64,000 nt of DNA from contig OX457031.1 in NCBI GenBank assembly GCA_949752745.1, positions 5,538,849-5,602,848 of the forward strand, in the 5' to 3' direction. Made by a program: the position numbers and the translations under genes. The DNA is from Protula sp. h YS-2021 (Eukaryota; Annelida; Polychaeta; Sabellida; Serpulidae). Shown here in pieces: positions 1-64,000 of this stretch; the stretch's first letter is position 1, and every line of letters starts with the position of its first letter. The notes beneath the pieces were generated by a model. It was not told where the DNA came from. It made no database searches and saw only the letters and a program-made list of their open reading frames with translations.

Positions 1-1
1 T

Positions 2-214
2 TTCCACAATGGCATTATAAAACAAGATTATGAAAGAATCGACAGGCCAGCTGAAGATATCATAGAAGACATAGAGCAAATTAAGGCTAATTTAGAACAT
101 CTGACGAAATTAAAATCACTTGGTCATTATGTTCGCAGTATTATATTGAACATCAACAAAAACTCAAAGCTCTTCTCAAGCATTGAAAAGGAAAATTATG
201 ATCAAGAGCATTAA
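2..214 (+). CDS. 3'-terminal exon of an unidentified gene (partial)
   Basis: The frame starting at base 2 is open from the window edge to a TAA at 212-214, giving about 70 residues. It has no Met because only the C-terminal exon is present. The peptide is charged and helical-looking (for example EDIIEDIEQIKANLEHL) and ends NYDQEH. A canonical AATAAA at 222-227 follows directly, which supports a real gene end. I do not recognise the family. There is no signal or membrane segment in this piece. The rest of the gene lies to the left of the window. It could instead be a chance open frame, but its codon-like composition and poly(A) signal argue against that. Confidence 0.5.
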   Translation, partial: FHNGIIKQDYERIDRPAEDIIEDIEQIKANLEHLTKLKSLGHYVRSIILNINKNSKLFSSIEKENYDQEH

Positions 215-2445
215 AAAAAATAATAAATGATAAGAGTGAACTCACGAACCCATAAGGAAGTTAAGCAATCTCTGTATATCAAGAGTGAAGCAGTTGTTTG
301 TCCACAAATAACAGCAAATGATAAACTTTACAATGCAAATCTACATACACTAATGTGTCCTCGAATACATTAGCAATTTATTGTAATGGACCAGTTTCGT
401 TATTGTTCCTAAGCATGTCGTCCTTATTTGCACACGTTTCTATTTCATGACGGAAATGTGCCGTTTTATCATCATCAGAAAAATATTTGAAAGCTGTGGG
501 GGATCGTATCGTTCCTGTCAGTGCTGTTAGCCTGTGTATGTCACTGGGGAATTTCAATTTTCTCAAATCGAGTTGATATTGTGGTAGATGCTTGAAGCAA
601 TTTACAGAACAGATGAAAATTCAAGCGGTTATCTTGATTTTTATTCGCATTATTCCAATTGCTTCGTGTAGTTAATGATGCAAATCTCCGAATACAATAC
701 AAGGACATTATCAGCAAACAAAATATCCAAATTACCAGACAAGTGAACTTGAAAACTGAAAAAATTTAGCGGGTATTGAATTTGCCTCATTCACATAAGT
801 TAATTCGCGTTTTGTTTACAGAGAACTTCAATGTCTGTCTATTACGTACCGGATGACGTAGGAATTGATAAAAGATTACAACATTTACCAAGTCAAAACA
901 AATATAACTAATAGGAGTGTATTTTTTATTTCGAAGAGATTATATTAACACGTGTTAGTAATGCAAAATTTACAATTCTCGAATATACTTCAGCAGTTTT
1001 TGTTCCAGTGTCCCTTACAATTATTGTCAAAAGCATATCAATGCGTGACAAAGATTGGTTTTGCACTTCTTGTGCTTCATTTGACTAGACATCATCGCGT
1101 TTCCCTAGTATTCAATGGAATGGTGCAACAGCAATCCGACAGAAGATGTGTAAATGGAAGAAGATGATGCTGCGTGAAAAAACAGACGCATTCAACTCAG
1201 TTTATGGCTTTCAAATCATGTAAAGCCCCATGTGCAATGCCCACAAATATACCCCTTTGAAAAAGCTTGGAATGTCGCTACAAGACGAAAAGAAACAAAA
1301 TGAGAAATAAAATGACTTTGAAAACCCGACGACGTGCAGTAAAATAATAGGAAAGAGTAACAAGGATAATTTTTCTTAAAGCCTATAGCTGTAGCTAAAT
1401 GGAGATCGTGGATTTTAAAAACAACCACGATACTGTAAATGGCAACTCTCAGTGCCCCTATAGGCAGTTGCACTGTTATTTTAGCTCAACGCATCCATTT
1501 TATGTATTTGTGGAGTTTATATTTGCATCGCACATGGTTCGGCCAGTTTTCAAAGACGCTCGTTCGTCCGCATGATAAGAATGGCTCAAGCTTAGTTAGC
1601 CTGCACCTGCAGAAAACTCTAGAGATTTTGCAGAAATCTTATGTTGTATCGTTTGATCTGTAAGTAGTTTATGACACCTGTATATATGCAAATTTTCCGT
1701 TATACAGTTATTCAAATATATTATATATCCACCTTTTCATAGTACTGCAAATCAATAACAAGAAAATTTTTAAAATAACTCTTGGTTCATCAGGCAAAGT
1801 ATAAATAATATGTTTAACGAGTGTTGATGGGCCACACACAATACAATATTACGCAAGTTTTTCATCATCAGAAGATAAAGATTATTTTACATATTTAAAA
1901 ATTTGTCCCTTAGAAATATTTAATGGAGGACGAAGAGTATTTACTCGTATTTTTAAAACCTAGGTATTCATTTCTTAACGAAAATAACAGTGGATTTAAT
2001 TCTATTTTAATTTTTATTCATGTTGTGCTAAAATTTAATATTGCTTTATTTCACGTATTAAAGTATTATATTCGTTGCTATGTTATTTGTCTTAAGTCTT
2101 AATATGATTTTAAGCACGCTGGTGCTGAATATCGATCAAAATAATGTTAATGGAAACTTTTTTTTAATTTTTAAGTTTATTAAAATGTTCAAGTTTTTCA
2201 CACATTTCATTTCATTTTTATTTCAGTATTTATGTGACAATATCACAAAATCAGAGAAATATACTTGGTAAAACTGTTTGAATCGTTCATATTAAACAAT
2301 AAAGTGTATTAGGTCATATTCAGAATAATATCATTTCTGATCACAAGTGCTGCAATACCTTTATAAGTTTGAATGGAAAAACATCAAGCGCCGATTTTAA
2401 CAATTAAATAAAAAATCTATTTATGTTATTTCAGCCATGTTAAGG
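215..2445. other. AT-rich intergenic region, nothing recognised
   Basis: Short frames at 952-1167, 1216-1473, 1439-1663 and 2080-2271 show no domain, splice context or homology I can recognise. The DNA is AT-rich with no clear repeat. Confidence 0.4.
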
Positions 2446-4891
2446 TTAAATTGCTCTTAACAAGAAGCCCCCGAATACTGATTCACCACCAGTGCCATTG
2501 ACTCTACAACTTGTGTTGTAATACGGATTGGAGATCCATATTGCGCTTCCTTGACGACACCATATCATCGCTCCCTGACTGATCATCCGGTCATGTCTTC
2601 CCTCGTCATGCACGTACATCTTTCCCTGTCATAAAACATCAAAACGCATCATTTTCAACAATGTTAATCCGTCATGGATGCGCTCATTTAATTTTCTATG
2701 TGTAATAAGACAAGTTCCGGATCAAGTTGGAACCTGCAAAAGGGACCTACGACCTTATTTTTTATGTCAAAAATACTTTACGATACAACAAATCTCTATG
2801 CATATTTCTGTTCATTAGTCGACAAAAATGTTAAACATATTATTATGTATTCAACACATTTCAGCCATGTTGAAATACAAAATAATGGTTAATGACGCAC
2901 AACAAAATAGAACAGCTTTCAATTTGTTCGTTAAATAATTATGTTTCACTTGTCTATATAAGTTAGAAATGTTACAAGTTGTTTCTAATGAAGAACTTAC
3001 TTGAGCAATATATGTTCCATCCATGACTATCTCCAAATAACAAACGTCTTTGTATGTGATATCGAGCAATGCGTAAATGTTGAAGTATATGTAGTAGTAA
3101 CCAGTTGTAGGACATGTAAATGTGGAGGTCTTCGAGCTGTAAGCACCACCTACATTTGTCAGGATACTCCTGAATTCTATGGTATCTCCTGCTGGATACT
3201 GATCGCCGCATATCATAGACGCTGTAAAACCTATGAAATCTGATACAAAGTAGCAGAATGTATGAGCCAAGTCAAGCATGTTGTTCGTTTATTTTTATGT
3301 AAAAGCTGTAGCAATATGCAATGTCGCAATGCTTGAGTATTATAGCATAAGCTGAAACAAAGTTAATTATATCGAGATGAAGATCAGAATTTATTTATCA
3401 CTATAAGTCTATAAAGTGATGAATAAATATTAATGTGTATCTTTACGAATACTGGAATATCATTTGAAATTATCTTTCACGATACCTTGGTTTAAAATCG
3501 TTTTCATGGCACACTGATAGACAACAGACAGATAATTGGCAGCAACATTTTGTCTGCAACACTCAATCATCTCGCCTTCATATGTGTAAGAACAAGCAGT
3601 CTTCCCATCACAATTTTCCTATTATTCGTAATTGAATACGACATGTGCGTTACAAGTTTACTAAAAAATAAGCATGGTGCAAGCTAACTATTGCGAATAC
3701 AAGAACTTTGAAAGAGAAAAAATTGTTTCATGTCCAAGCCACTGGATATAAAAATATTGTTTTCATGTGTAATCTTAAACTATTATCTTAAACTAAATCA
3801 CTCAGCTCTGATCACTTTTTAAAGCGTTCTTCAATTAAAATTACTTCAAAAGGAAATTGATAAATTTTGTTCCGATTTCAGATTGAAATGTTTACCTTTA
3901 TGTGTTGCCATGTTCACCTTCACATGTTGCCATGCTTAATTCGGTTTGTTGTCATTTTTACTTTTTGCTGTTCTTACCTTTAAGCGCATCCATTCGTAGT
4001 TATTATGTTCCGCCATGACGTCAACACAATCAAACTCAGCGGGCGCACAGCAGTCGTCATAACATAATGTATCCGTACCGTATTCACCATACACAGCTGT
4101 GATAACGCCCTTGTCACACGACATCGTGACGTTACTACCAATGCATGCGTAGGATTCTTTTTGCTCAGCTTTGTGATAACATAAATTAAAAAATCAAACT
4201 TAAAAATTATGCAAAGGTTTAAAATGATTTGCCTTTGTCTTTCTAAGCATGATTTTATTTATATAATTTTAATTTATATTATTTTTTCAAAAGCAAGAGA
4301 TAATAAAAGCAAAGCATGAAATTGAACGCTTTAGCCTAGAAATACGACAACTTACTTGTGTCTACAACTGACGTCAAATCTTGTGCCTTCGCTGTTAACC
4401 TTTCAATTTGCATTGAAGCTTTTTGGCTTTTACTTATCTCAGTCTTTATTCCTGATAGAACTTCCTGTTTATAAAGATTCAGTTCTTTCATCTTCGAATA
4501 AAGATCTTCATTGATTTTATTTTGGTGAATGAGTTTCGCAGAAAGATTATCTACGGCTCGCTGCTGGTTAGCCACTTGTTGGAGAAGCTGAGAAATAACG
4601 TCTTTCTGCTGCTCATACTTATCATGGATTCTTAAGAGAATCTTATACATGGCTCCGGAGCTGCTAAAATCAATCATTCGATCCTAATAACAAATCGATT
4701 TTCCCGTTAATACATCTGCAACGTTTTATTTTAATTAAAAAACGTTGCATATTTAAATTATAAGGTCAATAATTTTAATATTAAAACTAAATTTGCATTA
4801 AATTGATAAGTTGTATCTTTGATAAACTTACCCCCGGTTCTACACTTCTCGCCAGCAAAGCTGTGCTTATAAAGAACATAATTACGACCAT
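2446..4891 (-). CDS. Secreted coiled-coil / SUEL-lectin / C1q-domain protein, six exons
   Basis: Six exons join in phase: 4832-4891, 4356-4683, 3978-4168, 3486-3618, 3001-3239 and 2446-2625 (stop 2446-2448), giving 376 residues. Exon 1 encodes a signal peptide (MVVIMFFISTALLA). Exon 2 (about residues 21-129) is a coiled coil with regular L/I/V spacing. Exons 3-4 (about 131-237) form a SUEL / D-galactoside-L-rhamnose-binding lectin domain: ESYACIGSNVTMSC, YGEYGTDTLC, then NCDGKTAC and NYLSVVYQC, as in the family's KYLxVxYxC end. Exons 5-6 (about 239-376) are a C1q domain, from GFTASM to the C-terminal SVFGGFLL signature. All donors are GT and acceptors AG, with phases 0,1,0,1,0. By family it is probably an extracellular pattern-recognition lectin that trimerises through C1q. 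Signal-coil-C1q is common in molluscs; a SUEL domain between coil and C1q is unusual. The acceptor of exon 5 could be at 3230 instead of 3239. Confidence 0.88.
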
Positions 4892-6093
4892 TGTGAAGGT
4901 CTATTCATGTAAAAGTGCACAAATTCAACAAACTGTACTACGAGTAATAGGAGATACGGCCAATGTACTGTGAGAGATAAGAGAGTGTACTGTGCCCAAA
5001 GGGAAGAGGAGATAATTTGTTGATAAAAGTAATCGCAATATATGCTAGTATATTTATAAGCAGAAATGTCGTAAAACTCTTAGACTCGGTGATTGGCATC
5101 TGGGCATCTGAAAGAAAAAGAAAGACTAAAAAAGATAACTTCTGTCTATGTCAAAATTTTATCGATTATAGATTTTACACCATTTTTATCAATCATAATT
5201 GCCATTTATTGCATTATAAAGTGAATTCTGATGTACTCTGGTTCTGCTATTCGACAATCGAATGATGTGCTTTGTTAACTGATTACAACTTAACATATTT
5301 GGTTTGTATTGCATTGATTGGATAATTACATTAGAAAGAGAGCATAGAGAAAACTATGAATTATATCCTAAAGCACATATTTTTTTTTTGCTTCTAGTTG
5401 TGTGGTTAATTGTCCTTCTTACTTGTTCAAATCTCGCCAAATTTACAATTATTTGTTAATGTGTCTGCAATACTGACCATTTAGTGTTTTTTCTAAGCAA
5501 TGCGACAAAATCAGAATTTATACAGTTGACAAAGATATCAATGCGATATGAACACAATTATCTGAAATCAAAAACCAGGCAATAGTGAGCGAGTCTCTAA
5601 ACAGTACTTGTCTTTGGTGTCAGCAATGATCATTGTTTATACAACCGGTGAATCTAGATGTTATTGAAATAATATTTATAATTGGTATTATGGTTCGATA
5701 GGCTAATAACTGTTAATGTAAATATGATGTGGATGTAGCTATGGTAACGCGACGTATATACAGTGAGCGTACTATTGATGATGATAATCTTTCCTGGAAA
5801 ATTTAATAAATCAATAGATATACGAAAAATATAATTCATGAGATCTTAAAATTTGAAAGTGACTGTAATAGTAATATATTAAAGAGCAGTTTTTATTTAG
5901 TATTAGCTCAGTGTTATATCAGGACTAACCTTTCAGAAGTCAATGGAATTTTAAATATGTGTCTGGCATAGTACTATATACATTTCTACAGTGGAGAATA
6001 AGTGAAATCCATTTTGAAAGACATTCACACAGAAGACATTTTCAAAACAAAACTATCTTGCAATGCAACAGTAAGTACTTAGTGAGGCGTTTG
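4892..6093. other. Upstream region of the C1q/lectin gene, nothing else recognised
   Basis: This contains the 5' flank of the minus-strand C1q-lectin gene. No convincing TATA box or second gene is visible. Frames at 5017-5265 and 5654-5839 look random. Confidence 0.35.
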
Positions 6094-6475
6094 TTCCTAT
6101 CAAATATAAGACCATAGCAGCGGTCACCACTGCAGACAGGCATTTGTTCATTCCTATCATACATAAAACCATGACATCGGTCACCACTGCTGTCAGGCGT
6201 TTGTTCCTTCTTATCCTATATAAGACCACGGCAGCGGTCACCACTGCAGTCAGGCGTTTGTTCCTTCTTAGCCTATATAAGACCATGGCAGCGGTCACCG
6301 CTGCGGACAGGCGTTTGTTCATTTCTATCATAGATAAAACCATGGCATCGGTCACCACTGCAGTCAGGCGTTTGTTCATTCCTATTATATATAAGGCCAT
6401 GGCAGCGATCATCACTGCAGTCAGGCCTTTGTTCCTTCATATCCTATGTAAGACCATGGCAGCGGTCACCATGGC
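6094..6475. repeat. 57-bp minisatellite, about 7 copies
   Basis: The unit carries CAGGCGTTTGTTC, a variable stretch, then ATAAGACCATGGCAGCGGTC and ACCACTGCAGT. It recurs about every 57 bp. Because 57 is a multiple of three, long frames stay open on both strands (6053-6415 minus, 6144-6551 plus). These are products of the repeat period, not genes. Confidence 0.85.
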
Positions 6476-7834
6476 AGGCGATTGCTTGAAGACACGTTTT
6501 ATTAATGCCGAGAGCTGCAATGTTCCGTTATCTGTGACGTCCTTATTGTAAGGGAAGAGACGTGCAAGGTAAAATAGTCTGCTCTGCGTCGAGACAACAA
6601 TATAAATGTTTCGGATTTGTATGTGATGGCTGCAGCGATGAATCAAGCGTATTTGTAACATAACAAATAAGCACAAATGTCGATTCTGTGGTATCATAAG
6701 GCATTTACATATCTCAACCAGCATCTTGTTCCTTGGATTACATATTCATTATTGTGTCCAAAATGTAACAGTTTCGCTATTTTAAACATTATTTGAAAAA
6801 AAAAATTTCTGAAGCTAAATAAAATGTTGCGTATTTACACTTGGGGATTTTCAATCCCCTAGTTTATTGCTTTCGTACAACTCGGTAAAGTGCTTCCGTA
6901 TATTTCTTTTTCCACCAAAACTTTGTCCGGCTAACTCCTCTGAGACGGCTAGGGCTAGGAAGACCAAATTTGGCAGAGACATAGTATATCATGTCTAGAT
7001 TGTTCGGATAATTTTTTAGAAATTCATTAACATTTTACATGCAAAAAGTTTAGAATCGTATTTTTTGTGTAATTGTTGCTACTCGGTAGCGAAAACGGTC
7101 TAGTTTAATAATAATTTTATATTCATTTTTGTTTCCATATTTTTTATTTCCAGGAATAACAGCATATTATCTCTAATGTACTTATATTTAAATATTACCA
7201 TTCACACTTGTCTTTAGACTTTAGAATTGGTTGAATTTATGTTACAGATTATATTCATTTACAAGAAATGCTGCAACAATTTATGAAAGTGCACACGGGG
7301 ATGCAAAATTTAAATGACGGTGATCGTCTAGAGACATTTCAAGCCAGAACAAAGAGAGAAGAAAATACTGATATACATATGTACACAAATTAGGGTTCAT
7401 TTATATGATGTGGTAAAGATATAGCTTGGAGTTTGTTTATCAGTTCTACAATGGCCACATGGGCAAAATACTGCAAATCATCGGAAACTGTTGAGAGAGA
7501 ATCAAAAGTAAACACTGAATACCATGCTAAATATAACCAGCTAAAAAACTAAAGACAACACCAATTCCAATTCGTGGATAAAAACTTGAAACACCTGCAG
7601 AGTTGACGGAGGATTAACAAGAAGTGAAGTTCCAAATCTAAAACTTTAAGACAAATATATCGAAAATACGGTTAAATAAACAATACCACGGTCATTTCTT
7701 GAAATTATAATGGGTTCGGAAAACAAAGCCACTGCCATGAAGATGCTGGACGCTAGTCCTATTAACTGTCTTATCTATGACCACTACAAAGGCTCTATAT
7801 TCTTGAATTGGTAGTTCATACTCCAAACATACTC
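6476..7834. other. Intergenic, with a fragment of a dispersed repeat at 6925-6995
   Basis: The stretch 6925-6995 (CTAACTCCTCTGAGACGG ... GACCAAATTTGGCAG) resembles 22,636-22,692 (GAACTAGTCTTAGACGG ... GGCCAAATCTGGCAG) in the same order and spacing, so both look like diverged copies of one dispersed repeat. The rest shows nothing I recognise. Confidence 0.3.
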
Positions 7835-8412
7835 GTTTACCGTCGGTTCGACATTGCTTTTTGCACGTGGCTTTCTGCGTTTTCATTAACCTCATTCACC
7901 TGTAGTATGTCAGGTGGATGACTTTTGCACGTGACGTTTTACACCTATATATCGCACGTGGTAAATGCGCATGTTTACGCTTGTCAGCAAGGATGTAAAA
8001 CTCAATGTGAATTCAAAGAATTTCGGTCTTCAGTCAATCGCTGAGACATTAATTTTCTAGTTTTAAATTTATTGAGTGTATTTGGCGCTAGAAAGCTTGC
8101 AAATTTTCTATCGGATAAGTTCAATTTTGAAGAGTTATTCTATGCTCTTTTTGGATAATGATTTGTGATGGCATGCAATACTAGATTCTATAATCGTTTG
8201 ACAGTGATTTGTGATGACATGCAGTGCTAGATTCTATAATCGTTTTGACAGTGATTTGTGATGACATGCCGTGCTAGATTCGATAATCGTTTTGATTGCA
8301 ATTTGTGTTTTCATAACCGTGCCAGTGATTTTATACCAGTGCTGCATTCGATAATAGCATGTCGCTGGGTAACTTGTGTAAAATTGAATTTTTTCTCCAG
8401 TCTATTGGCAGA
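7835..8412 (+). repeat. 5' LTR of the BEL/Pao element, with internal expansion
   Basis: It aligns with 14,400-14,815: shared blocks include TTTTTGCAYGTGGC, GTCAGCAAGGATGTA / GTCAGCACGGATGTA, AGTTATTCTAT.CTCTTTTTG and CAACTTGTGTAAAA. A unit of about 40 bp (GTGATTTGTGATGACATGC ... ATTCTATAATCG) is present about three times at 8155-8300 but once in the 3' LTR. The exact start is uncertain. Confidence 0.65.
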
Positions 8413-8631
8413 TGATGAAATGAAGTAACGTACAAAAACGCAATCATATCACCTTCCCGCACAGTAGACGATTCGAAAATGGGAGACGCCAATCCTATGA
8501 TGGAGTTTACGATCCTGTTTGGAGGGCTGCCATCCACTCAGCAACGGGAAGACGGTATATGGACGGCCCCTCTCTACGCGCGTTTTTTTTTCAAGGAGAT
8601 AGTTTGGCAAACGTGTGTTCGGGAATTTGCT

Positions 8632-8820
8632 GATGATGCCTCCTTCCGCGGGCGCTCGTTTGAACTGTTTCACGAGCCTTTTTCACAAGCGCTTGTTGCC
8701 GACGCCGCCTCCTGGCGCTCATTTGGGTTATTTTACGAGTCTTCTTTACAAGCGCTCATTGATGACGCCTAATCGCTCCCCTTCCCCTCCTTCGCGCACT
8801 CGTTTGGGACGGTTTCGACC
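8632..8820. repeat. Tandem repeat, about 68 bp, 2-3 copies
   Basis: Repeated blocks read GATGACGCCTCC ... GGCGCTCRTTTG ... TTTTAYGAGTCTT ... ACAAGCGCT. Open frames across it (8479-8772, 8615-8842) are probably repeat products, with no recognisable domain. Confidence 0.55.
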
Positions 8821-11291
8821 AGTCTGCCTCGAAATATCTTGACAGAACCAGTTTGGTCCAGTTTCTTGGTCATATTTTAAATTGATGTAATGCACTACAA
8901 GCACGTAGTTCCTTTGAACCGTAGTGCTTTGAGGACATTTCTGGAACTAATACAGGTTACAGTTTAGTAAAGACCATGTGAATTTCATCCTCAGTATGTG
9001 AACCTTGCCAACGACGGTCATGGTACACATTGATATTTTTGAATAATTTAAAAATTGGTGGCATCGTCCATGTACAAGCAGTCTCTAAATGAATCGGTAC
9101 GGAAAATTTGGTTGGTCTATTCGTTTTGTTTTGATTTTTTTCTTTTGTTTTCTTTTTTGTGCCTTTCTCTATCCTCCCACTGCCCTTGGTAAAGAATGAT
9201 ATATTTGTGTGTATCAGTTGCTATAGAATATGTTCCATTATCCCCCAGCCTGCCCATCCCCTCCGTCCTGCGCAAAAAGTGGTTTGTTTTGTAAATCTGT
9301 TACTATAGATACCCCACCCCCATACTTGTGTGCACAAAAAACCTACATACATACATTGACTTTGTGTTTGTATATGTGTTAAAGTGACGCTTAAGAGCTT
9401 TCATTTGTCGCTAGTTTGAGCTCTCTACGACGTTTACTAAGGAAGTTACTTAGAATTCAAATTTACTTAGAATCACTTTTGGCGAAACAGCTGCATTTCA
9501 TGGTATCTAAGTTTTATCTAATCATCGTTCAAAGCAAATTTTAGAAAAATATATGTCGGCAAACGAATCAAAGTCTTGTTTTTTCTTAATGGACAAACCA
9601 TTGTAGTGAAAAATTCTTGAAAATGTATCGATAATTCGTGAAAAACAACGCATGCGTTTGTAAAAACAACTCGTGAATTTGTTAAAATAACGCCTGAGTT
9701 TAATAAATTAACATGCAATTCTATATAAAGATTGTCAAAATTTAGAAACCATTGTTGAAAAGTGTCTGTGTTTTCGACAAAATACACAAATTCTAAACTC
9801 AACGAACTCCTGCGTTTTTTGACAATGCAACTGCATTGTGGATAAAATATGTCTTACGGATGTTGTGTACAATTCAATGTAAATCTCCCACATATTTCGT
9901 TATTATCATCCTCAGTACTATTAAAGTTGAAACAGAGTCATTTTATAATGGTTTATTTTTTTTGTATTTGTTGTTTCAATGGAGTATGTGAAATAACAGA
10001 CTAATATACAAATGAAAAAACTAGAACATTAATCTTGCTTGCATTAATGTGAATCCCCTACTTATACGAATATGTTTAAGTATTTGATATGTATTTAAAA
10101 TTTATTCATTTGATGTGAAGTTAATTCAAAATTCAATAATTTACTTGAATTAATAAGCTGTTTTTTAGCTTTTATGTATACGTTAAGTTCACAAAGGTGT
10201 ATGGTAATAACCCCATCCCGAATTTATTTTAAAAACTTAATCTAAAGATTAATTTTGATCATTTTTATGTAGTTTGAATTATTGTACTCAATTAAAATAA
10301 CATTCCGTTTGGTTTATATTTCAATGTCAAATGTCATAATATATTGTTTTCCTTTTAAACTTAAATGGTTATTTTACAGTTTGTGTCTGTTTATATATGA
10401 ATGATACAGCACTAGTTTTGTTAAGTATTAGTGGTCAGTACTGGATACTTGTTTATTCAACATTTATCATACCTTTTTGTAACATTGTTGTGATAAAATG
10501 GAACAATCGGTTCCCTAATCCCCCTGATATGAATTTATCTGTTAAGTCACAAAGGACTACTTAAGAATTTCAAATATTGACAAGTGTTCTCACAAAATAA
10601 CATATAATTTTCAAACACTAATTACTTGCATCAGTGTCAGTCATGAATGAATTCAATTCCTGGGCTGAAGTTTTTGGATGACCCAAGGAAAAATCGGCGT
10701 AGAAAGGTGGCTGATTATAAATAAGAAAACTCAGATTTCGAATCCTTTGACATTTTTGGGCCCATTAGCAGTGATCGTGTACCCTCTGAAAGCGATGCAC
10801 CTGCTCAATCGCATTCTAATGGTATTTCTAGTGTTAGCAATTTTCCTAGTGCAATGGCACTGTCTGCTTATGTATCTCACAGTTGGCAGCCTTGTTAACA
10901 GCGATTATTCTATGCAATCTGATGCGTTGTTTATATTCGAGAACACCATAAATGCCTTGGGTGTGGATGGACCGGATGTATACTTATTTTCTCCACAAGG
11001 ATAGACGAATCCGTTGCAAACGTATCGGTGGTTTAGAAGTCAGAGATTTTGATTCATAAAAGAAGGTGGCCATACCAGTGATGATGTGGTTCTATCATGC
11101 AAGCAAACTTTTTTCACATTCCCACACCATCGAAATGAAATTCGAGAGAATGTCAAGTCTAAATGGACACAGTGCTTGGACAGTTTTGTATAACTGGAGA
11201 ATACTTCTGTTCCTCGCTGCTTTAAGCCAAAGGGCTTTGCCATTGTTGGGGTTCAATTCCATCATTTTTGTGAGTTTCTTCTATCAAACCA
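8821..11291. other. Non-coding interior of the BEL/Pao element
   Basis: No recognisable gag, protease or reverse transcriptase motif is seen. The frame 10,678-11,004 resembles nothing known to me. The DNA is AT-rich, with C-rich patches near 9180-9330. Confidence 0.35.
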
Positions 11292-12102
11292 AGTACCGGG
11301 AGTTTTCAAAAAGAAGCTCCCTCCATTTAAAAGCCCCGGAGCTCTTATTAGGAAACTGTTTCCCAATGGAAGCCCCAGGGCTTCTATTTGGAGTTAAAAT
11401 GAAGACCTGAAAAAATCGTTTCCTGATAAAAGCCCTTTCTCCTTCCCTGCAAGTCTTTTTAGAGCTCGTGTTTACTCGCAATGCAAACACGGTGCACTTA
11501 ATCCTTTGATATGAGGCAGAACCTAGACATGTTCTGCGTCGTTGCTTAATCCCGTGCTTTGCACAAGGCGAAAGAAACCCACTCCCCACTGCCACCTTTA
11601 CTCCAGTATTACTGGAAATATAACGGGTCGAGTACTGAAACGGGCGGCGTGATGTTGCCTCTCCTTCCCTGCAAGATTTTTTAGAACTCGTGTTTACTCG
11701 CAATGCAGACACGGAGCACTTAATCCTTTGATGTGAGGCAAACCCCTAGACACGTACTGCGTCGTTGCTTAATCCTGCGCTTCGCACAAGGCAACCCCCT
11801 ACACTTTACCAGACATTTAGTCACTGTTGTTTTTGTGTGTTTTGTCATTTTTGTGCGGATATTCGCAGCATGTAGCGCTTTAATAAGAGATTGATGGTAA
11901 ATTTTCCTTTTTCCAATAAATACTTATCGACAACTCCCCCTCCCCCCCTCCATCTAAAAAAATAGGAGCCTCGGGGCTCTATTTAGGAAAATGTTTCCTA
12001 ATAGAAGCCCCAGGGCTTCTATTTGGTTTCTAAATGAGCGCCGGGAAATTAGCCAGTTTCCAAATAGAAGCCCTGGGCTTTTTTTCAGAAACCCCCGGTA
12101 CT
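11292..12102. mobile_element. MITE-like insert with terminal inverted repeats, nested in the BEL/Pao element
   Basis: The left end AGTACCGGGAGTTTTC is mirrored by the right end, whose reverse complement begins AGTACCGGGGGTTTC. Both are followed by AAGCCCxGGGCTTCTATTT-type palindromic blocks and GGAAACTG. Inside, two direct copies of about 125 bp (11,445-11,570 and 11,660-11,800) share GTGTTTACTCGCAATGCA and TGCGTCGTTGCTTAATCC. No coding capacity is seen, and I could not define a target-site duplication. Confidence 0.6.
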
Positions 12103-12109
12103 GTACATT

Positions 12110-13870
12110 GGCGACATTGGCTTATGAGGGTATCAAACATTATTACTGCAGATTCAGTAATATCGTGTTAGGGGACATATCAAACACTTCCAAAAGGTAT
12201 TTGTGTCCAATCAAGTTGGTTTTATCCACTCCAAGACGAATGTAGATAAATGGTTTTATGTTCAAGTAACATCAAATATAAATAACGTAGCATCATGTGA
12301 ATGTTTGGCAAAAGAGCTAAGCAGCTCGAAATGGCTTTGTGGCCCGGATTTCTTGTGGCAGACAGTCTTATCTACCTTCAAGTCTGAGCTTGCAATAATG
12401 ACCCTGAGGTGAAGGGTTACATCTTTTGCTGTGACATCTAATGGGTTGGGCATTAGTGGCTTCGCACACCTTTCAAATTAGCGTGGATTAAAACGAGTTG
12501 TGACCTTAGTTCTATTGTGGAAAGATGTTTGGAAATGTAAGTTTTCTCGGATGTCTACTAGGCGCTCGATTTCTGTGTATGATTCTATTTCTTTGGACAG
12601 CTTGGTTATGACGGAACAAGAAATAGTGAAAATGGCGCAGTAGCCCGTTTTTGATTAAAAAGTTGTTCTTGTGTCTTAGTCTCAATCGGTTTTGTTGTCT
12701 AAACCATTGAATGAGTTAGATTTCTTTCTTGAAGATGGTTTATTGAAAGTAGGTGGTCGTCTAAGAAAATCTTGTTTTCCTCAGAGCACCATTCACACGG
12801 TTGTGATCCCGATTGATCCAAGATTGATCATTTGCTACTGTGATGACAAAGTATTGCACCAAGGCAAAGTATGACCTTAAACGAAATTAGATCAATTTCG
12901 TTTTGAATTATTGGTTGCAGGGATTAGTTGCAAAGTATATATATCATAGTGTGATTTGTAGGCGGCTGAGAGCACAGGGTGCTTATCAAAAATGGCTAAC
13001 CTTTTCCCTGACGGAGTTCAACCCGCACTCCATTTTACGTTGAATTTTTTTGTCCTTTCAGTGTTTGATCGATTTGTAGAGAGTTGAAACGAAGGGATGT
13101 ATTTTCACCTGCTTGTTATTTACTTAGAAATTGTCAGTTCGTTACCCACTAGCTCGTTCATTAACGCTTCAATACAATCAGAGGCCCTATTTCTCTTCTT
13201 CCATGTGATCGAGGCAACAACTTTGTCGGTGCTGACCTTAACTAGAGGAAGCTTTCAAGCATACTGGTAATCCTTTGGTGAAGGCATTCCTTCTTTATTA
13301 TAACTGCATGTTTAAGTTTCGGTTAAAGCCACCTGTGGCTTCTAAGGTGTCTGGTGCCTGGGAGCGCTTGACTAGATCCGTCCGCAGTATCCTTTGTGCA
13401 CTCTTGTACCAGTATGGTCAAGAGTTGGATGACGACCTACTAAGAACCTTCATAGCCAAAGTGTCTGCGGTCTTGAATAGTAGGCCTCTTACTTTAGAGT
13501 CGTTTTCAGATCATAACTTTTTAGAGCCTTTGACGCCAATTCATCTTTGAAATCCAAAACCAACATCGTTGTTTCTCCTGGAGAATTGCAACAAGCAGAT
13601 GCCTACTCTTTAAAGCGTTGGTAAAGAATGCAATACCTTGTTGATCAGTTTTGATGGAACTCAAAATACATATTTTGCAGGGTAGATCAAAGTGGACAAG
13701 TCAGCGACGTGATATAGTTGTTGGTGATGCGGTAATCACTAAAGAGGATTTTGAACCCGGAATCTACAGTCCTCAGCGCGTGAATATGAGTCCCGAGATA
13801 ATCTTGTTAGAAGTGTCAAACCAGTTGGAGGTGACAAAAATCTTCATCGCAATGACCATAGGTTAGGCAA
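12110..13870 (+). pseudogene. BEL/Pao RNase H-integrase remnant
   Basis: Pieces in several plus-strand frames match the conserved order of BEL/Pao polyproteins. First comes an RNase H-adjacent block at about 12,249-12,365 (WFYVQVTSNINNVAS and SKWLCGPDFLW, compare W-V-P-x-x-N-P-A-D-x-x-S and L-W-W-x-G-P-x-F-L). Next is the integrase N-terminal block FFLEDGLLKVGGRLRK at 12,715-12,770. The integrase C-terminal block follows at 13,320-13,550 (GAWERLTRSVRSIL, AVLNSRPLTLES, LEPLTPIHL), then a tail at 13,670-13,760 (RDIVVGDAVITKED). Frames switch and stops intervene, so it is dead. Assignment rests on motif order. Confidence 0.72.
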
Positions 13871-14399
13871 ACTAATATATTAAGAACCGCCATTTACTAA
13901 GTTAATGGTGTTAGTTGAGAATAATGAGTAATTTGGGGTTGATTGCCCGCGAGTTGCTATTTTTGCCATATGTCTTAATTATACAAATGACTCAGAAGTC
14001 GGGAGTACTGAATTATACGGGATTTCTGTCTTTGCCACATGTTTTGTGGCAAACTAACTCGAAGTCGAGATTAATTTGTGGGTTGATTTCAAGCTGATTC
14101 ATTGTAAGTGCCATATATTTAATAGTGTTGAATGTATTCTCAAATAGCCTATTATACATGGGAGCTATGTGAGTGTTATATCAGGTCTACTAAGATTTGT
14201 TGGAAGTCTGTTTGACTCGAAATGTCTTTATCCTGCAGTGGTGAATTTTAGTGTAAATTACTTCGTAATTTGGGGAGCCATGTTTCAGACTGCAAGTCCT
14301 TTGTCTCTTAGGATTGTAAACCTTTTTCTGGTTTTGTGTTTTTATATAGCCTCTATTAGTGATTAAGGGTTGTTGCTTTTCATCAATTCAATTCACCTG

Positions 14400-14815
14400 G
14401 GTGTTCACCGGTCGGGAGATTTTTGCATGTGGCATTCCACGTTTTCATTGGCCTACTCCACCTGCAGTTTGCTGGTGAAATGATTTTTGCATGGTGCCTC
14501 GCACATGGCAAATGGCTATATTTTTACGCTAGTCAGCACGGATGTATGTCCTATGTAAATTTACAGGAATTCGGTATTCAATCCGGCACAGTCGGTGAGA
14601 GAGTAATTGTGTAATTGTTTAATTGTTTAATTGATGCTGAAATATTTTGTTGAATAAGTTTAATATTCAAGAGTTATTCTATACTCTTTTTGACAGTGAT
14701 TGTGATGACATGCTTGTGTCAATGTTGTCATGCCCGTGTTATATTCTATAATAGCATGTCATTGTCGGCAACTTGTGTAAAACTGTATTTCTTTTTTTCT
14801 CCAGTTTACGTGACA
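14400..14815 (+). repeat. 3' LTR of the BEL/Pao element
   Basis: This is the partner of 7835-8412. It retains GCATGTGGCATTCCACG, GTCAGCACGGATGTATG, GAGTTATTCTATACTC and CAACTTGTGTAAAACTG, but carries only one copy of the roughly 40-bp internal unit. Its boundaries are approximate. Confidence 0.6.
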
Positions 14816-14830
14816 TTAGTTATTGGGGAA

Positions 14831-15580
14831 AAAAAACCTCAACGTCAATCTTTCTATCGTACCGCACATAGATGTTTCCTTTTTGGTCTAGTTGCTAACA
14901 TCATTACTGATTGTAATTAAAATTAAAGGTGTTATTCTGTGGTAATTTTATTTAGACATCTTTAAGACAGTGGAGATATTCAGTTAGTATTATAATTCAA
15001 GAGCAGAAAACAATGTAAAACTTTAAGAATAATGTTAACATTTGAATATAAAACTAAAAAATTAAAAATTTATCCATAGAATAAGGGATTAGGTATATAC
15101 CATAAACATGGAGTGTAAGTTGAAGTATGTATGGCGTTGTTACAAACAAGTAAACTTTTTTAATTCAGCACTGTATCTTAAATTACAAAGCGCCTTTTTG
15201 TGATTTGTGCATTATTGTGTTACAGCTATGTTACACGACCTAGATGATAAGACTCACCTAAAAATATTCATATCAGTCAGAGCTTTTAATCGCCACCATT
15301 TGGTCAATGGGTGGATCGCCACAAAAGGAATTTTTCATGAGCAAAACTCATCCAGGAAACATTCAAACAAAATTTGAGGTCGATAAGAAAATCGTCCCTA
15401 AATTCGTCAGGAAAAAAACAAAGTTACATGCATAACGACGGACAAAATCTAATATATAACAGCAATATTTGTCATTGTTTAAGACCGAATACCAAACATT
15501 TCGTGTTCAAATGAACCAAATGCACTAATACTAAACGCTACGGCGATTCTAGCAGATTTTTAACATTGCCTGTAATGGTA
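14831..15580. other. 3' flank of the SLC17-like gene
   Basis: AT-rich DNA with no recognisable gene or repeat. It contains the region where the minus-strand SLC17-like transcript should end. Confidence 0.35.
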
Positions 15581-18500
15581 TTATAACCTTGTAGTTACAT
15601 CTGTCATTGCTTCGTCTTCTCTTGTGATTGTAATGGTAATGTTCGAAGGCTTGTTGTCTACTTTGGCCCATTCCTGAATATATCCTGATGCAAACATTGA
15701 ATAGACCACTATACCAAACACTATGATTGACGCAGATAGGAAAAATACATGTCTCCATTCTTCTTGTGTTTGCTGACAACAAAGCACGAAAAATATTAAA
15801 CGACAAACACATAAATTCTATTCAATAAATAATGTACATGTGTATAAGCGTGCTTTATTTCACAAGGCACGAATAGTTATCTCTTGTAGCACTAATGTAT
15901 TACCGCAAAACAGATAAAATGTAAACAAAACAAAGTTTTTTTATATAAGCAACTACTAAGCCAACATAATTATATATCAGACAGCATGGTACGATATTCT
16001 TTGCAAGAATTTGTTGAGAATTTAAACTAATACCGTCATGTATTCAATACAACCTAATAAAAACGAAAACAGTTACAAAGGTCTTTATGGTGGAAGGAAT
16101 TACAATCGCTTGCATGCGAAATTTGGCCGTCTGATATACATTTGTTTATATTTTGCAAACTATGATATTACTTATTGGCTTAAACCTTACATTGGTCGTC
16201 ATCTCTCCTACTGCAAATGGAGCTAAGAATCCAGTTAGGGTTGCGATGGAATTGGAAACACCAAAAAGAAACGATGAATATTTTGGTGCGATGTCAGCAA
16301 CATTAACAAGAACGCCTCCTCCACTCATGCATCCCATAAAAGCGACAGCCAATGAAAGGCAGACTATCGCCAATGCAGGATTTCTGCAGTTAATGAATCC
16401 AAGACCAATGCACATTGATGCGGCCACAGTTCCACCTGCAAACCATGGGCAGGACTAGGCAAATACAATGTTGAGTTTAGAATAACAAAAAGGATTTTTT
16501 GTATTCCAGACAGAAGTTATATTGTTGAAGCCTACATTCTAAAATTTGTAAGATATCTTAAAAGCTCTAATAAGCATGCATACTGAAGTGTCTAATATGC
16601 AAAAACTAAAAACACTTTAGTTACAAGGAAATTATCTGATTAAATACACGTTATATAAATGCGATGGTCACGAGCTTTTTATGGCGTTACTCTACTAACG
16701 CCAACTCATACTCTTACCTTCACCACACCTATTATGTGGCAATTGGTACAACCAAAATATATTAAGTACAAAACTACTCACCTACTCCAGTTAGGAGCTT
16801 TCTTACTACCGTGGTGTTTACACTACGACGCAGCATTGCATCGGCTATGTTACCGGATATGACAATCACCACCCACGCACATATAAACGGAATTGCCGAC
16901 AGGGATGCATTCTACGTATTAATTATTTTAAAGGTATTACAATAGCGTAACTTCGTTTCATATCATAGGTTCAAAAGAGCTCATTGAATAACAGAACAAT
17001 ATAATAGTTGAGGCAAATAAGCAACTAGTTTTATTTTTATTTGATTTGTCAGTAAATAAAATCAGAAATATTTAAATAACCTTCTATTTTAAAATGTTGT
17101 TAAAATAGCAATACAAAAATTAATTTCTTATTTCTTTGTAGGATAGTTTTGTAGAATAATTGAATTTTGCTGCGGCCAACAGGAGATCTTTTCAGAGATT
17201 TTAGAATGATTAAGCATTTTGAAGCTGTTAAACTACTGCAACGTATGAGAGTTTTCACAACAGTACTCATTTCAACATAACTGCATGCCACAGGTCTCGG
17301 AGCCTCAGACTTTTTGCAAAAGAACAATGGAATTTTGGCAACGTTTTGTATTATCGCCAATGAAGGTAAAACCTAATAAAAAGGCCATCAAGAGAAATCT
17401 ACATGACACTTGTGACGCAGCTATGAGCTTCGCAGCCTCTGTGATATTCAAATCTCCAAGGCACTTGTTACTTAACTATGGGCTTGGCAGCCTCTGTGAT
17501 ATCGAATCTACATGGCATTTGTGACTCAGCTATGAGCTTCGCTGTCTCTGTGATATAGAAATCTACATGGCACTTGTGACTCAGCTATGAGCTTCGCAGC
17601 CTCTGTGATATCGAAATCCAGCTTTTCAATATATTTTGCAAGATAAGTCTGCTATTATGCCAACGCAGCACGGTAAATAAACACCTAGAAACCCTCTTAT
17701 GGATTAAGAAGCAATGTGGTGAAAGATCCTCGAATCATAGATATTTTAATTGGCCTTCCGAGAAAACTGTTATCAAGACTACAGTCTGTTATTAACACTG
17801 CTGCAAGACTCATAAAACTCACACCGTGCCACGTTAAACCTGTCAAGTCACTGCATTGGCTGCCTGTACAACAAAGAATTCAGTTCCAAAATCTCACAAT
17901 GACCTTTAAAGCCATCCATAGACTTGCGTCTTAGTACATTTAGGATATGATCGTTCCATATACACCGTGCCGAACTCTGCGCTCGCCCTGCCGAGACTTG
18001 TTAACAGTGCCTAAGTGCAACTGCACTATGGTCAGCGGAGCTTAAGTCATGCAGCTCCATCCCTCTGGAACTTTCTACCAGACAGTGTGAAATCAGCAGA
18101 AAATATAAGCATTTTAAATGCAGACTTAAGACGCAACCTTTTAGTGTGGCATTTGAGTAAACGTCTTTTACAAAGTTTTTTGCGCTTAGTGAAAGGCGCT
18201 ATATAAATACCAGATTAGATTAGATTATTATTGCAATAGTTTTAAATGAATGGCAAACAGGAGGAACGAGAAGAAATAACAAAGCAGGAGAACAAGGCTC
18301 AGTAACCAGTTTTCAAAACGCTTCGTTTGACCGAATTTCATTTAGATTGTTACTTATCATCGCTGATTGGGCCTGAATTAAGAAAAGCTGTTTGACGACC
18401 TTACAAGCCATTGATGCCTGGTCAGCTAGATCTAGATTGGCCATATTGTCCCTGGACATGTTCGTAAAATTGTTAGATATCGTTTTATACTTTTCGTTTA

Positions 18501-21500
18501 AAGTATAAAGGCTATTACTTACTGATCTGATGTCAAAATTGAAAACCTCATGTATATAGGTTGGCATGTTGCTATGAAATGTGTACTGGATCCAGTCATG
18601 GCAGCTATTCATCGCTACAATTGCTAGAAAAGGCAACGACGTTGCCCAGGACCGCCATGGCAGTTTTAGCTATAATTAAACAACAGTGTTTAACGTATAA
18701 TGTACTATTTTACCGCCAGTTTTTATAACCAACCAAAAAGCACCTTAAAAATAAAACATATCTTGGATGTTGCCTGCTGTACCAAAGAGTAAATTTGTCA
18801 CGATGTGCATTTATTAAACAATTTATTGTCTATATGAAGCAATATCTTTGCGAGATAATACAAAGTAATCTATCGTACTGTGGAATACTGTAATAGAAAA
18901 AAATGGTGTCTCTCCGATAAAATATATAAAATTTCGGTAGTCTGCTTCACAGACGTGAACATTTCATTTTAAAAAGCGTTTAATAGCAGCTATTTTATAG
19001 AATTCTTTTTTATGTCTAAAAGATCTTTTTGAATAAATGAAAAACTGAATGTCATATATTTTTATGTTATTTAATATTATAATAATATATTACCTGAATG
19101 TAAAATATGTTTTATTATAAAATTTGAACAGCTTTTCTTTGCTTCTTAGAAAACGTACCAGCATAAAAAATACAGCCTTACTTTTATGTCTATTGACTTT
19201 TCCGTGAGCTTTATCAGACTGTTTTGGATGTATATTTTCTCTCTGTCACTTATCCGTGGATGTTCCTCAGGGGTTGCTGCAGTAATGATCATCCAGGCTA
19301 TAAACCATAACACACCGAACCCTCCTAAATTATAAAACGAATCCGTACAAATAGGAAACTGGAATAGATGAAGTAGTAATCAAAAGAAAAGAAGCAAAAC
19401 AGAACTTTCTTCAAATATAAGGATTCTAATTAACTCATTCTAATTAATTCAAAGTTATATTATATTCATTTAATAATGTTTACCCGTAACGTAGAATATT
19501 GTGGGCCAACCATTGTTTTCACAGAGAACACCAGATATTGGAAATATTAAGCTGTTTCCAATTGGAATTCCTGAACGAATAGAAAAGCAAGGAAATATTA
19601 CTCTGGTAAAATTTGCATATGATTCAATATATGAAATATGTAATTGCCTCAACCTGAAGTGTTCAAGTTACATTTCAGAAAATCATTTTAAGCACAAAAC
19701 GCTAATTTCGTCATCTATACAAAAATAAACTTGTAACGCATTGCTTACAGATGCGATGAACACTTCTGACTCGCAAAAATGACAAAGGCTCGGTAATGAT
19801 GAAATCATTGGTAGTCTTAGTACCAGAAAGAACAGATTTTCAGGACTAAGACCGAGTAACGATCAAATAATTGGTAGTCTCGGTACCAGAAAGAATTGAT
19901 TTACTGGACTAAGGTCGTATGCGAACTGTCTGAGAAATCCGATATTTTAAAATGATGATGAATGGTTGAGAAATATCTGAAACACGTCTCAGAAACCACT
20001 GAAGAAAAAAGAATCGAACAAAATGCCCTTTAGCCACTTTTTCCAATCAATGGGATCAAATGACGTCGCATTTAATGCCGTGGATTCACTGTGAGCATAC
20101 TGTTTACTATTTCCTAGCTCTAGGATAGTACTCTCCTTTGTTGCCGTAATGTCACAGGTTATTTAAATATCATTTAATGTTTTAATGTATCACTTTTCCT
20201 GTAACAAACACAATAATATATTGCGGAGAGCACGTTTCATTGTTAGCGAGCGTTTTCGAAAACATTTATGTATGTTGTATTTTAAAGAGTTGTTTGCTTC
20301 AAGAATATACAAGAAGAAAGTGTGTGATGCCATCCAATGTATATTTATATTTATAATATCATTGTTGAATACAAAAATGAATAGCAAGAAAAATTTTTGT
20401 TCAGAAATTGCAACAAACAGAAAATGAATATCTTAAACATTTCTTGATATTTATTTATACTTAATTAAGTCATCTAGTTCATGGGTAGCACGCAATAACA
20501 TCACACTAACATCACAATAATATCACAATAATATAATAATAGCATCACGATAACACCACGACAAATTTATTTAACTATTTCAAGAAACATTTATTACTAA
20601 CGCAAAAAAAATAAAACCTGCAAGTGATATTCCCACGAGCCGACTTCTTTCTGATGGTGGGATCCAATAGGCCCACATAGCATACATGGCAGGCCATAGA
20701 ACTCCCTGTGTTACATACACCAGTAACATTATATGACGTCATATATGACAGATCGTAGTGTAAATAATAAACACATGCAGGACAAACGATCAGTTATAAA
20801 TGACCAATTAGTGATGGTAATAAATATGCCGCTTCACATTTAAACAAGTTAAGTTTTTAAATTGAGGTTTTGTTATCTATATTGAATTCATCACATGTAA
20901 AGGCTTAACTGTCCAAATCCCGCTACAACCCGCAGCACGATCAGAAAGGTGTAACTAATCCGTGCTGCTACAGGCATGAATAACGTGGCAACCGCACAGA
21001 GCAACGAGAACCAGCCGATGACTTGCTTGCCACCAAATCGTGCCGCTATGTAACCACCTGGCACCTGCGTCACTATGTAGCCCCAATAAAAAGAGCCGTG
21101 GATTAACGCTTGAACTCTCTTGTTCCACTCGAATTCACCATCCTGTGTAGAATGATCACATTAAGAAGTTAAGATCGTAAACATTTTGTAAACATTTTGT
21201 TAACATTGTGCAATGCAATGCATACTGGGCTTTTCCTTTTTGTTCTTTTTAGAAATGCTAAGATTTTATTAAATTATAAAAAAAAAATACTTAAAGCATT
21301 TGCAATTAAATCACCTCAAAAGTAGTTGTATCGTTTGTGTTTTCCAAGCATGAATCACTTTTTGATTTTCCACGCGATAAATTTGAAGTCGTATTCTGGC
21401 TGTTACTGTGTGTGACTCTCTGTACATCTCCTGCAGTGTGGTTCACCATGCACACTATACCCACACTGATATTTCCGCGAAGGACAAACATATTTACAAA

Positions 21501-21559
21501 GCCCAAGCAACATAAAACTGTGAGCGCCAAGCGACTTGACCAAAGTAGTGGTGCTCTGT
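15581..21559 (-). CDS. SLC17A5-like: SLC17-family (sialin-like) anion transporter, nine exons, first exon not found
   Basis: Exons in reading order: 21,315-21,559; 20,909-21,142; 20,618-20,705; 19,484-19,570; 19,182-19,324; 18,523-18,669; 16,782-16,911; 16,191-16,435; 15,581-15,772 (stop 15,581-15,583). Together they encode about 503 residues, near the family size, as a 12-TM MFS carrier. Diagnostic blocks in order: [17 protein letters not shown] (TM1), [117 protein letters not shown] and [12 protein letters not shown]. Family members carry sialic acid, glutamate or nucleotides across lysosomal or vesicle membranes. Here the usual NHLDIAP reads NVADIAP, so the His is missing and substrate is uncertain. 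Phases match at every junction except the donor after GFGQ at 20,909, which reads CAG|TTAAGC and looks one G short. The start exon lies upstream of 21,559. Confidence 0.88.
17390..17620. repeat. Tandem repeat, about 62 bp, 3-4 copies, in an SLC17-like intron
   Basis: The unit includes CACTTGTGACTCAGCTATGA, GCTTCGCAGCCTCTGTGATA and TCGAAATCTACATGG, repeated with small changes. Confidence 0.75.
17700..18230 (+). mobile_element. 3' end of an L2/CR1-type LINE, antisense in an SLC17-like intron
   Basis: Two plus-strand frames hold the conserved C-terminal region of L2/CR1 reverse transcriptase proteins: [20 protein letters not shown] and [20 protein letters not shown] (17,750-17,910), then [20 protein letters not shown] (18,029-18,090). 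The 3' end AAAGGCGCTATATAAATACC, followed by an (ATTAG)n tail at 18,211-18,229, is typical of this LINE group. It is 5'-truncated and frame-broken. Confidence 0.85.
19745..19925. repeat. Tandem duplication, about 67 bp, 2-3 copies
   Basis: Repeated blocks: CGGTAATGATGAAATCATTG / CGAGTAACGATCAAATAATTG, then GGTAGTCT.GGTACCAGAAAG, then GGACTAAGRCCG. It lies in an SLC17-like intron. Confidence 0.6.
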
Positions 21560-23298
21560 CTGTTAAAACAAGAAGTCAAGAAATTGACTGATACATAATT
21601 GTATCATTTGCATCAGCTATTTAAAAAAAACTTTAATATGTGCATTTATTTCAAGGTAAAAAACCATAAGAAAAATATTCTTTATCAGTATAGAAAGCCT
21701 TAAATAAGCTTCGCACTTCTTCTAGAAAAAAGAAAGACCTAATAATAATTACATTGCCTTAAAAGCCCTTAAATAGGAATTAATAAGTTTAAAACCCGTT
21801 ATCGCTTAACAAAAATCGGTGTAACATAATTAATATCTAAAGCAGAGATAAAATGTTAAAATTACAACAATAATCAATAAAATATTCCACAGTTATAATA
21901 GTTTCTGTTTATAAAAACGACATTGATTTTGTTGTTCGAATGCTCATATAAAGATTATTCAAATGAGTTTAGTGCTATGTATTGATATGCCTTGTCACTA
22001 TATTTCTCATTTGGAAACTTCGTTTACAAAGAAGAATAAGTTTATAGTTATTCCAACACTTTCTTCCTTTTTATTTGTTTTTTTTTTTATTTCGTTTGGA
22101 TGGTTTCCTCACAACTCCTCCAAGACCATTTGACGTACAAAGATGACCTTTATTGGATTGACCACATATCAATGGATTAGCAAAACAATGACCTTGACCT
22201 TCAAGGTCAAGACCAAAACATGAAAAACTGTTTTTCAGAATTCTCGAGAACGATATTCTAATCATTTATAACGTAAAAAATACAACATGAACATTTCACT
22301 ATATATACATACATATCGTGAGCTGAGTGTTTTCAATAAAGTCATTGGCATTTTAAAAGAAACATGTTGCATAATGTAACGCATAATTTTCTCTTCTTTT
22401 CCAAGTGGATCATTCCGTTATACAGCCGAATTCGGTTTTGATGAATTTGGTTTGCACGGCACTTTTGGAAAGCTTTTGTGCGGTATTGAACAGTTGAAGC
22501 ATGCCTTGAGCTGAGCAGGGTTTTAAAAATTATTGTGCTAATTACATTTGGGAGTTTAACGCCAAATAGTACAATGCGAAGTGTTTGCGTCTTATTCTTT
22601 TTCAACTATCAGTGAACTGATACCAGAATACTCTGTCACGCGAACTAGTCTTAGACGGTTAGTGCAACGATGGCCAAATCTGGCAGTCATATTATGTAAT
22701 ACGTTTTGTTGGTTCACCTCTAATTTCTTTGAAATGTGCTTGCATTTTCTGTGTTTTTGATTTTGATTTTGATTTGACAGCACCTTAATAGCTCACATTA
22801 GCAACGCAGTTGTCCTGATGGCTCTACTGTCCACATTAAGTGAGCAAAAGATCTACTTCGGTTGTTTATAAATTTAGCTCCCCAGCAGGTGCCACTCTCA
22901 TTGAAATGCAAGACTTTGTGCTTTATAAAGCAATTTTCTCACATTCCTTTTATTTCAAATAAGACAATTTTGTTTTCAAAATGTTCCTTATAAATTTATT
23001 GATGAAACTGGGGACAGAACAAATTTGATAAAAAAATGCGCGAACAATTTTTAGGTGCAGTTATACGCAGTGTGAAAATATATATTCAATCTCAATAAAA
23101 AATTGCTTACGGATCTTTTATATTATCTGCAAAGTTGGTGACTATTTTAACCGCCTTTCCCACCAACACCCCCCCCCCCCTACCTCTCCCACCAAAACAC
23201 TTTGTTTCGATTTTTTCTGAAAAATTCATACAATTTAAGAAAAAGTACGACAAACCATTTACAGCCTTTCGAAACTGGGTTATTGTTTTCGATTTTTA

Positions 23299-23370
<72 letters not shown>

Positions 23371-23425
23371 AAAAAGAAGAAGAAGAAGAAGAAAGAAGAA
23401 GAAGAAGATGATGATGATGATGAAG
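23299..23425. repeat. Compound trinucleotide microsatellite (AAT)n-(AAG)n-(ATG)n
   Basis: About 14 AAT units are followed by about 20 AAG units with interruptions and then about five ATG units. The long poly-amino-acid frames here (23,296-23,502) are artefacts of it. Confidence 0.95.
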
Positions 23426-25444
23426 AATAAGTTGAACGAGAAGAAGAACAAGAAGAACAAGAAGAAAAAAATTAATGATAAAAATAATGACCCAGTAAAC
23501 ATCCTTCGTCTTTTGGGGTTTGTAAAATGGTTGTTATTTGGTCACGACGTCAGTACGACCAACTCTGAACTTTTGAGATATCGTACAAATGTCGGATTTG
23601 GTCAAAATTTATATGACCTGAAACCAACGTCATTCCGACGTCCTTTTCCAACATTTTCCAAAATAACCAATGTTTCTATTGCAAAGGTTATATTACAAAG
23701 GGCGTGGGTGGGGGTCAAGGAATACCGTAGTTGGTCAGTTAGTTCTCTGCCCATGTCTCTGGGGCTTCGATGCAGACTGAAGGGGAGAACAGTCCGTTTG
23801 TAGGTGCAGTTAAGTTTTGATTGGTGCGACGCGGTATAGTGACAAATGTAATACGTAAACGTTTCAGCATAGAGTTAAGCAATAGCAGAAGAGCACTAAT
23901 AATAATGTTTTACTTTAGTCCATCTTCAAGTAAGAGATTGGGCATATGTTATGAGAATTTATTTAAGGAATTGGAGTTGTGGTTGGATAGGGTGAAAATG
24001 AGACTCATTTGTATATAACTTCCTATGTGTGAAAGCTACTCCTAAAAGCGAACTGTTCAACGTAAAAAATACTACCTTTTTTGAGGACATTCAAACGCAT
24101 AACGCTATTTTAAAAACACTTTTAGTGTGGAAACACGGGAAAACAAAAATATCCTCCTCGCTGTTAACAAATTACCAATACACTAGAACACCCCACCCTT
24201 CACCATGCTTTTTGGTAATGCAAGATAAAAATTCCCCCTTCGGTTGTGGAGAGGCTAAAATATTGCATGCATCTATTTGTAAAAAAAAGTGAAAAAATTA
24301 TCGAAGTCTGTTCATGATATTAGAATTTTCAAGTGATATCGAAGTGACTTTTAAGCAAAGATCTTTAAGAAGAATTCAGTCTCATATTGGTAAAAGTATC
24401 TTCACGTAATTAGTGGAGTGGTTATTTAATTTCCAAAATAATTAGAAATGCAACGTTTCAAATACAACCGCAGGTGAGTCTGTACTATGTTGTGCTTATG
24501 ATACTACCGCGAATTTCTCGCTCCAGTCAGTCAGATTCTGCACTATGTTGTGCTTGTGGTAGAGAGTACCGTGCTTTATGTGCTATCAAAATAGCATCAA
24601 CCAAACAATAGCGTGTGTGTGTTGTCTCCTGGGCAGGTCAATGGCCCTCGATAGAACTTAGTTACATGTATATATAGTAATGAGACTAAGACTAAACGAA
24701 TGCTCTGAAACGCTAAAGTTATGATAACGAAAAGTATTCAGTTTCAATTTTATGCAAATGTCGATGACCAAAGTAGTTTACTGCTGACTTGTATTCACAA
24801 TATAAATATTCAAAGTTCTTCGTTCTTTAGTTTTGACTCTGACGTCTACACACCGTCGATTTTCAACGTTGCACCAGAGAAGATTTGATCTTGGAGAAAG
24901 TAGGCTTTTTGTTTCGACAAAAACCTTGTCTAAACAACTTTGCTTACTCAACATTTTTCAACGTTCTGCCAAAGGGGTTGGTAAGACGTTGATATGTGGT
25001 CCCCATGACACACAACCAAAAGCACATCCAAAGTTAATGTTGTGCTTTGGGTGAGTAGTCGTCACACCTCCATTTGATCCACGTTAGGACGTTATTCATC
25101 CAAAGTCTATTTAATGTCATAAACGTCAAGAACCATTATTAGATTACAAATAATCAACAGATTAATCCCAACAAATTACAAACAAATTTAATTTTGCGGT
25201 TTCGTGGGGTCGACGTCACAACTTGTAATCGACATTAAATTGACTTGTTTGTGCAAGCAGCGTATGTTAAAGCCGAACTACGTAGAGTTTTGATGTAACT
25301 GGCATCGTGACATTACTTTTGCAAAGGTTTTTGAGAATTTTGAAATTTTTAAGTCCTAAAGACCATAATTTATGTCGTTACAAGTGTAATTTGGTTGCAT
25401 GGTAGAAAAGGTCTAATTTTATAATCCTGCATCCTCATAGGTAT

Positions 25445-25560
25445 CTAGTGCAGCTGCCTAAGTGCATACGTTATTATCTTCAACTTAAGTGCATGCATTA
25501 TTCTCTCCCCCTTAAGTGCATGCTTTATTCTCTCTTGCTTAAGCACATTCTCTCTTTTTT
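25445..25560. repeat. Short tandem repeat, about 30 bp, 4 copies
   Basis: The unit reads CTTAAGTGCATGC followed by TTATTCTCTC, with variants. Confidence 0.7.
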
Positions 25561-25999
25561 GCACAATCAAAAAGAAGCCCCGCAGCATTATTGACCAAAA
25601 TGTCTTTTCTTTAAGCAGCTTGCTATTGCAGTAGCCTATTTTGTTTGTTACCAGGATTCAAGGTTTGTGGTTGTAAGAGAGTGACAAAATGACTACTACA
25701 CACAGCTCCAAGTTTAATGCGGAATCAACGACTACCAGCAGCTCGTGAAATAAAAACATAAGTAACTGACCATAACTTATTGTGCTACTGGAAATTCTGA
25801 AACTTTCTCTTTGTATCTTAATGATTAAATTAACACACGTATAGATGACAACGCGATCTTATTTTAACAGATAAAAGTTATGACCTACTTCATCTCCGTC
25901 TTATGACGTCATGAAGCTTTTAAAGCTTAGCATCTTGAAATCTGTTGCACGTACAGCTTCGGGATAAAATAGGTTAACAGACCATTTCGCGCAAAAAAT

Positions 26000-26140
26000 C
26001 ATTTGTTGACCTACATTGTATGTCATAGCTTCATTATGACGCCATTTTGTATATTTTTTATTTTTTATTTGTTATTTTATGCCATGACTTTATTATGACA
26101 TCATTTTGTCGATTTTTTATTTTGTTATTTGTGATGATTT
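26000..26140. repeat. Tandem duplication, about 70 bp, 2 copies
   Basis: Both copies contain TATGCCATGACTTTATTATGACATCATTTTGT-like sequence followed by TTTTTTATTTTTTATTTG and a T-rich tail. Confidence 0.55.
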
Positions 26141-29100
26141 TTTAGTTGATGCGATACAGAAAATTTCAAGTTGAAAGGAATTAACACCAAATGCACTGCC
26201 AAATTCCTGAAACGTTCTCCCGCATCAAACATTCCTCTAATCTACAGTACCACAAAGTCCTCCGTTAAACAAGTCCTCCTGACATCAGACCAGTGTCGTC
26301 TTTTGGTTGCTTATCGAAATAAAAACAACGTCTAGCTGCCGTTGATAGACAAAAGTCGATTATCCGACATCTCATCAACGTTGCAAATTGATTGCAAAGA
26401 GAATTGGGAAAATCCATCTTCTGACTTTCGTATAGTTTTTTAACGTCTATATTACTGATTTTCCTATTCCTTTTTAACGTTGCACCAAAGACGTTTACTA
26501 AGCGACGTAGAACGTTGTTGGTGAATATGGTCAACATAAAATTATTCATTAAAATTGGCCCACTAAGGATCAGAACATCCGTGTAATATCTTTTTTGAGA
26601 ACTTTATTTGGGAGCATTTGGGTAAACAATACTCTAGCGCTGCCGGTGTTGAGTAAGAATCATTTGTGGTAGCACGCAGTGAACTGTTTGATAAATCACG
26701 GCTTTAAGTAAACTGTTTAACATATTGCTAAGTTAAGAGATCTGCCTGTCCTCAAACCCCTACACCTACTTGAAGCCCAAGCATCTTAATTTCAAACAAA
26801 ATTATGCTTAAATGTCTTTTATTTTTCGCGAAAAGGTCAGGAAGGCCCTGTTCTGCATATAAACATTGCATGTCGGTGCATTATCTTGTAACCTCCCACA
26901 TCTCTGTTTCTTCTACTACACTCTTACACCCTGCGCCCCCACCCCCCTGCCCCCCCCCCAACCCCAATCAGAAAGTAGTAAATTCATACCTTTTTCATGG
27001 ACCGAATCAGCCATTTTTCCAATAATCCAAGGCAAATGCTGTCTAATGTGCTAATATCAAACTCTATAGTAAATTCATTAATCAACAGGGGAGGATTAAA
27101 TCTGAATTGATGGTGACAGCAAAACTAAGGCTTATATCTGAACATCACAGTTAATAACCGAATAATGTTATGCAACTATAAAAAAATGGAAAAAAGCTCA
27201 CAGATAATTTCAACAAGAGGATGCAACATCTCGGAAATTATAAGCAGATTGCCAAATAGTTGAAATACCTGGTGAACTATGGGAATACGCATATGAATTA
27301 CATGTTTATGAATGACAACAGCCACGTTATTGCTTTCTCTTTTTCTACTCGAACGATTCAAATAAAAGACTATTTTGTCCGCCATAGTGCACAATGATAG
27401 ATTAGCCACAAAAACATGTTTTCATGATTTCTTACTAACTTATGCGCTATAAATATCACGGTCTGTCTATATTTTGGCTCTTAGTATGTGCATTTTCCAT
27501 CTTTTTAATATATAACACGTGAAATTCTTTTCTCCTAAAATGTGAATATATTTAATCATATGCTAGCTTTAAATGCAAAGGGAATGCTATGACATCATTT
27601 ATGACGGTAGTTATGGGCTAATCTGTGTCTCTTTTTCTATGCAGTTTTTGAAAGTCTAGACTGAAATCTAAATTTTAAAACGAACTTATGTCATCATATG
27701 TTCTAAGAAGTATTACATATTAAATAAAAATAAATATAAATATTAAATATTGTCATATTATACCATGAAAATAGAACAGCAAACACATATGCAGAGGGGG
27801 TTGTCCACAGATGGTTTCCCAGAAATGAGGTGCAAAATGCAAATAGGTATATTTACATAGGAATACACATACAATTGCATACATTATTTTACAGATATTT
27901 TCATCATCCTGTTTCTTTTATTTTATTATTAAAACAATCAATTGAACCTAAGTGATAATACCAGCTAGTTTACACAGGCATGTTGTGTTTCTAGTATAGT
28001 TAATGTTTCACTCATTTTGATACACATTCAAAGTGTCGTATGAAGCCGGGGTAGAGTTTCTGCCCGGGATTGATTCATAAGTAGAGCCCTGGCAGATGTA
28101 AGAATTCTGCTGGAGGGTCCTTGGTGTAGAATTCAGACTGTCGAATGTCGCCTCTTTTCTCCCCGTCTCTGTTTTTTCAACCATCGCAGTATCATTTTGA
28201 GTTCTAGAGAAGTGTAACAAATTAGCACATTTATATGCAATAAAATTTTTACATTTATTTGGCAATTTTTGGTCTCGAGAATCAATTAATAATCTCAAAA
28301 ATTCAATTTTATTTCAAAAATTCATTTTTTGATGTCACAAATAAATATTTGTTACCTGTAATTATATTTTAGATACCTCTATATGTATTTTGATCTCAAA
28401 ATATTAATTTTCATATCAATAAGAAATATCGAACAAATTTTATAAATATCAAAAATGATTTAATGATCTGTAAAACTTTATTGTTAGAGATTTAGCAGAG
28501 CTTTTTTATTTTCTTTTTAACAATATAAAAAATCTGTTTCAGAAAACATTATTTCAAAATTATCATTTATATTTTGACATCAGCAAATTCAGCAAATGAT
28601 TTTTTTACCTAAAAAATAATTTTGGGTATCAAAATCTAAAATTCAGAAGCAAACATCTGTGAATAAAAGAATGACTCGTCCCTGTATGTAGAATTTTTGT
28701 TTTTTTTTTTTGTTTTTACATCACAAAAAAGAAGCTCTGGCTCAACAATTGTGTAGTTATTATTGAAATATATAATCCAGTTTTACATCTCCAAACCTCA
28801 ATTACCGATACGATAAATTTATATAAATATGCGCCTCTTTCAAGATTTTATAAGTTTGTAAAAAAAAATTGACCTCATAAGTAAATTTTTGCTATCTAAA
28901 ATTCAATTATAGAAAAATAAAATAATGAGATCTGCACTGATTTATTTATACATTTAATTATATTGAATTGTCATAAATTAAATTTAATGTGAAAATAGCA
29001 TTCATATATCGATTTATCTGGCTTTCGAAAGTTAAGTGAGCATAACATCTCAAAAACATAAAATATACATAAGTATCAAGCCTTTTAAGTAAATTATACT

Positions 29101-29925
29101 CCTCAGCATGAAATGCTCAATTTTCAATTTTCTGTGACATTTAAATATTTTATTAAAGATACATGTAGGGTATTTCAACTGCTAATATATTTTGAACTAT
29201 AACTTATGCAATCAGAAAAAACAACTAGACATATACACCTAAAATCACATCTTTTTCTTATGACAGCTAAAGCCGCTGCTGTAATAACAGCAGCAAGAGC
29301 AACGAACGACAATACTGCCCCCCAGATAACCAGCATACAACTTTTAGAACTAATCTTTTGCATGATCAAATTAAGCTTTAAAAGAGCTCGATATTAGGTA
29401 AATTTTGTAGTTTATTAAAATAAGAAAACTCAGTTAGCTAATCTATAAACAATACGCGGGACAAGCTTCACATTTAAGTCAATATATACGCTTCTTTCGT
29501 TAAATAAGTTATGGTCTTGATCTATGATTAAATACCTGTGCCAGACCGTTGTTTCCCGTTGTTCTCTGGAAAAAATATATTTATTTCGTCATTATATAAG
29601 AAGTATTACTCGAGCAATAAACAGTGCAAAATTTTAATAAAAGACTAAAAACTTATAGTATATGTATAGAGGCTTCTAGCAGTTGAATGCTGAAAATATA
29701 GTCGAAAAATAATGAAAAAACCATGCGGACAGCCATTATTGAAGGCGGTCAGATCACAGCTCAGAATACTTCAATGAATTTGAAATGATAGCAATAACCG
29801 TACAGATCAATAAGGACATTTTCTGAAAAGTCCAATCAGTGTTATTTGTTGTGTTCACAGTTCAGCAATAGCAATGAGCAATTGAACACTAACATTAATT
29901 CAAACGAATCTTTCATTTTGAAAGC

Positions 29926-30059
<134 letters not shown>

Positions 30060-30645
30060 TGCAGGCATCAATATTTTTGTGGCACATTGCCGTATTTACA
30101 ATGTTATGGCGATATAAACGAAATATACCGGGACAACATTAAATTAAACAAAATGAACTAAATATACATTAGTTATTCTACAGGAAGAAAAATTGATATC
30201 AAATTTAAATTTATATCAAATGTATAATAAATTATTCAAATTTCACTATTGTAGACTTATTGACACTCTCATGACTTTTTATCGCTTTGCAAAAAGATTA
30301 AAACAGATTAAAGTTTCCACTAGTATATTCTATCACTATCTAACCCTGATTAGAAAAATTTTACAAGCACCAAGTTTTTCCCGTTATATTATAAAATGTT
30401 GAAACTTGTATATAGTTTCCGCAATAAGGCACCATTCTCCAAATAAATGCTTTACAGTTTAATCCATAAACTAAACAAAATGAACTTAATGTAAATTAAT
30501 AATAATTTGGGAAGAAGAATACACATCATTTGATTTCAAATATGTAACCAATTATTCGATTTTATTGAGTGCAGACTTATTGCCACCCTGACGACTTTTT
30601 GCATTTTGTCGACCTGTCGGCCTATTGCTAGTAGCATATCCATAT

Positions 30646-30701
<56 letters not shown>
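30646..30701. repeat. (TA)n microsatellite
   Basis: About 28 TA units, adjacent to a remnant EGF-like exon of the MEGF-like gene. Confidence 0.97.
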
Positions 30702-30703
<2 letters not shown>

Positions 30704-32142
30704 CGTTGAAATTGATCTGAGCTAACGGAACACGAGATGCATGCCAGTTTTTTTGCACATCTATTAGGACACTCCCCAGTTACTAGATTGCACCTTGAGC
30801 TGCCCTTGCAGTGACATTAAGAGCACACGATATCCCAAACTTGAAATTATGGCACTCTAGAACACGCACACTTCCAGTTACGACAGTTACATTTAAACAC
30901 AGGAACGTTTTTTATAATCTAGTAAAGTTTTACTAATTAGTTAAAAATAGGGACATATCATTGAAAAATGAAGCAGTCTTGGATAAATACTGTCAATTTT
31001 CTACGTCAACTTTAATGTTGTTTATCTGATGTGTAACCGGTGAGTTTTTCCAGTCTACTTTACTTTCAATGTATCAGTTCTATTAGCCTTTACCTTTTGG
31101 CACTAATATATATTACGTATATATTACCTATACTACAATTTGGTGATGCATCATAATCATAGCCTTCGCGGCATCCCATCTCACGCGTCGTTATCGATGT
31201 AATTATTCGAGCAGCTCCGGGAACAATTGTAACCGTACGTACCAGAAACGTGCCCTAAATTTGTAATTTCTCATATGCTACTTTGAAATTTTGTCATAAT
31301 TATTTGCACTGTTTAATGGATTTTAAACTACAGTTGAGCTATATACCTCTGAAGCTGTATTTGTGTACCGGTTTAGAGTTTTGTCTTTAAAATACAGCTT
31401 ATGACATAAAACAAGTCATAATGTATACCAATTTGTTAAGAACATATTGTGAGCATCTCACATACAACAGCAATATAATTTGGTTTATTATTATATAAAT
31501 ATATCGGTAGTAAGATCTATAGTCAAATATCGTGTTTGCAAGTTTTCGAAGTAGCAATTAAAATCCTTATTGTGGTAGGAAAATGCCGCCATTACCATGA
31601 TTAAATATATTAGTTTATGGTCATAACCGTCCTTGCATCCGTTAACACAGACGTTTTCTCACGGCGATCATTTGTCGCCATTGACGCACTTACTAGAATA
31701 GCTCTTTGAGCAAGCCTCCCCAAATCTTCAAGCAGGACACCCTTGATCATTCACATACACCGCTTTGTAGATCAAGAATATTATACTTTAAACAATGTAT
31801 TCAATAAAAGATATAAGGCCAATAAGGACTCACAGTGTTTCCTATCCATTTTGCTTTCATAACAACTTCATACTCGAAATTAGAATTTTAGTTAGTCAGA
31901 TCGGGATGTTTTTATACTTACCGCATATTTGAACATGCAATGCCATACCTCTTTTATACTTATATTTGCCAGGTAGGTTAATGATGTGTCCTTCAGGCCA
32001 TCTGTTGTCTTTCAGCAAATCGGTTGAATAAAACTCCAGATTGTGCATTCTCTTTGTAATGAATACCAAGTAAATTCCCAGCGTATACATAATGATTGCC
32101 TTCCACAGCTAACCACTGTCAAACCAAAATAAAAATTGTATA

Positions 32143-32302
32143 TATTAGTATAACATGGCAAGAATAACATGGCAAGCATAACATGGCAAGTATAACATGG
32201 CAAGCGTAACATGGAAAGTATAACATGGCAAGTGTAGCATGGCAACTATAACATGGCAAGTGTACCATGGCAAGCATAACATGGCAAGTATAACATGGCA
32301 AC
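32143..32302. repeat. Short tandem repeat TATAACATGGCAAG, about 11 copies
   Basis: The 14-bp unit TATAACATGGCAAG and variants (TGTACCATGGCAAG, CGTAACATGGAAAG) repeat through an intron of the MEGF-like gene. Cys/Tyr-rich frames on the minus strand (32,012-32,367) result from it. Confidence 0.9.
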
Positions 32303-35300
32303 TTGAACCTTAGAAAGCTAACACTGCTGCTCTTTTTCACATTTTTATTTTCTACTATGTGCTTCATACAAATCGGACATATAAATATTAAACTGTGCTA
32401 CATGCCACTCCCGTTACATATTCAGATCAAAATTTTAAACGAAGTACACCTATCGACGGTAAATAAGGTCACAGTGCCTTTATTGTCACCTATTTTTACT
32501 GATTGTTGTTATTATAAGCGTGTTGATAAGTCATTTCCATGTACTACTTTACCGGATTAATTGCATCTACATAGTTTAATATTATCATAAAGCGGCAATC
32601 TTAAAACATTTATTTAAATTTCTAAAGTTTCAGATATGCCATTGATATCAAATGTCATAAATCTTAACAGAATTTGAACTGGCGAAAGCTAATATAGTAA
32701 TGGTAGTTTTGGTTCAAAATGCATAATTATTGTTAAAATATTTTAATTTAAGAATTATGCATTTTCATGAATCCATAAAAATCCATGAACAGGGATTGCA
32801 CAATGCTGCACATAACAAAGATTTGGACAAGCTTGGTTTTCATACACTATAAATTTTTGGAAATAAAATTGTTGGGCCTTTTCTCACTATGTGGTTTCCT
32901 TGTGAATAAATTAATGGTGCATATTTATATTTCACAATTATATAAACTTATAGATGTAGCAAATGATTTTGGAAATTACATGTAGAATAAACTAAGAGTT
33001 CCTCTAAATAGATTGGTGTTTTAGTGTAAATTGTGTAACCTGGAAACTGTTCGCTCTGCTGGAAGAAATTTCTACTTTTGTCGCCAGCTCAAAACTGCCA
33101 TTGCTTAATGTTTTCCAGAACGACACATATCCACTTCCTTCTTTGTAGGCGTAAAATGTGATATTTATTCATTTTCCTGAGATTGGTACAGTGAGGGCTC
33201 GGAACAGGTTCAAGTTGTCTCCTGAATTACCATTCGTTGGACTAGGAACATCTCTTATATCTGGTTTCATGAACTGGCACTCTTCTACAAGAGACCAGTT
33301 AAGCAAACAATCACGAAAGTCGAGGACGTGCTGACTGCTTTTCCTGAATTAACAAATTACACGTTGCTGCTGACTCCTTTGTTTTCTGTACTCAGCAAAC
33401 GATAAAGCTTTCACACAACGGACAAATTCTCAGTGAAAAAGAATTTTCAGAATATGAACAAAATATCGTTAAGCTGTTGAAATAATGAATTTCGTAGCTT
33501 CATAGTTGCTCAATTTGCATGAATTTGTCTGCTATGATAGTAATATTTAAGCAGGAATTTAAAGTCCACTGTAAGTACTATTTATTTCATACTATTCTGG
33601 CACTAAAAAATTAACAACAATATCTATGTGTTACCTTCACCTGTTCTTTCATTTTTCTTCTACTCTCACAATTAATACTTACATAATAGCTTACCAATGC
33701 ATATTAGCTGCAGAAACAATAAATCCAATGAGATATATCTTAACCCTGAACGCCTTTCAGCAAGGTGTAAGCTAATGAGAAAGTTGTCAAGGCTTCTTAC
33801 TGAAAGATTTTTATCAAAAGATATCTATTATTAATCAGATTATTTTCCTTTCATGAAGTGTTCCTATTTAAAGGTTTTTTGGTGACTGAATGTTTTTGCG
33901 GAGAACTGAAGAAGAGGATTTGTGATAATATCTTGATAATATGGGATATTTTAGCCATTATATTAACAGGACATATGGTCAATATCTGAGTTTATCTACA
34001 AAATGATTACATAATTTTATGATGATAAATTTATTATGCATGACACCATTATGTTGTAAGTCCTTGACCTTCATTAACTCCTGTTCTGGTAGGAATTTTC
34101 AAAAATAGATGTTTTTCTCTTGGTTTTGATAACTCGTCACATTTTTGCAATCAAAAGATAAAAAGGAGGCATTTGGTCCGAAGTCAATTTTGTCCTCACC
34201 TTTTGAGAAATTGGCTACTGACATAAACACGAACCCAATACTTAATCAATCTCCCAAAACTCGATATAAAAAAGACAATTCCATAACATGATTCAGCTAT
34301 TGTATTTTGCAAAATTGTTGAATCACATAAAATATTTGTTCTCCTGTTCATTAAAATCAGTAAGATATGAGCTTTACGTCGCATTTATATCCAGCCAATG
34401 CAGTCAACGAAATGTATCGTCTCAAAAATGCGGATATTCACAGATTATTGAACAATCTACTCCATACTGGGCACTTTCAGTAGAGCTGTTGCTTACCTGC
34501 TTGTAGAGAAGGTTGTAAGTAGTAGCACATAGGAATCAGAATTCACAAAATAAGTCCACAATTTCCCAACTTCATGTCAATATTCTCATTAAAATCCCTT
34601 TAATTATAAGTTAAAAATTCCTGTGAAATTATTAAAAATTCCATAGGATTGTAGAATTAGTTAATCACTTTTATTCCTTCCTTTTTGATATCAATAATTA
34701 AGCTATTGATAAAATTTATTGGCTTACTGATATCAAAATTTCAATAAAAGACTCAACAGAAAAGAATGTTAATTTGTTTATGCTGCAATTAAATAACTGC
34801 AACCATGACATGACTTTTACAACTTTTAAAACTGAAATAAAAAAGTTAAACCTCTATAGGATAACAAGTAACCTCGTGAAAAGGTTATTGCCGCTAAATT
34901 GCTATTTTGAGCTTCTGTTCTTCAGCAAACTCTCTCTCTAGGCATTTCAGTAAATTCAAGACAAAGAAGTGCAATTACTTTCGGTCTTATCTCATTATTG
35001 CTCTGTAATTTGCTTTGGATCTTGTCCCATTTATATTCACGTAGTCAGTTTGAAATATCTGTGACTGATTACACCGATTAAATACATTGTGGAAAATATT
35101 TACACGAAGTATAATGATAAAAAATATAATGAATATTAGGCTTGTGAACGTATTTAGCTTAAGTTGGGACACAAAGTAAATGGAGAAATAAATAGTGATA
35201 AATAGCCAGCACCTTATGCGTTCTTAACTTTGATTGCTAGGATACCCTGCCTTCAGTCTGTTACAACATTGGTTGCAGTGATCCATGACCCTATACGTCG

Positions 35301-35379
35301 TCGTTTGTTGCAGTCAGCCGGAACATTTGTTTTTCCCTACTTTAATCAGGACGATCTGTGGCACTCTGATCACCCTCCC

Positions 35380-35570
35380 CGACAACAGCTAAGCTCTCTT
35401 TCTATAGCATTAGACAAGTCCTACATAACGTACTTATATACCAACAACAGCTAAACTCCCTTTCTATCGCACTAGGCACGCCCCACATAGCGTACTTATA
35501 TACCGACAACAGCCAAGCAAACCTTCCATCGCACCAGACAAGCACCACATAGTCAGCAGCTAAGTATCAA
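35380..35570. repeat. Tandem repeat, about 72 bp, 2.5 copies
   Basis: The unit contains ACAACAGCTAA, CTCYCTTTCTATMGCA, ACATARCGTACTTATATACC in that order. Confidence 0.7.
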
Positions 35571-37375
35571 CTGTTTTGCTTCATAATTCAATATTGTCTT
35601 TTCCTATTGATAATGTTTCGGATGACCTTTTTATTCAGACAAAGAAATCTTACCAGAAATTAAATTCTCTTAGTCCTTCTACTCTCCTACAAGTCAAGTG
35701 AGACTCGAATACATTTTAGTTATTGAATATTCTATAGGTAAGAAAATATGTTTTGTAATTTCAATTGCAACTAACAATAACTTTCACCTTACCTTTGTCT
35801 AAATGTTCTCAGTAAAGGCATCTTATATTCTGATAATTTACCTGCTCCAATGCTGTGCCACTTTTGATTGCGATTGGGATAACCATTTACTGTGATATCA
35901 AAATTACCTTTTTTCCACTAGAGGGTCTCTCAAAATATCTTAAATAAATGCGCCTATGCAAACAACCCGTCGAGGTTCCACTGTATTGCCATCACAGGAA
36001 CAATTCGTAATGTTTCAAGCAGAAGTATATGTTACTTTACCTAAATAAATTTGTATTGACAGGGAATAGGAGCCAGAAACTTCCTCGGTCTTAAACCCTT
36101 TTTGACGCATTCGTAGAAAACCTCTCAGTTTACGTACATTCGAATGTAGATAATATTATAAACATCAGTGCATTTTCATTTATAATTTATTGCATGTCTG
36201 TTTGATTCCTTGGACGCAACATCTTCCCTCCTCTCATAAGCCATTTCAAATACAGGATGTCATTTTAGTGCGTCAGTAACTAGCGTTTTAAGAGGCATGA
36301 AAAGAGTCATGAAAGAGCTATGAAAAAATTCAGACGCAAGTAACAATTGTGGACCTTAAAATCAACCCACTTCTTCAATATGTGAGTCAAGAATAATAAT
36401 GGAATATCTCTGAAGTTCCACGTTTTATGCTAAAGACAAGTCGTTGAAAAGGATCTATGATGCTGACATGAATTAGCCTCGTACATAATTCATTCCTGGG
36501 ATGGGCTTTGGCTTTTATTCTTGAAAATCCTTGGGGTAAGATAAAATAGTCATGTTTGACAGAAAATAAAAATAACCATTTAATATTTTCTATATGAAAA
36601 AAGCAACCAAAAAAACATGGTTAATAAAATGTTGCAGTGAGTGCTAGACTATATCCATATGGTCGAATATGTGTCAACTTTAGGAAAGAAGCTGGATGAA
36701 TGATAACATATAAAATGGCTCAACAACGGATATGGTCCATAACCGGTGCATTGTGCCCATAACAAAACTAAATTTTGCCATAATGAAGGTGCCAATGTGT
36801 GTACTTCACGTCTCATTATTTTCTTCATACTGAGTAATAAAAAGCGATCAAGAGACAGCAGCGTACGACCGCTGTATAAATACAAGTCAACCCAATTGTA
36901 AGACCTTGGTTTCACAAATGACTGGGCTAGTACTGGTAGATATAGTTTTCACTAGTAACATTTAAACAAACGAATAAAAAGGATATCTCAATAGGACATT
37001 TACAAAAACTAGCTTAAATATTCTCTCAACATGCTCTACCACAAAACCGTTATGTGGGATGCATACTAATTCTAAAGCAGAACCATTTAAAAGAACCGTT
37101 AGATTTATGCAAATTCGTTGGATGTGTTTCTCTATTACAATTTACAAATTTTACACATATCGGATCTGCAACATATGACAGTAATCCTTAATCCTTAATA
37201 GAGTAAGCTCTGTTGATTTTTCTTTTACATCTAGTATTAATTCAGGAGAAGCAAAAGCTTCCTGATATGTTTTGAAACATATTTCGCATTTACTACACAA
37301 AATAAGGTTAAGCTAGGCATTGTGTTAATACTGTGAGGTTTGGGATATTTATGTAATCACTGACGGGTCTTCGTA

Positions 37376-37433
37376 GGTAAGATACTATAAGGTAAGATAA
37401 GGTAAGGTAGGCGAGATAAGGTAGGTAAGATAA
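37376..37433. repeat. Microsatellite of GGTAAGATAA units
   Basis: Imperfect repeats of GTAAGATA / AGGTAAGGTA. Confidence 0.75.
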
Positions 37434-38738
37434 CAACTCAGAGCGGTAGGCGTAGTCTTATACACAGGGCATAGTCTTATTGAAATGAAATCATCTAAAA
37501 TATCATATGTGAACTGAACAGCACCTTTATAACTAACAAAGTCTCTTCGTATCGAAGAGCAACACTTTACATTACAGTGCACAAAATTGTTTTGTTTTTG
37601 CAATATCACCAAGTAATTTAACAGCAAACAAACATAATGTTTCAGGCCTTCGTAGCAATGTGCAGCAATACCTTTTCCTTTTTGTGTTATTTTATTACTT
37701 ACATGCTAGATCACTTTGATTTAGAATGGGAATACAACCTCTCTAAATCCAAGTCTATTTTAAAGTGTTTAAAGTTTGGTTAACTAATTATATAACTTGC
37801 GTGGTAACGGCTACTCTAAGTAATATATTTTGTCGGCCAAGCGCTACAAATCGTTTCAAAACTAAAATTATTATTTTTCTCTGAGATTCAATTTTTTCAC
37901 AAAGAGGCTGGACTCAAACCTACAAACAAAATGACAGAGTTGAATTTCAGTAAACATCTCTGTTTAACACTAGAATTAAAAAATAACAGTTTTTTATTAA
38001 ACTTTGTTATAAAATAACGAAAATACCATTTGTCATTTGCAATACCACATTTTCATCTAGTGCAATTAACATTACCAGTCTATATTATTGCAACATTTCG
38101 AGATGAGCTTTGAGAACAGTAGGCAAAAACAATAGGTCTGTAAGTCATTTTTAACCACATCTGAGTGGTATATGCCGTTTATTACATTCCCTTTTATCGC
38201 AAAAATGTTTGCTTAGGTAACGAAAACTAGAAAAAAAAGTTTGATTAACATTCGAACATTGAGGCCGTATTGGCCTGGTTTCCAAGGGGAATTCCCATGA
38301 CTAAAGCATGGTCATCTTTGGTTTAACCAAGTTTGAAATTCACCATATTTCTTTGTGCTAGTAAAATTATTAAAATCAGAGATTCGAATACCGATAGAGT
38401 ATACCAGTACAAATGTACTAAATTTCATTTACACTTTTGCTTACCATTAAGTCCACCAAGTTCCATATCACGAACTGCCATTCCTCAAATTGTTTTTTTT
38501 TCGGACTGCTTAAACATATGTATCGCATTTTTATGGGTATCAACTTTGTCATCGAAATATGTCGAGCTTGGTATCATTTTGTTCATCAGAGTATGCTCTT
38601 TGCAATGCGCCTTTTAAAATTGCTTTAAAATTTAATTTCGGGTTAAAAACTAAGTTTTAATAATTTCCTTTATTTTTTAATTCGGAAGTTAATTGCATTC
38701 ATGTTATTGGGATTAATACTTGTCCCTAATTGCAATTA

Positions 38739-39558
38739 GTGTCAGCGGCGCACAACATCTCCAATGTTAGGATCGAGTTCGCCTGCTCGCTAATCCTAAC
38801 ATCGCTTACTCGCTTAGCCCCTTAATTGCAGTCTCCGCTGTTAGGATTAATTTGGCCTGCTCGCTAATCTCAACAGCGTTTACTCAGTCAGGGCGGGTGG
38901 TATGCCTTACTCGTTAACCTTAGCCAATCACGTTCCAGAACCAAATTACTGCGGTGAATCCGAAGCGTATATAAGCGGCGTTTTTTGGTGTAAAAATCAG
39001 TACAATTTGAAATCATAAGAATTTATGCTCTACCACAAATAAGCAACGGATACGAATTCACTTCACAGCGGATAACAACAATAACGGAATATTGTTAAGT
39101 TATTGTGAAAAGAAGCAGAATTCAAATAGAAACTGTAAATTTCATAGCAGTCTAAGGAATAGTTAACAGTATTTCAGGCTTGTAGATTGGAAGACCGCAA
39201 TATCTGGTATGTCCTGTCAGGTTTCTAGTACGCATGAAGGTTAAACTGTAGCATTTTTGTGTGCCTCTTGTGTTGATTTTAGTCAGAAAACTGCTTGAGT
39301 TGAGTTTCGGAACCTCTTTTCGGCTTCACCGTAATATGAGTGTTTGCATTGCGTTTAGAATTATATTTTCACATGTTTCTTAATTGTTGTTTATTATCTG
39401 TTGCGATTCAGAGAATCAGTGTACAGTGTTCAGTGTCCAGTGTCCGAAGTCAACGTCCAACGCGGAATAAAACTTGCACTGCATTACTCAATTGCTAGTC
39501 TTTCTTATTTGAAATTAATAAATTGGAACCGAATAAATAGGCGTGGTTTCGAGTAACA
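38739..39558 (+). repeat. Probable LTR of a second BEL/Pao element
   Basis: It begins near TGTCAGCGGC and ends near GAGTAACA. It carries a TATA box TATATAAG at 38,968-38,975 and a poly(A) signal AATAAA at 39,466-39,471, about 500 bp apart, as expected within an LTR. A BEL/Pao-type gag follows at 39,662. No second LTR is present in the window to confirm the borders. TGTTAGGATTAATTTGGCC and GATCGAGTTCGCCTGC blocks form a small internal duplication at 38,766-38,860. Confidence 0.5.
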
Positions 39559-39661
39559 TACATGAGTCCAATGGTGGACTTAGCAATTCTCAGATAGGTC
39601 TTGAACCTATCCAGCTCTCTCAGACACTAGTATTGAATACAAGTGCAAGTTTTTGGAGAAG

Positions 39662-40930
39662 ATGGCTGAGGTAGCAGCCAAGGTGAAATCTAAGACTGAG
39701 AAGACACTGGAGAGAGGAGCCAACGCCGTGCTCACCCACGTCAGAAAGGGCGATGAAGCGAAGGCCGGAAGCAGTCTCCAGAGGGTGCGGGTGCTGTGGG
39801 CCGAATTCAACAGCAGCACGATGACCTGAGGGAGGTGGCCTATGAGGCAGGCCAGGCAGCAGCAAAGGCAAGCCTAAAGGTATATGCACAGAAGGTGAAG
39901 GACGCCGAGGACCAGTATGCGGCAATTCAGGAGCCGGCCACCGATGGAGAGGATGATGAAGCAGAGGAACATGACGACGCTAATGGGGACCTTCCTGGTG
40001 ATAATCCGCGGGCAAACCACGCAGCTAAGGCGGTGGACCTGACACGAGACCCCACAGCTGAGTTGGAGAAGGCGCGCCGCGAAGCACAGAAAATTGCGCT
40101 TGAGATAGAGCACCTGAAGACCGAAAAGATGCGGAGGGAGCTCGAAGCGCTGAGACGTGAAATGGCCCAATCAGTTACCAAAAGCCCCGCGGTGCCCAGC
40201 CACTACAGGACCCCAACAACCTGGTCTGAATCCCGCCGCTGCATCGACCACGTTGACCTGCCGCGCTTCACAGGCAAGCAAGCTGAATACGCTAGCTACA
40301 TTGACAGGTTTCAGACAGTTGTGAGTTGTGAGCCAACCGAAGTATAGGCTGTCCTACCTCATCATGACACTCGAGGGGAGACCTAAAGAGCTGGTGGAGG
40401 ACTGTGTCCTGATCCGCGATGATGCAGAGGGATACAAGATTGCAAGGAATTCCCTGCACCAGTTCTATGGGAGGGGGACCGCACCATAGAGCAATGTCTC
40501 GACGGTCTGACTAAGGGACCAATCATCAAGGCACACGACGCCGACGCCCTGACCAACCTAGCGCAAGACATGCAGAGAGTCAGCATTAAGCTAAAGGCGC
40601 TCAACTGTCACCATGACCTGCACAACAAGGTGAACTTGCTGAAGATAGCCAGTCGCCTACCAAGGAGTACCCACGAACAATGGGCAAGGGAAGCGCTGAA
40701 GATCTCAGTCCGCGGGAGAGACCCCAAGTTTGATGACCTTGCGCAGTTTGTGATGACCGAATTAGGGGTTGCATGAACTGCTTTCGCCCTAGACACTACG
40801 CCAGGGACTGCCGTCAAACCAAGGGTTGCCAGGTACCGGAATGCAACCTGAAGCACCACGCCATAATGCATGAGTGGACCACACCGATCACCATATCGGT
40901 AACCAGCAGTTCAACGGAACACTACCTGGG
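39662..40930 (+). pseudogene. BEL/Pao-type gag, frame-broken and 3'-truncated
   Basis: The frame starts at ATG 39,662 and runs through a charged, helical N-terminal region into a DUF1759-like capsid block (VDLPRFTGKQAEYASYIDRF at about 40,252-40,311; SYLIMTLEGRPKELVEDC; LLKIASRLPRSTHEQW). It ends with a CCHC zinc knuckle at 40,770-40,811 (C-x2-C-x4-H-x4-C; CMNCFRPRHYARDC) and a Cys/His tail. At least three frame changes occur (near 39,805, 40,345 and 40,490), each consistent with a single missing or extra base. Base composition is GC-richer than the surroundings. The element stops near 40,930 with no pol, next to a LINE. Confidence 0.8.
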
Positions 40931-41149
40931 CGTGGTAGTTGCAGTGAATTCAAGTAAAATCTTTTTATTATCACGTAAAGCAGGATATTTTAATGACAGG
41001 GGCTGTAATCTGAGCTGCAGAAGATATCAAATGCGTTATTAAAAAGCAGAGGAAACCAAAGAATATTTTCCTTCGGGAAACTTGAACGATGTGTATTTCA
41101 GGATGCCTCCGCAGAGTTGCGATTGGTAATTTAAAATTTATTTATTTAT

Positions 41150-42540
41150 GTCGCTTAATCTCCTCGTCGTCACTACGATCATCGCAAAAATATGACCTAG
41201 GTACTTTTGCATGTTACAATACATTATTTTGTGATGGCCTAAAGTTATATTTTTCTACTTGATACCTCTATCCTTTTTACTTCTACATATGACACATTTT
41301 GTTTTTGTTTCACAGAAAGATATGTCTAAGTTAATACCACAATCGTAATACATATTAACTAACTTGTGTAAGCCCTTAAGAGATGGTGCTAAGATTACTA
41401 AATCATCTGCATAAAATATGTGATTTATCAATTGAATTCCTAAAAAGCTTTTACATTATTCAATTTCCTACTGATGTCATTTACATATGTGTTAAAAAGA
41501 AACGGTGATAAAACACCACCTTGTCTGACTCCATTGGTAACAGTGAATTCTGATGAGACAGTTTGACTCCATCCTATGGATATATTTAGCTTTTGATACC
41601 GGTATGCTAATAGACACACAATATACAATGGTAAATTATTTTTCATTAAGATATCAAGCAATTTTCGGTGATTTACTCTATCTAATGCATTACTTGCATC
41701 TAAATAACACACAAATATACTTGATCCCATACTATTTTAATGCCTTGTTACTTCTTTTAATAAAAGATTACACATATCCGTCCCGTGTTGTTTTTAAACC
41801 CGAACTGGTTTGCTTTAGTACCAAGTTTGTCTTGAATTTTGGACAATAAAAATTTTTCATAATTTTTGATAATGTGGAGGCAATTGCAATCGGTCTTTAG
41901 TTAGAGAACTGGTTAAATCTCCATTTTTGTCTCTCAATATTGATGTACTTGTTGTTACCATAAAAGATTTAGGAAGGTAGCCATGCTTGCACATCGCATT
42001 AAAACACATGGCTATTAAAAGGTATATGTTTTCGTACATACAAAACATGTTCAATAGTTAGTCCTGATTTATCTGGTGATTTACCCTTATTGATATCTTC
42101 CGCGGCTCGAATTATATCCATACATGTAAAATGTTCAGATTCTTCCTTTTTTCATTTTAAAGTGTCGAAAAGTCAAAATTACCACTGGGTACATTATTAA
42201 TTAATCTACAGTAATGATCCTTGCATTAGTTTGCTTTGTCATTTTTTTTGTAAATACCATTAATGGTATTAGATATAAAGGTTTTGTTCACAGTTGATCT
42301 TTTCAGTTCCTTGCAGAATTCATTTGAGTTGTTAGACAAAAATTTCTCTGCAATTTTATTGGACTCAATCATTTGTTTATTCCTCCTACAGAACCAAAGG
42401 GCGTTTTTAAATTGTGATCTCGTTCTTCTCATCATGTCAGCATAAGGACCCTGGCGAGGTTTACCTAAGTTATAACATATGGAGTATGCATCTCTTGTTA
42501 TTGATGCGAATCTGCAACATACATGTTCCACCCATATATC
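41150..42540 (-). mobile_element. Non-LTR (LINE) reverse transcriptase fragment
   Basis: Read on the minus strand: a linker/finger region at 42,226-42,531, another block at 41,857-42,054 (NAMCKHGYLPKSFM), then the palm at 41,440-41,730 with YLDASNALDRVNH, TNGVRQGGVLSPFLFN and NDIS. The catalytic YADD lies at 41,403-41,414, followed by LVILAPS. Motif order is as in non-LTR reverse transcriptases. Stops and frame shifts separate the pieces and no intact endonuclease is visible, so it is a dead partial copy. Confidence 0.85.
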
Positions 42541-43632
42541 TGACTGTTTATATTACTTCGATGGTTATTAACTCCCTCTACTTTAGCCGTTGAATTTGTT
42601 AGACAAAACACTATTTGCTGGTGAAATTGAGATATTTGCAGCTTATATTTCGGGAAAATGTCAATGTATAAATTGTAAAAGTTGCATCACGTGTGGAATC
42701 TTTAAAATAATGTTTCCAATACTGACGGTACAAAACAAAGACAGACGAGTACAAATGCAACGGATACTTGCATATGAATTTTATCCGCTGACAAACACAC
42801 AAATACACACTTGCGACCGAAAGACAGAAGCAACACTTTATTAGCCTTTATAAGAAAAAATTTTGAAAATCTGACACATTTTACTCGACAAATATAAAAA
42901 AACCAGTAACATTTCTGATACTACCAGAATGACTGGCAGATTGTATAAATTTAAGACTTTCAGTTTATTCAGCGATAATTGCCATATGGGCGTTTTTATA
43001 AAAATATAGAAGCATCAAATAAATTCATAGAATACGATTTAATTTGCAGGTCATTAAAACTATATGAAATTATAAGACAGACGACCATTTCTAGATTAAA
43101 CTGGATCATAGTTGAGAATTAGTTTTACTGCACAACGACATCTCTTGTGTTTTTCAGTCCATTGCATTTCAAGAAAGTGGTCTTAATAAGACTTATGCAA
43201 GAATACAAAAATATTTTTCAAATCAGTTTTTTTTTGTTTGGAGTAGATTTGTTTAAACTGATTCTTATATACACTTCAGAGATGTCAGTTATTCAGCATG
43301 CTGCGGACTTACACTGACCATACTGCTTGAGACTGCAGTTATAGCGCACCTTGCCCGTGTTGTGCTTAGAGGGGCTGTAAAGTTGAAGAATCAATGTCAA
43401 TTTTTTATGCAAGAAGGTGACATCGTGGTGTACCCTGCTCGTTCTCGTGGAGTCCTGCAAGCTCTGGAAGGTGTCTTCTTACCCTGTTCAATGTTTGATC
43501 AAAGTCCTTATTGGTGGCTCCGCGCTCGTGGTACTTATCGTGGCTATGGCTTTCGCTTTGCTTATCCCTCTTTTCGGTTCGCAACGATACTGCTCCTTGC
43601 TTATGCTCAAGTTTACCTTACAAAATCGCGTG
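42541..43632. other. Flank between the LINE and the palindromic element
   Basis: A frame at 43,417-43,725 encodes a hydrophobic stretch (KVLIGGSALVVLIVAMAFAL) that could be one TM segment of a host exon, but there is no splice or homology support. Otherwise AT-rich with nothing recognised. Confidence 0.3.
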
Positions 43633-44309
43633 CTAAAAATATGTATATACGTTACAGGGAATTTGTGTATCCAGGCAATTCGTGAATTGCCTGAAATTTT
43701 CAGGCAATTCGTGAACTGCCTGTAGGGGTCAGGCAATTCGTTAATTGACTAAATTTTCAGGCAGTTCCCGAATTGCCTGAAATTAGGGACCAGTCAGTTC
43801 ACGAATTGCCTGGAACATGTTTTATAAGAGATGTTGAACAAGTTTTGATGTTTCTTCTATTTATTGCTACATTTCATTAGCTGTTATAAAGCAATAGTTG
43901 CATGTACAAGAATTAAACGTTCATATTTACATAAATCGTACATCAGAAACTCCGTTGACAGTTATTTTTTATCATAAATTGCATTCATCTGCTGGTTATT
44001 TGAACTAAAACATCTCACTTCATTACCATTCAGTTTCATGATAAAAGAGCACTCCGCTGCTTGTTAATTGCAATTGTAACAAGTAATTGTTTATCTTTAC
44101 ATCAATAGTAAATCAAAGAATCAGTAAATTGCGTGCATTTTACCAGGCACTCAGTTGCATAATAGCACTGCACTCCGATGCCCCTATAATTACAATTGAG
44201 TAGGGTAAAAGTGGGGCTTCTAAAACAGGAAGTGACGTCATAATGACGTTAGGAGGTGTTTTAGAAGCCCCATGGGGTTTCTAAAACAGTGACGTCATAA
44301 TGACGTCAC

Positions 44310-44470
44310 TGTGGGGAAAACCCGATCGATAAATTTCAGAGTGCACTCGTACAGGTGGTGGGGGAAAACCCGATCGATAAATTTCAGAGTGCACTCGTAC
44401 AGAGTGTGGGGGAAAACCCGATCGATAAATTTTAGAGTGCACTCGTTCAGAGCGTGGGAACGATCAATAA
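44310..44470. repeat. 47-bp repeats, left arm
   Basis: Units contain GGGGAAAACCCGATCGATAA and ATTTCAGAGTGCACTCGTAC, four copies. A related array is at 45,770-46,040, and mirrored arrays are at 50,950-51,205 and 52,505-52,670. Confidence 0.9.
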
Positions 44471-44639
44471 ATTTGAGAAGGAATGGGATTTTCAGCAGGA
44501 TAAAAGTGTGGCTCCGAAAACAGGAAGTGACGTCATAATGACGTCACGAGGTGTTTTCGGAGCCCCATGGGGCTCCGAAAACAGTGACGTGATTGTTTTC
44601 GAATTCGCATGGGTATTTTGAAACAGGTAATCGAAAGAG

Positions 44640-44880
44640 CGCGCGCCCGTTCAATGACGTCATGATGACGTCATCATGACGTTATAATGACGTCATCATG
44701 ATGACGTTATAATGACGTCATCATGACGTTATAATAACGTCATCATCATGACGTCATAATGACGTCATAATGACGTCATCATGACGTTATAATGACGTCA
44801 TCATCATGACGTTATAATGACGTCATCATGACGTTATCATGACGTTATCATGACGTCATCATGATGTTATGGCATATTAA
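44640..44880. promoter_or_regulatory. Array of CRE/ATF-type sites TGACGTCA, left arm
   Basis: About ten perfect TGACGTCA octamers, plus a similar number of TGACGTTA variants, are packed into about 240 bp. The perfect octamer is the CREB/ATF full site. Further copies sit at 44,232, 44,290 and 44,528. Function as an enhancer is inferred from motif density only; it could simply be a simple-sequence expansion. Confidence 0.6.
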
Positions 44881-45038
44881 GACAGTTCTAAGCAGGATAA
44901 CCCTAAGTCGCCTGTCAATCATCATGACGTCATTAGTCACGTGACCTGTCAATCATCATTGGTCACATGACCTGTCAATCATGTGTGATGTGATTCCAAC
45001 CGCATATGAGGAATATTTTCCTGCTGATTAACCTTCTG

Positions 45039-45123
45039 GCCTGAATGGCTCAGTTGGTAGAGCAGAGGACCCGTAAGCGGACCCATGATCTGAAGGTCGG
45101 TGGATCGAACCCGCCCTCGGGCA
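45039..45123 (+). tRNA. tRNA-like sequence (pseudo-tRNA), left arm
   Basis: A 7-bp acceptor stem (GCCTGAA with CTCGGGC, six pairs), a D arm GCTC/GAGC with A-box TGGCTCAGTTGGTAGAGCA, and a T arm GGTGG/CCGCC with B-box-like GGATCGAACC are present. The anticodon region is about 13 nt too long and contains a partial duplication (GGACCC twice), so a normal anticodon arm does not fold. It is probably not a working tRNA, but Pol III promoter elements look intact. Confidence 0.45.
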
Positions 45124-45144
45124 TCACTTTCATATCATGGGTCC

Positions 45145-45372
45145 TCAATCTTAGAACACCCCCCCCCCCACCGGGTCCTCAATCTTAGAAGACCCCCCCC
45201 CCAGGATCAAGACATGACATGAATCGAACCCCCCCCCCCAGGATCAACACATGACATGAATCGGACCCCCCCCCCCCCAGGACCAAGACATGACATGAAT
45301 TGACCCCCCCCCAGGACCAAGACATGACATGAATCGGACCCCCCACCCCCGGACCAAGACATGGCATGTATC
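45145..45372. repeat. Tandem repeat with poly-C runs, left arm
   Basis: Five to six units of about 40 bp: a run of 8-12 C, then CAGGACCAAGACATGACATG and AATCGGA. The complementary strand has repeated G-runs that could form quadruplexes. The mirror copy is at 51,608-51,845. Confidence 0.9.
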
Positions 45373-45466
45373 GGACATAGTCATATAGCTATATGACTAT
45401 GTAATTGCTATGCGAACATAATTAGTTTCAAGTATGTATGTCATTATCAGATCGTTCAACAGTCAA

Positions 45467-45539
45467 GCCGCGATAGCTCACTTGGCAGAGCAAACGGCTA
45501 GCAACCTGAGAGTCCCGGGATCGATACCACATCGGGGCA
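45467..45539 (+). tRNA. tRNA-Ala(AGC)-like sequence, left arm
   Basis: It is 73 nt long, the normal size. The acceptor stem GCCGCGA/TCGGGGC pairs at six of seven positions, the D stem GCTC/GAGC is perfect, and the loop CTAGCAA would present anticodon AGC. The anticodon stem pairs at only two positions and the T stem is weak (GG/CC), so it is likely a tRNA-derived relic. Confidence 0.4.
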
Positions 45540-46049
45540 AACTTTTTTTTGGTTTTTTGTTCACTTTTATGACTCTGTGACATTATGTGACAACATGTGA
45601 CTGTGACATCATGTGACTCTGTGACATTATGTGACTGTGACTGTTTTTTTTTTTTTTTTTTTTTTAACATAATGGCTATATTTCTATGTCTATTTTCACT
45701 ATTATTATGATAATACTTAATTAGTCATATTTCAATGGTTCTAACCACACAGCATAGGAATAAGTACATGTGTACAGAGTGTGGGGAAACCGATCAATAA
45801 ATTTTAGAGTGCACTCGTTCAGAGTGTGGAGGAAACCGATCGATAAAATTTCAGAGTGCACTCGTTCAGACCGTGGGAACGATCGATAAATTTGAAAACA
45901 TCAAAGGCCTAGACCGTGGGAACGATCGATAAATTTGAAAACATCAAAGGCCTAGACCGTGGGAACGATCAATAAATTTCAGAGTGCACTAATTCAGAGC
46001 GTGGGAACGATCAATAAATTTGAGAAGGAATGGGATTTTCCACAACTCT

Positions 46050-46770
46050 ATGTTTTATGTTATAGTAGTTGGAAAATGACACTTCTAAAGCACATTTAAC
46101 AAATGTAGGTTTTTGTAACATATAATATATAAAATAAGTTTGAACATTTTAGCATGCTACTTATTTAAATGTTCTAAAGTTATAGTAGTGGAAAAATGGT
46201 GGTTCTAGACCAACTTTAACAAATTTAGTTTTTAACACCATATGATATATAAAATAAGTTTGAACATTTTAGCATGCTACTTATTTGAATATTCTAAAGT
46301 CATAGTAGTGGAAAAATGATGGTTCTAGACCAACTTTAACAAATTTTGTTTTTTGACAAAATATGATGTATAAAATAAGTTTGAACATTTTACCATGGTG
46401 TAGTAGGGTAAAAATAAGGGTTCTAGACCAACTTTAACAAATTTAGTTTTTAACACCATATGATATATAAAATAAGTTTGAACATTTTAGCATGCTACTT
46501 ATTTGAATGTTCTAAAGTCATAGTAGTGGAAAAATGGTGGTTCTAGACCAATTTTAACAAATTTTGTTTTTTGACAAAATATGATGTATAAAATAAGTTT
46601 GAACATTTTACCATGGTGTAGTAGGGTAAAAATAAGGGTTCTAGACCAACTTTAACAAATTTTTGTTTTTTTGACAACATATGATGTATAAAATAAGTTT
46701 GAACATTTTACCATGGTGTAGTAGGGTAAAAATCAGGGTTCTAAACCAACTTTAACAAATTTTGTTTTTG
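46050..46770. repeat. 97/122-bp tandem repeats, left arm
   Basis: About seven alternating units share TTCTAGACCAACTTTAACAA and TATAAAATAAGTTTGAACAT. The longer form adds CATGCTACTTATTTGAATG and AGTAGTGGAAAAATGGTGG. The mirror copy is at 49,990-50,930. Confidence 0.9.
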
Positions 46771-46854
46771 ACACGTTTCAGACGATTCTACCACTTGGTT
46801 GGTTGTTGGAAAATGGGAAGTGAAAATGTGGATAGTTATGTAGGAAAACTGCGC

Positions 46855-46975
46855 CCATTCAAAAGACGTGTTCGAATGGCAAGCCCATTCAAAACACGTG
46901 TTCGAATGGCAAGCCCATTCAAAACACGTGTTCGAATGGCAAGCCCATTCAAAACACGTGTTCGAATAATTTTTT
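46855..46975. repeat. 30-bp tandem repeat with CACGTG E-box, left arm
   Basis: Four units of ATTCAAAACACGTGTTCGAA followed by TGGCAAGCCC. The first unit has GACGTG in place of CACGTG. The mirror copy is at 49,797-49,915. Confidence 0.9.
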
Positions 46976-47008
46976 GCAAGATATTACGTCGTGGTATTGT
47001 TCATCAAA

Positions 47009-47407
47009 TTGTTCAACATGTTCAACAACATGTTCAACATGTTCAACAACATGTTCAACATGTTCAACAACATGTTCAACATGTTCAACAACATGTTGAA
47101 CAACATGTTCAACATGTTCAACATGCTCAACATATTCAACAACATGTTCAACAACATGTTCAACAACATGTTCAACATGTTCAACAACATGTTCAACATG
47201 TTCATCATGTTAAACATGTTCAACATGTTCAAAATGTTCAACAACATGTTCAACAACATGTTCAACATGTTCAACAACATGTTCAACATGTTCAACAACA
47301 TGTTCAACAACATGTTCAACATGTTCAACAGGCTCAACATGTTCAACAACATGTTCAACATGTTCAACAACATGTTCAACATGTTCAACAAGTTCAACAT
47401 GTTGTTT
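47009..47407. repeat. CAACATGTT array, left arm (about 400 bp)
   Basis: Irregular 9- and 12-bp units of CAACATGTT / CAACAACATGTT. It ends just before the TATA box at 47,420. Because units are multiples of three, all frames are open (46,762-47,461 plus, 46,984-47,556 minus). These frames are not genes. Confidence 0.93.
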
Positions 47408-47419
47408 TTCAACAAGTTG

Positions 47420-47428
47420 TATATAAAG
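47420..47428 (+). promoter_or_regulatory. TATA box (TATATAAAG), left-arm copy
   Basis: The duplicate of the zinc-finger promoter, located between the CAACATGTT array and the truncated zinc-finger start. It could fire towards the PC4 gene. Confidence 0.5.
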
Positions 47429-47480
47429 CTACGTTTAAAGACTTTCTCGTCATTTGAATAGTGTAGGTTGAACCGAAAGG

Positions 47481-47519
47481 ATGTATAAGTGCAACATTTG
47501 TTCGAAATCTTACAACTAG
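47481..47519 (+). pseudogene. Truncated 5' stub of the zinc-finger gene in the left arm
   Basis: It encodes MYKCNICSKSYN then TAG, matching the first residues of the zinc-finger protein (MYTCNICSKSYNW) at the inner end of the right arm. Homology between the arms stops within about 15 bp after it. It could act as an upstream ORF for the PC4 gene if transcription starts at 47,420. Confidence 0.85.
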
Positions 47520-47574
47520 GCTCAAAGTTACATGCGGTAAAGCTATTTCTAAACATATTAAGACAACTATAAAG

Positions 47575-47582
47575 TATAAAAG
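47575..47582 (+). promoter_or_regulatory. TATA box (TATAAAAG) of the PC4-domain gene
   Basis: A canonical TATA box 55 bp upstream of the ATG at 47,637. It lies in unique sequence just inside the left arm. Confidence 0.65.
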
Positions 47583-47636
47583 GCTGCCACCCTCAGACAT
47601 AACACACATTCTGTATCAAGATACTGAAGAGTGAAC

Positions 47637-48203
47637 ATGTCTCTAGTGAGCGAACAACAGCTACGATCTATGACAACGCCTGTAGAACATTATGAGACAA
47701 TGCCTGCAGAAAATTTTATAGTAAAGCCTGAGACAATACCTACAGCAAAGTCTAAGGCAATGCCCATGGTAAAGTCTAACGCGAAGTCACGTCAGCAGCG
47801 TCAAAAGCGACCACATCTTAGAAAGATAAAAAAAGATGAGCTACCAGCTATGACGCCGCCGTGTAAAAAGCGAAAAATTAAGACAGAGCCTAAAATGAAG
47901 CGAGAACCAGAGCGTAAAGCTGCTACCACCATGAAGAAGAAGAGTGTAGATGATTTACCGGTTATCATACCTATTAATGGAGACATATATATTAAATTGG
48001 CGAAATATCAACAGAAAGTGATGGTTCACATTCGTGAATATATTACGGATCATACATCTGGGAGGTTACATCCTACCAAGAAGGGAATTTTGTTGTCATT
48101 GAACGACTGGCACATGTTGAAGAAGCAAATGACGTCAGTGGATCTCATGCTTCAGAAAATGGATCTGTATAAATGCAGTGACTGTCAGAAGGTGGATGAG
48201 TAG
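47637..48203 (+). CDS. PC4/SUB1-domain protein, single exon, 188 aa
   Basis: I chose the ATG at 47,637 (MSLVSEQQL) over an upstream GTG because it follows the TATA box at the right distance. The N-terminal half is basic and lysine/methionine-rich, with clusters PPCKKRKIKTEPKMKREPE that could act as nuclear localisation signals. The C-terminal part (about 110-188) is a PC4/SUB1 fold: DIYIKLAKYQQKVMVHIREY, then LHPTKKGILLSLNDWHMLKK. These match the family's VxIREY and KPGKKGISL..EQW signatures. PC4 domains bind single-stranded DNA and act in transcription or replication. The C-terminus adds a CxxC (KCSDC). An AATAAA at 48,512-48,517 can end the transcript. Intronless and convergent with the zinc-finger gene, it is probably a mobile-element or virus-derived version rather than the host SUB1 gene. 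Confidence 0.85.
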   Translation: MSLVSEQQLRSMTTPVEHYETMPAENFIVKPETIPTAKSKAMPMVKSNAKSRQQRQKRPHLRKIKKDELPAMTPPCKKRKIKTEPKMKREPERKAATTMKKKSVDDLPVIIPINGDIYIKLAKYQQKVMVHIREYITDHTSGRLHPTKKGILLSLNDWHMLKKQMTSVDLMLQKMDLYKCSDCQKVDE

Positions 48204-48843
48204 ACAGCGAGATGACTGTATACAGTTTTAACAGCATGACGAGCTTAGTGGATGCTATGATTTCATCACCCTCAGTGCGATGGTTTTGAAGCTTGACAAG
48301 AACTTAGCTTTGACTCATATGGACATGTACATTTGATATGTAGTTCAAATTAAATTGTCTTCATATGTAGACTATGAAATTAACTTTATCTATGTTCATG
48401 TGTTGTCAGTTGTTATAAAATTTTAAGTTAAGTTCTTCTGCACATGTATTAACATAATATGTATTTGAAATAGTTTTGTTTTTATCATAATTGTACATAT
48501 TTGTAATGTTCAATAAAAACACATATGATGCTTTTCAACTTTTTATTTTTCTCATACAATACTTGGATATAATACATAATAAAACAATACTTGGATATAA
48601 TACATAATAAAACAATACTTGAATATAATACATAATAATACAATTCTTGAATATAATACATAATAATACAAAATTAACTATAATACCCAATATATGATAT
48701 ATGGTTTACGGGTCAATTAAAACCGTGTCAGGAACCTTACGACTTTATATGTTGCAAAGCAAGACATATATTACACAACGCTTAAGTTAATAAAATATTA
48801 CAACATTTATAAAGTCTTTATTATAAAGTTTAGTCAAATAAGT
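48204..48843. other. Central spacer with poly(A) signals and a 28-bp tandem repeat
   Basis: AATAAA at 48,512-48,517 (plus) and TTTATT at 48,817-48,822 (AATAAA on minus) serve the two convergent genes. At 48,560-48,672 there are about four copies of CAATACTTGGATATAATACA followed by TAATAAAA. The symmetry centre of the palindrome falls here. Confidence 0.7.
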
Positions 48844-49578
48844 CTATTTTTCTGCATCTGTTTCACTCTGTTCATTGTCCATGCCACTTTCTTCATCACT
48901 GCTACCATCCTCCTCCTCCTCCATTTCTAGTAGCTCTTCAAAGAATGCATTGTTTTTCCTTATAGCCGCCTTTAATGCCTTTGAATACTTATAATGTTTT
49001 TCATCAACAAAGTAATTAAAGTCCTCTAAAATCTTTTGATAATGTTTGCTTTGTTGTAGACGCTGGGTATAGTTGAACAGTCTCATAAACAGTTGTTTTA
49101 GTCCATGCTTATAAATGGGTCGAAGGTCATAACTTGCTATTTCACGCGCATCTTCAAGTCCTTGTTCTTCATATTCTGAAACCTTTTCTTGAAATATATT
49201 ATCATAGTCATCGTAGACGTCTTGAACCATATCATGCCAAACAGAGTCTATTTCTGACTCACTTTCAGAGTCTGTTTCTGACTCACTTTCAGAACTCCTG
49301 TCATCAGCATCATCACCACACTGCTCCATATGTTTGAGCAAAGCTTCTTCGCTGTTGTACAATGCACCACATTCTGTACAAGCATGTGCATTCTTTTCAG
49401 CTATGTTGACGCTTTGACTTTCCATAGAAGACTCATCTAAAGTTTCCGTGAAAGGTAGTTTTACAGGGTTTTCCATATCCGATTCTTCATCCATTTCTGA
49501 AGCGTGAGCAACCTTTAAGTGTCTTTTAAGACTTTGCGGCCAATTGTAAGATTTCGAACAAATGTTGCATGTATACAT
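48844..49578 (-). CDS. C2H2 zinc-finger protein with acidic C-terminus, single exon, 244 aa
   Basis: It starts at ATG 49,578 and stops at 48,844-48,846, with AATAAA just downstream on the minus strand (48,817-48,822). Finger 1 is at residues 4-25 (C4-x2-C7-x12-H20-x4-H25, CNICSKSYNW). Finger 2 is at about 67-87 and is C2HC type (CTECG ... H83-x3-C87). A Ser/Glu/Asp-rich stretch (about 90-108) and a helical region rich in aromatic residues (FNYFVDEKHYKYSKAL) follow, ending in EMEEEEDGSSDEE. Fingers suggest DNA or protein binding in the nucleus, and the acidic regions could be activating. The TATA box at 49,631-49,639 and the CAACATGTT array lie directly upstream. I do not recognise a named family. 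Confidence 0.85.
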   Translation of the reverse strand: MYTCNICSKSYNWPQSLKRHLKVAHASEMDEESDMENPVKLPFTETLDESSMESQSVNIAEKNAHACTECGALYNSEEALLKHMEQCGDDADDRSSESESETDSESESEIDSVWHDMVQDVYDDYDNIFQEKVSEYEEQGLEDAREIASYDLRPIYKHGLKQLFMRLFNYTQRLQQSKHYQKILEDFNYFVDEKHYKYSKALKAAIRKNNAFFEELLEMEEEEDGSSDEESGMDNEQSETDAEK

Positions 49579-49630
49579 CCTTTCGGTTCAACCTACACTA
49601 TTCAAATGATGAGAAAGTCTTTAAACATAG

Positions 49631-49639
49631 CTTTATATA
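49631..49639 (-). promoter_or_regulatory. TATA box (TATATAAAG) of the zinc-finger gene
   Basis: It lies about 53 bp upstream of the ATG at 49,578 on the minus strand, directly preceded by the CAACATGTT array. Confidence 0.6.
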
Positions 49640-49640
49640 C

Positions 49641-49752
49641 AACATGTTGAACATGTTGAACAACATGTTGAACAACAACATGATGAACAACTTGTTGAAC
49701 ATGTTGAACATGTTGTTGAACATGTTGAACATGTTGTTGAACATGTTGAACA
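49641..49752. repeat. CAACATGTT array, right arm (about 110 bp)
   Basis: The same array in inverse orientation but roughly a quarter of the left-arm length, lying directly upstream of the zinc-finger gene's TATA box. Confidence 0.93.
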
Positions 49753-51305
49753 ATTTGATGAACAATACCACGACGTAATATCTTGCAAAAAATTATTCGA
49801 ACACGTGTTTTGAATGGGCTTGCCATTCGAACACGTGTTTTGAATGGGCTTGCCATTCGAACACGTGTTTTGAATGGGCTTGCCATTCGAACACGTCTTT
49901 TGAATGGGCGCAGTTTTCCTACATAACTATCCACATTTTCACTTCCCATTTTCCAACAACCAACCAAGTGGTAGAATCGTCTGAAACGTGTCAAAAACAA
50001 AATTTGTTAAAGTTGGTTTAGAACCCTGATTTTTACCCTACTACACCATGGTAAAATGTTCAAACTTATTTTATACATCATATGTTGTCAAAAAAACAAA
50101 AATTTGTTAAAGTTGGTCTAGAACCCTTATTTTTACCCTACTACACCATGGTAAAATGTTCAAACTTATTTTATACATCATATTTTGTCAAAAAACAAAA
50201 TTTGTTAAAATTGGTCTAGAACCACCATTTTTCCACTACTATGACTTTAGAACATTCAAATAAGTAGCATGCTAAAATGTTGAAACTTATTTTATATATC
50301 ATATGGTGTTAAAAACTAAATTTGTTAAAGTTGGTCTACAACCCTTATTTTTACCCTACTACACCATGGTAAAATGTTCAAACTTATTTTATACATCATA
50401 TTTTGTCAAAAAACAAAATTTGTTAAAATTGTCTAGAACCACCATTTTCCACTACTATGACTTTAGAACATTCAAATAAGAGCATGCTAAAATGTTCAAA
50501 CTTATTTATATATCATATGTGTTAAAAACTAAATTTGTTAAAGTTGGTCTAGAACCCTTTATTTTTACCCTACTACACCATGGTAAAATGTTCAAACTTA
50601 TTTTATACATCATATTTTGTCAAAAAACAAAATTTGTTAAGGTTGGTCTAGAACCATCATTTCTCCACTACTATGACTTTAGAATATTCAAATAAGTAGC
50701 ATGCTAAAATGTTCAAACTTATTTTATATATCATATGGTGTTTAAAAACTAAATTTTGTTAAAGTTGGTCTAGAACCACCATTTTTCCACTACTATAACT
50801 TTAGAACATTTAAATAAGTAGCATGCTAAAATGTTCAAACTTATTTTATATATTATATGTTACAAAAACCTACATTTGTTAAATGTGCTTTAGAAGTGTC
50901 ATTTTCCAACTACTATAACATAAAACATAGAGTTGTGGAAAATCCCATTCCTTCTCAAATTTATTGATCGTTCCCACGCTCTGAATTAGTGCACTCTGAA
51001 ATTTATTGATCGTTCCCACGGTCTAGGCCTTTGATGTTTTCAAATTTATCGATCGTTTCCCACGTCTAGCCTTTGATGTGTTTCAAATTTATCGATCGTT
51101 CCACGGTCTGAACGAGTGCACTCTGAAATTTATCGATCGGTTTCCTCCACACTCTGAACGAGTGCACTCTAAAATTTATTGATCGGTTTCCCCACACTCT
51201 GTACACATGTACTTATTCCTATGCTGTGTGGTTAGAACCATTGAAATATGACTAATTAAATATTATCATAATAATAGTGAAAATAGACATAGAAATATAG
51301 CCATT

Positions 51306-51342
<37 letters not shown>

Positions 51343-51446
51343 AGTCACAGTCACATAATGTCACAGAGGTCACATGATGTCACAGTCACATGTTGTCACA
51401 TAATGTCACAGAGTCATAAAAGTGAACAAAAAACCAAAAAAAAGTT

Positions 51447-51517
51447 TGCCCCGATGTGTATCGATCCGGGACTCTCAGGTTGCTAGCCGTTTGCTCTGCA
51501 AGTGAGGCTATCGCGGC
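51447..51517 (-). tRNA. tRNA-Ala-like sequence, right arm
   Basis: The inverted copy of 45,467-45,539, with small deletions and substitutions. Confidence 0.4.
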
Positions 51518-51862
51518 TTGACTGTTTGAACGATCTGATATTGACATACATACTTGAAACTAATTATGTTCGCATAGCAATTACATAGTCATATAGCTAT
51601 ATGACTATGTCCGATACATGCCATGTCTTGGTCCGGGGTGTGGGGGTCCGATTCATGTCATGTCTTGGTCCTGGGGGGGGGTCAAATTCATGTCATGTCT
51701 TGGTCCTGGGGGGGGGGGTCCGATTCATGTCATGTGTTGATCCTGGGGGGGGGGTTCGATTCATGTCATGTCTTGATCCTGGGGGGGGGGGGGTCTTCTA
51801 AGATTGAGGACCCGGTGGGGGGGGGGGTGTTCTAAGATTGAGGACCCATGATATGAAAGTGA

Positions 51863-51946
51863 TGCCCGAGGGCGGGTTCGATCCACCGACCTCAGATCAT
51901 GGGTCCGCTTACGGGTCCTCTGCTCTACCAACTGAGCCATTCAGGC
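51863..51946 (-). tRNA. tRNA-like sequence (pseudo-tRNA), right arm
   Basis: The inverted copy of 45,039-45,123, one base shorter before the T arm. Confidence 0.45.
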
Positions 51947-52114
51947 CAGAAGGTTAATCAGCAGGAAAATATTCCGTCTATGCGGTTGGAATCACATCAC
52001 ACATGATTGACAGGTCATGTGACCAATGATGTGACAGGTCACGTGACTAATGACGTCATGATGATTGACAGGCGACTTAGGGTTATCCTGCTTAGAACTG
52101 TCCTTAATATGCCA

Positions 52115-52345
52115 TAACATCTGATGACGTCATGATAACGTCATGATAACGTCATGATGACGTCATTATAACGTCATGATGATGACGTCATTATAACGTC
52201 CATGATGACGTCATTATGACGTCATTATGACGTCATGATGATGACGTTATTATAACGTCATGATGACGTCATTATAACGTCATCATGATGACGTCATATA
52301 ACGTCATGATGACGTCATCATGACGTCATTGAACGGGCGCGCGCT
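52115..52345. promoter_or_regulatory. Array of CRE/ATF-type sites TGACGTCA, right arm
   Basis: The mirror copy of the left-arm array, with the same alternation of TGACGTCA and ATAACGTCA units. Confidence 0.6.
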
Positions 52346-53505
52346 CTTTCGATTACCTGTTTCAAAATACCCATGCGAATTCGAAAACAATCACGTCACT
52401 GTTTTCGGAGCCCCATGGGGCTCCGAAAACACCTCGTGACGTCATTATGACGTCACTTCCTGTTTTCGGAGCCACACTTTTATCCTGCTGAAAATCCCAT
52501 TCCTTCTCAAATTATTGATCGTTCCCACGCTCTGAACGAGTGCACTCTAAAATTTATCGATCGGGTTTTCCCCACACTCTGTACGAGTGCACTCTGAAAT
52601 TTATCGATCGGGTTTTCCCCCACCACCTGTACGAGTGCACTCTGAAATTATCGATCGGGTTTTCCCCACAGTGACGTCATTATGACGTCACTGTTTTAGA
52701 AAACCCCATGGGCTTCTAAAACACCTCCTAACGTCATATGACGTCACTTCCTGTTTTAGAAGCCCCACTTTTACCCTACTCAATTGTATCAAGTAAAAGC
52801 ATAACACCATACTTGCAATTCTAAACCGTAAACTCCCACAACAATTGGATTGTATTTAATTATAGAGTTTTATTTGGAAAATAATTACCCTCAATTTTCT
52901 TGCAATTCACCCGGTTGGACATAACAGACGCCGTTAAAATCTTAATTTTAAATTCATCACAAGAATCAAATTGCAATTTTTAGACCTGCTTTCAAATAAC
53001 GACGGTATTTACTTGTTGTTACTTTTATAGTATAAGACCTTAACCCCGGAGAACTTGGAAGGAAAATGAAGGCCACTTAATTGATTCCCTACTCCGGTGA
53101 GAAACATTATTGACCATTGACCTATTCCGGAAAATGGACCCCATGGGACAATGTTTTACTCTGGCCATAATTGCAATTGTGAAACATGGTTAGGTAAGAC
53201 AAGTATGCTAGGACCCCCTGTTATATTTCCCAAAGTACATGCTTTAATTGCAATTATTTCGATAATAAAGAAAGAAATTAACAAATTTGACTCTGTTAAA
53301 CAGTTGATATTTTGATAAACAAATTGCCTGAAACGTCTTTAGGCAATTTGTGAACAAGGAACCCTTAAATTTCAGGCAATTCACGAACTGCCTGAAAATT
53401 TTAGTCAATTCACGAATTGCCTGACCTTACAGCAGTTCACGGAATTGTCTGAAAGTTGCCTGAATACACAAATTGCCTGTAACACATATATATTTTTTTG
53501 ATACT

Positions 53506-55890
53506 AAAAAAGTCGAAAAACCAAATAGTATTCAATATTTTCTGGTCCAGCTCCATAACAGCAGCTGTAGCACTGCAGTAGAATAAAAATATAAACCAAT
53601 GTCCAAATTAGATGCTTTGGCAATGAACTTTTAATTTTGTTTTTGTATTTAGATGAGGTTTTAGTTGCTGCAAAAGCCACTTGCATGAGTGATGGTCAGC
53701 ACGAGTAATCACATGACACAAAAAAGTAGGAGTGTCGTTCGAATATACGAACTGTGAATTCCGAACAGACCTGAATAAATTTGTGAGGGAGTCGTCGCTT
53801 TCATATTCAATAGATTTAACTTTTGCAAGCCCTGAATTTTGGACTGTAAAAATTGATACAAAAAGCAGGTATGATAAAATTTGTGAGCGATAACTTAAGA
53901 TTTTTGTTCCTTTGATCTCACCATTCTAATATCACGATGTAGCCAATTGTATTTCTGATTTACATCATGGGTTTTGATAACGTAAATGTTAACTAGATGG
54001 TCCAGTACAAGCGTAGGCGTTTTGAATGCTAACATGTTCCCGTACTTTTTTTATGACGTTGAGAAAACTGGTGTTCAGCTGGCAGATGTGTGTTTAATCC
54101 CGAATTTTAAATTTCATGTAACTAGCCTCACCCTGAAATGTCATCCTGTGTGTTATTTAACAAATAATTATGATTTCTGCAGTCGACTGTAAAATGGTAT
54201 ATCTGCATTTGTTTTTTTTGTTTTTTTTTTTTTTGTTTTTTTTTTTCAAAAATAATAAACGGTTTTTCAGTAGTTTTGGGATAGACTGAAAATTATTATG
54301 GGTATCGCTGAACAGGCGGAAAAATGAAATAAAAGATCCCGGTAAACATGTTGATATCTTATTATTTTTAACGAGAGTGTGACGTACCAGCAAAGCTTTA
54401 TTGTATTCTATACAATGTATAAAAGAGTTTCAGGTAACTCAGTATTAAGTGATATTAAGCCTGAGCACCCTCAATGCAAGGAATTGAAATGGCGACTGCC
54501 GGAGCATGAGCTGCTTCTTGTATCTGCTGTAGTTAGCGCGCTCCAATAAGTCTTATATAGTTTCGCTACCATCTTAAAAAACAGCTGAAATCAGAGAGCA
54601 GGATCTTGTCACGGCTGAGTGAAATAACCTTTCGTGTTGCCGGAAAGAATCATGTATGCAGTCGCCAATGCCTCATTCGCGACCTGCTCGAACGATTCAA
54701 TCAGCAGAGAAAGTCAAGAAATTTTCCTTTCTAGGGTAAAAGTTGTTTGAGAGAACAACTTAGATTTATAATTACAGAGAATAACAGAGAATAACAGGCT
54801 TAATTCCTAAAAAAATTCTAAAATTTGTTTAGAAATTGCAAGAATTCGATTTGGTTGATTTTTTTTCTTTCTTATCTATCGAATAGCCATATTTTCAAGT
54901 TAATTTTAAGTTTCAGGTCAATTAGTAATAGATAATATTTCAAAATAGCAAGTACTATCTAATTTCATCATAAATTGCATATTACTACTGTGAATTAGGT
55001 GTTTGAAACCTGTCTGCTATGTACGAATGAAGAGAAGCTTTGAATTATGCCATATTGCCAGTCTTTCAAGAGTAAAGTGCCGATAATGACGCGTATTGTT
55101 CTTCAGTGATCAAAATCAGTCACGGTGAAAGCTTGTGTTAGGTTAATAATATCGCGTCTACAGTGAAAGTTGTGTGTGGATGTTAACAAGTGATTGTTTG
55201 TGATTTTTACCTTGGGTTGCAAAACGTTCTGAGCAATGGATGTTACAAGTTCAAAAGAAACGCACGTTTCTCATGAATTCTAACTTTTATTTCATGTAAT
55301 ATGGAAAGCAATTTGTTCAATGATTTGTCGCATAATGTATAACTTTCACCATGACCTGATAAAAATAGGAGAAAAAAGTCTATGGGACGCCTAATGATGA
55401 GTTGTTCGGTAGGATTTGGAATTCTGTGACAACATGCTGAAGTCTTGTACTTGTAGTTTTTTATGATTGTCAATAGAACATTATATACTATTTTATATTT
55501 TGAAGTCTAAATTATCCGTATAAAACTCCTGAAAACTGGTCCCGAAAATCATAAAAAGTCCTTAAATTTCCTAGAAAGTTCCTAAAAAGTCCTAAAATTT
55601 GGTCTAGAAAATTCTAAAAATCCTAAAATTACATAAAAGGCGACTAGAAAGCCTGAGAATTAAAAAAAAAGTTTCCTGTATCCGTGGAGTCCCGCTCTAA
55701 GATGTTAAAAGTAGAGGAAAACCGACAGCTTTGTTACAGCCACAAACATAAACAAGTATGTTTCAACATTGTTCGGTAAGAAAGGAATACACAGAATAAA
55801 ACTGCAGAAAGTGACAAATCGATTGTAGCATTGACGTATGAAATTGCACTGACCGATGTGCTTTTTTTTCAGGAAGGCAATAGGTATTGA
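53506..55890. other. Flank between the palindrome and the SLC49A4-like gene
   Basis: A minus-strand frame at 53,504-53,686 has a hydrophobic stretch (HLIWTLVYIFILLQCYSCCY), but no exon support. T-rich run at 54,208-54,246. Short degenerate TCCTAAAATTT-type repeats at 55,550-55,640, with relatives near 54,790 and 58,200. No gene recognised. Confidence 0.35.
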
Positions 55891-58800
55891 ATGGATTCGA
55901 CAGAGGACAAGCGGCCATTGGTTGAATCGGAGATTGAGCCAAATGGGGTGTGTGATTATGACGCACCGTCAACCAGCCAATCAACGCCCTGAGAGACCCA
56001 GAAGAGAAAACTGACAAAAGCGAGGAAGATGTCGTTGTCAAACTCACTTGCGAAAGATGGTAATTTGCTATTTTTTCGTGTTACTATTTCCATTTTATTC
56101 TAAACGAAATTGACATTACTCTCATTTTTCAGAACTGTTTTTTTTAACCCAGCCGACTTGTCTTTTGTCTCAGTCTCAGTCCTTTCAAATAGTTATAAAA
56201 TTTTAATCGAAATTTTCTTAGGTGCTTCTCACCTGGACTTTGCTTTTTTTTTCGCAAATGATAAAAAATACCGAAATGGTGGAAAATTAAAATTTTGTAA
56301 GTTTGGTAAATGTCGGTAAATACGTGAATCGTCAAAACCCAACCTCTCCAGCATCCCTTTTCGAGTAGCTTCACCCGGGAAAAACTCGTTTTTGTGTATT
56401 GCGGTTATGAAAAAGTATACGTCAGAAACAAAGTTCTTCATTTTTTGGCCTAACAGTATTCATTTGAGAGTTTTGTTCTCTTTCCTTGTTTGTAACTCGG
56501 CTGGTTCATGTCCTTGGACATGCTTGTTTCGTTTCCACATGTCTTTTTTTTTTTCTTTTTTTTCTGCTTTTATGGGTAACATGTCACTGGTTCGTATGGT
56601 TAGTTTCATTTATTGCTTATTACTTCATTTCATGCAACAGCAACGCATAACATGTTCTGTTTTCAGGTGCACCAGTGAACGAGATGCTGCAGGGCTGGAA
56701 ATAAGGGAGGGGAGTTGGACGTGGCCTTAGGCCCCTTACTTTGGCTCGCGCCCCACGTGTTAGAATGTGCATGCCCAGAGGGCCTCCGAAGTTCTTATCT
56801 CTGTAGATAACCCCTCCTGGTTTTCTTCCCCGAGGTCCAGAGGGCCCCTAAGCAGAAAAAAATAATTAAAAAAATAACTTCCACGCCTGCCTGTCTATTT
56901 TTCAGGTACATACTGAGACAGAAATTATCAGTTTTCAATAGCGCAAAGAGAAAGAGAGGGAGAGTGCATTTTTTCAGGAAAGTACTGACAGATAGTCTTT
57001 TATCAGAAACGCACTGAGGAGAGTGCCGGGATTTTTTCCCCCTTTTTTCAGTTACAGTGAGAGAGAATTGTGTGGTTTCAGGTATATACTGGGCGCTTTC
57101 ATCGGCCTCAGCTTTGCACAGAACATGATTTGGAATACGTGGGGCCCTATAGCCGACTCTTCCAAGTTCGTCTTCGGCTGGTCCGACTCAACCATAGCAA
57201 TGATGAGTAACTGGGGACCGATTTCCTTCGTCGTCTCCGGAGCCTTCTTCTCCTGGCTGCTCTATAAAAGTAAGTGTCCGGAGCCTTCTTATTCCGGCTG
57301 CTCTATAAAGTAGGTCTGCGGAGCTTGTCTGCTCTATAAAAGTAGGTCTGCGGAGCTTGTCTGCTCTATAAAAGTAGGTCTGTGGAGCTTGTCTGCTCTA
57401 TAAAAGTAGGTCTGCGGAGCTTGTCTGCTCTATAAAAGTAGGTCTGCGGAGCCTTCTTCTCCTGGCTGTATAAAAGTCTGTCTAATCTCCTGGACATTCG
57501 TCGTGGCTGCTGCAAGATTTCGCTACGGATGATTCATCGATTATAAACGAGCTAAATGCATGTCAAGGTCAGCTTTAAAAAAATGCTTATTTGCACTTTT
57601 TACTGCAAATAACGGTCGAAAATAAAAAAAAGTGTTTGTTCCTCCTGAGGGTTATCTGTGAGTTCGCGTCCATTCTTTGTTTTGAATGCTTTAGTATTAC
57701 GTGTCCTTTAAGTCCCGTACCATTACCCTCCTGCCCCCAACCCCTCCCCATCCCCCCCCCCCCCGGCCCTCCCACAGCTCTTCAATACACAGCCATCTTG
57801 CAGTTGATGACGTATTGACAATACACAGTTGTTTATATTTGATCGTTTCGTCACTTGGCAGATCTGCGCTGGTCCGTTGTCCTCACAGCATTTATTATGT
57901 GCCTCGGCGCAGGTCTAAGGTGTATTACGTCATCACAGCCGGCGGCCACCTGTGAGTCCTGTCAAACTCATTTTTGTATTTTGTGCCCCCATAAAGTGCA
58001 ACGCCTGTTCGGAAGGTTTGCGTATAATTTAACAGCAGTGTGCTGATTTTCTAAATCTGTATTTTTCTCACAGCATTCTGTCACTAAAACACGTACTAAT
58101 ACTCTATTATTTAAAATAAACTATATCAAGCAATAAAATTTATCTATATTTATATTACTTGGGACGTTCTTATTCATGGTTGGCAAGGTCAGGAAAAAAG
58201 TCATTAAAAAATTTCCTAAAACGTCAAGAAATTCGAAATTTGGCGATTTTTCCAATTTTTAATATTGCTGTCGTTGTATTTTATGCTGCTAATCTGGTTT
58301 ATTTCACAAGATTTGCACTCCAATGATGACTGTATCAAAATTTCTCACATTTTAGACACTTATACATATATATCGCGCTTCCATTGGTTAGAAAACAGTC
58401 AGAAATAAGTCGGGGAAAAATCAGGAAACTTCATTTAAAGATTACGTGTCATCCCAGCTTATTTTAAATAATAGTACTGGTCTTTTTGTGATCCAGTCTG
58501 TGTGTTCCAGGCTGATCCATACCGGGCAGTTCTTGAATGGGTTAGGCGGTCCAGTGCTGATGGGCGGGTGCCCGGTCATATCGGCGCTCTGGTTCCCAGC
58601 CAATCAGAGGACGACCGCTACCGGCTTGGCTTCCGGTCTCGGCTTGTTCGGCTACGCCACGTCCTTTCTCGCAGGTACGAGGGCTGGGAATCGACGGGTC
58701 GGTTTTTAGTCGGGTGTTTATTGGCATTAAGATTTATGGTAATGGAACCTGACGTTAAGAAGGAACCCGTCATGCTTTGCGGTGCCATCCCAGGTAAAGG

Positions 58801-59468
58801 TGGGTGAGGCGGGGAGAGGGGGTTGGGGGTGTGGCAGTCACGTACATATTGGTGGCCATGTGTGCCTCCATGTATATAAGGTGACCCCCTTTTTAACCAA
58901 ATGGTCAAGTGCGGTTCCGAAAGACCCCCCTTTTTGTGAGTGCTGAATGAAATTACCCCCTTTTTGAGTAAAACTCCGCGAGGACTGTCCCTGGCCTCAG
59001 AATGCCCCCCCCCTTCTCCGCCTTTCTTCTGGATGCGCATGGAAACACATACAATGCCAAGCGCCCCCCCCCCCCCCCCGCCCTCCAGGGAGTCCCATTC
59101 GTCCACGAAGCACCTCTGTTTCTGTATAAGGAACATTTTCCCGGTCCAAAGGCGTTGCTTATACGCAAGTTTGGCTTCAACAAGAATGAAGATCAAATTT
59201 GGGACTCAAGCGAGAATTGTAAGATAAGGCATTCTCCTCCTACGAAGGCCATTTTAACTACTAGGCCCTCCCCCCCCCCCGCCCCCCCCCCCGCCCCGAT
59301 AACCATGGCCAACGGTCGACTTCTTTCTTAATTTCTTCTTTCGTGAGTAGAAACATTCCAGGATAAATTTGCATTCATTTTATTGGAATTTTCCTCCTTT
59401 TCAGGCCCGTACTTGGTACCGGATGTCAGCAATTCCACCAAAACCGCATGTTTTAATTCCTCGTCGCC
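55891..59468 (+). CDS. SLC49A4-like: SLC49A4 (DIRC2)-like MFS transporter, 5' exons only
   Basis: Exons: 55,891-56,059 (ATG; MDSTEDKRPLVESE, an acidic/dileucine-like N-terminus as in the family); 57,082-57,269 (AQNMIWNTWGPIADSSKFVF, TM1, and WGPISFVVSGAFFSWLLYK); 57,862-57,951 (VLTAFIMCLGAGLRCI); 58,511-58,674 (IHTGQFLNGLGGPVLMG, TATGLASGLGLFGYATSF); 59,405-59,468 (GPYLVPDVSNSTK). These follow the order of human SLC49A4, a lysosomal membrane carrier reported to export pyridoxine. Exon 1 changes frame between 55,970 and 55,990, and the exon 3/4 junction is one base short; both fit a single missing base. Exons for TM6-12 are not found before the next gene at 60.6 kb. They are either beyond the window, with the ankyrin gene inside an intron, or lost. 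Confidence 0.8.
56060..57081. other. First intron of the SLC49A4-like gene
   Basis: T-rich with no recognised repeat or exon. Frames at 56,110-56,730 show no domain. Confidence 0.4.
57240..57470. repeat. 32-bp tandem repeat made from an exon-intron junction
   Basis: The end of exon 2 (GGAGCC..CTGCTCTATAAAAG) and its donor are repeated five to seven times as TCTGCTCTATAAAAGTAGGT CTGCGGAGCTTG, so several potential GT donors follow the real one at 57,270. Confidence 0.85.
58790..59330. other. Intron segment with long C and G runs
   Basis: Poly-C/poly-G runs of 8-15 bases at 59,007, 59,065 and 59,270-59,296. Long Pro/Gly-rich frames on both strands (58,618-59,331) come from these runs and are not genes. 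Confidence 0.7.
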
Positions 59469-59639
59469 GTAAGTGTCGCTTTTCTTCAGTGAGAGTGGGC
59501 AACCATGTTTTTTTTTTTTTTTATTTACTCCTTGAATATTATGTGACACAAATCGGTGGTACTCGTCTAGACGACCACATTTAACAGGTACAATTTATGC
59601 AAAACCATTGAAACAGAGTGTATATGCGTGTTGGGAAAG

Positions 59640-60090
59640 AGGGGGGGGGGGGGAGTGGGGTAGGAGGGATGCAGTCCTGCTTTTTACTTGTTCCGCGGAT
59701 GTCTTTTCACCTGGTTACCATGACGCTCGTTTCCCCCAGTTACCATGGTACCTTGTTTTTTTTTTTTTTTTTTTTTTTTGAGGGAGGGAGGGAGGGAGCC
59801 GTGGCGCCTCTTTTATGCGTGTTGGGGGCGGGGGTTACCTGGTTACCATGACGCTTGTTTTCCCCCGTTATCGCATTTTTATGTGATATCCCTTCTCCAG
59901 ATTTTTCGAGTATTTCCAGCAGTTTTCGGGCCACTTTTCCTATCCTTGCTTTTTCGTAATTTTTAACGCCTCACCACATGTTCCCACCGCTTGGGGGGTA
60001 CAAGGGGTAGGAGGATGCCGAGGAGGAAGGGGGGGGGGGGGTTGGTGATTGCAAAAACAATGCTGTCGGAAAGACAAGAACGAACCTTGG
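59640..60090. repeat. G-rich repeat block, left copy, flanking the ankyrin gene
   Basis: One to two copies of a unit of about 115 bp (GGTTACCATGACGCTYGTTT, CCCAGTTACCATGGTACC, T-run, GAGGGAGGGAGGGAG, TTTTATGCGTGTTGGGGGCG). A tail of about 210 bp follows, from TATCGCATTTTTATGTGATA to GCAAAAACAATGCTGTCGGA. The same tail occurs at 63,780-64,000 in the same orientation. Confidence 0.9.
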
Positions 60091-60648
60091 ATTAACCCTG
60101 TGATGTAAAACATGACCGTAGAGGCTTTACCCCTGCGTACTTCTTGGTCTGTTGTACCATGGTTTATATATACAGTTCCCGCGAAATATTCCACCCACCC
60201 CCCTCCCCCCTTTCCCGGATGAACGAAACTCTATGTCAAATTGTAGTGTATTTTTGAAAAGATTTCCACCGAGCAGGTTTGCATGTGCCCAAGTCACAAT
60301 CACGGTGGGGGGGGGGGGGGGTGGTGGGGGGGGGGACGAGAGGAGGGTACCATTTTAGCCCTGGAGTTCAAGATTTAAGAGAGCAGAGGGGGGTACCTTT
60401 CCTTAAAAATTGGAATTTACCAGGTAGAGATGGAAATTGGGACAGTGGTGTGTCTCTTAGCAGCAATGAAACACATCCCAAAAAAATGTCGTGAATGCTT
60501 CCGTTTACGGAAAGAAAACTGTTTTCGTGTTATAAGACTAAATAAAAATAAACTTTGCAAATGTATTTCTTTCTCTTTGGCAATTATGTCTTTAAATAAA
60601 GGACAGTTTCTTTATCAGACTTTTCCAACATTAGGGGAAGAGTCGCGT
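60091..60648. other. Downstream flank of the ankyrin-nucleotidyltransferase gene
   Basis: G-run segment at 60,305-60,340. No gene recognised. No SLC49A4-like exon was found here. Confidence 0.4.
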
Positions 60649-63300
60649 TCATATCAATGTACAGTGGTATTCTCGGTAAAGTGTGGTGACTGTTTGAATC
60701 ACGTTCCACAAGAATGACGTGTGCTGTTGTGTGCTGGTGTTGATTTGATCACGTGTGTAAACAAGGTGCTGGCCAAACGCCAAGTGCTGGAGCTGTCTCT
60801 TATTATCGCTCAGCCATGCCCTGATCTGGTGACACAGTGACATCATGACCCTCTGCTTCTGTCGGCTCGGATGGGCGTCCCCCTCGTCGTCCTGGCTGTG
60901 GAACAAGACGTCCTCGAGGTGGTAGGGACCAGCCCCCCGGCTTCCACTCTCTCCTCCAACTCTGCGTAGATTCGTTCGGTGACGTCGAACACGTTTCCCG
61001 AGAGTAAGGGCCGGTGTTCGGAAAGCACTTGTAACAAACACGTTTTCAGCATGTAGGATGTGATGAAATCTTCGCTGTTAATACCGTGTGCTAGTCGCAG
61101 TGACGTCACATCACGAGGACAGCAAATGGACGCTAGCCGCACGGCTTTGGCCGCGATGAAACCTTGCTTTATGTACGCCGGAAGTGACGTCATAAGCGCC
61201 CGTTCTGCTGTGGAATGAGACACAGCCAGACGGAAGTTATATGGATCACGCCGCGACGTTTTGGTGATGAGGTGGTAATCCTGTTGATCCATGCCCTCTG
61301 GCAGAGTGACACCGGCCACATAACCTGGATAGGCGAAGGCGGGGACGAGATCCACGCTTACCACCATATCCTTGAATACTGGCCCCCTCCAGAGCAAGTG
61401 CAGATAGGAAATCTTGTACTTGAGCGTCAGGGCGTATCGATGCAGATGTAGACAACCGAAGCGATGGCCTTCACAGACCAACTTTGATAAATGTTTTTGA
61501 ATCGTGTCATAGAAAGAGCTAGACACTTTCCTGGCGTTGAGGAAGCCGTCATCGTTGCATAGGTTACTCCAGGGGGACAGCCCACGCACTCGTATCTTAC
61601 CCACGGAAGCGGAATCGCTTAAAATCTCCAGCGCTTCGTCGTCATGGAACACGCAGACAATGTCCACCTCGTCCGGCATGTACGTCTTTGTCCCGCTGCC
61701 GTACTTCCGGCAACTTCCGCCTCGAACCGGAAGTGGGCGTCGGCGGAAGTTGCCGAAATGGAAGCCGATAGGCCGCGGATGGCGGAGAGAACACTGTAGA
61801 GGATCCGCGCGCTTTCCGGGTGCGAATTCGTCTCCGCACACGAGGTGATCAGCTCGTGAAGGTATTCAGGTCGCGGGCTTGCCCGGATGTTGCTGTGTGA
61901 CTCGGATGTGGTTTTTGACCCGGATGTTGTTGTGTGACCCGGATATTGGTGCTGCAGGCTTTCTGGTAATCGTACCACTTTGTGAAACTGTTAAGTCTTA
62001 GTTCAGATTGCACTGTCACGGATTTTGGAACCTTCGAGGAAATTAATGTAAAAATCTCATGATCTCTGCAAGCAACTTGAAGAGCATTTATTCCAGTACC
62101 GTCGGTTCCAGTGACGCTGTTTCTCGATGCAAAGTACATAATCCATGGCTTGACTCCCAGCCTGACGGAGCACGTCAGAGGGCTTTCGCCTACGTAACCA
62201 TAGTGATTGAGATCGTTCTCTAGCTCGGCCATTTCCGTGTGGCTGCCGAGGAGTTGGAGTATTTCCGGCGCGTGGCTGTGAGCTATGGCGTACTGCAGGG
62301 GTGTCATCCCGCGCCATAGCGCGCCCGCGTTTGCCTTGTGTTTGAGAAGAAGCCGCACCTTATCTGCGGAGTTCATGCGCACTGCGCAGTGCAAGGCGCT
62401 CTCCCCTCCCGCAAAGGCGCTGTTGGCTTGTGCGCCGTGCTGGAGCAGCTTTTGGCAGATGTGCGCCGGGCATAGCTCGGTGGCAAGCGCCAGTGTGTGC
62501 GGCGCTGTGTTCACACAGCCCACTGCCTGGAGCAACAAATTCAGGCCTTCGTCCAGAAAGAACTGCTCGCGGAACGTACTCGTGTTGCCGCACTCTCCCA
62601 AAAATGACGTCACAAGGCTTTCCCCTGCATTGTTTAATAAATTCAAACTGGGTTTGACTTTTGAGCTGTGGATAAATGTACGGAGCAAATTTAGGTCATT
62701 TTCACCCTGTCTTTGTGCGGCTAGGGCAACAAATTTGTGCACAGTTGCATTTCCGCACTGTCTTGTATAGCTGAATTGCATCTGTTATCTTTAAGAATAT
62801 GAGCGATAATTGGGGAACAGTCAAATTCAATGGCTACGTGCAACGCTGTACGGCCTTGTAGGTCTTGCTGATTAATGTCACAGTCGTTGCTGAGCATTAG
62901 AATCCGGACCACATCGATCCGTTTGTGCCACGACGCGCGGTGGAGAGCCGTCTGGCCGGCTATGTCCTGCCGGTTTACGTCACATCGGTCATCGCGGAGA
63001 AGTAGTTGCACAACGGCTGTGTGGCCGCGTCCGGATTGCCGCATGCAGCGGAGTGTGTCCATGCTGATCCGGACAGTTGATGTCCGCGCTGGCGCACTGA
63101 GTCAGGGTCTCAGCAGGGCGGGTGTTCCCGCGCGCACACGCGCAATGCAGAGGCGTCATGCCATGCTTATCCTGCAAAGTGACGTCACACTTCCGGTGCC
63201 GTGTGAGTGCTTCCACAACCTTGCCATGATCCCGTGCCGCTGCTAGACTAAGGGCGGTCAGCCCAAAGTTGTCCTTGACATTAACATCGCAAGGAGAACT
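60649..63300 (-). CDS. Ankyrin-repeat / Mab-21 (cGAS-like receptor) nucleotidyltransferase, frame-interrupted
   Basis: One long coding stretch runs from about 63,300 to a stop at 60,649-60,651, broken by five frame changes (near 63,045, 62,770, 61,900, 61,715 and 60,935) but no in-frame stops within blocks. The N-terminal part has at least nine ankyrin repeats (DKHGMTPLHCACARGN, DIAGQTALHRAS, DLQGRTALHVAIE, GGESALHCAVRMNSADKVRL, RGMTPLQYAIAHSHAPEI). The C-terminal part is a Mab-21/cGAS-like fold: the GS motif and first acidic pair (GSGTKTYMPDEVDIV, about 61,656-61,702), the third acidic residue in VVSVDLVPAF (about 61,340-61,370), then INSEDFITSYMLKTCLL. The triad ExD plus D is intact. cGAS-like receptors sense nucleic acid and make cyclic dinucleotides for STING; activity here is inferred. 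Four frame changes fit one-base deletions and one an insertion, so assembly error is likely. The N-terminus is cut at the repeat block at 63,300. Confidence 0.8.
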
Positions 63301-64000
63301 TTTTTTTTTTTTGGGAGGGAGGGAGGAGCGTGGCGCCTCTTTTATGCGTGTTGGGGGTGGGGGGTTACCTGGTTATCATGACGCTCGTTTCCCCCAGTTA
63401 CCATGGTACCTTTGTCATGCGTATTTTTTTTTATTGGGAGGGAGGGAGGGAGCCTCTTTTATGCGTGTTGGGGGCGGGGGTTACCTGGTTACCATGACGC
63501 TCGTTTCCCCAGTTACCATGGTACCTTTGTCATGCGTGTTTGTTTTTTTTTTTTTTGAGGGAGGGAGGGAGGGAGCCGTGGCGCCTCTTTTATGCGTGTT
63601 GGGGGCGGGGGTTACCTGGTTACCATGACGCTCGTTTCCCCAGTTACCATGGTACCTTGTTTTTTTTTTTTTTGTTTTTTTTTTTTGAGGGAGGGAGGGA
63701 GGGAGCCGTGGCGCCTCGATATGCGTGTTGGGGGGGGGGGTGGGGGGTTACCTGGTTACCATGACGCTGTTCCCCCCAGTTATCGCATTTTTATGTGATA
63801 TCCCTTCTGCCTTGATAACTTAGAGTCCAGATTTTTCGAGTATTTCCAGCAGTTTCGGGCCACTTTTGCTATCCTTGCTTTTTCGTACTTTTTTAACGCT
63901 TTACCACCTGTTCCCACCGCTTGGGGTACAAGGGGTAGGAGGATGCGGAGGAGGAAGGGGGGGGGGGTTGGTGATTGCAAAAACAATGCTGTCGGAAAGA
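63301..64000. repeat. G-rich 115-bp tandem repeat block, right copy
   Basis: Four tandem copies (starting near 63,301, 63,427, 63,541 and 63,661) of the unit described at 59,640-60,090 are followed by the same tail of about 210 bp to the window end. It abuts the ankyrin coding sequence exactly, so it either interrupts the gene or lies in an intron. Confidence 0.9.

Follow-up and report, generated by a model that had tools for sequence, protein, structure and literature searches.

What kind of element is the long palindrome that lies in this 64,000-nucleotide stretch of the Protula genome (the window), and whose enzymes move it? The original prediction placed it at 43633-53505 and proposed a mobile or viral-like unit that ends in its own inverted arms and is either non-autonomous or moved by an unknown mechanism. 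Comparison of copies and inspection of the flanks gave the following limits and termini.

44199-52780, no strand assigned: whole palindromic element, 8,582 bp, with 5'-AGTAGGG...CCCTACT-3' termini (copy comparison and flank reading)
44193-44198, plus strand: left target site duplication CAATTG, 6 bp (flank reading)
52781-52786, plus strand: right target site duplication CAATTG, 6 bp (flank reading)
44199-44308, plus strand: left terminal 110 bp, containing GGAAGTGACGTCA; 97.3% identity to the first 110 bp of Maverick C1:13591985-13611794
52672-52780, minus strand: right terminal stretch, inverted; 94.6% identity to the same end of that Maverick

The outer limits first proposed were wrong. In 10 near-identical copies, homology to the window begins at 44196-44199 and ends at 52780-52783, as judged from the outermost aligned pieces, the right end of copy L023 lying behind an additional duplicated stretch. 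The CAATTG duplication abuts 44199-52780 exactly, and the weaker inverted similarity outside it (TTACAGG.AATTTGTGTAT...) is flanking DNA that received the element. The window's element and the 10 near-identical copies all show a 6-bp duplication, perfect in 10 and with one mismatch in L027. Among the diverged copies it is present in two of five (L030 and L053) and absent from L032, while L029 and L031 stand outside the tally; counted over the 14 elements in which both ends could be placed, 12 duplications are perfect, one has a single mismatch and one element (L032) has none. The end of copy L015 reads AGTAGT rather than AGTAGGG. It had been suggested to look for multiple insertions that share their ends and carry target duplications, and these exist: the palindrome occurs at many sites, as expected of a mobile or virus-like unit. 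Its ends are the ends of the arms, bounded by the target duplication, and the arms indeed act as termini.

The arms contain the following features.

44199-47118, plus strand: left arm, with TGACGTCA arrays, a tRNA-like sequence, 218/100/120-bp and 30-bp tandem repeats, and TTCAACATG repeats
49641-52780, minus strand: right arm, repeating the left one in inverted orientation (alignment)
45039-45123, plus strand: tRNA-like sequence of the left arm (Rfam RF00005, 31.7 bits versus a gathering score of 29)
51863-51946, minus strand: tRNA-like sequence of the right arm (Rfam RF00005, 32.7 bits versus a gathering score of 29)
47408-47528, plus strand: disrupted duplicate of the beginning of the zinc-finger gene, where the left arm ends inward; matches 49651-49531

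Of the inverted arms as originally described, 44191-46773 pairs with 52788-50186 at 96% identity over 2.6 kb, and only the outermost part was lost, being flanking DNA. A second, overlapping inverted block (46059-47118 with 50677-49641) shows 93% identity. Inspected by eye in a base-by-base alignment, the differences of the outer block are mostly 1-base indels; in addition there are homopolymer differences, and a tandem-repeat stretch within it differs in length by about 170 bp between the arms. The repeats of the left arm extend inward to about 47403. ARAGORN reported no tRNA at the tRNA-like sequence of either arm. The open reading frame at 46813-47457 was rejected as a gene, since it is a tandem-repeat translation whose Pfam matches (25 shown) are all below cut-off, and other repetitive arm frames were discarded as repeat translations too.

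It is scarcely credible that the arms are a mirrored assembly or ordinary satellite arrays. By eye, the arm differences in the window are mainly 1-base indels, of the kind that remain when long reads are poorly polished, but the palindrome recurs at many independent sites with distinct, unrelated flanks and duplications, and is therefore neither a chance arrangement nor a mirrored assembly. In addition, the target of copy L017 can be read uninterrupted in neighbouring tandem-repeat units.

The two arms of one copy carry coupled variants. Because many of the arm indels may be sequencing errors, coupling was scored from substitutions away from gaps, using nine elements, namely the 11 near-identical ones without L015 and L025. 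At 22 informative sites the arms of the same element differ in 6 of 198 cells, versus about 53 under random pairing, an expectation derived from a shuffle that ignores the relatedness of the copies. Over all usable columns the two arms differ at 25 positions in the window, at 118 in L023 and at 1-7 in the remaining seven copies; arms taken from different copies sometimes differ by only 1.

Between the arms, a 2-kb centre with two intronless, convergent genes had been predicted, and both were found intact in the window's element.

47637-48203, plus strand: 188-aa protein with a PC4 domain that covers residues 117-163 (Pfam PF02229, E 5.5e-11)
48844-49578, minus strand: two-finger C2H2 protein, 244 aa (open reading frame and two C2H2 fingers)

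The PC4 domain scores 42.2 bits with PF02229 (cut-off 25), and the protein matches PDB entries 4usg (E 1.6e-6) and 1pcf (E 3e-6). The C-terminal part of the zinc-finger protein is predicted to be helical (AlphaFold model, mean pLDDT 62). TATA-like and AATAAA-like signals can be read around these genes. Each protein gave at least 150 scored matches in the genome; this and the other genome counts are lower bounds, because 40-150 candidates were scored per protein or DNA search. A protein database (ENA/Logan contigs) contains 24 clear relatives of the zinc-finger protein, a widespread family for which the libraries searched name nothing beyond the C2H2 fingers. For the PC4 protein, none of 29 candidates from 5.8 billion proteins reached E 1e-3. 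Searches of viral_contigs with the PC4 protein, the zinc-finger protein and two alignments, of genome_contigs, and of phages with relative P0009 gave no match; these collections are described as viral, bacterial, archaeal and phage, so their misses say little about animals. All open reading frames of at least 90 aa in the element are accounted for by PC4, the zinc finger and repeat translations, and no polymerase B, rve integrase, ATPase, protease or capsid gene was recognised among them. The view that the element is non-autonomous was thus borne out, as polymerase and integrase genes are absent from it.

The ends themselves point to a probable source of the missing enzymes. Both carry Maverick terminal sequence (AGTAGGG, with GGAAGTGACGTCA at about position 30 and homology over about 110 bp), and at least the first 31 bp of the window's end are identical to a Maverick of the same genome. 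Copies that add a polymerase or transposase had been recommended as something to look for, and among elements of 17-21 kb with the same ends there are some that add polymerase and integrase. One of these, C1:13591985-13611794, has its own duplication (TAGTGG) and ends 97% identical to those of the window over 110 bp. It encodes a predicted B-family polymerase (DNA_pol_B_2, 3.5e-9, over cut-off), a packaging-type ATPase (Adeno_IVa2, 1.7e-8; Pox_A32, 2.8e-6) and a frame resembling integrase (rve, E 1.1e-6, 29.3 bits versus a Pfam curated cut-off of 32.6), and by this gene content it is classed as a Maverick/Polinton. The integrase gene is split, and the genome count used its second, overlapping frame, which by itself matches nothing in Pfam or PDB and is taken as integrase from the overlap and from 372-aa frames in other copies. 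In the roughly 7.4 of 19.8 kb of this element that were read, in pieces, the PC4 and zinc-finger genes were not seen. Past about 110 bp the arms of the two kinds of element have only scattered modules in common.

A genome-wide survey of the ends was undertaken with the pattern AGTAGGGN{12,30}GGAAGTGACGTCA, which occurs 799 and 796 times, versus 0 and 0 for a control read backward. Pairing neighbouring places within 35 kb, the first 100 of the 1,595 places gave 37 facing pairs, 26 of them with identical ends. Of the listed pairs, nine of the 11 that measure 19.8-21.1 kb contain the integrase piece, but none of the 16 shorter than 9 kb; among the 150 matches scored, it was found neither in the other two of the 11 nor in the six pairs of 17.3-17.9 kb, and five of 14 integrase matches on the listed part of C1 fall outside any listed pair. 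PF03175 gave at least 84 matches in the genome (89 of 4183 candidates scored), none of them in the listed C1 pairs. In comparisons of 28-31 letters per end, five of the seven end sequences of pairs holding a PC4 or zinc-finger match among the listed places recur exactly in the 17-21-kb class, four of these in integrase-holding pairs, and the window's end recurs there as well. For two of the seven, the listed places include no helper end of the same sequence, and a third finds its only match in a 17.9-kb pair that lacks a scored integrase.

Satellite and helper therefore share their termini and their 6-bp footprint, and each is present in many near-identical copies. We consider the element to be a non-autonomous, gene-bearing satellite of the abundant Maverick/Polinton of the same genome, with a probability of about 0.87. 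It appears to ride on the Maverick because it has Maverick ends and the Maverick footprint without polymerase or integrase. The notion of an unknown transposition mechanism is weakened by the same match of ends and footprint to an element abundant in this genome. The end motif (AGT/AG type) and 6-bp duplication published for Mavericks agree with the element, as far as the excerpt of PMC8097293 goes.

Long inverted arms composed of tandem repeats, with a short centre between them, are also typical of classical foldback transposons such as FB, TU and Galileo, in which case a P-like transposase or another of the cut-and-paste kind would move the element. This reading is very unlikely, since the 6-bp duplications and AGTAGGG ends fit Mavericks, 20-kb elements with integrase have these ends too and no P-like transposase was seen in the element. 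Galileo and P elements make target duplications longer than 6 bp, and P-superfamily ends would be expected of the Galileo type.

A closer alternative is that the element arose from a Maverick by simple internal deletion, comparable to a large MITE, with both genes as accessory genes passively carried over. Ends and duplication common to both would be expected of such a derivative, and non-autonomous Polintons seem to be recognised, to judge from the family name Polinton-1N1_DR in PMC9341505. Nevertheless we regard it as improbable. None of the PC4 or zinc-finger copies scored (150 per protein) falls within a 17-21-kb pair in the part of C1 that was listed. When four Maverick frames (three from L054, one from L057) were aligned to the PC4 profile, and three of these to that of the zinc finger, probabilities did not exceed 5%, a weak test with single sequences; the first L054 frame, faintly PC4-like by eye, had no Pfam PC4 match and an hhalign probability of 0.7%, and was rejected. 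Moreover, dN/dS was estimated by simple Nei-Gojobori counting from a small set of copies (14 plus the window). Diverged copies compared with the window gave 0.33-0.37 for the zinc finger (L029, L030, L032) and 0.47-0.69 for PC4 (L029-L032), values below 1 that point to selection. Some comparisons, with few changes, were higher (L015 zinc finger, 0.65; L031-L032 PC4, 0.78; L029-L030 zinc finger, 0.96). In this set no near-full-length zinc-finger frame was found in L011, L021 or L031, and of the two frames in L029 one is short.

For the Maverick satellite, the following mode of propagation may be suggested. With Maverick terminal sequence at both ends, it would be replicated and integrated by Maverick enzymes, the integrase and protein-primed polymerase acting in trans and leaving the 6-bp duplication. 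Its arms may stay alike through arm-to-arm pairing, either in a replication hairpin or panhandle or by gene conversion after insertion. The PC4 protein could coat the single strands that pairing exposes, and the zinc-finger protein could bind the arm repeats and favour the satellite over its helper. It is an even bet whether this is a dedicated lineage of Maverick satellites, with its own cassette of PC4 and two-finger C2H2 genes and a palindromic genome, that has followed several Maverick lineages by keeping its own ends matched to theirs.

By analogy with virophages and phage satellites, the element might instead be under selection as beneficial to the host or as directed against Mavericks, its zinc-finger and PC4 proteins restraining the Maverick. 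Regulatory-looking proteins between the helper's own ends are the anatomy one might expect of it, and satellite and helper are each numerous; yet the helper is still numerous and has many open frames, so that any suppression is incomplete. We think this role unlikely.

As a satellite of Mavericks (Polintoviruses), the element has their AGT-type end motif, 6-bp duplications and terminal inverted repeats, but at 8.6 kb it is smaller than the 12.7-24.6 kb of the vertebrate range given in the excerpt of PMC8097293, its arms are about 3 kb rather than 46-1,447 bp, and polymerase, integrase, ATPase and capsid genes are unrecognised in it. It resembles Polinton-1N1_DR, judged from the name alone, in having Maverick ends without the enzymes; it differs from the non-autonomous Polintons, known here by name, in its two intact genes and near-complete palindromy. 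Apparent dependence on the enzymes of a larger element recalls virophages and satellite viruses, although no capsid gene was recognised and the element is known here only as chromosomal insertions. Its PC4 protein is related by domain and by the 4usg and 1pcf matches to the PC4/p15 transcriptional coactivators, but has a different N-terminal part and is intronless, multicopy and element-borne. Mavericks are mentioned for all the mollusc genomes studied in PMC10294476, according to the part of that article available, and no PC4-bearing or palindromic Maverick satellite appears in the titles and abstract openings searched, a literature mostly outside subscription journals.

If the satellite reading is correct, Mavericks support a layer of dependent parasites, as phages and giant viruses do. 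The basis for this lies in the Maverick ends, the mostly intact genes, a dN/dS that stayed below 1 wherever it was calculated, and the many near-identical copies. To our knowledge, Mavericks are usually regarded as lone virus-like transposons. The element would be a hyperparasite of a virus-like transposon in an animal genome, with a logic comparable to that of virophages and phage satellites. It would also offer a natural test of what Mavericks need in cis for integration and replication, namely at most some 110 bp of terminal sequence. Putative PC4-type single-strand binding may be linked in this system to the replication of a palindrome, and the zinc-finger family of the element may serve as a probe with which to seek such satellites elsewhere among organisms.

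The inverted arms described in the original prediction are real: in the window, 44191–46773 matches 52788–50186 with 96% identity over 2.6 kb. A second arm block, overlapping the first, extends inwards, and in the outer block most of the differences, read by eye in the alignment, are single-base indels. The centre of this palindromic element holds two genes:

47637–48203, + strand: PC4 ORF, intronless, convergent with the C2H2 ORF
48844–49578, − strand: C2H2 (zinc-finger) protein ORF, intronless, convergent with the PC4 ORF

Assignment of the PC4 domain is secure (PF02229, 5.5e-11; PDB 4usg, 1.6e-6). Against the 863-Mb genome of the window, the PC4 protein gave at least 150 matches (150 scored of 6772 first-look candidates), with 35 places at 97–100% identity, the window included, and 115 at 87–92%. 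Ten near-identical copies were taken from the former and fetched with flanks, and five more-diverged copies were added. In all ten, window-like sequence starts at 44196–44199 and ends at 52780–52783, the limits being those of the outermost match blocks wherever repeats split the alignment. Since copy homology is confined to about 44199–52780, the span of 43633–53505 originally proposed includes 0.6–0.7 kb of flanking DNA on each side. Element length is 8,067–9,614 bp across nine near-identical elements (window, 8,582 bp), and 7,370, 7,762 and 5,004 bp in the diverged copies L030, L053 and L032, respectively; near-identical copy L023 has an extra duplicated stretch ahead of its right end. A second, weaker inverted similarity in the flanks (43655–44198 and 52781–53490; TTACAGG.AATTTGTGTAT, with CAGGCAATTCGTGAATTGCCTG repeated) is probably an older inverted-repeat element that was the target of the present insertion. 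Elsewhere in the window, two adjoining ORFs (60843–62784, − strand) encode a Mab-21 nucleotidyltransferase domain and ankyrin repeats, a pair which we take to resemble an animal cGAS-like receptor gene.

Footprints were read for the window, for the ten near-identical copies and, of the five diverged copies (L029–L032 and L053), for the three in which both ends could be placed: L030, L053 and L032. L032 showed no target duplication at its ends. L017 lies within a tandem repeat, the adjacent units of which, by reading, display the empty target.

Target duplications flanking element copies (perfect 6-bp duplications unless stated)
Window: CAATTG
L009: GAAAAC
L011: TTTAGA
L013: CCCATG
L015: TATGCA
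L017: GTTAGG
L019: TACTTC
L021: TGCATG
L023: ATTAGA
L025: CTTTTA
L027: ACAGGT/ACAGGC, near-identical copy, imperfect
L030: CCATAT, diverged copy
L053: GTGACT, diverged copy

Most scored copies of the PC4 protein, and likewise of the zinc-finger protein, have no internal stop; among the copies in the dN/dS comparison, a zinc-finger frame of nearly full length is absent from L011, L021 and L031. Between the window and diverged copies, dN/dS was 0.47–0.69 for PC4 (L029–L032) and 0.33–0.37 for the zinc-finger gene (L029, L030, L032), the remaining comparisons, with few changes each, ranging from 0.24 to 0.96. A profile search with the zinc-finger protein found 24 clear relatives (E 3.5e-35 or better, 32–38% identity) and a doubtful one (E 8e-3), on context-free ENA or Logan contigs of 0.6–3.0 kb. 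Residues of the second finger and the C-terminal region are conserved in this family, and the first finger is missing in several relatives. TTCAACATG/AACATGTT repeats, dense at 47010–47403 and 49641–49765 adjoining both genes, form a possible binding array; AACATGTT occurs 40 times inside the element versus 6 times across the remaining 54 kb of the window. L029 (C4:18666500–18676400) carries PC4 and the zinc-finger frame twice each, arranged as mirror images and with one of the zinc-finger frames shortened; its palindrome seems to have been extended through the centre.

The ends of the element are common to much larger elements. The end signature AGTAGGGN{12,30}GGAAGTGACGTCA occurs 799 + 796 times in the genome and a backwards-read control pattern 0 + 0 times, a count that is no test of GGAAGTGACGTCA because the latter formed part of the search pattern. 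Among the first 100 places listed, all on sequence C1 up to 48.8 Mb, there are 37 facing pairs, with identical ends in 26.

Facing pairs by size
<9 kb: 16
14.4 kb: 1
17.3–17.9 kb: 6
19.8–21.1 kb: 11
26–32 kb: 3

With scored gene matches on C1, a PC4 or zinc-finger match lies within 7 of the 16 pairs below 9 kb and within none of the 21 larger listed pairs. The exact end letters of five of these seven recur in the 17–21-kb class, as do those of the element in the window, and four of the five occur in pairs with an integrase piece. Pairs of 0.9–1.8 kb with AGTAGGG ends (C1:14082077–14082941, 38576310–38577702 and 25683639–25685466) are possibly MITE-like Maverick derivatives. GGAAGTGACGTCA, presumably an ETS plus CRE-type site, lies about 30 bases inside the ends of diverged satellite copies and of the Maverick examined, and is a possible signal for transcription (promoter) or replication.

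That Maverick, C1:13591985–13611794 (19.8 kb), shares its end with the element in the window (97.3% identity across 110 bp); its own inverted repeats measure about 0.42–0.44 kb (93%), and its duplication is TAGTGG. Its products include an ATPase of the packaging type (Adeno_IVa2, 1.7e-8) and a polymerase of the B family, the latter encoded on the opposite strand and scoring above the cut-off (PF03175, 3.5e-9). In this copy the integrase gene is broken into two frames that overlap. One matches rve at 1.1e-6, its 29.3 bits falling short of the curated cut-off (32.6 bits); the second alone had no Pfam or PDB match. As a genome query, this second frame gave at least 150 matches at 96% or better (150 scored of 6319 candidates), most in 372-aa open frames. 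Scored matches fall within 9 of the 11 listed C1 pairs of 19.8–21.1 kb and are absent both from the six pairs of 17.3–17.9 kb and from the 16 below 9 kb; 5 of the 14 on the listed part of C1 lie outside every listed pair. The polymerase piece gave at least 127 matches, all at 96% or better (127 scored of 7138); by eye, six of the eight on C1 below 48.85 Mb are within listed pairs, one of them of 14.4 kb. Separate B-family polymerase genes (C11:15395373, C3:71943239 and others; at least 84 matches, open frames up to about 1,400 aa) apparently represent other virus-like lineages of this genome.

According to passages of PMC8097293, vertebrate Mavericks are 12.7–24.6 kb long, with 6-bp duplications, terminal repeats of 46–1,447 bp and frequent end motifs (AGT)2//(ACT)2 and (AG)3//(CT)3. 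Among integrase-bearing rivals, Ginger elements are described in part of PMC2836005 as having TGTNR ends and 4-bp duplications, and TDD-4/5 as having 5-bp duplications. On the sequence features of size, ends, duplication and gene set (integrase, ATPase, polymerase), the putative helper elements are Mavericks. A Polinton name suggestive of a non-autonomous family appears in part of PMC9341505.

Nine copies were compared at 22 informative sites, all substitutions lying within the outer 1.9 kb of the arms, and the arms within a copy differ in 6 of 198 cells; random left/right pairing gave a mean of 53.4, and none of 20,000 shuffles, which take no account of relatedness among copies, came down to 6. 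Over all usable columns, the two arms of the window copy differ at 25 sites, those of L023 at 118 and those of each of the other seven copies at 1–7; arms from different copies differ at one site or more (mean about 24). Private variants in the seven copies, with the window and L023 set aside, number 11 on both arms and 16 on a single arm. Together, these results suggest that the two arms of a copy tend to change together, later drifting apart as well. L030, despite largely different arm sequence, is also a palindrome (97.2% over 2.66 kb), as is L053 (98.3%).

From these sequences, we propose that the Maverick integrase and polymerase probably recognise the shared end of ~110 bp and thereby act on the satellite. 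If a linear molecule with inverted ends of 3 kb were copied by strand displacement, the single strands released would fold back on themselves, and this would homogenise the arms. These single strands would be a substrate for the putative single-strand-binding PC4 protein, and the zinc-finger protein may bind the arm repeat arrays.
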